From Ulva prolifera (Eukaryota > Chlorophyta > Ulvophyceae > Ulvales > Ulvaceae): DNA of 64,000 nucleotides. This document shows positions 1-64,000 of the stretch, in pieces. The stretch spans positions 3,775,921 to 3,839,920 of the forward strand of contig CM041200.1 of NCBI GenBank assembly GCA_023078555.1. The letters run 5' to 3'. A model generated the notes under the pieces. The model saw only the letters and a program-made list of their open reading frames with translations. It searched no databases and had not been told where the DNA came from. Made by a program: the position numbers and the translations under genes. Within the stretch, counting starts at the first letter, position 1. Each line of letters begins with the position of its first letter.

Positions 1-133
1 TTCGCCACTGTGTACCGCCGGCACACACTCACTGCTATGTACCTCACGCCCTGCAGCCATTTGCTACGACATGCACACATTGTCAACGACATGGTGTACA
101 CATGTGGCGATACTGCAGCCGCAAATCCCATCA

Positions 134-2098
134 TCACGCTACGTCCTCCTTTGACTCCGGCAACAGAAGGCTGGCGCCCACCCCAATACTGAGCGCTGAC
201 ACAACGACTGCCAGGCTGGCTTCAGTTGTCACATGGTAACCCCCAGGCACCTGGTCTAGGATCATCTTCCCCCCGATAAAACCCAGGACCACTGCCACCG
301 CCTTCTCAAGATACCTGCACACCCGTGGCACTGTGAGGGCAAAGCACCGACAAGCATCGGCATGCCCGTGGACACATGACCGGCGGTTTGAAACCAACGT
401 ATCAGTCATCTGCAAGCCATGCCGTCAAGCAGTGTGGACCAGGCAGAAGCTGGCGGCAAGGGGCTCGAGCAGGAATGTGAGCATATCTGCGCAGTTGATG
501 CGTTGGAGCTCTACCTCAACTCTGCTATCACTGAAGCCACAAATCCGTACAGAGCTCTGAGGGAAAATATCGCAGCCATGTTGGATGTGTACACGACCAC
601 AGGGTCCAGTGTGACTCCGAAGATTGCCGGAATCGAGTCAACAGCAAAGATCACATCGGAGAGCTCAATGACAGCCAAGACGCAGAACAGCGGTGTGGCC
701 TTCAAAATGCCATCTTCACGAACAAAAAACTTATCCCCTCGATAACCCGGAGTGACCGTGAAAACCTGCAGCACATGCAATGCCCATCAGCGCTGCAGTG
801 GCAGCCAAGCGGGCCAGCTCCTCGTGCAGATGCTTGCGGCCACTGTCCGTGCATGCAAATCCGCATGATGTGAGAGGCCGGTCTATGTTTGACTACCAGC
901 GGTTTGTCCGTTGTGCCGCTGACGTACAATTGTACGTTGCCCAGGGTGACACCAGTGTGGACCATAACGGAGCTGAGACCAGCAGAGTCGATTATCCCCT
1001 GATCTGCAGAAACAACTTCCGGCAACACACGGTCCTTCTCTCGTACACGGGGCGCTCCACACAGATGGAGATACAAGCCCCCGCAGGGGATCAGCGCATG
1101 ACAACCTTGCTAGGCCGCAGGTCGCAGGATGCATTTTCGTGGCACATCTACCAACAACAGTGAAGCGTTGTCATGAACATTAGGGGTGGCTGCCTTGACA
1201 GGACCAGACTTCACGACCTTACGTTCGTGGTCGTATGTGCAGTCATTGGCAGCAGCTGGGGGTCAAAGGGAACCAAGGCAAACATCTCACCTTGTTGATC
1301 CCCTTCACAAGCACATTGTTGCTCAGGTCTTCCTCACCCTCATCTTTCTTCTCAAATATGATGCGGAAGGCTGAATAGAAGAGGATGGCTGCAAACACAA
1401 GCAAGAGTGGCTTGAAGTTCTCGACAAGCTCCACCCCGGCGAGAATCATGACCAACCGCAGCACGGCAGCTGACCAGATGCCCCAGCCAAGGACGCGGTC
1501 CTGATACTCTATGGGAGTCTTGAAATAATTGAAGCATAGCAAAAATACAAACAAGTTGTCAACGGACAAGCTCTGCTCCAGCAGATACCCTGCAAAATAC
1601 TCCTCCGCTGCTGTGAAGCCTTTGAACCCCCAGATGGCTGCTCCAACGGCCAGCGCTCCACCAACATACAGAAATAATTGTTCTCCTTTGTCTTCCACGA
1701 GCTCTTCTTTCTGCATCGCAACATAAGTCCTTTGGGGAGGGTGACACTTTGCGAGTGCAACAAGCTTGATTACCTCGAAGCACTTAACAATTGCTCGATC
1801 TGGCTGGGCAAGACGGGCGCAAGCTCACCTCGATAGCGGCTAGTGCAGCAGCCTTCTCGCTTTCGGTTTGTGTACTATCAACCGTGGACGCCTTCTCTTT
1901 GCCAGCAGCACTTGCTGTCACTATACGCCCCACAACCTGCACAGGGAGCTCATTTCTAGCAGCCCAGGCTATTCCGCATGAGCATGTACGTCTCCTTGTG
2001 AGCGTCGCTCCAGAACGTACGTTGCTGCAAACGAGTGGCGTGCTGCCCTCGCACACTGCGGCCCGCCGGTGCCGCACACTCGGCAATTGTAGCCGCAT
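134..2098 (-). CDS. TERC: Chloroplast TerC-family integral thylakoid membrane protein
   Basis: Four exons on the minus strand join in phase: 2098-1829, 1710-1291, 765-515 and 314-134 (1122 nt, 373 residues). The ATG at 2098 opens a basic, Ser/Ala/Arg-rich leader of about 90 residues that looks like a chloroplast transit peptide. The mature part carries the TerC family hallmarks: the SVDNLFVFLL motif in exon 2, and ELSDVIFAVDSIPAIFGVT in exon 3 with the conserved acidic residues inside membrane helices. Several further hydrophobic helices follow, ending in GFIGGKMILD and a final helix. In plants TerC is known to help insert thylakoid membrane proteins and is needed for thylakoid formation; bacterial relatives are linked to metal-ion handling. 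The order and length match the plant-type protein. It is divergently arranged with the HPt gene. Exon boundaries follow GT-AG rules; the only soft point is the long intron 1290-766. Confidence 0.93.
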
Positions 2099-2942
2099 TT
2101 CAACCCCTGATTGCAGAATACAATGTGTATGTGTGGAAGAACGTGGTTTGATCAGTAAGTGAGCAGCACTTTGTTGTAGAACCCAACGCTCGCATGGACG
2201 TGCACCTTCAGCGCGCAGTAGTTCTGATAGGACATTATCACACAAAGCACTTCTGCAAAATTAATCAACAAAAACCTCACTTACACGGAGAATTATTCCT
2301 CAGCACATCTGCACACTTCACACCTTGCGACCTTCTGGTTGCGTTATGCATGGTGGTGCATGCATTGTTGCAAACAGGCGTCGTATCCGATTTCCCTGCG
2401 TTGGATTGCTCCTGGTGTCCTAAAACACTGGCTGCCTTATTGTGAGTTCCGTCAAAGATGTAATGCAACTACACATCTCCAAAGTGTACTCGCGAGATGT
2501 CCTGATCTGGTGATGCCATATGTTTCGAGTTGGCAACAACTGCTTCCGGACGTATTGATTAGCGACATCTGCTATCCTGCTGCCACAGACTCTCTGACGC
2601 CGCTTACTGTCATTCGCTGTTTTCTTGTCGCGTACCTGCTTCAGAGACGTCAAGTTCAGCTGCCCTGCCGTCCGCAGACATGTGCAATCCCACGATCTTC
2701 CCGATTTCCCTTGCGCTTCTGTTACACGGGGCATGACGACGGTTTCACACTCTCTTGCGCCGTCACCTTTCTTTGAACGTTGTCTATACTGACCATCAGG
2801 TGAGCTTGCTGAGCTCTGTGTCTGGGCTCAAGCCATTTCCGGATCCCGAAGCCATAGCGTGATGCTGTCGCGAACCAAAATCAATTGGCAGTGCAATCGT
2901 CTGCCTTACAGCACCAGGCCATCATGCATACAGGGTGATCTG
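2099..2942. promoter_or_regulatory. Shared intergenic region between divergent TerC and HPt genes
   Basis: The TerC start codon (2098, minus) and the favoured HPt start (2943, plus) face away from each other across about 840 bp, so both promoters and 5' leaders must lie here. An in-frame ATG at 2862 could extend HPt upstream by 27 residues. I see no recognised RNA gene or conserved ORF. Core promoter elements cannot be assigned by eye. Confidence 0.4.
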
Positions 2943-3619
2943 ATGTCGGAGATAGCGGAGATCGAATATGCTATGTCGCAGTTGCTGAGGGACTTGCAAA
3001 GCGAAGGACATATTGACAATCAGTTTCAGCAGCTCCTAATGCTACAAGACGAGTCCGAGCCAGACTTTGTAAGAAGCGTGATGGATCTCTTCTTCCAGGT
3101 ACATTCTTCGCTGTTCATGCTGACTGACATGCTGTATTCTACCGAGCCCAATGGGGAGATGCACGTTCGTTTCCATCCTAGCTTCAACACGGTAGTCCAG
3201 GCCGCTTGTTGATAATAATTCCTGTCGTATTCTGCGGATGTGGTAAAGGAGGTGCTCTGAGCGGCCCGTTCTGCTGATCATGCAACGTTCAAATGTTTAT
3301 CTTCTCATGGTTGCTCTTGTCTCTACAGGACTCTCAAAATACCCTCCAACGGATACATGACATGATAGTGGCGCCTCAAGCAGACTCTACACTGCTGGAT
3401 CAAGCAGTTCACGAGCTGAAAGGGTCTGCTGCAAGCTTTGGTGCACACAGGATTACAAACCTATGTATACAACTGCGACGAGCTGTGCAAGAGCGGCAAA
3501 TGGATCAGTCAGATATGCTTGTGAAGAGTATCGCAGACGCTCGCCACACGCTGAATGAGAAGCTTTCTTCATATATACAACTCGAGAACCGAAAGAAGCA
3601 GCTTTCAAAGGGGTTCTGA
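2943..3619 (+). CDS. Histidine-containing phosphotransfer (HPt) protein
   Basis: Two exons, 2943-3098 and 3329-3619, join in phase 0 across a 230-nt GT-AG intron to give 148 residues, the usual size of plant AHP proteins. The second exon carries the HPt signature HELKGSAASFGA, with His80 as the expected phospho-accepting residue. The first exon has the family's N-terminal helix, including a DESEPDF segment that resembles the conserved D-x-x-P-x-F-V stretch of plant HPt proteins. HPt proteins shuttle a phosphoryl group from hybrid histidine kinases to response regulators in multistep phosphorelays (cytokinin- or osmosensing-type in plants and algae). They are soluble and move between cytosol and nucleus. 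The start at 2943 aligns with plant homologues as I recall them; an upstream in-frame ATG at 2862 is an alternative. No kinase or response regulator lies nearby, so the partner is unknown. Confidence 0.9.
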
Positions 3620-6237
3620 TGTGGCTTTGCTTGCGATTGTCATCCTTTTTTGCGATGTAGTGACTTAACGCGGCGCAATTTCATGATATAGCTTCATCTA
3701 CACCCTGGGGATGTGGGCAATTTGGTCCTGAACTGTATCATCTACCGCAGTTGCATCGATAGTTCGTCTAGACATCAGAGGCCTTTGGCCTTGGGTGACC
3801 AGGGTCCGAGCTACTCTACCTACTCAGTGCATCGTGCCTGTGCTGTAAGATGTGCAACCAACCTCCTATTTACATGCTCCTGCTGATTCTAAAGCTAAAT
3901 TTATTTCAATGTAGCTAGTAGCTAACATACTGGTAATTGCTAAATCCAGGTACTCCACAAGTTCGATGTGGATGCGTGCCAATTAATTTATTGTCACTGT
4001 CACAAAACAAATTTCTGTTCCCACACTGCCTGATCATTTGAGGCTGTGGCTCATGGTGCTGCCATGGGACCTACTCACAAAACAGTGTGTCAGCCCTTTG
4101 ATCGCGACCAAGTAGAAGCACATGTGCGGCTCGATCTGACCTGGTCTTGAACAAGACTGCAATCTACCAGCTGGCAACTGCTGGTCTACGGTTGATGGCG
4201 CATATGTGTGTGAGACGGACACAGTTGCTACTGGTTGCCACTATGTGATAGTGATGGGCCACGTGGACGAGAACACACTGGTTGCAGAGACTGTCGTATG
4301 CGTTGTGATCCAGCCTAGCTGTGCTCCCCTGACAATCCCCCTACTATGCACAAGCTGCTATATTTCCGATACAGTGGACTGCAATGATGGTGTAGTGATG
4401 ATGGAATTCTGACTCTTGTTTTCATGGATTCTGTGTGAGCCTACATGTATGTGCGTTGGCTAAATTTCAAGTGATGTTGATGCAGTGACGCGAACACCCA
4501 GCCAAGAATGCAACCCTTCATCATTGCAATTCTGCGGCACTTGATGTGGGGCAATTGTGTTGATGGCATCGTTGTGTCGTTTCCTTCCACAACCAGTGTA
4601 TCGATTCTCGTCTCAAGAAGACGTAAAACCATTGCAACACAAAGCGCAAGCAAGCATGGTGACCAATGCTACCGCAGGCATTGAGCCGTAAGGCACACAT
4701 CGGCTATACAGCCACGGTAGTGGTGGTCCGTTCAGCTCGGCTACAACATGACACCACGTGTCCCTGATGCATGCCATGGCAACTTGCAGCTGCATCATCG
4801 GATACAGAGTGGTCGCAGCCTCGTTCGTGTCTGTCTTCAATGACGGGCTGCGATCTCATCACCCACATGATCTGTACAATTTGCATGCCCGAAATGCGCA
4901 GGCAACGCGACATTGACATGAGATCCGTGAGCGCTACTGTACGGCACCTGTTGAAAGCTATCATGTAGCCAGTATTGCGAAGGTACTGTCAATTGCGCTC
5001 TGAGGAAGCCCGTATCCGAAACAAGGACACGTATGCTGTGCGTCAAATACATACGGCACGTAGCTATAATACAATCCGTATGATACATACGCTGCAATCA
5101 ATTGACGTAAGGCAGCGCCAAGATTTGTGAGAAAAAGCTGGCACGGAAATCATGCCGAGATCACACAGAGGCGTTCGACGCGTACGAACCGATGCAGACA
5201 TGATGTGGAGGTATGCAATACCATTGGTTCAGTATCTAAGATAATCCTGCTCAGTTTGAGGCTGTGCGGTGCACCATGGTGCATGCGAGTTTCAAGCCCG
5301 AGTTCAGCCCCTGAGTTTTCACGGGCCTGGGAAACATAACTGGGAGCCTTGTGGTCTGGGTGCGGTAGGGAACTGATGGCCGGCTGCTGTGCCCCCCATG
5401 TCTCTGAAGGAGCCAAGAGCTTCAACGCGCTCTCACACCATGCAGCGAATGTCGCTCCCTCGATAACAGTCGGGTGCCACGACGGCTTCCCTCTGTCGGC
5501 TCTCACATGGAGGCCGCAACTGACACAGCAATTGTTGTTTCAGGGATCCATGGGCCGTGAGGCGACGGATGTGCGGGGCAGGCGTTGGTGAGAGTCCTGC
5601 TGCCCCCAGTTTGCCGGCCAGGCCTGCTAACTTCATACTGGAAATGTTAAGTCTCGAAAAGAGCTTCTCTGAATTACTTGGCTACAAGGGTGCATCCAGA
5701 AGGGTGCATCCAGAGCGGAGGGGGTCTCCTACATCAAACTTGTGCCAAGTTACTATACGGTATCCTTCAGATACCAACCCGACGGCCGTGTGGCCGCGAC
5801 GGCTTTCTGGTGGTAGCAGCTTTTGTTGTATGCAGTGTACAAATCTCAAATCGCTACAGCATTATTAACCCAGTGCAACGGCTCACAAGCCGAACAGGCA
5901 CCTTGACCCTGCGCAACAAAGATACCCCTCCCCTATCTACATGCTCACGCCGTACTAAGCCGAGACCTATGCACATGGCAAAGACATCACTCTCCAAATC
6001 TCACAAATGGCTCTCCAGGCCGCAGTGCAATGATGTACGCGACCTCACATCACATGGTGCTCTTTCTCTCTCTGTCTCAATCTCTCGTGCTCTCTCTCTC
6101 TTTCTATCTCTCTCATTGACGTGCCTTGCTGCGACGGGCTTGATCTCGCGTCGTGGAAGCATGTTAGCATTCCACAAGCAGCACAAGCAGCATCATTCCC
6201 TAACACACCAGTGCTCAACTGCAACCACTCGCTGCCC
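3620..6237. other. Intergenic stretch without a supportable gene
   Basis: No ORF here shows a recognisable family or a convincing splice-compatible exon chain. It contains short direct repeats, for example two copies of GGGTGCATCCAGA near 5688-5714, and a CT-rich microsatellite-like patch at about 6058-6118. A 118-codon minus ORF at 5150-5506 is open but has no recognised motif. Confidence 0.4.
6058..6118 (+). repeat. CT-rich low-complexity tract
   Basis: An imperfect run of TCTC units, broken by GT and AA dinucleotides, spans this stretch. It produces a spurious Ser/Leu-rich reading of the plus strand and an Arg/Glu-rich reading of the minus strand. Confidence 0.7.
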
Positions 6238-8555
6238 TCACAGGAACTCTGCAGCTTCATGCCGTGCATCTGTCACCACGATCTCAGTATGTGGTGTTAT
6301 GAAACCTGTCACAACCCAACTACACACCTGCAACCCATTCATGCGCACTGCCACGTTTTGGACGGCATCAACCACTCCCCTGTACACGGCCTGCCTGCAG
6401 CACACAGCCCTGATTGATTGCCAGAGTACACAGTCCACGAAGGATGGAAACTTTCAGAACGTCCATATGGAACACCAGGGGGATGTGCCAATCTTGCTGA
6501 CCACCCACGATCTGCGACTTGACTGTCACGTACAGGTGACGGGGACAATGGAAGCAGCACATGCTCGTCAACTCTGATATAAATCACGTCTCAATTGGTG
6601 CAAGCAGAGAGACAGCATCATGATCAGGTCAGGGCTGGGCGGGGTCAGAAAATATGTTGCACTTGGAACCCGTTTCTACGTGGCTGCTATGAGTGTTGCA
6701 TACCGATGCCTGGGTAGGATCAGCAGATTGTCACCCTCTAGTGTTAGCTTTGGTGGGGCCGGGCTGCCGCTGAAGGCCGTGTGCTGCATCTGGAGCGGTT
6801 GTTGTGGGTCGGAGCCATCCAGCACCACAGGTGACATGTCTCTGACGCAACCGATGTGCGGTTTTGGCTGCCCTGTGGTGCAGATGATATCACCTTCCAG
6901 CGCAAATCGCATGCCACGGTCATTTGAGTAAGGCAGCCTTATCTCCCCGCTCACTTCGCCTGGAACAGACTCTCTGTCAGTCCATGCTCATTGTCATGGC
7001 TGCACATGCTGAACATCAGCGTGATAAATGCAAGCAGTCATCTGGTCATTATCAGCTGGATGAGCCTCATCAGGGATATGCTGGCATCCTGTGTGCAGGG
7101 AGGTCTTCGGACTTATCGAGATGGACAATGCGAAAGGCCATTCATCAGCCATCCTTTCAGGAACTCGACAGCACAACACATGGACGCAGGGACGAAGAAG
7201 GCTGATGCGCACCAGACTCCGTGATCGTAGCCGTAAAATCATACTCCCTGGGCTCCTGGTCCTTGATGAGCAGGGCAACAAAAGTGTCAAATGGAGACTG
7301 GACGATTCCAGGAGTTTCCAATATAGATGGGGCGAAAGCAAGGGATATTGCCTGTGCAATGCTCTGCCTGAGACGCTCCCATCCAGAGAGGTCACAAGGG
7401 ACATGCATCTTTGAAGATACGCATGCATCCACAATTTCATCCAGCATGACAGATGGGATCTCGACTTCTCGCGCAGCTCGGCTGCATGTCAAGGATAAAT
7501 CACGATGGATTGCGTATTCAAGCATTGTGAGTGGCAGGCGAAGCATGGGCGCGTTCACATGGTCAAATGTTTAGATTTTGTGCGCAACATTGTATGGAAC
7601 CTGAATGGCAGTCAGCACCTGCACACTCGGAGAATATTCTTCTCTTGGTCGACAGTTGCTGTCCCTGATTGTCTTGCCTGAGAAATCTTATTTAGAGCCC
7701 GCTCAATGACGCCAAATTGCCGCCCATTTTCGTGGTGCGAGCCCATGATTTCTTTGATAGCACCAAAAGGCACCGCTATCGTGTTCTGCACTCTAACAGC
7801 ACCATCCAGTCGCTGCTGTAGAAACTTATTGCGCAGAGCCAACTTGCCAACATTCTTGACAGAGTAAGCGTCAGACTCGATGCAGTAGTTTCCAGACCTG
7901 CAAGGACACTTACCACTGAAACGGGGACCAGCCAGATCCGACGACATACGCAGAAAACAAGACACAAGCTCTGCTAGAAAATGCTGCATATACGACAGGG
8001 TCGAGAATACGTGCGCGATCATGAATGAAGGGGCCGTCGCGGAAGCGGTGCTGAGGTGCCAGGAGATGTCTCGTCACGATGGCGGGCTAATCGCGCATTC
8101 ACCGGAATTCTTTCTCGCAAAAGCAGCCCGAGGGCACCAACGATCGTGTCATATGTTGCTGGTGAAGACATGCTGCAGATGTGCAATCAGATGTGCGTTT
8201 GCCGGTTCGCGATGGTGAGAGCGGGCGACAGCTGTGTACATGCACAAGATGCTTGCTGCCTGCAATCAGCAGCAGATCATGTATTCATAACTTCAGCTCC
8301 TCACATCTGGGGCTGGCATGACTCTCGCGCATGTGAACAGAAGGATGCCGACAAATGCGCTACCCACGAAACTCTGCGAACCACTTTGTCGGGTCCGCCC
8401 CACAACTTGATGGACCACAATCTTCTCTTAGCGTTTAGCTGCCATCGGCCGTACCATTCGATCTTTTTTACGTGCTTGCTCGGTTTTTGGCTTCTCGGCG
8501 TGGCAGCTCCGCTGCTCAGAGGGGCGCGGGCAGGCCTGGAGATGGATGCGACCAT
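6238..8555 (-). CDS. Unrecognised multi-exon protein gene
   Basis: Several minus-strand open stretches read as plausible exons but match no family I know. One candidate 5' exon starts at ATG 8555 and is basic. A second candidate ATG is near 8170. A clear coding exon runs from about 8000 to 7684: it includes a CPCRSGNYC segment, then a helix-rich region, and ends at CAG followed by GCAAGA, a typical GC-type donor. The next exon begins after the TGCAG acceptor near 7497 and reads REVEIPSVMLDEIVD onward to about 7170. Further open stretches at 6954-6676 (hydrophilic, beta-rich looking) and 6571-6238 may complete the C-terminus, where a stop closes the frame at 6238. Exon joins beyond these are not proven. 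Function is not assigned. Confidence 0.4.
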
Positions 8556-9714
8556 GACTGACGGAGCAGATGACTTGCAAAGAGTGGGCAGCTAGATTGT
8601 CTGTTTTTGAAGTCTAAGCAAAACAGATTCAGCTGCGTTATAAAGTCCCGAACCCAGAATTTGTCGTTTCGTGTAGCACACAGGTCTGCCAGCAAATGCT
8701 TGTGTAGTGACTAGACTCTGCACAGCTACTAGAGCTCTGTCATACATGCTGCACGCTGTCCATCGCAAGGCTTGTCGGCATCTGGTACGCGTGCCGTGTA
8801 TGCAACATTCGATACGCAAATCGCAACCACACATCCATGCATGCCCATGTGTCACAGCGGGTCAGACTTATATCGATAGATCAGTGCTGCAATCTATCTA
8901 GGTGCCAGAAATGCTGAATAGATTTTATGCATCATGCAGAAAACTTCAATTTCATGCTTGAACGGGCGTACCGATACACTGCAGCTGAGACGCGCGCATC
9001 GGTAGACGTCGAAATGACGCGCTGGACCTGCGGCTCATGTCTCACGCGCGTCCATGCATGTCAAAGCATTGTGCAGCCATATGAGCAGTCTTCAACAAGC
9101 CCGGTGCCAGCGCGCTGTAGATGAATGCTGACGAACTGACACCAGCAAGTTCTGTGCTATGCTTATGGAGCGTTGACCGACGCGGCTGCTCCCGAGTCCT
9201 CGAGAACGGTGGGTGCGTTGTCCTCTGCCCATCGAACAGCGGGTTTGGACGGGTGCATGCATGGCAGCAGGACACGTGCCTCAGCTGAGCTCAGTTAGTA
9301 CACGTGCCTCGAACAAGATATACGAGTGCACGTGACGACGCATATGCTAAGGCCTAAATCCAGCTGAATTGCTGAACCATGTACATACACACCATCAGTC
9401 AGCCACATTAGCCTTGCGCAGTCACTTTCGAATCTCTTATACGTGTGAGGGCAGTGTTGATATGATTGCACAGCTGTATGTCACTTTGGGATTTCTGCAT
9501 TGGTACCTCCTGACCTGGGCCATTGAATTAGATGCACACCTTCACATTCAACCAGCCATGCAGTTACCTGTCTCTCAGAGATAGAGCACCCCCTAGAATC
9601 ATTGTGCACCTGCAGCTCTGGCATGCCCATTCACACTAACGCGCAGCCAGTGCACGCTTGTGTGCAAAGTTATGGACTGGATTGCTGTCAGCAGATCATG
9701 CCATTAGAGTTGTG
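8556..9714. other. Intergenic stretch, nothing recognised
   Basis: Only short overlapping ORFs in several frames are present. I see no family motif, RNA gene or long repeat. TGCATG-type palindromes are frequent, as elsewhere in the window. Confidence 0.4.
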
Positions 9715-10635
9715 TTATGTGTTGACCACCTCTTTTATGAGGGCCTGCACCTGCTTGCCGCCACGTCCGGCATCGCCATTGAGCTTGCGTTGTGTCACAA
9801 GGGCAAAGGCGACCGTTGACCCCCCACGCACAAATGTAAGCAATGACAAGCTCTTTCGCTGAGCACACGCCCTGCCAGTATGCTGACAAACAGCTCTCGC
9901 CGACACAGCAGCACCCGCCCTCGTCCGCTGCCACACGTACCCGTGCTGAACCTACACCCAAGGGCGGATCCATCCTCCCTGACCTTGAGGTACCCACACA
10001 CCCTCACCCCATGCCCATCCCAGCGCCGGCCGGGCACAGGTACACCAGCACGCAGGGCCCCAATCCCCATCACGCGCCCCATCCCCCCGCCTGTATTCGT
10101 ACCCGCCCGTACCCATCGCCCGTCCCTATCCTCATGTCAGCCAGCAAAGCCCAGGCGATCCGCAGATGGTCACCCCCACCCTGTGCTCCCATCGGCCGCC
10201 CGCCAGCCGAGCACATCATGCCAACAACACACACACCCACAAAACATAAACTGCCACAGGATGAGCAGCTTCCACTGGGCTCCGACAGGCCAGGGCAGAG
10301 GTAAAGGACGCCCGAGGACAGACGCGCTGGGCATCAACGGCGCCCACGCCAGGTGTCTGACGAGCGGCCGGCAAGAGGTGATCCCAGGAGAGCATGAGAA
10401 CTACCTTGCCGTGACGCGCCAGATTCGGGCCACCACTTTGGACTTGGCAAGCGGTCGCATGACAGATCGTTGTGAAGAGGTTGAGCATGTTGAATCCAAG
10501 GAACAGCCGCACGAGCTGCAGATGGCTGTTTTGTGTGTACAGGCGGTTGCTGGAATTACTTGAGCATCTGTGGTTGTGTGTAGTTCCAAGGAGTCTGCGT
10601 GCGGTGCAGATGTACTGTACTGGGCCACTCAGCAC
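9715..10635 (-). CDS. Possible terminal exons of an unresolved gene, interrupted by a repeat
   Basis: A minus-strand frame is open across roughly 10635-10216, and another exon-like stretch closes at 9715 with GRGGKQVQALIKEVVNT before the stop. Between them lies a C-rich (plus strand) tract, 9800-10250. It begins with TCACAAGGGCAAAGG at 9795, similar to the end of the introner-like repeat found at 25-31 kb, so the tract may be an intron built from that repeat. No family is recognised, and coding status of the pieces is weak. Confidence 0.2.
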
Positions 10636-11163
10636 TGTTCGGTTCCCTTTCCAGGGTCCAGTTGTGTCTGGGTGTGTCTTGGTTGACGTGACTGCCCCTC
10701 CTCATCCCCTCCCCCCCCGCCCCGGGTGCACAGGACAATGCCATTGTGGGCATTGCAAGATTCCGAATTGAGATTCCCCAGGGTGGTGGCATAGCTGAAG
10801 CGCCACCACAGCCACCTGCAGCTCTGACACATCTGCCGGCGGCGTAGGCTCAAGGATGACTTGAACCTGCTGTAGAGGCGACTGTGCCAGCCCTGCTTGG
10901 ACCTTATACCGGCCAGGCCCGGGGCGCCACTGAGCCTGGTGGCTGAAGGTAGCGTGGGCGCCAATGCCACCTGGTAGACACCGCCGCGAAGCTTGCGATT
11001 GCCAGTGGGGAGCGCCGACGATTGCTCTGCAATTTCTGGCGGCCCCTCCTGATCAAAACGGGCCAGTGTGTCGCAGTCGCTCTGACAGAAGGCGACATGC
11101 CGAGTCGTATATCCTGACAATGCCAAGCTATTGCCGCAATAGGGGACGCCTGGTATAATCCAC

Positions 11164-13880
11164 CTGAGACTTGTCTGGGTTCGATTCATGGATCATGACC
11201 ACCCCTGCCGCTACACATGGGCTCCAAGTTGCCGTCCACATTCGATCTGAAGTGTGCGACCGAGCACCGTCGCCCACATCCAGTCTGCTAACTTCCTGTG
11301 TGTCTGCCGCCAACAACACAATCATACGTCAGGGCTTGCACCTCCTCTGGCATTGTCAGCGCGATTGATGCTCCTACCTAGTGCCTGTTTGATCGTGGCC
11401 ACACTGTCGCTTGTGGACAAAGCCAAAGCAAGTTGCGACGCCCCATCACATAGCGGATTGTCATGCAGGCTCAGCAGCTGCAGGTTGGGCAGCTGTAGCA
11501 AAGCACTGTCAAGACTACTAATTCCATTTGCATGAAGGAATAATGTCACCAACCTCATGCATCTGCTGCTGAGCCATGTAGGAGTTGAGCAGACATTATT
11601 CTGGCTGACATCGAAGACGATGACACTCTGCGGAAGGTGAGCTGGAAGTTCCTGGAATCTATTGTCACTTAGGTCCAATGTATGCAGCTGCGGTACGGTG
11701 AACATGCCGGCACTACATTCTCCAGGCCCTGCAACCAGCCCTGGCATGTAATCTGAGACGAGCTGCAAGCTGACTAGAAAAGCAACATATAAGTCTAGAT
11801 CTCATCGCACGTACAATTCTTGGCACATGGCTTCATAAGCTTCTATGTCACACACAAGTGGGGAGCCTTGCCTGCGAAGTCAAGACCAGTGAGGCAATTG
11901 GAGGCAAGATTGAGAACTCGCAGTTGTCGCAACCTTTGCAGATCAAATTGGGCACCTCCCTGAAGCTGATTGCCGGCAAGGCTACAGTGCTCGAGACCTA
12001 CAAAAAAGTCCACCTTGTTGCACTCAAGTACTGCTTTTCACAAGCATCGCCAGACGATGGAGTTCATTCACATGCTTCGAAGAACAGGCCTCATTGCAAC
12101 AAAACACGACAACCAACATCACTGACAAATTAGACCAGCAGGCGCACCTGCAAGGCTGGCAATCCATGACGGAACAGTACTGAGCTGGTTCCAGGAAAGG
12201 TCGATATGAGAGAGGCTCAACGAGTCAGCCATGCTACAGGGCAATTGTGTCAAGGCATTGTTGCTGGCATTGAAGTACCAAAGAGCATGGAGGCCGTCTA
12301 GCTCTGGCAAGCACGCTAAGTGATTGTGACTCAGATTGACGGTACACAGTTGACTCAAGTTTCTGAATGATTGAGGCAAGTGATGTAAGCAGTTGTAGCT
12401 CAGATCCAAGTCCTGCAGATCATAAGAAAAAGTACTTCGAAGGGGCTTCCTCCCATTGGAAGGGCCTTGCTATCGCCTCCTGGGCATATCGGGAATCGAC
12501 TGACCTTGACGTTGGGCAAGTAGCTTGCAATCGATTCAGGCAGCCTGGCAACTTTGTTGTGGGCTAAGTTGAGGCGGAACAGAGCGGGCGCCTTGATCAC
12601 TGGAAACTCACTCAGGTGATTACAGCTAGCTGCAACTCGCTGCAGCCAAGCAGCAACAGCACACGGTGGCACTGCATCCAGATCCAAGCCACAAAGGTCT
12701 AGCGTCATGCTCCGCTGTTTCATACACCGCAGGTATAGCGCTGTCGCATGTTTGGAGCCCTTGCCCTTCGCTGCTGACAGCACGTTCCTGCTGTACCTCG
12801 TTCCTTCAGCGCTTGGCACTGCACCACACACCAAGGGTGTACATTGCCCTTCGATCAATGGCAGATCAACTCCATGAGAACACGCAAGGAATGCTGCGAA
12901 GCGACGTTCAACAGCTGGCATGCTCTCAGCTCACCAATATTTGTGCTCTTCAGCACACCCGCTTTGGACTTGCAGGTTGATGTTGCTGCACCAACGTTGC
13001 CTTGCTGGGCCACCCGGTCCATCGTAAGGTCCTGCCACACCAGGTTGCGTGCATCCATAGCTGTCATGCCCTGCAAAGCAGACAGCAGTCTACCTCTGCA
13101 CCTAGAACACTTTTCATGTTTGAGTGTGCATGCTGCTTATGGCCTTGCTTCACCGAGTCTGCATACCTGCTTTTTCCGCAGAAGAGCTATATGCGATCTG
13201 GTCCGGCGCGGCACTGTCCCTGAGGGATGCAGAGCTCTCACGGTACTATGGGGCACCGCAGTGTTGGCTTGCCGACACATTCCTTCTCGACCGTGACGCC
13301 TCTGGGTGGTTGAAGGCTCCTGTTTGGACGTTTGGCTGCCATCGCAGTCATTGTGACCACTAGACAACGCAGTTCCGTGACCAAGAAGCGCTGCTTCGCC
13401 ACCGAGACACACCAAGTCTGCCTGTTGCCGTGCTGCCTCTGACCGATGACTGAAACCTAGAATCCAATAAAACCTTGTTGTCACCACCAGATTGTGATAG
13501 CGGCTGCACACCGATGTGCGCTCGGCTGATCAGCCTCGTAGCAGCCACAGGCTGCTACACAGTGTTCATGTGGGCACCAGCATTGACATCGCGCTGGGCG
13601 TGGTGGAGCACCTTCATGCCTACTTGCATGAGCTTTCCGGTTAGGAATGTCACCCACAAGGATTTGCCCCCCGTACGCTGGAAGCCAATGGTATTGCTCT
13701 TCAATCAGACCATGGATGGAGTCAGCCGCCACAACTACATTACTGCGGCGGTGCCGTGCAGCCACGGCGGCTCCGAGGATGGTGCTGGCGGTCCGCACAG
13801 CACCTCCACGCAGCGATGTGACGCACTTGCCGTGCTGTGTGATCATGGTGACACTGCCACATGAGAGTGCGGCGCTCGTC
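11164..13880 (-). CDS. Leucine-rich repeat protein (5' and 3' ends unresolved)
   Basis: A chain of exons joins in consistent phase: 13880-13624 (upper limit uncertain; its frame stays open to 14107), 13456-13167, 13070-12935, 12818-12505, 12412-12148, 11997-11872, 11773-11378 and 11303-11164. From the 12818 exon on, the protein is a run of leucine-rich repeats of the LxxLxLSxNxL type, for example LDLSYNCLHHLP, VNLSHNHLACLP, IDLSWNQLSTVP, LNLASNCL and LDLSDNRFQELP, about nine or ten in all. Such repeats form a curved protein-binding surface; a partner cannot be named. The N-terminal exons show no recognised domain. The intron after exon 11997-11872 begins GCAAGG, a GC-AG intron, and is the only choice that keeps phase. 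Exon 11303-11164 ends at a GT donor, so more coding sequence should follow downstream. Confidence 0.72.
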
Positions 13881-14326
13881 CTGCAGCACCCTTTGTCTGC
13901 AGCCCGACATGAGGCACTGTACAGATTGACCATTGGCTTGAAGCCAAAAGGTGCAACAGGTCCTTGCTTAAGTGGCCCGATGAAAATTGGGTTGGCTTCG
14001 TGTGTTGACCAGACATGCACATGTAATGGCAAGGATGGCTGATGACCCAGGCAAGAACTGAGGAGGAAGCACACAGAAATCGGATGGATGGAGAATCCGT
14101 CTTGCACTCGTTACTTGCCAGCACACCCAAGTCCATTGCTAGTTTACATGCACACAGTGCGACAGAGGAGCGCTCTGCAACACCATCAACCGGCAGCACG
14201 ACTGCATATGTATGGGACGACAGGCGAATCAGCTGACATGAGCATTCGGCAGCACATCGTGTAGCCCAAGCAGACGCCACCTGCACTGAAACGTGACTAG
14301 ACGGCATTGACGAGAGCGATTGATGT

Positions 14327-15516
14327 CTACAGGTGCACCCCAGCTGCAGGGTGCAACACCGCGTTCTGCTCTTGCTCCAACAGCAAAGCCCCTTCAACTG
14401 CAGCGAATTCTGGCACAGCGAACGATGAGCAGCACACCGAGTCCAGATGCGTAGCACAATCTTGAAAGGCCTTTCCAAGCAGATGACACGGTTCCAGGTG
14501 CAGGCAGAGCTGGATGTAGCATGCGCAGTCAAGCGTCTCAGCAGCTTGCATGCCACGAGCAGCAAGTGACTCAGGATGCTGCAGGTCCACGAATTGGTAC
14601 TTCCTCGAACCGGCCCGTGCTTTGCCAAGGGCTGCAACGCTGGTGCTCCTTCAAACACACCTCGGTGTCGATGTGTTCACAGCCAGGGCATTGGAGTTGG
14701 GTGTGCAAAGCAATTTGGCTTTACCAGTGCCAAAGGCAAAGACCATCAGACGTGGATCTGGGATCAAGCTGCTTCGGCGGTCCCCTTGGTCATACACATC
14801 ACGCACCGCTGAGGACACAGGAGGAGTCCGTGTACAGCACGTGGGCATGCTAGTACGTCACACCTGACCTGTTTGACAAGTGGCGTGGTGCGAATCCGCG
14901 ACTCGTCCAGCATGCCAAGCGCAATCAAGCGGGCCCTCACCGCCTCCTCCACAGCGGCTGGTAGCTCCTTTTCACCAATTGCTGCCAGGATCTGCTGCAG
15001 CGGAACCGTGCCAAGGCGAGACCGCACCAGCTCTCGCACGATACTGTCCGCAAATAAGCTGAAACTCTTGCCGCTGTCGCTCTTCTGCATTCGCGCGGCC
15101 AGGGCTGCCAGGCCGCCTGCGCTATCAAGTAGGTGCAGGATCACCATGTCGACAAGTCGATGCACCTGCTGCTGTGGCGACTCATAGGCCCCTCGCGCTC
15201 CATGGTCAAGAGTGATGAAGTCCAGAAAGATGCCCAGCTTTCGCCCAGTGTGTGCCCATGTGGCATTCAACGGCGGTGAATCCGAGGACCGGGTCAGAGC
15301 ATCAGGCACTCTTCCCTGACCGTAGACCTCCTTCAACTTTGTGTCGCGGTCCCTGAAAAACATGAAAGCATCAGCAGCGTCTCTATGAGATAGAGCACGG
15401 CATCCTCTCCAGAAAGGCAATGATTTCTTGGCATTTGCTGACATCACAATCACCACACAAGCGTGACCAGCGGCGCCGTTGGCGGCTGCTCTGCCAGGGA
15501 TCAGTGTGCCATGCAT
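14327..15516 (-). CDS. Unrecognised protein-coding region upstream of the LRR gene
   Basis: A 200-plus codon frame from ATG 15516 to about 14879 reads as real protein: charged and helix-rich, including a stretch KELPAAVEEAVRARLIALG. It ends at CAG|GTCAGG. A candidate next exon starts after TCCTCAG near 14818 and reads LIPDPRLMVFAFGTGKAKL, then continues to about 14340 if a 57-nt GT-AG intron (about 14657-14601) removes an in-frame stop. A TTTTTCAG just before the GGACCGC stretch near 15350 suggests the first exon could instead be split. I recognise no family. It could be a separate gene or the 5' half of the LRR gene; an ORF at 14107-13880 might link them. Confidence 0.35.
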
Positions 15517-15976
15517 GGAAGAGCTTTGTCGAGAGGTTGGCCTGCAATAGCGCGTGTACGCGGCAGCGTGGGGGAGAACATTAGGGGCTATGGCTCCATG
15601 CGGGGTGTCAGCGCCTGGCGGCAGCCAAAAGGAGATGTGCTCCGCCGCCTCTACATGTATGCATAATCACATGTGCACCCGAATCTATGGTGCGCGCAGA
15701 TTCGGGCGCGTTCGTGCGGCCTTGCTGGGTGCTGAAATTGGCATACGTGTATGTGAATGTGCGGACATGAGCGGGATGACAGCAAAAGTTGAGGTCTCTC
15801 AGACCCGCTTTGCCTACTTTGTACCGGGCGCAGGCTTGTGGTGTGTTTGGGGGTGTGTTGGAATGCTGCACTGGAGTAGCTAGGGTCGTTTGAGCTTCGT
15901 CTACGTGCACAGGCAGTGGTGTTGTGATTGTGACGAGCTGTGCAACTGTGCAATGCCGGCTTTGCCACCTGCCCCT

Positions 15977-18586
15977 TCAACATCGTCTTCGCAACAGAAT
16001 GCCAGGTCCCGGGGGAACGCTGACAGTTTGTTGCAGAAATGGCTGCATGCTGGCATGGGCCCATCTTGCCACTGTTCCGCACGCTTGAAGGTCGGGGCAC
16101 GATTCTGTGTCTTTGGCTGTTGTTCAACTCCTCAGAGACCCTGGAAGCACACCTGAGCTCAGCCGCTGTCAATGCGCGGTGCATGCCTACAGCTTCCATC
16201 AACACTTGAGAACTATATTCTGGCTTCCGCAGCTGATCAAATAGTCTAGCTGTCATTCCCTACAGACCACCTCAGATCAATAACTCTGGGAAGTGTGTGC
16301 AGGCATACATACATCATAGCTGTGACCACCTGGGAGGTATACTGACAGCAGATGCACACTGCTGCCAACATGCAGATACTGTACCTCCATTGACGCTTTA
16401 AACGATGCGACAGGCACGATGAGGAGGTGGCAAGGTGATGATGTGGCGACAGTCACCAGACTATCGCTCCTGGCGGAACGAATAGGCTCATCACCCAGTA
16501 TGCATGGTCCGTACTGCCTGCCAAGCATCACAAAGACCTGCACGGATGCACCCTTCAGAATTGGGAGCGCATGTACCTCATGCACCCTCTTTGATCTTGA
16601 CCAAGCACAATGTGTTGACCACACTCTACAACCTCGCCAGCCCAGCCAACAGCAAACTCACAATCCCACTATGACAGAAAGTGACTGTGCTTATGTCTCT
16701 GCCGCTGCCTGTGGTCATGGCATTTGGTACCGCAACCACAGAAACATGATTTGCCTTGGGGCTGCTGTGCATGTGATGATATGCACAGTCATTATGGACC
16801 CTGAATCTGTCAGCTCAGCACGACTGGTGATCAAGTTTGGCTCATGGCAAGCGTTTGGCGTCGCACTTGATCGTGCTGCCTCTCCTCTGAGTCCTGCGGT
16901 ACAGGCTGTCGACCGTCAGGAGTGGATCCTGGTGAGTTCAAGCTGCGGACCTGGCTGCTGGGCTGGCGGTGTGGTACATTCAGAGGATCAAGATCCAGGT
17001 TGTGGGCAGGGACAAAAGCAGTGACGTCCACAGACCCCGATATCAAGAGGAAGATGTGCGTGATGGAATGGCCTTGCCGTAGCAGCTCGTGGCGGCTTGA
17101 GACCTGGCTCTCATCACAGTACTGCGCCAGCCCGGCAAGCACAGAGACGCTGAGGTGCCGGAATGCAGGCACACGGAGGCAAAGATCCACAGTCTGTCGA
17201 AGATGCTGCTGCGTCACGGCCTCCACGAGCACGGACACAACCTCCCCCGGTAGGATGAGCACGACAGAGAACATCCCTGGGCTGGACCTGGCAACGTGAG
17301 CCTGGATGGGAGAAGGCCATGCGGTTGCTTGGGTGGTCCAGCCCTTCAATGCCGTGCCTGTGAATGCCTGCAAAATTGCGTTGTTGGATGGCATGTACGT
17401 GGCACTGTGTCAGTGGAGGGCATCGAGAAGCAGGGGTCAGACAGATGGGATGCAGGCCGAGCTTGCTGCATTGTCATACCTCGCCAGGGCTCAACAGTGC
17501 ATGCTGTAGGGGTGTCTGCGGCCGACTCGCAATTGCTGCGCCAGGCAAAAGGCCCTGCATTTCTTGCTGCGCCTCTTGGTCTGCATGTGTGTCTGCAACA
17601 CCACTGCTGACGTGGCCGGTGTTGCTGAATGGCAAAGCAGCGTTGTTTCTCGCTGCAGGCTGTCGTATGTGTGAGCCCCAGGACTCAGCAAGACAAGCTG
17701 GTCGCAGGTGTGCATGCGCACGTTGCCTCCAGGCCAGTTCGGCCGAGTCCTGCATGCAGCCTGGGTGTATGCTGGGATTCTGGCAGCACCAGATCAAGAC
17801 ACACATGGCGATGACTCCATCGCAGTGCAGGCGCAGATTTGGTTCGCCGCCCACCGCGATTGAGGTGTTGATGCTGCTAACATCGCTGTGAAAGTGTACA
17901 AGCTCTGCAGATTCTACAGTGTTCGCTCTCTGTGTTCCTTGGTCGGATCCTGCAGTCTGCTGCAAGCGCGTTGTGTTCAGGGCCTGAGAGAGTATGGACG
18001 CTCCCAGTGCACCATACGCCACCTGGACTGGAGCTCCATAGAACACAGCAAAGAAGCTTGAACGATCTTCTGGTCCTCTTGGGAGGACCTGCATTGGCGG
18101 GCTGACGTTATAGTGCTGGAAGCGGAACAGCGTACGCAAATATGTCCGTCAAACACATAAGCTGAAGCAAGTGTGAGTGTGAGGAGCAACTTGCCATGTC
18201 ATCGTGCAGCACTTCATAGGTCATGTGTCGGCACGCATGTCGCAGCGCAGCCTCTGGTAGAGCTTTTGCCCAGGGGAAGCCGTGGCTATGCAGAAGGCGA
18301 TAGATTTCATCTATGTGCTGCCTCACACGTTGCGTCGGTGGCAACCCAAATGCCTCACCTACCATCGGGGTGAATTGGCTAAGAAAAGACTGCTGAAGAT
18401 GTGACAGGCGAACATGGTCCCTCCATGCGCAGAACGCCTGGAAGAAAACATCAGTGTTGTCCACAAGGATGAAGCAGGCTCAAGTTGCAGAGCGTTTTTG
18501 GTCAGCATCACAACACATATCAAGCGGCACAGAGCCCACATTTCGTGCCTCCATACGTCTGCTGCTTCATACAAGCAGCTATTCAC
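15977..18586 (-). CDS. Cyclic nucleotide-binding domain protein
   Basis: The 3' half joins cleanly: 17367-16951 (139 codons), 16537-16385, 16259-16153 and 16019-15977 with the stop. Upstream, a 221-codon frame ends at GAG|GTATGA (17480), and a helical exon lies at about 18443-18180. Within the 17367 exon, the segment HELLRQGHSITHIFLLISGSVDV matches the first strands of a CNBD: Gly turn, hydrophobic strand, Ile-x-x-Gly. The 16537 exon supplies the phosphate-binding cassette region, with LGDEPIRSARSDSLVTVAT in place of the usual Gly-Glu ... Arg-x-Ala-Thr pattern. The final exon forms the C-terminal helices. No kinase or channel domain is visible, so this is a stand-alone CNBD protein. The degenerate cassette leaves true cAMP/cGMP binding uncertain. 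The N-terminal exon order is partly tentative. Confidence 0.65.
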
Positions 18587-18599
18587 ATGCAGGGCAATG

Positions 18600-21317
18600 T
18601 GAGATCACACCTTGCATGTTCTCTGACTTTGCATGTGGGCCAGATGCCGTCTAATTCGTTGCTCTTTGGTCATCTTCTCCACCATGGCTGCAGGCCTTAC
18701 GTCTGGTATTCTTGATGCTGGTCAGATGCAGCTGCTGCCTCGGTACTTCTTGATCGTCTCAAAACAATCAAAGCAACGGCCGTCGAATCGACATATGGAG
18801 CAGGGCAGCGATTGCCTCACTCGCGCTGTAGACAAGTCTCGTGATCAAGACGGAGCCATCAGGCTCACCGTGGTAGCTGCGGCACCGGCATGCTTCTCAA
18901 AGATACGCGCATACCACACTACACCACACCGCCGCCTATTCCGACATAGGCTTTGGCCAGTGGAATGCTGTGTCCCGTCATCCAGACACTTTCGCTGTTG
19001 CCTCGAGAACATGGGTTGTGCGCTCACGGAGCGCCACACAAGGTGCCAGCCTGCATATCATAAGTTGCTGTTTCGTTTAATTGCCTTAGTGTACCATGCA
19101 AGGTGAATAATGTCCGCATCGGAAGGGGTGTCGTCCTGAGGAGCGCCAATCGTGGCCACTAGTGGATACACGCTCGCACACAGCTGGAGCCCGGGGGGGC
19201 ATCTGATGCCTCATTAAATGCACGCCCAGGTTGCTGAGCTAAGTAACCTGACACCCTGCATCTTCACAAAATGGCCAAAATTAGTACATTGATCCATGCT
19301 TTCGGTGTGCGAGCCGCCCACCGGTGCCGCTGGACGTCCTGGAGGTACCTGGAAAACTATGCACATACGGCCGCCGGCTGTGTGTGTGAAACAATCGACC
19401 ATAACTTGGTGTGAAGTGAATCAGGGTGGTACACACAGCAAGCATATGGCACCCGCAACATCGCTAACAGCTGTGACCATAGCGTGGCTTGTGTGTGGCT
19501 GTAGGAGAGTAAAGGGAGGCAGGGGTATGTACTCTCGTCAATGTCCAATATGATACGGCCGAGTAAATTCAGATTCAATTTACTCTTTACATGCAACACT
19601 CGTGGCAGAGCCGGCATGGGACTGCCGTGCTCCGTTCATGTGGCAGATTAGTTCCACCAGTTTTGCGGTCGAATCCTGTGGCTTCATGGGCAAGGCTGCC
19701 GTGAGGTTCGTCGGTCACTTGGGGGATGTGGCCGCTGCCAGTGGGCGCATCTCCAAAGGCGCGTTTGTCCAGTGGGCGCTGCGGGTGTTGTCGGTGTCAT
19801 TGCAGCGCGGCAATGCGGATATGTATCGGAAGTCTGGGCTTGTCATCTCTCGGGAGCAAGGGTTGCGCTATGATGCGGGCCTGGAGGACGCGATCCTGCC
19901 GGACTGAGTTGTGAGTGCGGTTGTGGTGTTCGTGTGTGTGTGAGTGTGTGTTGCAGGTGGTTCGGATGAGATTCGGTTTCAGTGTTTGTTTTCTCCCGTT
20001 CACTCTTTTGTAATGTTCCACCAGTACCCGAGAATGGGTGCCAAAGAAGCTTGAGCAGAGGACGGCGCATTCAGGCTGTTGGCCCGTGGATCCGCATCAT
20101 CTAGAATGCGTGTTTGGCACATTGTTGGGCCCTGCAGCGGGGCGCATGCATTCTGTGCACAGGCAGGATGAACATCTATGGGCTCACAGGTGCGCAGCAC
20201 CGGCAGTGAGCAGCGTAGCACGAGTTCACAAGTGCTGTTTCCCCAGACATGGCAATCATGTCAATGGGGCAGACACTCCGATACTGCTTTGCCTCATGTG
20301 AGCTCACGATCATTCATGACTGTCTGGGACTTGTGCGACATCTCATTTGCTTGATTCGCGGTACTAACACTTCGTTGAGGGAGCTTGTGGATGCACGTGC
20401 TTGTGAAGCCCGAAGATACAATTTCAGGAGTGATAAAGTCATAGACACTGCAACCGGGGTCAGCAACAAGCTCTGTGGTTACTTCGCACCAAGTCAGGCA
20501 GTGTGGTTGACAGACGACTGGTACCGCCACCATGATGTAGCAAACCAAAGCTCCCACGGGACATTGCACGTCTTTCTTGCAAGACCACCTCTGTCCGCAG
20601 CCTCCCTGTTGTACACTTTTGGACATCATAAGCTGAAAAGCCGACACTACATCTGCGTAGACTCCCTATTGTACAGAACTGCGCAGACAGCAGGCCATGC
20701 CGGGCGAGGACATGCACAGAATGGACATGACATACAGAGAACATCTTCTGTCGATAACATGGGAATCGCTGTGTGCCCGCAAACAGTGCAGCGCACTGAG
20801 CCGCTGTTCTTAATCCCCTGGCCACAGAGCATCTGCCCGAGAGTGTGTCAACGGGCAGCAGTGCTCGAAGATTGCGATGGTCGCAACTTGCCACCCAACA
20901 CATGTCTGTCTATAGGTCCAGCACAGATCTCTGCCTGTGTCATGGTGCTTATCACAGTGTGCAGCATTGACCTGGCCAGGAACGTTTCACTCTTGCAGTA
21001 GGCAGAACAATGTTGCCTGACCAGCCACACCATCCCATGTCATTGCCACCCCGTTGTCTTTGTAGCCCCATTGTCGACCACAAGGGCGCCTCCCGCTCTG
21101 AGAGAGCCCCTGTTCTTTCTGTTTCATTCGCCGTTGATTGCTTTCTTCTCCGCTGCCAACGAGCCTACACATAGTCAACAAGTCAGCGTGTATGCCTCAG
21201 AGGCACACATTGAGTATGCGGTGCATGCTCTGATAGCTTCCTGATGAGAAAGCTGAAACGGCGCACAATGCATTGCATGTTCAATCTCAGAGCATGCGCA
21301 CGCACCAGCCCTGCTGT
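18600..21317. other. Intergenic or uncharacterised stretch
   Basis: Apart from the ORF at 19602-19907, nothing is supportable. The 250-codon plus ORF at 20249-21001 has no recognisable motif and is opposed by equally open minus frames, so I do not call it. A GT-rich run follows 19915. Confidence 0.35.
19602..19907 (+). CDS. Short ORF, possible 3' fragment of a mobile-element or conserved protein
   Basis: The frame ends at TGA 19907. From about 19663 it reads as well-behaved protein: aromatic and charged residues evenly spread, with stretches such as GRISKGAFVQWALRVLSV and SREQGLRYDAGLEDAILPD. I do not recognise a named domain. The isolated C-terminal-like exon, with no clear upstream exons and a GT-rich tract just after the stop, resembles a truncated or transposon-derived coding piece. 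That is inference. It could equally be the last exon of an unlinked gene. Confidence 0.3.
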   Translation: MAEPAWDCRAPFMWQISSTSFAVESCGFMGKAAVRFVGHLGDVAAASGRISKGAFVQWALRVLSVSLQRGNADMYRKSGLVISREQGLRYDAGLEDAILPD

Positions 21318-21809
21318 TTATATCAGGTCGTCTGTTGCTGACGCCGAATTCTCACTGATCGGGGGACCAGCGGATGCAGGCTGATCATCCAGCATCAGTG
21401 GCCGCTGAGCATCTGGCAGCCGGTCTACCTGCCGCCTGGCACCAAAGGGAATTGCTTGCACTATGTGTCTTGGTGTGGATGCCGGGGTGGACACGGCATG
21501 TGCCGGCCGACGCAACCACATCAACAGAGCGCCCACCGCCACAGCCACCAAGACGAGCAGAGCCCACGCAGTATCTTGCAGCCCTTGGAAGTTGTGGCAT
21601 TCGGGGCACTTGGGGCATTCTTCGCCATCAGGACACTTCTTCATGCAGATGCTTTCGTTCGAGTTGCATACAATAGCTGCAGGGGGCATGTGTTTGGAAT
21701 AGTCTGTGCCTGGTATCAGGCCATGATTAAGGTAACACTGATTCCACGCCTTGCCACAGCTCCGCTGGCATTCCCTGCGGCCCTCGGCCATCAAACCCGC
21801 TGTCTCCAT
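21318..21809 (-). CDS. Cys-rich single-pass membrane protein, family copy 1
   Basis: One open frame of 163 residues starts at ATG 21809. Near the N-terminus it has the spacing C-x3-C-x6-C (CQRSCGKAWNQCY), a 22-residue loop, then C-x6-C-x3-C (CNSNESICMKKC). A second short Cys cluster follows (EECPKCPEC). One strongly hydrophobic helix comes next (WALLVLVAVAVGALLMWL), then a polar, Pro/Ser-rich tail of about 60 residues. There is no obvious signal peptide. The same mirrored cysteine pattern plus membrane helix occurs in two more minus-strand genes at 24.3 and 28.7 kb; this is the most divergent of the three. GTGTAG directly precedes the ATG, so an upstream exon cannot be excluded. Function is unknown; paired CX3C motifs elsewhere form disulfide-locked helical hairpins. 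Confidence 0.65.
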   Translation of the reverse strand: METAGLMAEGRRECQRSCGKAWNQCYLNHGLIPGTDYSKHMPPAAIVCNSNESICMKKCPDGEECPKCPECHNFQGLQDTAWALLVLVAVAVGALLMWLRRPAHAVSTPASTPRHIVQAIPFGARRQVDRLPDAQRPLMLDDQPASAGPPISENSASATDDLI

Positions 21810-22098
21810 CTACACCAAATGAAGTACACCCTGGCATCAGAATTACCACTGAGCCAATGACCGTGTGCACGTATCCAAATGGTCTTACAACCAAGTTTGG
21901 AGTACTTCTGTAAGGGGAGATCTGCAAGGTGTTGTGCAGTCAGCGATTGCAGGTCAAGCATCTCACCTTGTGCACGCAATCCGTGGCTGGGAAAGTCAAC
22001 GAATGCGGGGATCCGTCCACGTCAGTGCAGCTCTGAAACAGGCCCTGTTGCTACAGACAATGCACAGCTACCTACCGCTGCTCGACCTCATCCGAGGA

Positions 22099-22664
22099 CT
22101 ACTTGTGATCATCGCGGATGTTGCTGTGGATGTCGATGCGTTCGCACAGTGGCCAGGACGACAGGACGACAGGATAAACCGTGTGCAGCATGACCATCAA
22201 GTTTGATCGCGCCTGATCAGGTGGCGTCACGAACGGCATTGCCTCATGCATGTTGATGTCGGAGACATCTCGGAGTGCTGGTCGATGCGTGTGGTAAATG
22301 TCTCCGGACGTCACGCAGGACACCCAGGCCACCCATTTCAGCTTGCCGCACTAAAGCGTGGTCTAGCAGGATTGGACCTGCTTTGCGTGGGTTCAACAGT
22401 GTAGCGTTCGAACGCCATCTAAATAATTTCTGATCTCGTGCACAGCGAATTGTCTGTTTTTGTCAGTCACAGTGCTCCAAGCATCTTCTGGTCTTTGCTT
22501 GCGGCTCGATCACAACCATGGAAGTTACTCAATGAGCCACAATCCTTGCCTTCTGCTGAGTGAAGACATGACTGGGTGGGTGGCATGATGTCCACTGCAC
22601 TTACCTGACAGGGCAGACCGGCAGTGTGCACCACAGTCACAGGGATTCGCTTCTGCAGTCCCAT
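22099..22664 (-). CDS. Small unrecognised two-exon gene
   Basis: An ATG at 22664 opens a 20-codon exon that ends CTGTCAG|GTAAGTG, a strong donor. A TTTAG acceptor near 22352 leads in phase 0 into an exon reading GKLKWVAWVSCVTSGDIYH and on through a His/Met-containing stretch to the stop at 22099. The joined product would be about 105 residues. It carries no recognised motif. It lies between copies 1 and 2 of the Cys-rich family but does not share their cysteine spacing. More exons are possible on either side. Confidence 0.35.
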
Positions 22665-22699
22665 CTGCAGCTATGACTATCACGTATTATTACACGAGC

Positions 22700-23944
22700 C
22701 AGAAAGTAGCTTAAGCTCTGCAGCAGACAGGAATCGATCAGAGTGCAGTGTATGATGTACGTGCCTCAAGTTGCCATCAAGCCGGCATTGGCGAAATTGT
22801 CAGGCGATCAAGTGATCACTGTATGTCGACTGAATGTTGACGCGCCGGTTCTCAATGGATAGTAGGATAGTCAGCTATCATGCTGTATCTACAAGGGCAG
22901 CGCTGTCTGCACACCCGGGGGGCGGAGTGACCGGATGTCAAGCAGCGCACAGCCTGCTGGCATCCTCTGCATGACTATGCACAGCAATGTCACACGGTGG
23001 AAGACAGGGACGTTACTGCGCCCCTCTAGGGCACGAGCAAGTGGTGTAATGCATCTGATGATTCAGAACAACTGCATTTGGCGCCATTTGTCACAGGTGA
23101 TCATGTGATTCTTCAATGCTCAGGTAAATTGCGCCAACCCCTTGCGGAGTTCATTGTCATTTGATGAGGCTGGGATGCATATACAGTGTACCTGAGTGGT
23201 AGGTGACGCTCTTCGTGAATCTAGCAGGTAGGAACGGTGTGGGTGATGCCTGAGCACCCAATTGAGGACACTGTCACGGATGTGAAGGTGCACAGCACCG
23301 TGAGTCTGTGTAAACGCCATCTAGGCCTTTTGTGTGATGCCATGCATGCTCACAAGGAAAGAACACCAATACTTTACAGATGTGGACAGGGCGTGGGGTC
23401 TCGACGACGGTACCAGACCTGCTGCGGGCGCCCCGCCCCCCCTCTGTACCCACAGCAGTGGCCAACCGCTACCACGCCCAGAATCTGCTTGCAAGCGTCA
23501 AGGCACCACTGCTGGAGCCAACATCTGAAAACTCTCATAGAGACGCCATAATGCATTGATTTGCTGAGTATTTTCTGATGCGTCAAAAGCCTGCGGGCCT
23601 CATGCATGTGAGCGGCCCCATCCCGTGGACGTATGCCCATCTGTGTGCCCAGCCAGACGTTCTCGCACTGATCGTTGGTCCCCCTCTCCGCTGTATCGCC
23701 TGGTGGGTGCTCTGCCTGGTATGCACGTGTGGCTCCGCCTCATGCGACCCACGAATTCTGCATGCACGCCATTGCGATGTCCACTCATCCATGTTCACCC
23801 CGACATATGGTGCCCAACCGAGACGGATCGGACTGCAACTTGTACACATGCAACATGCACACACACATCAGGGGACATGTAAATCATCGACTGCTCACCT
23901 CGTCTTGTGCACCGCAATTCGCGGGCAAGGCGTGTGCGGCGGGC
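22700..23944. other. Intergenic stretch, nothing recognised
   Basis: Short, mutually overlapping ORFs only. I see no domain, RNA gene or extended repeat. Confidence 0.35.
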
Positions 23945-24342
23945 TTAATCACGACACCCTCGGCCCGCTCTGTCCCACAGGCTCTGGCACAACATCAACA
24001 CCACACTGGCGAGTAAGCCTGCCACGAACCAGCCCATGGCGACGGGAGCCATGCCTCCAGGCACGGCCGCAGCAACAGCAGTGCCAGTTGCGGTGTATGG
24101 GGATAGCTCCAGTGGCTGGTAGCGTCCTCTGCCACGATATGTAGGGGCATACGCTACACAGGCCCTGTGCGTAGATTGCCGTGCCATGCTTTCATGCATA
24201 CACTGAGACCTGCATTGCACGCCAAGGCAGCAACAGGGGCAGTCGGCGACGCGACGATTGTGCCTGCCACGAGGCCGGCCGCGGTGTAGCAGGCCGCCCA
24301 CGCTGTCCCGCAGGCCGAACGACAGAGCGCCAATGATTCCAT
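23945..24342 (-). CDS. Cys-rich single-pass membrane protein, family copy 2 (spliced or decaying)
   Basis: From ATG 24342 the frame reads LCRSACGTAWAACY (C-x3-C-x6-C), a 23-residue Ala/Gly/Val loop, then CNAGLSVCMKAW. The last cysteine of the C-x6-C-x3-C half is replaced by Trp. Unspliced, the frame stops at 24154 after 62 residues. A second frame continues the family similarity with TGTAVAAAV, then a hydrophobic helix (GWFVAGLLASVVLML) to a stop at 23945. A 53-nt GT-AG intron (24159-24107) would join both parts in phase 0 to give about 114 residues. Either this gene uses a very short intron or it has been frameshifted. Core DNA identity with copy 3 is high (about 60 nt nearly identical around the first cysteines), so they are recent paralogues. 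Confidence 0.55.
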
Positions 24343-25189
24343 ACTGTTGTGCGTGTGCGCAAAGTTTGCACGCGGAAGAGCGCCGATCGCAACAGAAGAC
24401 GGGCACGTGTTTCTTGATTGCTCGGAAAAGACTGTATATTTTGGAGATACGTCTGCCGGAGCTCCTGGAGGTTGTGGAATTACTGGAGAGCGAAGGGGTC
24501 TAAACACACATACTACAAGCTGCGTCGCAGAATCAGCTCCGCGAGGTAGATTGGGGCGGTACACCTGGCGACACGATGTCCGAGCGGTGAACGCTCCCAG
24601 TCCGGACCAGTACTGCACTAGTGCACGACCGGAGGCCCGCGCACTGACAATATGCATACCCATGCGCGTTTTGCTTATATACGTAAATGTGCTGCGCAAC
24701 GACGTGGATGTGACCCAGTGAGGACTGACAACGCGCCCAGACACGGCCCCATATGCCGCTAGCCCGGAGACAAATAGGAGACAAATCGGTTGCAGCGGCT
24801 GCAGTGATGCTAACCACGTGACTGCAGCTTGCTAGGTGGTCGGTGCACTGCGCAGTAGCAAACGGACGACGGATTCTGGATTGTAGCAATGGCTATATCA
24901 TAGTGAATCTTGTGTGCGTGCAACCGCCACATGTTTTTTAATTGTGTAGACAACATAACAGAGGAGATACCGTCGCAATGGAGGTCGTCTGCCTGTGACC
25001 AAGTCCGCCATATGACGGCCATGCGAACACTGAATCTTCATACTACCCCATTGCATGTGTCCGATGTGTGTACAGCTTCCGCAGCATGGCACAGGTGGGA
25101 GACCATTCGGGCAGGGTGGGGGTTGGGGCGGGCGCCCCCGACGGCCGGGTGGCCTGGCCGGGCGGCCTCGGGAGGCGCCGCTCCAGGTG

Positions 25190-25424
25190 CGACTGCGTCG
25201 TGGGCCTAAGCTGGTGGGCTGGGATGGGTGTATGTCTTTGTGGGGGGGGTCAGGAGTTGGGTGTGGGGTGCGGCTTGATTGTGTTTGTGGGGGGTGTCAG
25301 GGGCACTGTGGGTACTGCGTGCGCTGATCGTGGCGTGGGTGCATTGGACCGTGTCGGTGGTGTTGCTTTTGCGCTGCTTGCTGGTATTTCGGGGCTGCCT
25401 TCCTCGCCGCCTTGATCCCTGTGA
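25190..25424 (-). repeat. Diverged copy of introner-like repeat
   Basis: Reading the minus strand from 25424, TCACAGGGATCAAGGCGG is followed by GAGGAAGGCAGCCC and then a C/A-rich body. This resembles the consensus TTACAAGGACAAAGGCGG with GAGGCGGGCAGCACC. It is the most degraded copy. Confidence 0.45.
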
Positions 25425-25765
25425 CACAGATAGCATCCAAGAGGCATCTGCCAGCTTCAAATCTCAGACTGCATGCACTCTAGTTCTCGGCTGCAAAGTA
25501 CAACTTCCGCTGTAGCTACAGCGATACTCACTTGTTGCAGCCGAGAACCATCTACCACAGAGGGCCAGGTGGCACCACAGGAACTACATGCGGCACAAGT
25601 ATCAAGCTCACACAGACCTTGTGCTGGAGGTGTGAGACTGCGACAACTTCTATTGGGCACACGGTAACGGCCTGGTCCACCTAGCTAAGCACCCGCTGTT
25701 TACATGTCCGGAAATGATTGGTTTTGCAAGTTGTGTCACAGTCCTGCCGGATTAGGGGACGCACA

Positions 25766-25789
25766 TGTGTGTGTGTGTGTGTGTGTGAG
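25766..25789 (+). repeat. GT dinucleotide microsatellite
   Basis: About eleven uninterrupted GT/TG units lie just after GCACATGT. Confidence 0.85.
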
Positions 25790-27240
25790 CCCCCTGCAGT
25801 GTAGCTGCATGTTTTGTAGCTATTTGCATGTGATCCCAGTGCTGTACTTCTTATCAATTGATGCAGTGGAGGGTCAACTGCAGGCGGTGAGGAAGGAGCA
25901 GACAGCCTTCCCGGGCACCGAGGCTGAGGTGCGGTGGAGTGCTCCCATGCCTTCGCGACAAGCTTGCATGCAGGGGGGCTGGGTGGAAGACATGTCACAT
26001 GTGCAACCTTCCGGTCAAAGGGTTTCTGGTCGGCGTATCTTGTGATTGGTGGGTGAGGCGCATTCTGGGCGCTGTGTGCGGGCCCACCGACAGGCGTACG
26101 ATGATTTAACGGCTGGGTGTGCCCGGGTCAATGGTGTCTGCCCTACATGTTTATGATGAAGATGCCCAGTTGGTGATCTATGTTGTGTATACCCTCGGGG
26201 CTCTGAGGACTCAGCCCTAGAGGTTACAGTGCGGTGGCCGAGTGGTCTAAAACGTTTGGGGGTGTCACATGCACCGCTACGGCCGTACACCTCACGGCGC
26301 ATCTACTTCTACCTCTCAGGGTGCCCCACAATGCCCTGGCATTTGCTGAACATGTCCACGATGCTGCAGTGCGTGTAGCAGAGTGAATAACAATCGGACT
26401 GGAGGTGATAATCTCTGGAAATAGACTGCTGTCTCGCGCGGGCAGCCCGTATGATCTGCCTGTGAGACTAGAGCTGGACTGCACTTGTCATTCTCGGTAC
26501 ACAGCAAGCCAATCACGCTTTGCCCCCAACGACACCCGTGCCTGCACACAGGGCGCAGAATGATGTAATGCACACACTCAGTGTCCAGCAGTGCACGCCC
26601 TGTTGGCACCCTCTGCATGGCCATACTCAGCCCCGTCATACAGCCAAATGAAAGAGCCGTTGACTGGCTACGCCCGCAATCTGCAGCATTACACCGGTAA
26701 CATGCCACTGCTATCATGAATCTGCTGGACTAAAACTATCACGATGATCGCCATCTGACAAACCACAACACACATGGACCCATAGTCCAGTTTTTCCATC
26801 AGTCGGTCTGCAGCTGTTTCCAAGAGCCAGCATGCAGGGGCGTTGTGAACTTGTGATGTTCCCCTGAGCGGTGCCACAGAGTGCAGACATGCTGTTGCAC
26901 TCCAGCTACTGTCCACAAAGCAGGGCAACGTGTGTGCAACAGCTGTACATCAACACAGGCATGTAGTGGGGGGACACAGGGCGTGTGGCAGGGGCGCATT
27001 GGCAGCTACACGTCCACGTAGGACCGTGGCTTGCCTTGCATTGCACCACCAGCTGCTGATCCGACACTCCCATGTGGCCAGCCCTGCAACCTCCTTGCCA
27101 GAGCTACTGACGGTGGCACACATCTGGTGGACGGTGCGGAAACCCTTCCCCGTGGTGCTGTCAGGGGTCTTGATGCATCATGGTCATGGCAGGTCGTGCA
27201 GATGGTAGCATTGATGTTGCCACTCGGCCGGGAAGATGTT

Positions 27241-27638
27241 TTACAAGGACAAAGCAAGCGAGGCAGGTAGCACCGCAAGCAAGAACCAGGGGAACCGCAC
27301 ATCACGCAGCAAGCCACACAAAGCGCACACCAAAACACCCACGCAACGGCAGCACTCGCGCCGGACACAGCCACACAGCCACACAGCCACACAGCCACAC
27401 ACACGCCCACACCCACACGCCCACCCCCATCTGAACCCCGCCCACCAGCCAGGCGCACGGCGCCGGGAAGATGTGTACACAGACACACCTGTGCGTGTGT
27501 GGGTGTGGGTGTGGGTGTGTGGCGGTCTGAGATTCTGGGTGCGTAGTGTGGGTGTGTGTTGTGTGGGTGTCTGGGTTTGTACTTGATCTGCCTGCTTCTC
27601 TCGCGGTGCTGCCCGCCTCGCCGCCTTTGTCCTTGTAA
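27241..27638. mobile_element. Introner-like repeat with inverted ends (non-autonomous element)
   Basis: The left end reads TTACAAGGACAAAGC with a downstream GAGGCAGGTAGCACCGC. The right end, read on the minus strand from 27638, is TTACAAGGACAAAGGCGG with GAGGCGGGCAGCACCGC. The roughly 400-bp interior is C/A-rich on the left and GT-rich on the right, with CACACAGC-type short repeats. The flanking paralogue B lacks the insert. On the minus strand the sequence just outside is AAG|GTGAGTCTGTG at one end, and a pyrimidine tract CTTTGTCCTTG before CCGAG at the other, so the insert would sit inside a GT-AG intron. No transposase is encoded, so mobilisation would need an enzyme supplied from elsewhere. 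Confidence 0.55.
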
Positions 27639-27803
27639 CACAGACTCACCTTCCAAGCAGGTGCTGCTGAGCAGGGTCGAGCACATCACAAATCTGCTGC
27701 AGATCTGACTCACGAATTGTTTAGTCTGCCAATCTACAGCATGTACAAATGGAACGCTAGGCAGATAGCGTAGGCTACATCTTTCATGGCCTTTAAGTCT
27801 GGG

Positions 27804-27880
27804 CACACACATGCAGGCTTCCTCATTGTCCTGGCGGTGCTACCGGCCCCTCCGGCTTTGTCCCTGTAACACACACATGC
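27804..27880 (-). mobile_element. Short repeat insertion flanked by an 11-bp direct repeat
   Basis: CACACACATGC occurs at 27804-27814 and again, identically, at 27870-27880. Between them lie 55 bp which, read on the minus strand, begin TTACAGGGACAAAGCCGG and continue with the GGGGCCGGTAGCACCGCC motif shared with the 31.3-kb copy. The paralogous segment B has a single CACACAAATGC at the equivalent place (about 28259-28269). This looks like an insertion with target-site duplication. Confidence 0.6.
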
Positions 27881-28433
27881 CGGCAGGGACGTCCTGTGTA
27901 AATGGTTTCATGCCCGTCAAGTTTGAGACGTCATGATGATCAAGTGATCTGTCACAATTACAACATTTTACTTTACACAAGGCTCTCTTTTCTGTGAGAG
28001 CTCATGGCACTCCTGAAACTGCAATGATTGTCACGGCAGGTCGTGCAGATGCTGGCATTAACCCGCCACTCATGATCAGTGGGGAAGATGTGTGCACAGA
28101 CAAGGCAGCCAAGATTCACAGACACGCGTTTCAACCAGGTGCTGCCAGGCGCCTCAACTGCTGCGGATGTGAAGGACGATTTCTATAGTCCCCTGTCCTA
28201 CAGCATGCACAGATGGAAAGCTAAGCCTGCATCCTGCTCTGGCGCGTCGGAATTTGAGCACACAAATGCTGGCAGGAACGTGTCGTGTGAACAGGTCAGG
28301 TGCCTCAACTTTGATGCACCATGATTATCAATTGATCTGTCATTTTTACACCAGTCCCCCTGTAATGTCAAAGATTCTCCTCTGGGAGTCCACCTATGAA
28401 ATCAATGGCTAGACATTCCAATTATGCTTCACT

Positions 28434-28706
28434 TCAATGAAAATGCTTCCAGATGCTCCAACCGACGACGCCCGCACTGGCCACACCGCCTGCTACCAGT
28501 GCACCGACGGGCCCAAACATCGAGCCCTCAGCGACAGCCGTGCCGATGCACGCTGTCATGCATGTACCTTCGGCAGCGTTGCACGCCAAGGCGGCCGCTG
28601 GGGCAGCGGGCGCAGCGACAATCGTGCCTGCCACGAGGCCGGCTGCGGCGTAGCAGGCCGCCCACGCCGTCCCGCAGCCAGCATAGCAAAGCGATGTGGT
28701 AGCCAT
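28434..28706 (-). CDS. Cys-rich single-pass membrane protein, family copy 3
   Basis: A single exon from ATG 28706 encodes 90 residues. It contains LCYAGCGTAWAACY (C-x3-C-x6-C), a 23-residue Ala/Pro-rich loop, then CNAAEGTCMTAC (C-x6-C-x3-C). After a short linker comes a hydrophobic Gly/Val-rich helix (ALVAGGVASAGVVGWSIW) ending KHFH. It is the cleanest member: all six cysteines are present in the mirrored spacing, and there is no intron. No signal peptide is apparent, so topology is unclear. Related short CxxxC/CNAAxGxCM proteins without assigned function occur, as far as I recall, in other algae and protists. The paralogue at 24.3 kb shares almost identical DNA over the first cysteine motif. 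Confidence 0.72.
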   Translation of the reverse strand: MATTSLCYAGCGTAWAACYAAAGLVAGTIVAAPAAPAAALACNAAEGTCMTACIGTAVAEGSMFGPVGALVAGGVASAGVVGWSIWKHFH

Positions 28707-29798
28707 AGGTCTTGGATAATCCGTGTGAAGATGCCGCCTTTGTGAGTGCCCGTGCGCTCAAGCAGCGCCGACGTGGAAATCAGATAGCTGGGTATACGTA
28801 GCTGAAAAGGCCGACTGAGCAGACAGTCAAGTGGAGGTCACGCAGATACTGTTACCGGTGCACTGGGAAGCAAATTTCAGCGTCAGTCACGCACTACTGC
28901 CTGGCTCTGAGCACCCATCTACATGTAGTCCAGTTTGCCCAATACCTGCCAAATACACTATATAGAGTCGCTAGCCTGGCAGTTCATCTGCTCAGTCCAC
29001 CAGCATCAATGTCAATTGGTACATGGCATGGCTGAAGTGGCACAGAGACAAATCGCCAGATGATTGAGAGCTGGGATTGTCTCCCTTATTGTCTCCCATA
29101 TGCATCTTTCCTGGTGGGCTGCGTTGTATGGGGCAGTCCATTCTTTCAGTACCCTGTGCTGCGAGCTCAACCCTGTTGCTGATCATGAGAGGCAACAGCC
29201 CTCAGGGAGTCAACCTCTTCACACCCTGCGGCATGCACCACCTAGAGCCTGATGCAGATCATCTCATGAGCCGGATGATAAACTCGCAGATGAAGTGTCT
29301 CCAGTTGCAGATTTCCCGCCTGCTGCCCCAGCACCTGTGGGCCAGGCTGCCAAGGACTCTTTGTATGTGCTGTGCTTGCCACAAGCGCACCGGCGGCCAC
29401 TGCTGCAGCTGTGGCGCATCTTTGTCCGGAAAGGGGATGTGTGCCACATCAGCGAAGCCATGGAGACAGCTGGCTGGTAGACGACCATCATGCAGGGCAG
29501 ACAGCATGGTCGACCGCCCTAGGTCCCGGATTGTTTCAAGCTTGCTGTTGATCGGGCGGGGAGCCGTGTGCGGATCTGGGCTCTGCCCTTGGCAGCGGCG
29601 CATGTGGCATGCTGGCCGCGGGCCAGCACGAAAGCGGCGATTGGCATAGCAATTGGTCGATCAGCTTCTGCGGCATTCACATCTGGGGCAAAATTGAATG
29701 TTGCTCATGTACGAGTACAATGTTTCTGGACGGACGCCTTGCAAATGCGAAGTCGCTTCAAGCATTCAAAGTCGAGCACTGTGACAGACCGAGATGTG

Positions 29799-30136
29799 TT
29801 ACAAGGACAAATCCCGAGAGGCAGGCAGCACCGCAGGGCACAAACACACCCACCCCCGCTTGCGCCCCGCCCCGCAGCCCGGCACCAGAGCCCCGAAGGC
29901 ACACGCAGCACAGGTTACAAAGCCAAACACTCAGAGACACCCACAACAACCCCGGGGAGGCCCCAGCCTTCGCCAGCAAAACCCACCCCGGCCATCAGCA
30001 GGCCACACCACCCCGCTCACCCGCACACCCGTGCCCCCAATCCCAAACCCTAGCCCTCTCTCCCTGCACCCCGCCGCCGCGCTCCCACGGCGGGTCACAC
30101 GTCAACCGGTCAGAAAATCGGTAATGGGGCCATTCG
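29799..30136 (+). mobile_element. Introner-like repeat, plus-oriented copy
   Basis: The copy starts TTACAAGGACAAATCCCG, then GAGGCAGGCAGCACCGC, and has a C/A-rich body. It ends near GGTCAG-AAAATCGGTAATGGGGCC (30108-30132), which recurs in the opposite orientation at 30820-30848. Both termini are therefore shared with the 31.3-kb copy. Confidence 0.5.
29893..29994 (+). repeat. GC-rich direct repeat, copy 1
   Basis: The block containing GGCACACGCAGC, AACAACCCCGGGGAGGCCCC and AGC-AAAACCCACC recurs in the same orientation at 31394-31490, about 80% identical by eye. Confidence 0.6.
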
Positions 30137-30819
30137 CTCTAGACAATTGAAAGTAGCATCCAAAGTAGGCAGAGGTTGCACAAGCGGCGCACCAGCACTC
30201 ACAATGTGCACGTATGCATGGGAGAGCGACGCCCAGAATGACAGGCAGCTGTAGTGCACGAGAGCAGGCGTGGACGGCATAGTTGAATAGAGGGTGTTTC
30301 GGTGAGTCCTCACAATCAATGCTCGCACGTGTTATATAGTGCAGTATGTGGGCAGGCATGGCGGGTTGACTGCCGCAGTAACACATGTTCTCGAGCAGCT
30401 TGTGGCTGGTGCGCTTCCCAGAATGAAATTACCAAACATCCGAGTGGTGCTGCCGAACGCTGTTGTGTTGTGGTGGCCGTGAGGGCAGGGAGCACCGGGC
30501 GGGTACAGAGCCCCGTACCGGCGGGAGTGTGTGTGAACATAGGCCAGTGAATGGTTGCTTCTGTGCAGGAATATCAGCATCATAGCAGCCGGTGTGTGAG
30601 GTTGGGACTGGTTGCGGCCTCGGGAGGCCTGGCTCCCTCACGGGGCCTGCAGTACTGCACCTAAGGCAGGGCAAATTCATCTGGCAGGTGGGCGCCCGAG
30701 TCTGTCAAAGTTCTGTATTTTCGGTGGCTACACCGCAATGTGCTTGGGTGTATGTGCGGCTTGTCTGCTGTGCAATCGGGCTGCTGGTCTGGTGGCTGGG
30801 CTGATTGATTCACACAAGT

Positions 30820-31327
30820 GAACGGCCCCATTAGCTTTTCGCTGACCGCAACTCATGGCCAGGGTGGCGCCAACACCGCGGCATGCATGCATATGCCGGG
30901 CGCAAGGCCGACCATCTCGGCAAACGGCACAGCAAGTATCGCCGCTGCCACAAAACGGACAAGGGGGCGCGGGTGAGCATTGACCAACGCCCAACAGGCA
31001 GGCAGGGCGGGGGCGAGCCGCCGCTCCGGCCGGGTGGCCCGTGAGCGGCGTGACACACCCACGCAACCACCAGCACGAAACACAGGCCAGCACGTCTCTA
31101 CCGCTGCACACGCCAGCACCCATCCCCGCCCGCAGCCATACACGCACAGGCATCAACACCCACAACCACCCACGCGCACCCGCGTGCGGGTGCTTGATGT
31201 GTATTGGCCCTGAGTTCGGGCGGATTCGAGGTGGCTGTTGCTCTCCTGGCGCGCGTTCTTTGGGTTGCTTGTGTGCTTCCTCCTTGTCCTGGCGGTGCTG
31301 CCGGCCCCTCCGGCTTTGTCCTTGTAA
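30820..31327 (-). mobile_element. Introner-like repeat, minus-oriented copy
   Basis: Read on the minus strand from 31327, it begins TTACAAGGACAAAGCCGG followed by GGGGCCGGCAGCACCGCC. After a GT/C-rich body of about 500 bp it reaches GGTCAGCGAAAAGCTAATGG near 30848-30829. This mirrors the copy at 29799-30136. Confidence 0.5.
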
Positions 31328-31393
31328 CACATGCACACCCACGTGTGCACACATCCCCGCCCCGGGGCGGGCCCACGGCTTGGCGCCATCGAC

Positions 31394-31490
31394 CTTGAGG
31401 CACACGCAGCCCAAGTTGCAGAACCAATCACGCAAAGCCACCCATAACAACCCCGGGGAGGCCCCAGCCTCCTCCAGCTAAACCCACCCG
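31394..31490 (+). repeat. GC-rich direct repeat, copy 2
   Basis: It matches the block at 29893-29994 in the same orientation, including the shared ACAACCCCGGGGAGGCCCC core. Confidence 0.6.
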
Positions 31491-32272
31491 ACCCTCACCA
31501 GGCCCCCACCCAGACCAGGATGTGAGGTCCTGTGTGTCTTTGTGAACCTCGAGATATTTTGCGCAATGATTGTGCCTTGCATAACTACGATTGACGTCCG
31601 CATGCGCACTGTGGTATTTTCAGAGCATGGTGCACAAGTCGGCAACATGGCGATGCACGAACTGGTGGCCTTCCCTCAAACGCCCTGGTGCACTTTTGTC
31701 TAGCGCGCCGACGCAGCGCATGCATGGCGCAACGAGCCAGAAATTCAGCTGCGCGTTCCCGTCACATCTGCGTGGCGGCATTCCAGCAGATCAGCCAATG
31801 TCAACTGAAACATTGACATCACTGGCAGCGCTTTGCTGTTGGCAGTTGAAGTGCGTCTCCAAGGGTGGCGCAGCTGGGCTTGGCTATGAGAGAAGAAAAG
31901 CGCCCGAGCGGCTAGAGTGCAGCAACCTCACAATGTTTTTCCCAGCGCCATAAGCGTGGTCATCTTTGTTCACGTCTTGACCTCGTGCGCCGTGATACAA
32001 TGCTGGCGCACTGGAAGTCGTTGCAACGCTCAAACACGGCCGAGGGTGCTCAAGGAGGCCAGGGGAAGCAGGTGTGCGCACTGACAGTCCACTATCTGTG
32101 CTCCACTTGCCTCACGTCAACAGTTGCTGCGATAGCATGTAGCATCATGTTACATGCCAGCGATCTGCAGCTGTGCCCTGTCACGCATTGTGTCGGTCCT
32201 TGGTCATGACATGTATTCAAATGTTTGCCAACATGGCTCCAGACTGACCGAAGCTCAAGCCGAGGTCGATCT

Positions 32273-34353
32273 ATGATGTTCAAGAGCAGGTCACGGAACC
32301 TGAGCCAAAGTGGTCTGGACGCAGAGGATGCATATCAAGCAGCGGCTGCACCAGTGTATGGCAAAATGTCGCGTGCGGCACATGTCCTGGCCCAGCAAGC
32401 AGCCCGCAACACACGTGGCTCAAGCCGTATTACACGTGGACTCGCAGATGATGCTGAGGAGACAGATTCGGTCTTGTCTGGGCGCAGCAGTCACTCTTGG
32501 TGTGAGCGATTAGGATCGATCAAGGCCCTCTCTGTGCGCTGCAGAAACTTGCAGCCGACACCCTATTTGCATGGGTCCCATGGACTCACCTAGTTCATGC
32601 AGGACACCGATGCAGGGAGCTCACGTGAAACCGTTGAAGACATCGATGCTGCAGACCTGCTGGAGCTGGGCCATCCGGCATTGCCTCCATTCCTGCAAAC
32701 TGCCAGCCTTGCCATTGAAGTGATACAGAATCCGGACGAGGCTGCAGAGCAGGTTGCTGTCTCACCAGGACCACTGGGCGAGGCTGTCCCTGTAGAGACA
32801 TGGTTTGAATCAACGGTGGTTGGATCCTTGTTGGAAGCTTGGAAAGTCCATGCAGAGCAAGTCGACGCCTCGGTTCGCTCGTCCGTAACGGTGCGAGACT
32901 CTCGGCATCATCGTGGAAATGTTCACGTGATCTGGGATAGTGCAGCCTTGGTCCTGATGCGTGCACCGCTCTTTATCAGTGCACCAGCGTGTCCGTGTTT
33001 CAACGGGACCACACGTGTGGCACGGTGTGGCCATACATCCGTCGTGCTTGGCCCCAGAGCAGCTGCACGCTCACACACAGCGACGACTGGTCAAATGGGC
33101 TCAAACTTTTGGCTGGCCTATAGACAATACAAGTGCAGCATAATCAGGCGTTGGAGGAGGTGGGGAAAATACGTGAATTTGATCCTCAGAGGCTGCGAGA
33201 AATTGCACGCACCTTTGCAGAAAGCTGCCAACAGGGCGTGCTCAACTTCATCAAGTGTGTCATCTGCCCTTGGGAAGTGTGGGATGCAAGGAACGATTCA
33301 GGGCTGATTGTGCACAACCACATCCACAAGTGCTCGCTGCCACAGGTCCACCAGGGCTGATTTAGTCAATATGGCACAAGAGGTGTTCCAGTCAGTACAC
33401 TCCACATACAAACGTGGCTTTCTCAACACTGTGAAGGGAAAGAGCAAGGAGCAGCAGCGGATGCTGAAGGCACAGCGGGAGGTTGCGGAGGGGAAGCTGT
33501 CAAGAGCTAGGGCCGCAGCACAGGTGGAACTTGCGTGCACGCATGCAGAGCTTGACCGGACAAACAAGCGTTTGCAGAGTTACAGAGAGCAGGTACACGC
33601 CTGGCCGAGGCTATACTGCGATCTGGCCTAACACCAGTGCTGTGCATGTCTCACAGCTTCAGGCTGCTTAGCTGAGGCCGCTCCCAGGGTGCACTTGCAA
33701 TGTGCCACATGTATGTATGTGTACAAGCAGCCGTTGCGCCTGGAGGAACTTTGCTGGGCTTGCAGTTGTGGTGACAGCATGGGGCAAACTGTTTGGACTC
33801 TTCATGCGGAGAGCTTTCTACACGCAAGATCCATCGTGGGGTGTTGGAGTCACTGGGCACAACGTCAGCGCATGACGTGGGCATCGTCCACTTTGACCAG
33901 GCTCAGTGCATTCTGAAAAGAGCATGTATTCAGATGCACCACGATTCAGTCACACAAACAAGCACGAACCACTTGCTCTTGACTTGTGCGAAAATCTGCC
34001 AAGTTTCAGTGGCATGCATGCTCTGCAGATGCGGGAGGCCCTGGAGCAAGTCAGGCCAGACATGAAGACCTGCATGGACTCAGACAGGGAGCTGGCAGTT
34101 CTCTGCGAGACAATTGCTGCACTGCAAGATGCACGGAGGGTAGCGGATGCGTTTCAGGCCAAGTATCATCAGCAGCTTGCCGAGTGTGAACATCTTCATA
34201 CCGATCTCAAGCGAGCGCAGGTATTTTGGCAGCTGCGACTTGCGATGCAATTTTCCCAGGAGCACATCCTTGTGCCATTGTATGGTTTGTTTGGTGCCAT
34301 GGTCACTGTGTCAGGAGTTGAAGACAAGGACAGCTGTGTGCAGGTTGAAATAG
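32273..34353 (+). CDS. Coiled-coil protein, function unknown
   Basis: Downstream exons join in phase: 32603-32884, 33124-33254, 33346-33592, 34029-34220 and 34315-34353 with TAG. A first exon probably starts at ATG 32273 or 32276 and is Ser/Arg/Ala-rich; its donor is unresolved (GTGCGC at 32534 would keep phase 0). The 33124-34220 exons form long heptad-rich helices with many Lys/Glu/Gln/Arg and few Pro or Gly, for example KGKSKEQQRMLKAQREVAEG and DARRVADAFQAKYHQQLAE. This predicts an extended coiled coil of about 190 residues. The last exon adds 12 residues. The acidic region in exon 32603-32884 is probably disordered. Such architecture is common in cytoskeletal, ciliary or vesicle-tether proteins; nothing here decides between them. 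Confidence 0.6.
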
Positions 34354-34879
34354 CAAAATCCAAGGAGCAGTTATTAGTGATGGAGGCAAGATTTAGTTGA
34401 CATCCAATGTGCCATCGTGTAGAGAGCTAGTTACAGATGTCAAAGGCACTGCAGTGTCATGTAACCATGAAATGCATGCTTTCTGTCACCACATAGTTCA
34501 CATCACAACCAATCTGGATTCGAGAGGTCTACTGCATTATTACCACATGGAGGCTGAGACAGCATACGCACAGGCAAATCCCCAGCCTCCAGGCATCTCA
34601 ACTAAGCAATATCCTCTCCATGCCATGCACTCAAAATGACCTGAGCCACGATCACTACAAGCTGTTACTATGCTCCTGAGCACCAGAACTGTATTACGCA
34701 CCCGCTCCCGGCACGTATCGCTCCCATATTACACCATGCATCAGGAGCTATAAATGGCAGCCATCTCTAAGCTGCAGCTAGCCCTTCACATGCGGTGTTC
34801 CCACCTCTGCTTCACAAGGCTCGGAAAACTATCGACTCCATTGCCATCTTATCACAGACATGACCACAAAATGTCTTGT
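34354..34879. other. Intergenic region between convergent genes
   Basis: This is the downstream region shared by the coiled-coil gene (+) and the desaturase (-). It should hold both 3' UTRs. No further feature is seen. Confidence 0.5.
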
Positions 34880-36937
34880 TCAACCGATTGTATGCATGGA
34901 TGGAATCGGTAATTGGAGCCCAGTACTCTTGAGATGATTGAAGTGGCTAGCAAACGCAGAATAGAATGTTGGGAACACAATATATGGCAGACCATGCTTT
35001 TGTGCTACCTTCTGCACAATGGGTGCCAGGGCCGGGTAGTGCGTGTGTATCACTCCTGGAAATAAATGGTGCACGATTTGATAATTCAATCCACCACTGA
35101 AGTGTGTCCAGAAGAAGGAGCCATGGCAAAAGTCTGCAGATGTTCTGATCTGCTTCTCTGCCCAGCTGCCCTGGATGACTCCGTCACAATCCTTTTGGAG
35201 AAAGTCCACCTCTTCCACGACATGAGCGACCTGCACAAAAGCATCAACATGGGTGAATACAGTAGAAGAACATTTCACGCGTTGATCATGTCTGCGTGAT
35301 GTGATTTTGCACGCCTTTCTGGATTTGCCATGTTGGCAAGCTCTACAGGTACCTATCATGTACAAGGCCACAAGCGCTAGCAAGGCATTCTTGTTTGGAT
35401 GCTATGAAACGCCACACAGGGAACAAAATCAAACCTGGAACATAAATGCCAGAGTCCAGCCGCAAAATGCCAGTGCTGTCGCCCATAAGCCCAGCAGCTG
35501 ATGCAGCCCCCATTGGCCGTGGGCAAGAGGGGCAATCGCAAACCAAGAAATGAACAACGCTTTGCCGCCCCAGAATGATATGGCCTCATGGGTGGCAAAC
35601 TTTGTTACCTTGACAGGGCCAATGCTTCTGTTGGCCAGCGCTGCGAAGTCATCTACAAAAATAGATTTGAAAGCAAGAAGGCTGTATAGAATACCCAGGT
35701 AGAGATGTTGCCATCGATGGTGACTGGCATGTGGCTGTGTGGCTGCTACTCTACGAACATCAGATCCATCGGGCTTCACCCGAATGTCTGGGTCCTCTGA
35801 GACGACGTTCGTGAAAGCGTGGTGCCCCACAACATGCTGTTGCTTCCACATAAAGGAAGATGCACCGACAACATCCAGCGTAAGACCCGCGGCATGGCAC
35901 AATGTTGTGTTCCTGCAACACAGTCCTGCCGCCGTTGTTGTAGCCATAATCTTGGACACAGGCTGTTCGTTGATATGTAAGTATTTTCTACATGACAGTC
36001 GTCCACGCAAATGGAAACCAGTGGGCCTGATGAATCATGATCAGCAGAATTCAGTCTTGTATGGAACTCAATGGGCCAGATTCAGGTGGAGGTAGATTCG
36101 CACCTGCTGAACGCGCCATGATTTGCATCATGCTGAATGCAAATTCCGACTTCCGCCATGCTCACACCGAGGACAACAGCACCAGCAAGAGCGACCTATA
36201 GGCATGCACGGAGCTTTAGATTTGAATGCTCAGATTTGAATGCTCAAGTACGGTCAGAATGCATGCATAGAGGCAGGCAGGCACAGTGTCAGGAAGAAGG
36301 CTGCACACCATGTACGATTTAGTCACAAAGAATGCAATGAAGGCACTGAGCATCACAACCGAAAGGATGAGTGCTGTCTTGACATACATCGACACTGAGT
36401 ACCTTGGGTCAAGCTGCAGCACATGTATGTGTCACATTGATGCTGAGGCGACAGCAGACAGTGCCAGTGACCAGGCCGGAGTTCTACCTTGTTCTCATGG
36501 AAATACTCGCTGACGGCGTGCTTCAGCTCCTCATACAGCTTATCCTCATCGCCTTGCTGTTCATAGCGTGCCAGTGTTGCCACGCTCTCGACGTCTCCAA
36601 TTCTGAACTTCTCCAGCACAGCGCTGCATGGCTGCGACCATGTCAATGAACCCCATGCAAGCCAACCATGACACCAGGGTGGCTGATGTATCCTGGATGA
36701 ACCTGAGATGGATTCGTACCGGGCCTTTGGGGTGGTGTGATAGCTGTCAAATAATTGGGAACAGTCTCCTCCAGCCTTGACATAGATCATCGCCCCACCA
36801 GGGTGTCGAGGGATATACTGCGTGACATCGTATACCTTTCCATGCACAATGACCCAGCAGTCTTCTGGTGTGCAGTGCTTTGCGACGTCTTCAACGGCGA
36901 TTTTGGAAGGCTTGTCACGAGCAGACAGTTTGCACAT
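34880..36937 (-). CDS. Cytochrome b5-fused front-end fatty acid desaturase
   Basis: Six exons join in phase: 36937-36720, 36623-36488, 36413-36315, 36195-36104, 35912-35435 and 35230-34880. Together they give 1374 nt and 457 residues, normal for the family. An N-terminal cytochrome b5 domain has HPGG at residues 45-48 (heme ligand His45) and a second ligand at His67. The desaturase part has the three di-iron His boxes: HDANH at 173-177, HVVGHH at 208-213 and QIVHH at 392-396. The Gln that starts box 3 is the mark of front-end (delta-4/5/6 or -8) desaturases, which add double bonds between the carboxyl end and an existing double bond during long-chain polyunsaturated fatty acid synthesis in the ER. 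Four to five hydrophobic stretches surround the boxes. Box 3 has Val where Glu is most usual. Regioselectivity cannot be read from sequence. Confidence 0.93.
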
Positions 36938-38679
36938 TGCGAAAACAAAAATCGCTGCTTCAGAACGTACTCACCAGCTTGAGCTACAGCATTGTTCAAC
37001 AGTTCAGAACATGGCACATCCGGAACACCACGAACTGCCAAAGATGGCACGCTGCAGTACTGCCGTCAGCGGGTTGCCGATCCCGAGCGCTGGCACAAAC
37101 CGCGCTGACCAGCCGTCACAGAACTCTCGCATGGGTAGTGAGCAGGCCGCTAGCAGTGTACGCTTTTATTTTGTCGCGCACCTGCGAGCATGCCAGACAC
37201 AACCCGTGTAGCCATCAAATCATGCAACGCGGCAGGTCAGCGACCGAGGTTGTGAACATGTACCTACAAACGAGACCGGTGCAACAAGCGAATTACTGGC
37301 CGACATGATGACTCCATACTTTAGGTTGACCCCGGGCGCCATATCTACCGGTCAACTGCTAGCACAGAAAACGATTGGGATCGGCATCGAGCATCCTAAG
37401 TCACCTTCTATGGAGGCAGACATTCATTCCGGAATGCTCGCCTCGCACCGAAGAGATGAGAAACCTCTGATGTATGTGATCTGATGCGACATCAGATGCA
37501 TGCACCGTGAGCTACGTGCTCGTTTCGGTCAAACTATACCGCAGTCAAATAGCTGAATTCGCCAGGCAGAGGTGGCCGACGCACATTCAAGGCGATGGGA
37601 TGTCGTTCCCTTGTTCAGCAAGGAGGCGGGGCTCGCCTAAGTCTAGAAGGATAAGAGTACGCAGGCGATATTTGAGCACTCAGTGTGCACAGCCTCGGCC
37701 TACGCGCTCCTCCACGAGACCTGTAGTCCAGCCGGCACGACGGCTAGTGCTGTCAGCGCATGTGCAGGTGTATCTCGGCATCGTAAGTTATTTTCTGCAG
37801 TCATGCGGATCAGCCGCCATCGCCAGCCAGGCCACCGCTACCTGCACAGGCACCAATCACCGTCCAGCAGCGCACACTGAGATCACCCCAAAATTGTTTG
37901 CGACGGAGCGGGCGTGCTCTTATTATCCGCTATGATCATGCTGCTTTGCCATGTGGTGTTTGTGCCCATGAATGCAATGGAAACGGGAGCATGATCGTTG
38001 TGGCCACCTGGAAAAGCAGGTTTGCCAGCGCTGCCTTCGGTGTTAATGGGTCATGGCAGGGGGTGCCAACCAGTTAGCACCAGTCGCCTTGTTGAGCACC
38101 GGCACCATGCCAGTGTGCCTCAAAGGACGAAGCATGGTGATGGGGTACAGGTAGATTCCATCACCAAAGGCATCATGTTGGACCGTGAACACACAGCACA
38201 CTTGCACGTATAGACAGTGAGAAGACAATCCCTGAACTAGTAGCACCTTGTCTAAGATAGCAACAGACAGCATGGCATGCTGCAATCACAGCATGATGCC
38301 AGCAAGTCTTGAACAATCTCGTAGCAAGGGTGTTTCCGACAACATGCTACATAATTGTCGTTGACATGAGGCCCAACGCATCATCCGAAGGTCGAAACTG
38401 TACCTAGAGTCAGTGATCATGAACACCATGCAGCCTCTGCATGTTACATGTCAAGTCGAAATCTCTAACAAAATGTGCCATGCACTTTCAGGAGCTTAAG
38501 AGTACAGACTGATTACTCTGCACATGCATGTACCATGTCATTACAGTGTGTCGGAACGTGAGCACTACCGCATGGCAGAAATCTCTAGGTTGCATGGAGT
38601 TATCAGGGAAACTTCAGTACACGAAAGTAATCATCAGCGGAGCTTCGGAGACCACTGACGGCCACATTCTAGCATGCAT
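36938..38679. other. Intergenic stretch, nothing recognised
   Basis: This lies upstream of the desaturase and downstream of VTC4. Only short unsupported ORFs are seen, including a 142-codon plus frame at 37507-37935 of biased composition with no motif. Confidence 0.45.
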
Positions 38680-41600
38680 CTAGCTGCTGGAAGGGAAACA
38701 ACTCGACATAAGAAAGGCAAAATCTTGTTGTTTGGCAGTCATCGTCAGGATGAGATCATGCACAGAAAGAATGAAGATTGCAAGCAGGGCTATCGCCACA
38801 ATCATGGCCAAGCACAGTGGTCCCCTGCGGTCATCAATGATGCCATCAATAGTGAGTGCAATCATCTTGCTGCGCCATAAGAACAGTGCCAGCGCATAGA
38901 AGCAGAGCACCATTGCCAGCGGAAGGAGAATCATGCAGATCACTTCCACAGATGCAACCTCACCACCTTGCCTCCCATTCCTGCACGCAACAATTCACCG
39001 TTTCACGTGATCAATTCTGTCACCAGGGAATCAAGGATCCAATCGACCAAGGTATCAGCAGCAATTCCTCCACACTTGCATGCGTGTAGTGCTGTCATGT
39101 GTGCACAGCAGTGTTACATCACAATCATCATATGGTCATCCACATTGGCTAGCATTGCCAATGTCACCATTCATTAACCTACATAGAGACTGAGCTACGT
39201 GGTCTGTTGTGCAAACAAAGGGAAAGGTGCAGGCTCAGCTGCAGGCTCATGAACGCATGCCACAGTGTTGCATGCATGTTGATGTCTGATACACACCGAT
39301 CTGCTGTGGCTGCAAATCCAAGTAGAGCTGCTGCAATAGACCCAATGGTGACGGCCATATGCAGCCAGCTGAGGAATGTCCGCTCGTTAGCGAAGAACGT
39401 CTTGGGCTCCAGCTTCATGGGTGTAGAGCGCAGACGTGGTTTATAATTTCCGACCATCCGGTCAAAAAAGTTGAGCACAGGAGCTCCCCCTGGCTGAATC
39501 CACGCCGCGCTTCCAGCCCCTGTACCGCACAACCAGGTGATTTTATGTTCAGCACGGCAGTACGAGATGCAACAGGGTGCTATGTCTAACACCAAGTCCT
39601 GCAGTGAACTGAGCACGCGCACTTTCATCAGCAGACTGATGGAAAATGTCTAGAATTGCCCCATGCCGCCGGTGGAGTGGATGAGAAACAGGCAGTAATC
39701 GGCCGCAGGATTGTGGAGCCGCTGCGGCGCTAGCCGCTGCCAGCACTGGCTCCATGTCAGCACATGCCACCATCGTCTTCTGCAGGCTTTGATCATCAAT
39801 CCAATACGGAACAGCCTGCATAGATCCAAGAAAAAGGATTTCAAAAGAGCGCAACATGGGATCACAAAGCAGTGCAACATTGTGTCGTCAGAGCTGATGC
39901 GAGCCTCATGACACCAGAGCGGCCTCAGGACCATCTACTGCTCAGAGACACCACTGCACAGTACAGAACTTGGCATAGTTTTTTGGTCGCAGGTGGTCGT
40001 CCACTCCACCAAATATGACATGGTATCGTGGCGCTCCATCTGCAGTGATGCTTATCGATGACCCGGTGCACACCTGCACATCTCGAGGGAACAGCGTAGC
40101 TGTCCCTTGAATGAACTTGGAGAACTTGTGAACCTCAGCACAAAGGTCCGTATTCCGCCCAACGAGGTCTGTCACCCATGTTGGCTCTTCCTCGCCTTCT
40201 GGCAGGCTGAGCTTCACTTCCAACACAGCATGTGGAAAGCTGGTCACCTCTGTTCGGCTCCAAGGTTGCTTCTTTTCGTCTCGGCGCCTGAATTTGGCTT
40301 ATATATTGAGAGTCGGAGCCATTGCAAGAATGCCCATGCTGCTTTCCTTCCATTGTGAGACATCCTAACTACACGATGTAAGAAGAGCAGCGCAAAAAGA
40401 GCACGCAGCATGCCTGGTGTGGATGCCAGAAACAACACTGCCCGTGAATCACTGTACAAGCTCTGAACATTTGGGTCCATGGCACAGTGAGGCCACATAG
40501 CCACAGCACCATGATGCCAGCGGCATCATCGATATCGCAATGACCATGGCCGTACATCCAGCAAGGCAGACCATATGGCCACCAACTGCTACAGATGGAG
40601 ACCTTCACATGTACTGTGTCAAGGGCAGTGCTTATGGGGCGTTTGTTAGCGAAGCGTCGCAGTGGGTAGTGGAAGCTACACACCATGCCTTCAACTCAAT
40701 CTCCTCAATCTGTGGATCGTCAGAGCTGTTCTGACTAGAACCGTCGCCTGTAGCCCTGCCTGCTGATGTTGACCCAGCTGTCACGTCCTCCCTCAGCTCC
40801 CGGAACATGCGCAGATTCGTGTCGAGCGAGATGCGCACAGTGGCATCGAATGGGATCTGGAATGCAACCCGGTGGTACTGTGTCCGCGTCATGGGCCGTA
40901 GCAGCTTCGACTGCACTGCTTGCTGAACCTCCTGGAAGAGCACGCGAGTACAACTGATGTCTGCGTCAGACCGCCCCTCTGACTTGAGCTCAGCCTCCAT
41001 CTGCATAGCACACAAACTCTGAAAACTATGAAGTAGGCACCTGCATGTGTGGTGACAAGCAAGCACTGATCGCCCAGGGCAGCACTGTGGGAAAGGCTTG
41101 ACAGTGTGGCGTGCGGCGGACAGTTACGGCTGAGTATATCCAGTCCTGACCTGTCAGCATGGATGCTCAGAAAACGTCTGGGCCCCACCTGCGACCAGGT
41201 GTAGTGGCCGTTGAGGTACGGCAAAACATTAGCCTCCTTCAGTACAAACCTCTCCTTCACGCTTGTTTCGCCTTTCCAGCCCTCCCGGTGGGTCTTCCGC
41301 TCAACAAAGACGATCGAGGGATCTCCAGATCCATACCAGCGAAGCCGGATAGCGATCGCATCGGGTCGCTTGTCCAAACGACCATGATACAGCTCGCAGT
41401 TCACATTGTCGAGATAGACTGAGTTAACCAGCTGGGCATCCCCGTGAAAGTTACTTGCATCAAACTGGAACACGGGCAAGTGCTGCAGCACAGTGTACTT
41501 GACCCGGGATACATCTTGAGACTTGACCCAGAACTTGCGCGTCGTGCGCACGAAACCCTGCACATGACAGCAGGTAAAACTCCAGGGCCACCGAGGAGGC

Positions 41601-42881
41601 ACCGACTGGTTGCTCTTGAAGCTCACAGCAACACGGCAGGATTTGCAACAGCCAAAAATAACACAGGCCATCACGCCATACCCACAAGGACGTCCGCGGA
41701 GCACCCGGGGGCAGACAAATAAGAGGTCGGACCTGGGCAGCATCTTCGTTTTTTACACCCGAGGCATCCCCCCGCAGCTTGGAGAACACATCGGAGAGCA
41801 TAACAAGTTCTTCAGAGTAATCCCCTGACAGCCATTTTTCTCGATGGATCCAGTTGGCATAGAACGCGTGCACACGCATGTCTGGGATATTCTTGTCATG
41901 TTTCTTCAGGATCTTGTGCAATCCAAGGTAGTTGATGTTGACATATCTACACATGCAGCGACAGCTTGTGGGTGTGTGTAGGACACAATTGTCAAGGTAT
42001 CGATCATTGGCGCGCCAGGGTGTTATATAAATGTAGGAGCCAATCTGTACACATCCATGCAACCTATGGATGCGTTGTTAAAACGTGAAAGAAGAATATG
42101 AGGATGAAAGCGGCCTGACGGCAAATTGGAAGCAGTATCGGTGATATCGGTCTGCGATCAGTCCAGTAGAAGATCCGCACTTCTCAATTTTGAGGAACCT
42201 CTCGCCAAGACGCTCAGCTTGGTTCAGCAGTTCAGCACCTTCTGTCCCATGTAGTTCTCTTTCAGAATTGATGATGGCCAACAGCCGATTAACATCCTCC
42301 CGAAATTGCAGCATGACCTCATCTGTGCTGCTGCTGACAAGATGAACCTGCACTCACTCATCCGTGAACATGCAGCATGTTTGGACGAGGAGCACAAGAT
42401 AGCAAGCATATATGATGGGATGTACGTGACGAGCTGGGTTTCGAGTTATCTGGCACATCAGATGTCACGCAGTATGACATCGGCACTGATGGACACACCG
42501 CATCCTCAAACACACGGCTGAAGATGAAGTCGACTTCTGGCTCTGGGAAGCTAATTGAAGTTTGTCGGCTCTCAATGGTGATCTGCCCCTGTGCACGGTC
42601 ATGTTCTATGGCCTCCTTCAAACGAGTGTATGGGATGTACCTACATAGCAACCGTTTGAATACTGCCAACCGGACAATTCCCTACAATCGGTTGGCCAGC
42701 ATAAATCCAAAATTGTCCTGAAAGATGACGAGTTCCGTGCTCTACTAAGCGTGACAAGTGCGTGCAGCTCCCAGCTGCATGCACGCTTCAGAATAGCTCC
42801 GCACCGCCCAGCGAATGTCGAGTCCCCTGACGCGACCTCCCTGCGTTCATGTTCTTCGATGTATTCTGAGAAGTTTGTCAT
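38680..42881 (-). CDS. VTC4: Vacuolar transporter chaperone 4-like polyphosphate polymerase (SPX-TTM-DUF202)
   Basis: Exons in phase: 42640-42499, 42347-42181, 41946-41733, 41557-41189, 41000-40689, 40247-40074, 39815-39623, 39519-39297 and 38980-38680, preceded by a first exon from ATG 42881. Total is about 710 residues, close to yeast Vtc4. The SPX domain is shown by [11 protein letters not shown] and by [12 protein letters not shown], the basic inositol-pyrophosphate site. The TTM polymerase domain has the paired basic/acidic strands: [31 protein letters not shown] and YAVLEVKL-like PHAVLEVKL. It ends with the [13 protein letters not shown] motif. A C-terminal DUF202 domain follows ([15 protein letters not shown]) with three membrane helices. 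Vtc4 uses ATP to make polyphosphate and feeds it into an acidic vacuole or acidocalcisome. The join between HERRE (end of exon 1) and the YIPYTRLK exon is unresolved. The 40688 donor appears to be GC. Confidence 0.92.
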
Positions 42882-43503
42882 TTACAGCATAAGGAGATTA
42901 TATGGCGCTGTTGACTTTCTTGAGATCCTCGAGTCAAGCGGCCACGGCGATCATCCCGGACAACGGTTCGGTAGATTCACGTCACCGCTGTCACATACAA
43001 ACGTGAATCCTCAGCCACATCAGCAGATTTTAGCCACTGCGGTGGGTTTGTGAACCCCGGGTCGCGTGCCAATGTTAGGATCACCAAGGTAACATGCGCA
43101 AGCTGGACGAGGCGAACGAGGTTGTAGCACATACCAGTGTCAAGACCTGCATCAAGTTGTGGAGGGACACATACTTGGGTCACAAGATCCACGAACCAGC
43201 CGAACCAAGCGTGCACAATTTGGCAGTTTCCGCAGTGGCCGATTTTGCCACAATCAATCACCACCGCCACGGACAGGATCGTTACGACACCGCACATGCT
43301 CCAATTCTCAAACACGCAGGAACGAAAGCAGCGAACATCAATATAATATGATCTCTCATGTGCTAGATAGCCCAAGTACTTCTGTCGTCTTGAATCCGTG
43401 TCGAGTAGATTGCGCCAAGGCGTCAGTGTTTTGCATCACAGCCCGTCTGAACAGAGCTGCCGGAGCCATACCTACACTCGAAAGTGACAGTGTGCACATC
43501 ATC
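42882..43503. promoter_or_regulatory. Bidirectional intergenic region of the VTC4/VTC1 pair
   Basis: The start codons of VTC4 (42881, minus) and VTC1 (43504, plus) are 622 bp apart and face outwards, so one region must drive both subunits of the complex. Open frames inside it show no conserved motif. In green algae phosphate starvation genes are controlled by Myb-type PSR1/PHR1 factors that bind GNATATNC; I did not find an unambiguous copy by eye. Confidence 0.5.
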
Positions 43504-44202
43504 ATGTCATCCGAGCACTTGCGAAGATCGAGGGCGAAAGAATTCTTTGGTGCGCTGATCGCTGTGGCAACACGGGCACATCTTGTAGGGCCAGACAGGA
43601 CATGTGTGGCCCATACAGCGGCGTGATCCATCTTGATCGCACGCTCATGTGCAGCTAATGAACGCACATTTCTACATTGGCTCAATATATCTGTGACTGT
43701 TGGGTCTATCTCAGCTGCAATGCTTGGTGTATCCGGCCATGTACATCGGCAGTGGGGAGAAGAGTACCAGCACACTGCAATTGCCTCGCGACTCCTGGCT
43801 TTGGGAATGATGATGACATCCATCCTTATGGCTGTGTATGCAGCATACCTTTACGCCTGGCGTGCAAGTGCACTCAAGTGCGATATCCGAAGAATCCTCC
43901 CATGCCCTGTGCTGCTGCTCCCGTCATGCTCGTCAAGCTGCCCACAGCCATAGACTCCTGTCAGCACGTCGATGTGTATATATTGTGTTTGCAGGCAGAT
44001 GAAGGACGGTGGCTATCACAGCGTGATACTGCCCATAGTGATCACTGTGGTACTCACATTTGTGCTGGTGTCTGTCCTTGCTGGAGCTGTGGAGTCGTAT
44101 CGGAGTGCAGATTCCAGCGGTGCTCCAGCGCCAAGCAGCCCCCCTGGTGAGTTCCAGGCGATGTCCCACCTGGACGCCTCCTCTATACATGGCATCTCAT
44201 GA
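43504..44202 (+). CDS. VTC1: Vacuolar transporter chaperone 1-like small membrane subunit (DUF202)
   Basis: Three exons join in phase: 43504-43549 (46 nt), 43655-43877 and 43995-44202, giving 158 residues. The first junction rebuilds the family motif [14 protein letters not shown], which is split between exons, strong support for the model. Three hydrophobic helices follow: around ISVTVGSISAAMLG; around LLALGMMMTSILMAVYAAYLYAW followed by Arg-Ala; and around HSVILPIVITVVLTFVLVSVL. The WRA after helix 2 is conserved with yeast Vtc1. Vtc1 is the DUF202-only subunit that builds the membrane channel through which the Vtc4 product is moved. Compared with yeast Vtc1, the protein has a short N-terminus and an added hydrophilic C-terminal tail of about 35 residues, rich in Ser and Pro. 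It lies head to head with VTC4. Confidence 0.9.
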
Positions 44203-46445
44203 CCAGGATGGTTCCGTACACTATGAAATGCAACGCTAGATGGGCCGATGAACAGAGAAGTATCCCATGGTAGGCTTGAAGAAAGCACCACATCCCAGCG
44301 GACATGTGATGTCAGCCCCTTGCGATGTGTAGAGCTGCACATGACCTGATGATGCAGCATGAGTAGCGCTCCACTGCCATTTGACGTATTGCATCTGGAT
44401 CGGTAAGGATTTTCAAGTACGAGGGAAGGTCCGCCGCAGCAGGTTTGTCGGTGGAATCAATGTGAGATGCTCGATGTGTCCTCCAGCGATCATACCCACG
44501 TGCGCGGGCTCTGTGAATAGGCCATGTGTACTCGAGCCGCCACTGTCCATCTCGGGAGGATTTTCGCACGGGAGAACGCAGGTCTTGGCAAGTGAAGATC
44601 CGACCGTAGCTGTGCTCTGTGCTCTGCAGCAATGCCTTGCGTGGGAGCTGACAAGGTTCCAATTTGTAGGTATGATGAAACATGCCAACAGCTGGCCATG
44701 TATTGCAGATGCCGTCTGTGGCCCGGGTCCCATGAGTGATTTGTAACAAACCCGCTTCTGAAAGTCTCTCTGATACTTTGGTCCTGTGGCGGCATGGATA
44801 TACCACGCCATACTGTATCAATGACGGTGAGACAATTTCATAGCCTGGGCATTGCACCTATCTAATCAAGGTATGTTTGGTGCACCGCAGCTCTGTGCCG
44901 AACAGACCATTGCATGTCTGCTATCACACTGAGCTGATATATCAACAGGACGGAAGGTATACATGCTGACAAGACGTAGCTCACTCCACTGAACACATGC
45001 GTCCGGTGATGCTGTTGTGCAGCTGGAACGTCCGAGATTCTTGATCATTCATCGATTGACCTCGACTGGCAAGCCCTCTGTGAAAGGAGCAATGTTCTGG
45101 TGTGGAGGAAAACTGATGATCTGCTTGTGGCCAAGCCAGTGTTGCGTGGGGTGATTCAGACAGACTACACGGTACATGCTCTGCGGCACCCAGACGCATG
45201 GGGCGACCACGATGCAGAGCGAAAGCTGCTATTCGACTCTGCATCAAATATTTGCACAGACAGACCGGCATAATCTCTGCACACTTTGCACACCCACTGT
45301 TGACTTGGCCCATGGGCATCGTGCCCCCAACATCGGTCATGATCTGTAGTGAAGCGTACTCTCATATGCAAGGCACGAATCTGATGCTCAATGCTCAGCC
45401 TATGCAGGAAGTGGCAGCCATGCTTTCGGCCTAGTGACGAGGCTGCACACGACTTCGAATTTGTCCTGCTAATTTCCGCAGGACAAATTCGGGGAGGCAT
45501 GCAGCCCCTCAGGAACCGCTCAGCAGCAGAGCATGGCCAAGCCATACCACAGCCATCAACCTGCACAGAACAACCTCATGGCAACGCAGCTACACAAGAC
45601 CGCCTGCAATCGAACGACACTGTACCCCACATTCTGCGAGCACAAACACCGATGCGCTTGTATACGCACACAACCACCCACAAACACACCCACATACCCC
45701 CACTGCAGACCCCTCTCATGCGGCACGTCATAAGGCCATCAGGCCTCCACCGGCTCTGCGCATGGCACCCCAACTCTCTACCCACGCCACACGCACCCGG
45801 GCCACGATTGTGCTTCACTGTTCCGCCGCCCTCACCCCATGTGTACCTGCTTGAAACATTTCTCGGGATGGTACTTGTGAACCGTTCACACGTGACGTGG
45901 GCCTGCACACAAGCAGGACCGCCGTCTTATATAATATATTGCTAGGCAATGTGGTGACCGCGGTTGCGATTTCGTGATCCTGCTACGAGCGTGTGCGCTT
46001 AGCCAGCCTGAAAGTCAAATCAGGGCCTTGGCGCTGTACATCTCCTCTGTTGACTCGTTGGCGAGTTCACAGCCTGGCGCCCAGACTCCGGCCCCCCGTA
46101 CGTGGACCCCGGAACAGGATCGGGTCGCCCACTGGTCAACTGGGCATGGTCAACGTGGCGCGCGTGCGCCATGCGTCATGATTTCTCCAGTGGCCCACGG
46201 CATGGCAACAGGTGCACCGGTGTGCGAACATCGCTGCTCACATCATTCCGCGATCACACACTTACAAGATGGTTTGGACAACACAGCAATGGTTGATTCT
46301 GCACTCGCTATCGTCATTGCTCCTTCATGACTTGAATGTCTCGCGTGCTCATTCCAGCCCGAGGGGCAGCCAGCGTGTGTATTGGTCGTGTTTGCGGCAT
46401 ATGGCTTGACGGGCTGAGTGCTCCGCAATCACTGAAGGACACGCA
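44203..46445. other. Region with one weak minus ORF and no firm gene
   Basis: A 181-codon minus frame (44857-44312, GTG-opened, no early ATG) reads as plausible protein, with SYLKILTDPDAIRQMAVE near its end, but has no recognised domain and is opposed by a 121-codon plus frame. Another minus frame, 45566-45165, is Cys-rich but unsupported. A 15-bp palindrome-like pair (GACAAATTCG and its near mirror) lies at about 45457-45490. Confidence 0.35.
45455..45491. repeat. Inverted repeat
   Basis: CGAATTTGTCCTG at 45457-45469 is mirrored by CAGGACAAATTCG at 45479-45491, around a short loop (CTAATTTCCG). It could form a 13-bp hairpin. It lies outside any called gene. Confidence 0.7.
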
Positions 46446-47926
46446 ATGTGCATGAAGGGACATGTGTTGTACCTCGTGTTGCTGCTGGCGCTGACTGCGT
46501 GTCGACATGTGTCGAGCGTTAGTACTGATCCTGACGCTCTGATCGGGTGGGGAGGGGACTCTTTCAGCCACAGCGATGTGTTTGGATCGTCTGTCGATTC
46601 GCAGAGGTGGGTCGAGACCTTGTCTTGGCATCCGCGCGCATTCTTGTTCCATAATTTTCTATCTTCCTCAGAAACCAATCAGCTCATCGTCGAGGCAGCG
46701 CCCAGCCTGAAGAGATCAACAGTTGTTGGGACCGATGATAATGACGGTGAAGTCGATGAAATCAGAACAAGCTATGGCACATTCTTGGACAGGCTTTCCA
46801 GTCCGGTTGTCGAGCTGCTAGAAAAGAAGCTCGCCAACTGGACGCAGATGCCCATCGTTCACCAGGAAGACGTGCAGGTGAGTGCTTGGTGACACCGTAG
46901 CTGATACTTTTCAACCTACAGTTGACAACCTGGGTATGATGCAGATTCTCCGATACGAGTATGGCCAGAAGTATGGAGCCCACTATGACTCACTTGGTAG
47001 AGTTTGCACCGTTCTGGTGTACCTGACTGATGTCGAGGAAGGCGGTGAAACTGCCTTTCCAAAGACCACTGATGCCAACTGGGCGGATCCTCAACAAGCG
47101 AGTGCGGGAGAGGAGCTGTCACCGTGTGCCCAAGGTCATGTCGCAGCAAGACCAAAGAAAGGCGATGCACTCCTCTTCTACAGCATGAAGCCAGACGGAA
47201 AATCCACGGACTCGCTGGCCATGCACACTGGATGTCCTCTTCTACAAGGTGTCAAGTGGACCGCCACAATCTGGATGCATCCCACGGTGAGACCACCTAT
47301 TCCTCATACCTCAGTGTCGTGTTGTACATATCCAAGCTAGCACGACCTATACACTGGAATCAAAGGCACAGTGTGGCTATAGAAATGCATCGCTGCTGCT
47401 TGCAGCATGCTGCATTGACGATGCACATGTGCACCACCAGATCATGTACACGTGCACCGCCCGACATGTGCCCAGCGTTGTCGCTGCCCCCACTGGACTC
47501 GTGGCCGTCGTAATCAAATGTGTGTCATCTGTAGCTCAGACGTAGCAGGTGTTCCACAATTAACCTGATTCAACGATGCCGTAGCCATTCCGACCGGATG
47601 ACTTCCACCGTGTTTACAAAGAAAAGAAGGAAACGGGCGTCCATGCGAAGCTGCTGCCAAGAGAGGATGACCCGGGTGTGTGCATGGATGTCGAAGACAA
47701 GTGTAGAGAGTGGGCAGAGGCGGGAGAGTGTGAAAACAATGCAGGCTACATGACCGGCAAAGGCACAGATTCAGTTGGCGCGTGTCGGAAATCTTGCGGA
47801 GGCTGTAAAGTTTGTTCTGATGCGGACGTAGAGTGCTACAAACAAAATCGGGAGAAGGCCGGGTACTTACATCTGGCAGATGAAGTCCGGCAGATCACTG
47901 GTAGGGATCTGCCTGCGCAATTCTGA
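46446..47926 (+). CDS. Secretory-pathway prolyl 4-hydroxylase with C-terminal ShKT domain
   Basis: Exons 46446-46877, 46945-47286 and 47585-47926 join in phase 0 to give 371 residues. A hydrophobic N-terminal signal ([14 protein letters not shown]) directs it to the ER. The catalytic 2-oxoglutarate/Fe(II) dioxygenase domain is marked by [15 protein letters not shown], with iron ligands His157 and Asp159. The third ligand is His238 and Lys248, in GVKWTATIW, should bind 2-oxoglutarate. EEGGETAFP is also typical of P4H. The third exon adds a six-cysteine ShKT module (Cys 291, 298, 307, 325, 329, 332), as in many plant and algal P4Hs. These enzymes hydroxylate proline in extensin-like and other cell wall hydroxyproline-rich glycoproteins; the ShKT module is thought to aid substrate or partner binding. 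Introns are 67 and 298 nt. Confidence 0.93.
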
Positions 47927-49330
47927 CGCAGCTGGAACACAGCTTGCCAGTTTGGCGGTTTTTGCACGCACGTGCAGTCACAAGAATGTTTTCAAGTCCC
48001 TTCGTGTAAGGCACGTTTTCAGTGATGTTGGCACGGCATGGCTGAGTGAACGTGGTCAATGTCAACCGCTACCGAACGTTGACCACCACGACGAGCTCAT
48101 GGCTGTACCCTGTTATGCACAGACGACTTGGGATTTGTCCATCATCACCTTGTCCATGTCTGCTTGTGTCCTGAGGATTTAAGGTGATACGGTACCACTG
48201 ATGTCGCGTCAGTAGAAATGTGCTTGTAGAAGGAGCTGCCTGCAAATTGATGTAGCATATCTGTACGTCAGTCTTCCAGCACAGAGGCCAAATTTGCTTA
48301 AGCTACTACGGCATCATTAAGCGACTTCAATCGTACGAACCCAATTGTCACAACCCAATTGAATTCAGCATCAGATCATGCCCACGGTCGTGACAATGGT
48401 ATGTTGCACAGCTGGAACTGCGCGTGGGAATGGTCCCCACCCCGAGGGGCTGACACGCGTCGGCGAGGGGCCGGCCGATCTGATTGTGCCGCTGCCAGCA
48501 CCCACGTGTGCAGCCTCGGAAACGCGTAGCCAGACGCCCCGTGGGCTGCAAACAGACTGCTGTGGTCCTGTCTGGCAGGGGCTGTTGATGTCCTGCACGG
48601 CGAGCTCAAGGTCGTGCATGCCGGCCATGGGTCCGCGTGTGGCATGCATGTGAACGAAAGCAGCCATCCAGTCTTGGGTAGGCAATCGTCCGCCAGCTTG
48701 CCAGCAACCGAGGCAATGCAGCCAGTACAAGAAGAGAACCTTACAACTGTTCCTTACCAGATGACGGCGCAGTGATACCCAAGGAGCTGATAATCTGACA
48801 CCTCGCTGCACAGCGATCAACGCTGATCAGGCGGACAAGGTGGCCTTTCAAACGTGCGATTTTATCCATGACTACCTCATGTGAACAGCAGCTCGTACAT
48901 GTCTTGACACCCTTCGCAGTGATGTTCACTGAATCTCGCCCATCACAGCGGCTTTGAACGCCAATACCGCAGAATCGTCCTCGCCCGAGTCCTGCATCGT
49001 TCAGGGCGGTCCCTCGGCCACGCTCGGTGTATATATGTTGATGATGCTTGACTAGATAAGCTTTGGCATGGCAGACGTGGCTGAAGAACTCGTGTGGACG
49101 CTCCAGTCTTGTAGTATGCGCCATGCTGACTCACTGCGTGTACCACTCGGCCACGTGCATTTTCGCACCAGCTAGCTCGGGGCGATATGCACTGCGCCCA
49201 CGCTTGCGACACTGCAGTGCCAGCTAGGGCAGTACGCTGATGGGCATGTGTTGCTTCCGCTCGTTTCTGTCTCTATCTGAACGCGACTCCACAGTCAGCA
49301 GCCTGATATCAAATATTTCAACCTGGAATC
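47927..49330. other. Intergenic stretch, nothing recognised
   Basis: A 149-codon minus ORF (48820-48371) overlaps an equally open plus frame and has no motif. It is not called. Confidence 0.4.
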
Positions 49331-51555
49331 ATGCATGCTGACGAATTGCGCAGCGTACCCAAGCAAACCCCAGCATTGTCAAGCTCTGCTAGGAACACCA
49401 CCATTGAACTAGGCCGAGGGTTGGCGACTAATGAGGAGTCTTGCTTGCCCACTTACGGGGCCATGCACTGCCTTAGCCTGGCGATGCAGACCCGCCATCC
49501 GCAACGGCAGGTGTGCCCAGCCGTCAAGGACATTCACAACATGCCAATCGCACCAAAATAATTCTTCACCGGACCCTGAGGAAGCGCAAGAGGAAATCGT
49601 CTTGAGCAATTGGAGCTTGCCTGAGTTCTGGGAAGGCCTCACGTGGTGCGATGCATCGACAGATTTCATTCCTTCAAGCTTCCTTCCATCAGCATGGATC
49701 CTCACTCATCTCATGTGACAGCATCTCGAGAGTATTCCATTGCGTAGTACCACCGCCGCCCAAGCCAGTGCCGGCCTCCTGAGCTGCTGCAGGTGCATGC
49801 TTTGGCAGCAAGGCACCCCAGCTCAATCCCCCCTCCATGTCCGGCTAGGTAGATGCGAGGGTTTGTGCAGGCACGCAGCTGTACCCGCAACATGTGCGGT
49901 CGCAATCAGCTGGGTGCTGACAAATAGCTTCATCGTCAGCAAGCTGCCGGAGGCCTCGGACGCCAGATGCATCCTGGCATGGCTCATCCCCATCGTCCTC
50001 CTAGACGCTGTGCTGTGGACCACGCAGCTCCGCCAGGAGCATCAGGACGAGGCTGGACACACCGACCACAGAGACGGCCAGCATCAGGCCCCAGCGCTGG
50101 CAGCGGCTGTATCAGGGCTGGACCTTTACCGAAGCCAGCGCAGCGCAGCCTGTGCACCGCAGCGAGCGCTGCCAGCCGTGCAGAGGAACGTGCTGCTGCT
50201 TCTGCAGACGTGTGCGCAGCAGCTCGCCATCCAGGGCGTGTTGTCCACGGGTGGGCACCTCCTCCTAAGTGTCTGTGACTGTGTCCTTTCTTCCCGTCCT
50301 ACGTGTATGGGCCACGTGCATATCCACAGCCGCCCCTGGCAGAGGTATTCCACGTACCTGCTACCCCGATGGATGCACCTGTAGCTGCCGTTGATCTGCA
50401 ACGAACCCATCATGAAGCAGGGTCATCATGTGGAACACCGCATCGCTGGTAACCATGCGATGTGGCTGAGGGGATGAGGTCTGTGTGCGTGTAGCCGCTG
50501 TGCTACTCCTTCAGGAGGTGGACCAAGAGTTCCCAGGGGTGCTTCCCGAGCTCGCAGGGCTGCCTGAGCTGGCGCATGTGGATCCGATGCTGGTGGCGGT
50601 GACAGCATGCGCCGGGGCGATGGTGGCCATGGTGTCCTTCCGCGCCCGCTGCTCAGCACACGCGTTCCACCCAGACCACTTGGAGCGGTCCACATTCGCC
50701 TTCATGGCTTCCCTGCTTACGCGGCCGGCTACAGGTGACGGTGATGCAGCACTCCGGCGGAGGGCACCGTGGGATCAGGGGCGCAGTGGGGATGAGGCAG
50801 CGTCGGGCGTGGCGCAGCCCACCCCACAGCCACTGCAGGTCTCAGCGGCGCTATCCGCTGCAAGGTGTGCTGCAGTCTGCACATGCGTCCCTTACAGGTA
50901 CACATGCCGCACTCACATGGAGGCCACGGTGGCGGGGGCCCAGTTGCATTGTTTCCTGTGGTACTGGAAGTGGACAAGTATCATCTCCGTGCATGGGTCT
51001 GCTGCATGATGCTGCCTGGTGCGTCAGGCAGGCCTTGTGCCAGCAAGTTGTCTGTGCTGTGCACAGCTCTTGCCAGCTGAGAGCCGGCCAAGTAGTGCCT
51101 TCTACGCTGGCTCTGTCATAGGTGCCCATCGACACTCTCTGTACACCACCTGGAATGAAGGCGGTGTCACCGGAGGCAAGGTGCTGCTCCCTGTGAGCAG
51201 ACACAGCCTTTTCTTCCGGCTGTGTGTGATTGTGTATGCATGTCTTGCAAGAACGATGGCAGCAAGGCAGAGGTCAGCACATAGCTCCTCCGCTCAACCT
51301 ACACGTCCAGCACTTCCACCACCCCCAGGCGAGCTTGCCCGCAGCTGGCACAAGGCCAGGCGTCTCACCGCCGTGCATATGTGCTGCAGGGACGCGGTGC
51401 TGCTGTCCAGCAGCACGCTGGTATTCCTGCAGACGGACAGCATCCTTGCAAGCGTGTGGCTGGCTTACATGGCCGCAAACGTCGAGCGGCGGCTCGCCAG
51501 CATGTCGCAGGCACGGGCCGCGCCCGCCGGTGCAGTCACGAGGACTGATGCATGA
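49331..51555 (+). CDS. Possible multi-exon membrane-associated protein, unrecognised
   Basis: An ATG at 49331 opens a 76-codon frame. Another frame reads an acidic stretch, DPEEAQEEIVLSNWSLPEFW (49566-49625), to a stop at 49716. Beyond it, plausible exon pieces contain hydrophobic stretches: ISWVLTNSFIVSKL and ILAWLIPIVLLDAVLWT near 49.9-50.0 kb; ELAGLPELAHVDPMLVAVTA near 50.55 kb. A final frame, LSSSTLVFLQTDSILASVWL, runs to the stop at 51555. The pieces suggest a polytopic or membrane-associated protein, but I could not prove a continuous splice chain, and the region may hold two genes. No family is recognised. Confidence 0.3.
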
Positions 51556-52648
51556 AGGGGTGCTGAGGAGCAGATGGCTTGTAGTCGTTGTAGCGCCGCG
51601 TTGGTGCCCTAGGATTCCCCATGCGGCGTGTACATGTTCCTGGCCCGAATGGGGCGCTGGATGTGGTGCGATGCAGTTCCTCAGGGCTGAGGTAGCTGAG
51701 GCATGTGCGAGTCCACCTGGAGATTGCAGCAGAGAGTATGCTGTGTAAATATTGCCCTCATCCATACAAGCACTGTGGAGGTGGTTGCATGGGCACTTGC
51801 CCCGCTGGGGCCGTTCTAGCAACGCTGCTCCTGCCACGTCCTTTGGCTGTCGGACCAGCAGCACACCCAAACACGTGAGGGCGTCACCAGATGTCTGTGC
51901 ATCTGCATTTGCAGCCGGAGCATTGCAACTGGACAGACTTGCGGTACAGGGAGGCATGGCTGCGATCTTCTTGGCTTGCCCCAAGCGCGCGGCTTGAGGG
52001 CAGCCGCTGTGGCTTCGTGAGCTCCATCGATCAGTATCTCCCCGGACACAAGTATACTGAGGATGATACAACGTGTGATATATTGAGGACGGTACGCAAG
52101 GTATCCCCTCCGTTCCAGGAGGTCGTGGGTTCGATTCTGCGGGCGCTTTGGGGATTCGAAGTAGCCTTGCGTGACCACTTCATTTCGCACAGGAGGAGGT
52201 GCTGTGAGTTGCGTACGATTGTGTGAGGGGGGGGGTCCCAGAAGGTTTACCCCTTCGGCACGCGGTCCCATTCATACGAAGTTGTCAATGTCCTCTTCAC
52301 GAGACGACTAAGCAAGTCCAGATTTACTGACATTTTACAAAGTGCCTTCAGCTATGCCTGGCATGGAGTTCTCAGGCTTTGGCCATGCACTCTGCTGCTG
52401 CTGAGGGGCCGTGCTCACACAGGGAATTGGGTCGCCCCGGACTCCAAACGCCGCACCCTGTACTTACCACAATTCCTGCCCCCGCAATCCCTTGCAACGG
52501 TCCCTGCAGCAATTCTTGCGGTCATGTCTGTCCTTGCCGCACCTCCCGGGTACCCATCTGGTAGGCACATTCGCCCACGAGGTGTTCACTGAATCCGCTC
52601 AACCCCGGTGGGCTGTATGACAGCAACGCTGTTTCTGGCATCATCGCC
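51556..52648. other. Intergenic stretch with a tRNA-like fragment
   Basis: GGTTCGATTC at 52128-52137 matches the internal B box of tRNA genes, but flanking arms do not fold into a full tRNA. A run of ten G lies at about 52228-52237. Nothing else is recognised. Confidence 0.4.
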
Positions 52649-53375
52649 ATGCATTCTGGGACAGTGAGGCCTGGGCCTGACTATGATCGAGAGAGACGGA
52701 TGGTGCGGCAACATCTTGTGCTGGTGTGCCGGCTTGAGACCTCGCCTTGTGACCCTGGGTGCATGGCCATGCTGTGCGCAAATCCAGGGAGGCTCAAGGC
52801 TTTGGAATATGCGTTACGTGGTGCGTTCAGTACGTGTGCGTTCTTGAGTACAGGTGGTCTACCGCTGCCCTATGGGCTGCCCTATGGGCTGCTCGCCCGC
52901 GGGTGTCCATGGGGAGGCGCGGCGTACTCAGTGCGCCCTTTCCGAGGTGGTGGTTCCGTTGGCGGTGGTTGCATGGTTCGGGTTTCTGCAGAGGCTGTCT
53001 GCTAGCTCACGATGCCATGCGTGCGCTTGCAACAGCAGCTCAGCAGTGCATATGATGTCCATGGCCATCGGCAGCCGGGCGTGGGGCGCAGGAAAATCCA
53101 TTCTCGTGGCGGTGGTTTCTTTTACATATGCGTACCTCGGGGTGCTGAGACCGCTTAAGACGAGTATAATGCCCGATCTGATCGATTTCCTTGTCATGAT
53201 TGTTTGGGTGATCTGTCCGCCCGCCGTGTGGTGGCACCCTTGTCGACACGGCGTGGATGATGATGATCGATTTGGGGGGCAGGGGTTTTCAAGTGACTCG
53301 CTGCGTCAGACTGCACCAAGTGAATTCAATGTCAGTAGCTACGAACCGTCAGTGCATGATCGTGCTCTGAAGTGA
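52649..53375 (+). CDS. Small putative membrane protein
   Basis: An ATG at 52649 starts an exon reading GRLKALEYALRGAFSTCAFL, ending STACAG|GTGGTC-like near 52853. Later frames give a hydrophobic segment (VVVPLAVVAWFGFLQRL, about 52950) and, after a GCGCAG acceptor at 53089, a final exon with LVAVVSFTYAYLGVLRPL and LIDFLVMIVWVICPPAVWW. It ends in an acidic tail at 53375. A soluble amphipathic N-terminus followed by hydrophobic helices is reminiscent of PEX11-type peroxisomal membrane proteins, but no diagnostic motif is seen, so that is only a suggestion. The middle exon boundaries are unproven. An in-frame duplication of CCCTATGGGCTG lies at about 52867-52890. Confidence 0.4.
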
Positions 53376-53539
53376 GTTTCAAGTCGGATGAAGTGAACTA
53401 CCGTCGAACCAGCACGACACTAACACGTCGCGGCGTCCACGGTGAGCCACCCCGCCAGCCCCAAACCATCTGAGGAGGTTTGACGCGCACTTTCTACGCA
53501 TCGCACGGCGTTCCATAGTTCGTTCCAGCGACTTTGGCA

Positions 53540-56361
53540 ATGAGTGTGGAAGTGATCGCTTCTCCGGCTGCCGAAATCAAAGAGTCTTTGAAGGAAGCAG
53601 CGGACTTAATTTCCGAAGCCCTGAGGGAAACTTCAGCTCTCGAGATATCTGCACAGATAGAAGCATTTGCAGTCTTGAGTGAGGTTTTGACGGAAGCCTC
53701 CTGCAGCTTCTACATTCTGTGTTCATCAGCCGATTGCCAAGAGTGTTTTCTGAGCCATGACGTGATTCCGGCAGTCATGACTCTTGTTGATTGCGCTATA
53801 AAGACGCTGTACGTGGTCCGTCCATGCGCAGTGGCCCTGGCTGTTGTTCGACTGTTCCACCGAGCGGCGTCTCGACTTCTTGGGCCCAACCGTTTTGCAA
53901 GCGCACGATCATAGAGTCTGCAGGGCGCAAGATATGGACAGCGTACAGCGCAGGCAACTGCTGGACCTTGTACTGTGGACACTTAGGATTTTGCAGCGCA
54001 TCCACTGCCCGCAGTGTTACAAACAGCTTGGGCCACACTTTAATAGTCTGGCTCGTTTCATATGCTGCACAGGCTGTCACATGCAGCCTGAATCAGCATC
54101 AGCTCTGCTTCGCTATCAACATGCTATGGATACATTTGGCTGCCAAAACAGTCTGGATATGTCTATGGAACTCCACAGGTTCTCAGATGACCTCAGAAGT
54201 CTTGACTGGGCTAAGCAGCTAGGCAGCCGAAACAATTTTTTGTGTGTACTGCTGCATTTGGTACTCTGCAGGTTCACGCGGACCGATTGGATATGCAAAA
54301 ATCTGCAACATCAATGGCTCGGCGAGCTGCAAGAGGCGGTTGTACAGGATGAGGAGGCACTTGGTATCCTCTGGGATCACGCGACTATGGTACTGCAGGT
54401 ATTGCTGCTGCTTTCTGTACACTTTCAAAGAGAACGAGGCGTGCGGTGCACTTTCATTGCATCAGCTGACTCTGCTGGTGGGGTGCTCACTGATACCAGG
54501 ACCAAGAACACTTTCGTCCAAATCTGCACTAAATATACTGCTGTGAAGGAGGATGGATTTACAGCGTGGATCTGTCATCAGGCATCTCAGGAAGGACCAG
54601 CGTTCCATCCGGGCAAAAGGCTGGTGCAATTAGGACGTTGTTTCCAAGCTGTTCTCTTCAGCATTGCAAAGCACTTGCCAGATCTCTGCCTAGCCATGGC
54701 GTATGCTGGCCTGCAAACTGTCGCTGCTCGGAAAGAAGTTAGCCCTGGAGCCGAAACACTTGCGGCGCTGTTCTTGTCCGAGACCTCCTTCTCTGGTGCT
54801 TTTCGGAGCCTCTGCCTGGCGGCAGGGATGAACTCAAAGGGTGAGTAACTGCACGGCCCTTGCAATTGATGCGCATCACACACTGATCTATTCTCTGGTT
54901 TACCCTGTACGCCGGTTCCATGTATGTGACGCCGCTTCAGCCTGGAAGCCCGGGGTTCAGGATGTGCCTGTCAACTACAGGATGCATGGCGGTGATTGAA
55001 CGCCTTAGCGAAGTCTGCCCGGGTGAGCTTCAAGTCTGCCTACTGGAAGAGCTCATTGCGTGGGCAGCACCTGATCAAGAAGCGCCACTGAGCTGCCGCA
55101 TAGCCTGCCTGAAAGGTAAGACCCTTTGCACAGTGAGCCACTTGCGAATGTCGCTCATCGAACAACGCCAAAAGTTATTGTCTACAGAAACCAGATGACC
55201 TGCATCCTGCACCGGCAAGCGCTTGTTCCGATTACTGTGTCCTGTGCCCAAACTCATAAGCAACCTTTACTCTGCTGACAAGGCTTTCAACAGCAGCCAT
55301 GCCTTTCATCTCCCTCTTCAACTCGCACCGATGGCAGATCCGATGCACCTTTGTATGCATATTGGAAAGTTAAGATTGCAGCAGCAGGTGGGTGATTGCA
55401 TTGTTTCGTTACTGCGATCGTCAGTGCATAGGCTACGAGAGCTTAATCTCCACCGCTGGGGAAGGGTCTCTTGCACTGGGGCGATGGGAGCGACACGCCG
55501 CAGCGCTAAAGTATATTTTCTGCCACGACCAATCGGTTCGTGCGCGCAGAGCGGCGTTCGTTGCGTGGATCTGTCTACTGAAGTCAGCCCAGGCTGCGGA
55601 CATACCTGGCACCCTCACCGAGGTGACTGTGGCTCAGTGCCTCCTTGAGCGCTGCATGGATAGGTGTGCTGCACCATGGATGCGGGCACATGGCGCTGCA
55701 CCGTGACACACAAAACTATCGCTGTGCTGACAGAAATACATCAATGCTATGGTGACATGCTTCCAGCTTTGAGAACGTATCCTGAAGTGGAATCCAGGTC
55801 GACCTGGTATATCAGCAGCGTAAGGCCACACTGAGCCTTGATTCACACTGTCCATGTGTGTGTGCAGGGACTCCGAGATTCAGGCTTTGGCCATGGAAAC
55901 TCTGTCAAACTTCCCGAGTCAGGTAGTGCTGCAGACTGTGCGGACTGAAGGTGCGATGCTGGCGGAGGATGTGCCCTGCTCTACACGTGCTGACCTGGAT
56001 GACGCATGTGCGAGGCGGCCTGCTCATCATGGTACAGAGCTGCATCAGAAAGGAAGGAGCGGCATCACTGGTAAGACTGTTTGCTGCGTGTACAGACTGC
56101 TACAACGTGATCTTCCACGCTGCATCACATCCACTCTCTGCAGTACACAGACAGGCAGCCTCCGTGGTGTTGGTCGTCCTAAGGCACAGTAGCAAAAAAG
56201 CGCAGGAGCGCTTCTTGGGAGCGGCATCAGATGCCTGCAGTCGAGTAAAGGAAGACAAGCAAGCCAGGGTTATATCAACTCTATGTGCCCATCTATTGCT
56301 AGACACCCTCCTCAGTCCATGTGACATGCAAATGTTGGATGCCGCCAACCCCGAGATGTAA
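53540..56361 (+). CDS. Large alpha-helical (HEAT/ARM-like) protein, unrecognised
   Basis: Well-supported exons are 53540-53808, 53924-54840 (917 nt, uninterrupted) and 54981-55115, all joining in phase. Later pieces lie at about 55390-55670, 55868-55954 and 56045-56361, where the frame stops. The protein, about 700 residues or more, is rich in Leu, Ala, Gln and Cys, with repeated amphipathic helix pairs and no Gly-rich catalytic motifs. The last exon reads RQAASVVLVVLRHSSKKAQE and ARVISTLCAHLLLDTLL. This suggests a HEAT/ARM-type solenoid scaffold. Candidate families of this shape (for example rotatin-like or tRNA-modification scaffolds) cannot be separated by eye. It starts with a clean ATG and acidic N-terminal helices. 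Exons between 55116 and 56044 need transcript support. Confidence 0.55.
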
Positions 56362-56739
56362 GGGCTAGTAAAATGCAACAGCGCTTGGCATGTCCAAGGA
56401 CTGGCTTCCCGGACACCACGCTATATCACCGCGGTCGCTTCTGCAGTTCCTGTGGACACTGCGGTTGCGCTCGAGTCCTCACATCTTCGCTCTCAACCGG
56501 CCGGGCCTAGTCAGTCCGGTGCTTGGGTTCACCATACACAGCATACGCAGTGCACAACGACACCTTCGAGCAAGCGCCGGCCTGTGCTCGCTGCGATTTG
56601 ATTCATCAGCGTAGCCTGTAGCTTTCGCAGCTCGACCTGTTGTCCGAATCGTGTTCCTCGCCATCTGGAGCGTGCGGACGCAACAGTCGTAAACAGTGAA
56701 ATCTTAATAACACATATACTGTATTTGATCTAATTCATC
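56362..56739. other. Intergenic region upstream of IST1
   Basis: About 380 bp between the stop at 56361 and the IST1 start. AT-rich near 56690-56735. No other feature seen. Confidence 0.5.
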
Positions 56740-59236
56740 ATGGGGATGTTCGCTTTTGGTTTCAACGTGCGGGACAGGTGCGGATTGCTAATTCTCCAAG
56801 CAATATGCTCCACATCGCAGGGGATCTGGCTCCGCGAGCAGTAAATTTGCTGCATATACACATGAGCAACGCTGTATGTACATGATTGCATCGGGGATGC
56901 GGCTGTATGCTCGCTGCGTCTGTCGGGGATGCATTACATAACCCACGGACGTGATCACGACCACAACATGTTTGCAGTAAACTAGCCTGCATCCAAGCAG
57001 TGAACCGAATCAAAATATATCGGAATAAAAAGCTAGCCGAGGTACGCTGACTTGACCCTGTATAGGCCTTGAGCCTGCTCATGTGAGCGACCGTGCATCT
57101 TTCAATTGTCGGGCGTGAGCCAGCGAGCCAGATCATCAGTTCAGGAGGCGAGCAGCAAGAAGACAGTTGGTGACTATCTCAGCGCTGGAAAGCTGGAAAT
57201 GGGCCTGATGAGAGTCGAACAGGTGCACGATCTACTGTGATGCAAAGTTGGGTATCCCGAGTCCAACCTGTGCACAAAATTTCAGGCCACACGTTCAGTT
57301 TCAGTCTAGGGCAGCTTGGCTCAATTTATGGCTAGCTCGCACAGTTCCGGCATGTGAAATAGCACTACACCGTGCTGCAACAGTTCGGGAGGCAGCCTCT
57401 AACCGATTGATGCGGACTTGTGTTTGAAGTGCTGGCTTAGCCTGCATGCTGGCAACATGCTCATGCTTGCAGTGATTGTGAGGTTGCAGGAATTGATCAT
57501 GGGTGTTTCAACCATCACACTGCAGCAATGATATTTGCACACTACACAATCGTGCATGGACAAAGTAATAAATGATCACCATGTTGGCATTGTAAGGCCT
57601 TGCCCATGCAACATCACTGTTGCTTGTGCGGTACAGGTCATCCAAGTTCAGAACACTCTTAAAGCTCTAGAAATCATCGAGGTGTTTCTTGAAATGGTTC
57701 GCACACGTATGGAGTACCTTGCAAAGCAAAAGCACATTCCGGAGGAGATGCGAACAAGCCTACTGTCCATTGTCTATGCGGCCAGCAGGATGACGGACAT
57801 CCCAGAATTGGCTATGATCACAAAACAGTTCGAGAGCCGTTTTGGTCGTGAAGCATTTGCAGAGGTCAGGACAGAAGATCCCTCATCTGCAGGTGTTCAG
57901 GAGAAGCTTCTCAAGTTTCTGACCGTCGATCCTCCTCGTGCAGCCTACAAGGTAGAAGTTGCTATGAAGGTTGTCGAAGAGAGGCAACTGGAGTGCACTG
58001 AAGAAGAGCTGAACGAGGTATCGGCGAGACCAGCATGCTATGCCTGCTTGTAACAAGGCTTCTATGTCCCCATACCACCACCCTGTGTGGGGGGGGGCCT
58101 TTGCCATAACCGCCTGCCGCTGTTGTTTGTTTTGGCACATTCCTGCCATGGACGGGCCGGACACACTTCCTTGCATCGCAGCGATGGTCCAGACCCTGCA
58201 CACATCTGAAGGGCTCGTGCCAGCGAATTCTGATGGAGTCTCTGTTATGAAGGTCCTCGGAATATCGACTGTACCGGTCCATCGGCAGGACTCTTCAAAC
58301 CGTGGCCAGTACATCCCATTCATTCCCCCCACCACCGAGCCAGCACTGCCCCCCGTGCCTCCAGTCCCAGACCCATTGCCGGTGAACGACCATGCAGCTC
58401 CTGCACTGGACGCTGCAGCCGCTTTCCCCCCCGCTCAGTACCCCATGCGCCCCGCACAGCCTCCAGTACAGCCACCGCCGAATACGGACCCCCCTGTGGC
58501 GCCAGTGGCCCCAGCAACGTCAGCACAGGCTGCACAGCCAGCGGCGCATTCAGGCGAGGTCGCTGCTGATGCCGCGCCGGGCCCGGGCTATTTGCAGGCC
58601 ATCAACAACGCCATGAGGGGCGCGACTACAGGGGACCACCCCGTCCTGGACAGCGCAAATCCAGGGCCTGAAGGCTACATGGGCAGTCAGGTCTACGGAA
58701 GTGTCGGCAGTGCAAGTACGGACCACCCGCGCCTCGGCTGAGATACATGGTGTAGGCAGTGCTTGCCATCAAGCCCCTGCCGTGGGCTCCTGTATGTTCT
58801 CGCCTTGGGCTGCGCACGGATTCGTCGCGACCCCTCTCACAAGCTCGTGCCACTGCAGACAGCATTCCTGCGCTACCTCCAGCAGCAGCGCACGTGCAGC
58901 CATCAGACCTGCTGTTCCCGGATGTGAAGTGGATGGACACACCTCCACCACCGCCACCACCACCTGCAGGCGGCGCAGTCGCTTCTCTATCAGGTACTGA
59001 TCCTCCTCGATCCTTTTGCCATATCAGAACTGCAGAAGGAGACTGAGACAGGCAGGTGTGCAGACGTTGACGCTGGGCTGTGGCATGCAGACCTCCCTCC
59101 AGCGCCAAGCCACGACCCCAACATGCCATCGGCTCCCAGATTCTCTCACACAGGGGCTGTCTTTGATCCGGAGAAAAGTGAGGAGGGAACCGTGCATGAC
59201 GATCTAGTTGAGCGGCTGAAGCGCTTGCAGCAGTAG
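56740..59236 (+). CDS. IST1: IST1-like ESCRT-III regulator with C-terminal MIM1 motif
   Basis: Seven exons join in phase: 56740-56777, 56978-57041, 57145-57222, 57637-58017, 58289-58715, 58859-58993 and 59028-59236. They encode 443 residues. Residues 1-187 form the ESCRT-III-like IST1 core. Diagnostic pieces are NRIKIYRNKKLAE, GKLEMGLMRVEQ, LEIIEVFLEMVRTRMEYL, LLSIVYAASRMTDIPEL and QFESRFGREAF. A long Pro/Ala/Gln-rich linker follows, including runs of eight prolines. The C-terminus ends DDLVERLKRLQQ, which fits the MIM1 consensus LxxRLxxL that binds MIT domains of VPS4 and LIP5. IST1 regulates VPS4 and ESCRT-III in multivesicular body sorting and membrane scission. The last intron, 58994-59027, is only 34 nt; it is inferred from phase and from the MIM1 motif it reveals. 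The acceptor of exon 58859 has a near alternative at 58840. Confidence 0.9.
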
Positions 59237-60054
59237 ATGGGTTAATGCCCTCAAGGTTTTGTTTCAAACCTGTAGCTTCACATAGGCTCTTTGCTGCATC
59301 CATTCTTGGTTCTTGTGGTACATTTAGTGCAAAGTAAATTAGAGTTGACTACACTTGGCTTTACATAATATCAGAGTACATTGTAACCTTGCTGCATATG
59401 TTGATTCTGTGGCACCATGGCGCAGGAGATGAGCCACGTGACATGTTCCTGTTTACACACACAACAAACACCACCACATGCCTGCCCAAGTTATCACTGC
59501 TTTGAGATCATCTGCGGTTTGGAGCATAACATGACATTCCTACACCAATTTTATCTTGTTATAGCTGCACAGCTTATGTGAGTCAAATAATTGCCATCAT
59601 TGCCATCCACGTATCCCCGGCAAGAATCACCTACCTGTGATGCAGACACTGGTTTGAAATAGGGAAGAAATGGCGAACTTACGATACAGCCATTCTATGT
59701 CATAAGTTTGGAGGGCATTTCCGGTGCATGTGCTATTTATGCGTCGATCTTGGCTCTGCATGACATAGCATTGACAGGGCGCATATAATGTAGCTGGCCA
59801 TTTCATGCAATATGTATTACATTGATACAGATAGGGTTATTGGCACAAGCTTGCATCAGCAATCGCTCGGCCTTCACTTGGTGGGCTGCAACCACGGGTC
59901 GCAGCTGATTCCGCTGCACAGGGCTGTTGCACGGGGCCACAGATGCGGCATCTGCCGTCCTGCCACAGGACTCCTGCGCCTGTGCATACCACCCTGCGCC
60001 ATAAGGCGTAGGTTGCTGAATGGAGACTCCGGCTGCATCCGGTGGGGAAGGGGA

Positions 60055-60079
60055 GGGGGGGGGGGGGGGGGGGGGGGGG
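60055..60079 (+). repeat. Poly-G tract (25 nt)
   Basis: Twenty-five consecutive G, preceded by GGGGAAGGGGA. It could form a G-quadruplex. It is also a likely place for assembly or sequencing length error. Confidence 0.9.
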
Positions 60080-60494
60080 CTTTGTTGCCATGCTGTGCCC
60101 AAAGGCGATATTGGCGCTACAACAGTTTCATGGGAGGCATCGGTAAAGGAGGGGCGCTTCAAGTGCGGGCGTGCCGCGGCGCTGCAGCGGTGTGTCATTG
60201 TAGGGTGGTGTAGGTGTGCGCGCACGTACCGGTATAGTGTGATGGTAACGTGCTGGCGGGGCACCCCGTGCGGGCGGGGTTGCAAAAAATACCAAATCTG
60301 AGTGCCACTGTATAAAGTAAAGTAAAATCTGAATTGTGTTCTGGTGGGACATAACTGTTGCGTTGCCTCGATCCATCGAACACATGACCTCCTTGAGGAC
60401 AACACCGGCCAGGTGAGACGGCTCTTCCCACGCTGCGTTCTTTCTAGTTGGCCTCTTAACACGCAGCATGACTGTGTTTAGGTAGGTCGTGGCT

Positions 60495-60532
60495 GAGCTG
60501 TGCATGTGTCGACGAGCTGTGCATGTGTCGAC
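60495..60532 (+). repeat. 19-bp perfect tandem duplication
   Basis: GAGCTGTGCATGTGTCGAC occurs twice, back to back (60495-60513 and 60514-60532). Confidence 0.9.
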
Positions 60533-60584
60533 GACAGCTATGCATAGAAAATTGGTCTACCCCTCATCCATGACCCGAAGACAC

Positions 60585-60632
60585 AGAGCAGCGACACTGC
60601 GGTCATTTCAGAGCAGCGACACTGCGGTCATT
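60585..60632 (+). repeat. 23-bp direct repeat, 2-bp spacer
   Basis: The unit AGAGCAGCGACACTGCGG plus TCATT is present at 60585-60607 and 60610-60632. It lies close to the 19-bp tandem duplication and upstream of the HSP70 gene. Confidence 0.9.
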
Positions 60633-61056
60633 GGTCTGCGGAGTCGCTGGGCAATGTTCACTTGAAGTCCATGTGTGACATCGGCGACCAACCGTAGAAG
60701 CTCGTGGAACCGAGCTCGGCCGAGTCGATGTCATCATGACGGGGCGACAGTTGAAAGTAGCGATGATGAATGTTGACAGCCACAAATGCCGCATGCGTGG
60801 TGCACCATGGTGGGACGTGTACCTCAGGCGCCTCAGCTGGAAGATTCCAGAGTCCGCGATTGAGTTTGTGGCTTGTGCATCTTACGCGAGTGTCCGGCCG
60901 CACACACACCAGGGAACGTGGACGGAGCGGGGCAACATTAAAACATGATGCACCTCAGTCAGGCAAACAGCGTATCAGCCAGTTCCAGTGTGCAATTGTA
61001 ACGTGCAAGCCCGACTCTGTCTAAAACAAGTTGCTTCCGGTCCGTAGACTGCAATC

Positions 61057-63943
<2,887 letters not shown>

Positions 63944-64000
63944 TAAACACAGACCATAGATATGGCTTAGAATGTTTTATCTTGATCTTGGTTGTTTGAT
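63944..64000 (+). other. Start of HSP70 3' UTR
   Basis: Only 57 bases follow the HSP70 stop codon before the window ends; no polyadenylation signal is visible in them. Confidence 0.6.

Follow-up and report, generated by a model that had tools for sequence, protein, structure and literature searches.

Whether three small, related copies on the minus strand of the Ulva prolifera genome, all within 7.4 kb, encode a genuine family of membrane proteins, and what such proteins might do, is the question raised by this locus. The initial annotation of the window (the whole 64-kb stretch of DNA analyzed here) described three open reading frames (ORFs) with six cysteines in a mirrored arrangement, each followed by one hydrophobic helix. 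Both parts of this description hold for copies 1 and 3, which look like two intact genes, but not for copy 2 which, judging from its sequence, arose by duplication with copy 3 and has been altered or has degraded.

Copy 1, 21318..21809, minus strand: 163-aa ORF running from ATG to stop.
Copy 2, 24154..24342, minus strand: 62-aa ORF that retains five cysteines and lacks the sixth, apparently a duplicate of copy 3 in altered or degraded form.
Copy 3, 28434..28706, minus strand: 90-aa ORF running from ATG to stop.

Copies 1 and 3 share the pattern C-x3-C-x6-C, loop, C-x6-C-x3-C, with a loop of 22 residues in copy 1 and 23 in copy 3. The hairpin-domain cysteines are C14, C18, C25 and C48, C55, C59 in copy 1, which has three extra cysteines at 65, 68 and 71, and C7, C11, C18 and C42, C49, C53 in copy 3. 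The C-terminal hydrophobic stretch is strong in copy 1 (residues ∼81–99), where it is followed by RR and, as first annotated, by a long polar tail of ∼60 aa, and weaker in copy 3 (residues ∼63–86), where it ends ∼5–10 residues before the C terminus. Basic residues directly follow the helix in both proteins, which are probably membrane-anchored; in copy 3, the proposed anchor is no more hydrophobic than the hairpin loop (hydropathy of 1.70 versus 1.84). Neither hydropathy nor inspection by eye made an N-terminal secretory signal peptide evident in the ORFs of copy 1 or 3: only six residues precede the first Cys of copy 3, and the N terminus of copy 1 is polar. The net charge of the whole proteins is −2, +2 and −1 for copies 1, 2 and 3, respectively. 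TGTAA, the green-algal polyadenylation word, lies 84 nt past the stop of copy 3 and is absent from the 400 nt past the stops of copies 1 and 2. The window gave no match in Rfam or tRNA scans.

The stretch first annotated as the second ORF (24342-23945) is 398 nt long (2 mod 3) and hence not an ORF, as the ATG frame of copy 2 stops at 24154. The position of the sixth Cys is occupied by Trp, and the frame ends upstream of any C-terminal hydrophobic helix; the hydrophobic stretch nearby lies in a different frame and is the end of ORF 24406-23945. Two further features describe this region.

Proposed extra segment of copy 2, 24086..24180, minus strand: 95 nt (2 mod 3), which copy 3 would lack.
Shifted-frame stretch 3′ of copy 2, 23945..24085, minus strand: hydrophobic segment that may, on weak statistics, correspond to the tail of copy 3.

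The 95-nt segment, bounded by two GGC positions, was placed by eye and its length taken by script, on weak downstream similarity; a length of 2 mod 3 would explain the frame shift to the downstream hydrophobic stretch. The similarity between the tails of copies 2 and 3 appears good by eye, but its alignment score was reached by 100 of 2000 shuffles and we therefore grade it as weak. Splicing was rejected as a rescue of the six-Cys pattern: 47 candidate GT-AG introns (40–260 nt) open the frame of copy 2 through to the downstream stop, and none of them restores the full pattern. The single intron measured in the window, that of HSP70, is also GT-AG and spans 232 nt, and by that lone yardstick the 44- and 53-nt candidates of copy 2 would be short.

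By their sequences, the three copies are relatives and constitute a real local family, with 18 invariant core positions, 13 of them non-Cys. The DNA of copies 2 and 3 had been called near-identical, a somewhat strong wording for an identity of 86% over 102 nt and 77% over 153 nt. The dN/dS between these copies, calculated over 49 codons, is 0.31 in frame (bootstrap range 0.13–0.73, 1000 resamples) versus 1.17 and 1.46 when the two remaining frames are read, which shows purifying selection on the core that they have in common. The family had also been described as locally expanding; its history is better described by an old split that set copy 1 apart and a younger duplication that gave copies 2 and 3, the former of which has since been altered. 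The full six-Cys pattern (loop of 20–26 residues) occurs twice in the window versus once in 300 simulated 64-kb sequences generated by a first-order Markov model, and the five-Cys version three times versus 0.107 per simulation. Scaled to the 88.9-Mb genome, that single simulated event corresponds to ∼5 chance six-Cys matches, so the case rests on the clustering, the 13 shared non-Cys positions and the in-frame dN/dS. A search of the 88.9-Mb genome returned three members in all and no fourth.

Structure prediction of the intact copies, suggested in the initial annotation as a check, gave a helix-loop-helix for both. AlphaFold2, supplied with three sequences only (mean pLDDT of 65.3 and 67.5 for the two intact copies), placed helices at residues 4–21, 37–61 and 67–89 of copy 3, with block pLDDT values of 74–88 for residues 1–50 and ∼41 beyond residue 60, and at residues 2–28, 43–58 and 74–99 of copy 1, with values of 81–91 for residues 11–60. 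Both proteins are thus predicted to consist of a helix-loop-helix and a C-terminal helix, with three cysteines on one face of each hairpin helix. Of 49 spacings tried in an idealized two-helix model, 3/6 shared the best fit with its reverse and brought three nested Cys pairs to 3.5–4.0 Å, with this fit lying at the lowest permitted axis distance of 7.5 Å. The earlier suggestion that the mirrored spacing suits a disulfide-closed hairpin is therefore supported as regards the helices and the spacing, but the mirror itself is needless, as an unmirrored arrangement fits slightly better (residual near 0 versus 0.16).

We rate at about an even chance the explanation that the locus encodes, in tandem, a small family of membrane-anchored helical hairpins clasped by disulfides, with one copy altered. 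The two intact genes would encode a helix-loop-helix hairpin followed by a C-terminal membrane helix, and the Cys stripes may pair as C1-C6, C2-C5 and C3-C4, in which case as many as three disulfides would clasp the hairpin in an oxidizing compartment. The basic residues just after the membrane helix favor an orientation in which the hairpin faces away from the cytosol, toward a lumen or the outside. More speculatively, and by analogy with the aphid peptide BCR3, the hairpin might act at a membrane surface, where it would either target microbes or serve the cell surface or endomembrane as a small protein with a structural or stress-related role. A point against the disulfide-clasped hairpin is that the helix of copy 3 is at the extreme C terminus and no signal is evident; with the usual tail-anchored topology, the hairpin would face the cytosol, a reducing environment in which disulfides are not to be expected. 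Also counting against it are the mean pLDDT values from only three input sequences, the hydrophobic loop of copy 3, a best fit at the limit of the axis distances permitted, the slightly better fit of the unmirrored pattern, the lack of a signal peptide like that of BCR3 and the absence of TGTAA past copies 1 and 2.

The same two observations lend some support to a reading in which the proteins are cytosolic and tail-anchored, with cysteines that are reduced or bind metal. We consider this unlikely, since copy 1 continues for ∼60 residues past its helix, beginning with RR, which points to a cytosolic tail and a lumenal N-terminal domain, and the Cys spacing fits nested disulfides in the idealized model.

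Small divergent gene clusters such as this one are typical of antimicrobial-hairpin-type genes, and an antimicrobial-like role had been raised in the initial annotation. According to the literature on BCR3 (bacteriocyte-specific cysteine-rich peptide 3), the aphid motif is CX3CX6CX21-25CX6CX3C (PMC9604261), synthetic BCR3 kills and permeabilizes E. coli (PMC6594739), the pea aphid protein (ACYPI44142) has 86 aa, BCR3 has a 23-aa signal peptide, a 20-kb interval holds three more of the aphid BCR genes, and BCR3 is reported by its authors from aphids only. The spacing and loop range of this motif are matched by copies 1 and 3, and the size is similar, whereas copy 2 departs from the formula at its sixth position. 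The antimicrobial suggestion thus finds a precedent in BCR3, by analogy through Cys spacing. That the algal proteins are secreted or surface antimicrobial hairpins homologous to BCR3 is quite unlikely: no signal peptide like that of BCR3 is evident in the algal proteins, which have a hydrophobic helix toward the C terminus instead, the intact copies have no net positive charge, and the likeness to a protein that its authors report from aphids only lies in Cys formula, loop range and size.

The kinship with twin-CX3C proteins that had been suggested is not supported. Small Tim and CHCH proteins are disulfide-closed helical hairpins with two CX3C or CX9C motifs and four cysteines, and the algal copies, if Mia40-oxidized in the mitochondrial intermembrane space and tethered to the inner membrane, would resemble them in being such hairpins. 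We regard this as improbable because the algal copies have three cysteines per helix (CX3CX6C) and the CX3C motifs, 11–16 residues apart in small Tims, are separated by 36 residues in copy 1 and by 37 in copy 3, with two further cysteines between them in the latter. In addition, neither Tim10 (zf-Tim10_DDP) nor CHCH was among the Pfam results up to E 10 for the copies submitted, from a program that filters out most matches above ∼0.1, PDB sequences gave no match, and structural scores are no higher than those said to be common between helical models that are unrelated. Chance ORFs or functionless pseudogenes, to which the damaged or altered copy 2 and the ∼5 matches expected genome-wide from one simulated event might point, are very improbable given the purifying selection that copies 2 and 3 show in frame, the 13 shared non-Cys positions and the confinement of all three members found to 7.4 kb.

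No relative was accepted from prokaryote, viral, plasmid, phage, Pfam, NCBIfam, PHROGs or PDB-sequence searches, in which the scans key on short stretches that distant relatives may escape. Viral contigs were scanned with the copy 3 protein, the core alignment, three DNA patterns and a consensus sequence. The first pattern matched at least 120 loci, and 35 translated frames among the matches listed were by eye Cys-rich or unrelated. The upstream half was present in none of 22 further frames (two from the second viral pattern, 20 from a bacterial/archaeal pattern), and the one of 16 frames from the third viral pattern that fits the full spacing belongs to a Cys-Gly-Thr-rich repeat protein. Copy 3 had no match in phage and plasmid records; bacterial and archaeal genomes yielded 170 candidate stretches, none of them confirmed, and 28 pattern matches besides.

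Among eukaryotes, the copies appear to resemble an annotated but uncharacterized family of fungi, invertebrates and algae, 'Zygote-specific class V copy B', with the core C-x3-C-x6-C-x23-CN-x5-C-x3-C and mostly without a membrane helix. Against a provisional consensus of this family, copy 3 is identical at 31 of 58 positions, ungapped and with the six cysteines in register. Literature searches returned neither its PANTHER number nor any of six peptide fragments of the family; a hypoxia gene list of Daphnia magna does contain the name (PMC9548574). A link by gene name to Chlamydomonas ZYS1/ZYS3 gains no support, as ZYS1A/B are described as putative transcription factors.

Plant alpha-hairpinins, which are secreted and in some cases antimicrobial, are likewise helical hairpins with CX3C motifs, but have four cysteines, two disulfides and a short loop where the algal copies have six cysteines and a loop of 22–23 residues. 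As for BCR3, we tentatively suggest, while thinking it somewhat doubtful, that this peptide, described as an orphan symbiosis antimicrobial confined to aphids, shares with the algal proteins a single ancient ancestor, a eukaryotic hairpin clasped by disulfides. Aphids would have added a signal peptide to it for use against their symbiont, while the forms kept by the alga would be anchored in the membrane, one of them with a long tail in the cytosol. A six-Cys formula published for a symbiosis antimicrobial that its authors call aphid-restricted is now seen in a green alga, probably together with a membrane anchor, which makes the origin of BCR3, from an old eukaryotic hairpin or de novo, testable. 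It also offers a small and readily tested case of a protein family for which Pfam has no model.

The three minus-strand copies form a real, small tandem family under selection, two members of which are intact:

21809-21318, minus strand: copy 1, an ORF of 163 residues with the six-cysteine domain, a hydrophobic helix and a polar tail
24342-24154, minus strand: copy 2, an ORF of 62 residues
28706-28434, minus strand: copy 3, an ORF of 90 residues with the six-cysteine domain and a C-terminal hydrophobic helix

We found the full six-cysteine pattern twice in the window compared with once in 300 simulated sequences of equal size. Scaled to the genome, however, this simulated rate predicts about five matches by chance, so the pattern alone proves little. 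Stronger evidence comes from the 13 non-cysteine positions common to all three copies within the six-cysteine core, from their clustering in one orientation within 7.4 kb, and from the third-position bias between copies 2 and 3 (9, 8 and 18 differences at the three codon positions), with a dN/dS of 0.31 in frame (bootstrap 0.13-0.73) versus 1.17 and 1.46 when either alternative frame is read. These results bear out the local family proposed in the initial annotation. The last 12 codons, covering the second motif, are less constrained between copies 2 and 3 (dN 0.50, dS 1.28, from few sites). Synonymous sites between copies 1 and 3 are saturated, which indicates that copy 1 is older.

Copies 1 and 3 match their earlier description in ORF, cysteine pattern and hydrophobic stretch, whereas copy 2, described as a six-cysteine membrane ORF at 24342-23945, does not: this span is 398 nt long and the ATG frame stops at 24154 after 62 residues. 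TGG occupies the sixth cysteine codon, and the hydrophobic stretch sits in a frame other than the ATG frame. Relative to copy 3, copy 2 has an apparent extra segment of 95 nt (24180-24086), the placement of which rests on weak downstream similarity, and none of 47 GT-AG introns opening the frame to the downstream stop yielded the six-cysteine pattern. Copy 2 is an altered duplicate, perhaps encoding a short soluble protein or perhaps a pseudogene.

AlphaFold2, fed with only three sequences, predicted a helix-loop-helix followed by a C-terminal helix in copy 3 (mean pLDDT 65.3; blocks of 74-88 over residues 1-50 and about 41 past residue 60) and likewise in copy 1 (mean 67.5; blocks of 81-91 over residues 11-60). 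Cysteines at i, i+4 and i+11 lie on the same side of a helix. When 49 spacings were compared in an idealised model of two antiparallel helices, 3/6 and its reverse shared first place for accommodating three nested pairs simultaneously, with C-beta distances of 3.5, 4.0 and 4.0 Å at the smallest axis distance allowed. Because of this fit a three-disulfide clasp of the hairpin is plausible, but the mirrored spacing, from which the disulfide-closed hairpin had been proposed, is as such no proof, since the fit improves slightly when the second helix is unmirrored. Copy 1 alone carries three further cysteines (65, 68 and 71; CPKCPEC; 21590-21620) between the hairpin and the membrane helix, nine in total. 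Its hydropathy profile shows a single strong membrane helix, scoring 2.54 at residue 81, with RR after it. The anchor of copy 3 is less certain, as its C-terminal helix scores about the same (1.70 at residue 63) as the loop (1.84 at residue 24). Basic residues past the helix in copies 1 and 3 would point to a lumenal hairpin, the tail-anchored layout of copy 3 to a cytosolic one.

Protein searches of the whole genome (88.9 Mb, 44 contigs) gave only the three copies at E < 0.1 and no fourth member. Independently, a DNA pattern for the second half hit 42 places, all of which were translated; the first half was present in three, the known copies. Members with an intron inside the short core, or without the CN and CM residues, may have escaped these searches. 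Large contigs carry two loci for the small subunit of RuBisCO, a green-lineage mark when nuclear, and at both of them the match is broken in two, as an intron would cause; we infer from this a nuclear genome of the green lineage. A Pfam scan of nine window ORFs yielded domains in five; a dispersed repeat is listed with them:

61999-63940: exons (E 6.8e-116 and 3.8e-89) of an HSP70 that we take from its C-terminus to be of plastid type, with one GT-AG intron of 232 nt (62857-63088)
40892-41752: VTC domain of polyphosphate polymerase type (E 1.7e-27)
35432-36970: exon encoding a cytochrome b5 domain (E 1.9e-19), then a desaturase-like ORF with a histidine box by eye and no Pfam match, together probably a front-end fatty acid desaturase
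27236-27300: dispersed repeat, roughly 65 nt long; of 952 genome candidates counted at first look, 40 were scored, and 39 places besides this one show 97-100% identity; relatives stand at 27600-27642, 27831-27873 and 29792-29846

TerC was the remaining domain.

A core like that of the algal copies, presumably the same one, is widespread among fungi and invertebrates, where it bears the name 'zygote-specific class V copy B'. A consensus written for that family agreed with copy 3 in 31 of 58 positions, a likeness that we regard as a lead and not as a test. Among the papers listed by formula and name searches of the open-access literature, none described such algal proteins; the name occurs among Daphnia magna genes listed for hypoxia (PMC9548574). 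Copies 1 and 3 also fit the formula of the aphid bacteriocyte-specific cysteine-rich peptide BCR3, CX3CX6CX21-25CX6CX3C, the bonding of which is given as unknown (PMC9604261). BCR3 has 86 residues and is expressed in bacteriocytes (PMC3574423); at 5 μM the synthetic refolded peptide left zero E. coli colonies and made the membrane more permeable (PMC6594739). The likeness is one of cysteine spacing, and the algal copies show no signal peptide, whereas BCR3 has one of 23 residues (PMC3574423). The authors of these studies report having found BCR peptides in aphids only (PMC9604261, PMC6594739, PMC3574423). The algal family joins the six-cysteine hairpin proteins, a kind already known yet poorly understood, and the most interesting possibility that it raises is common descent with an aphid symbiosis peptide.
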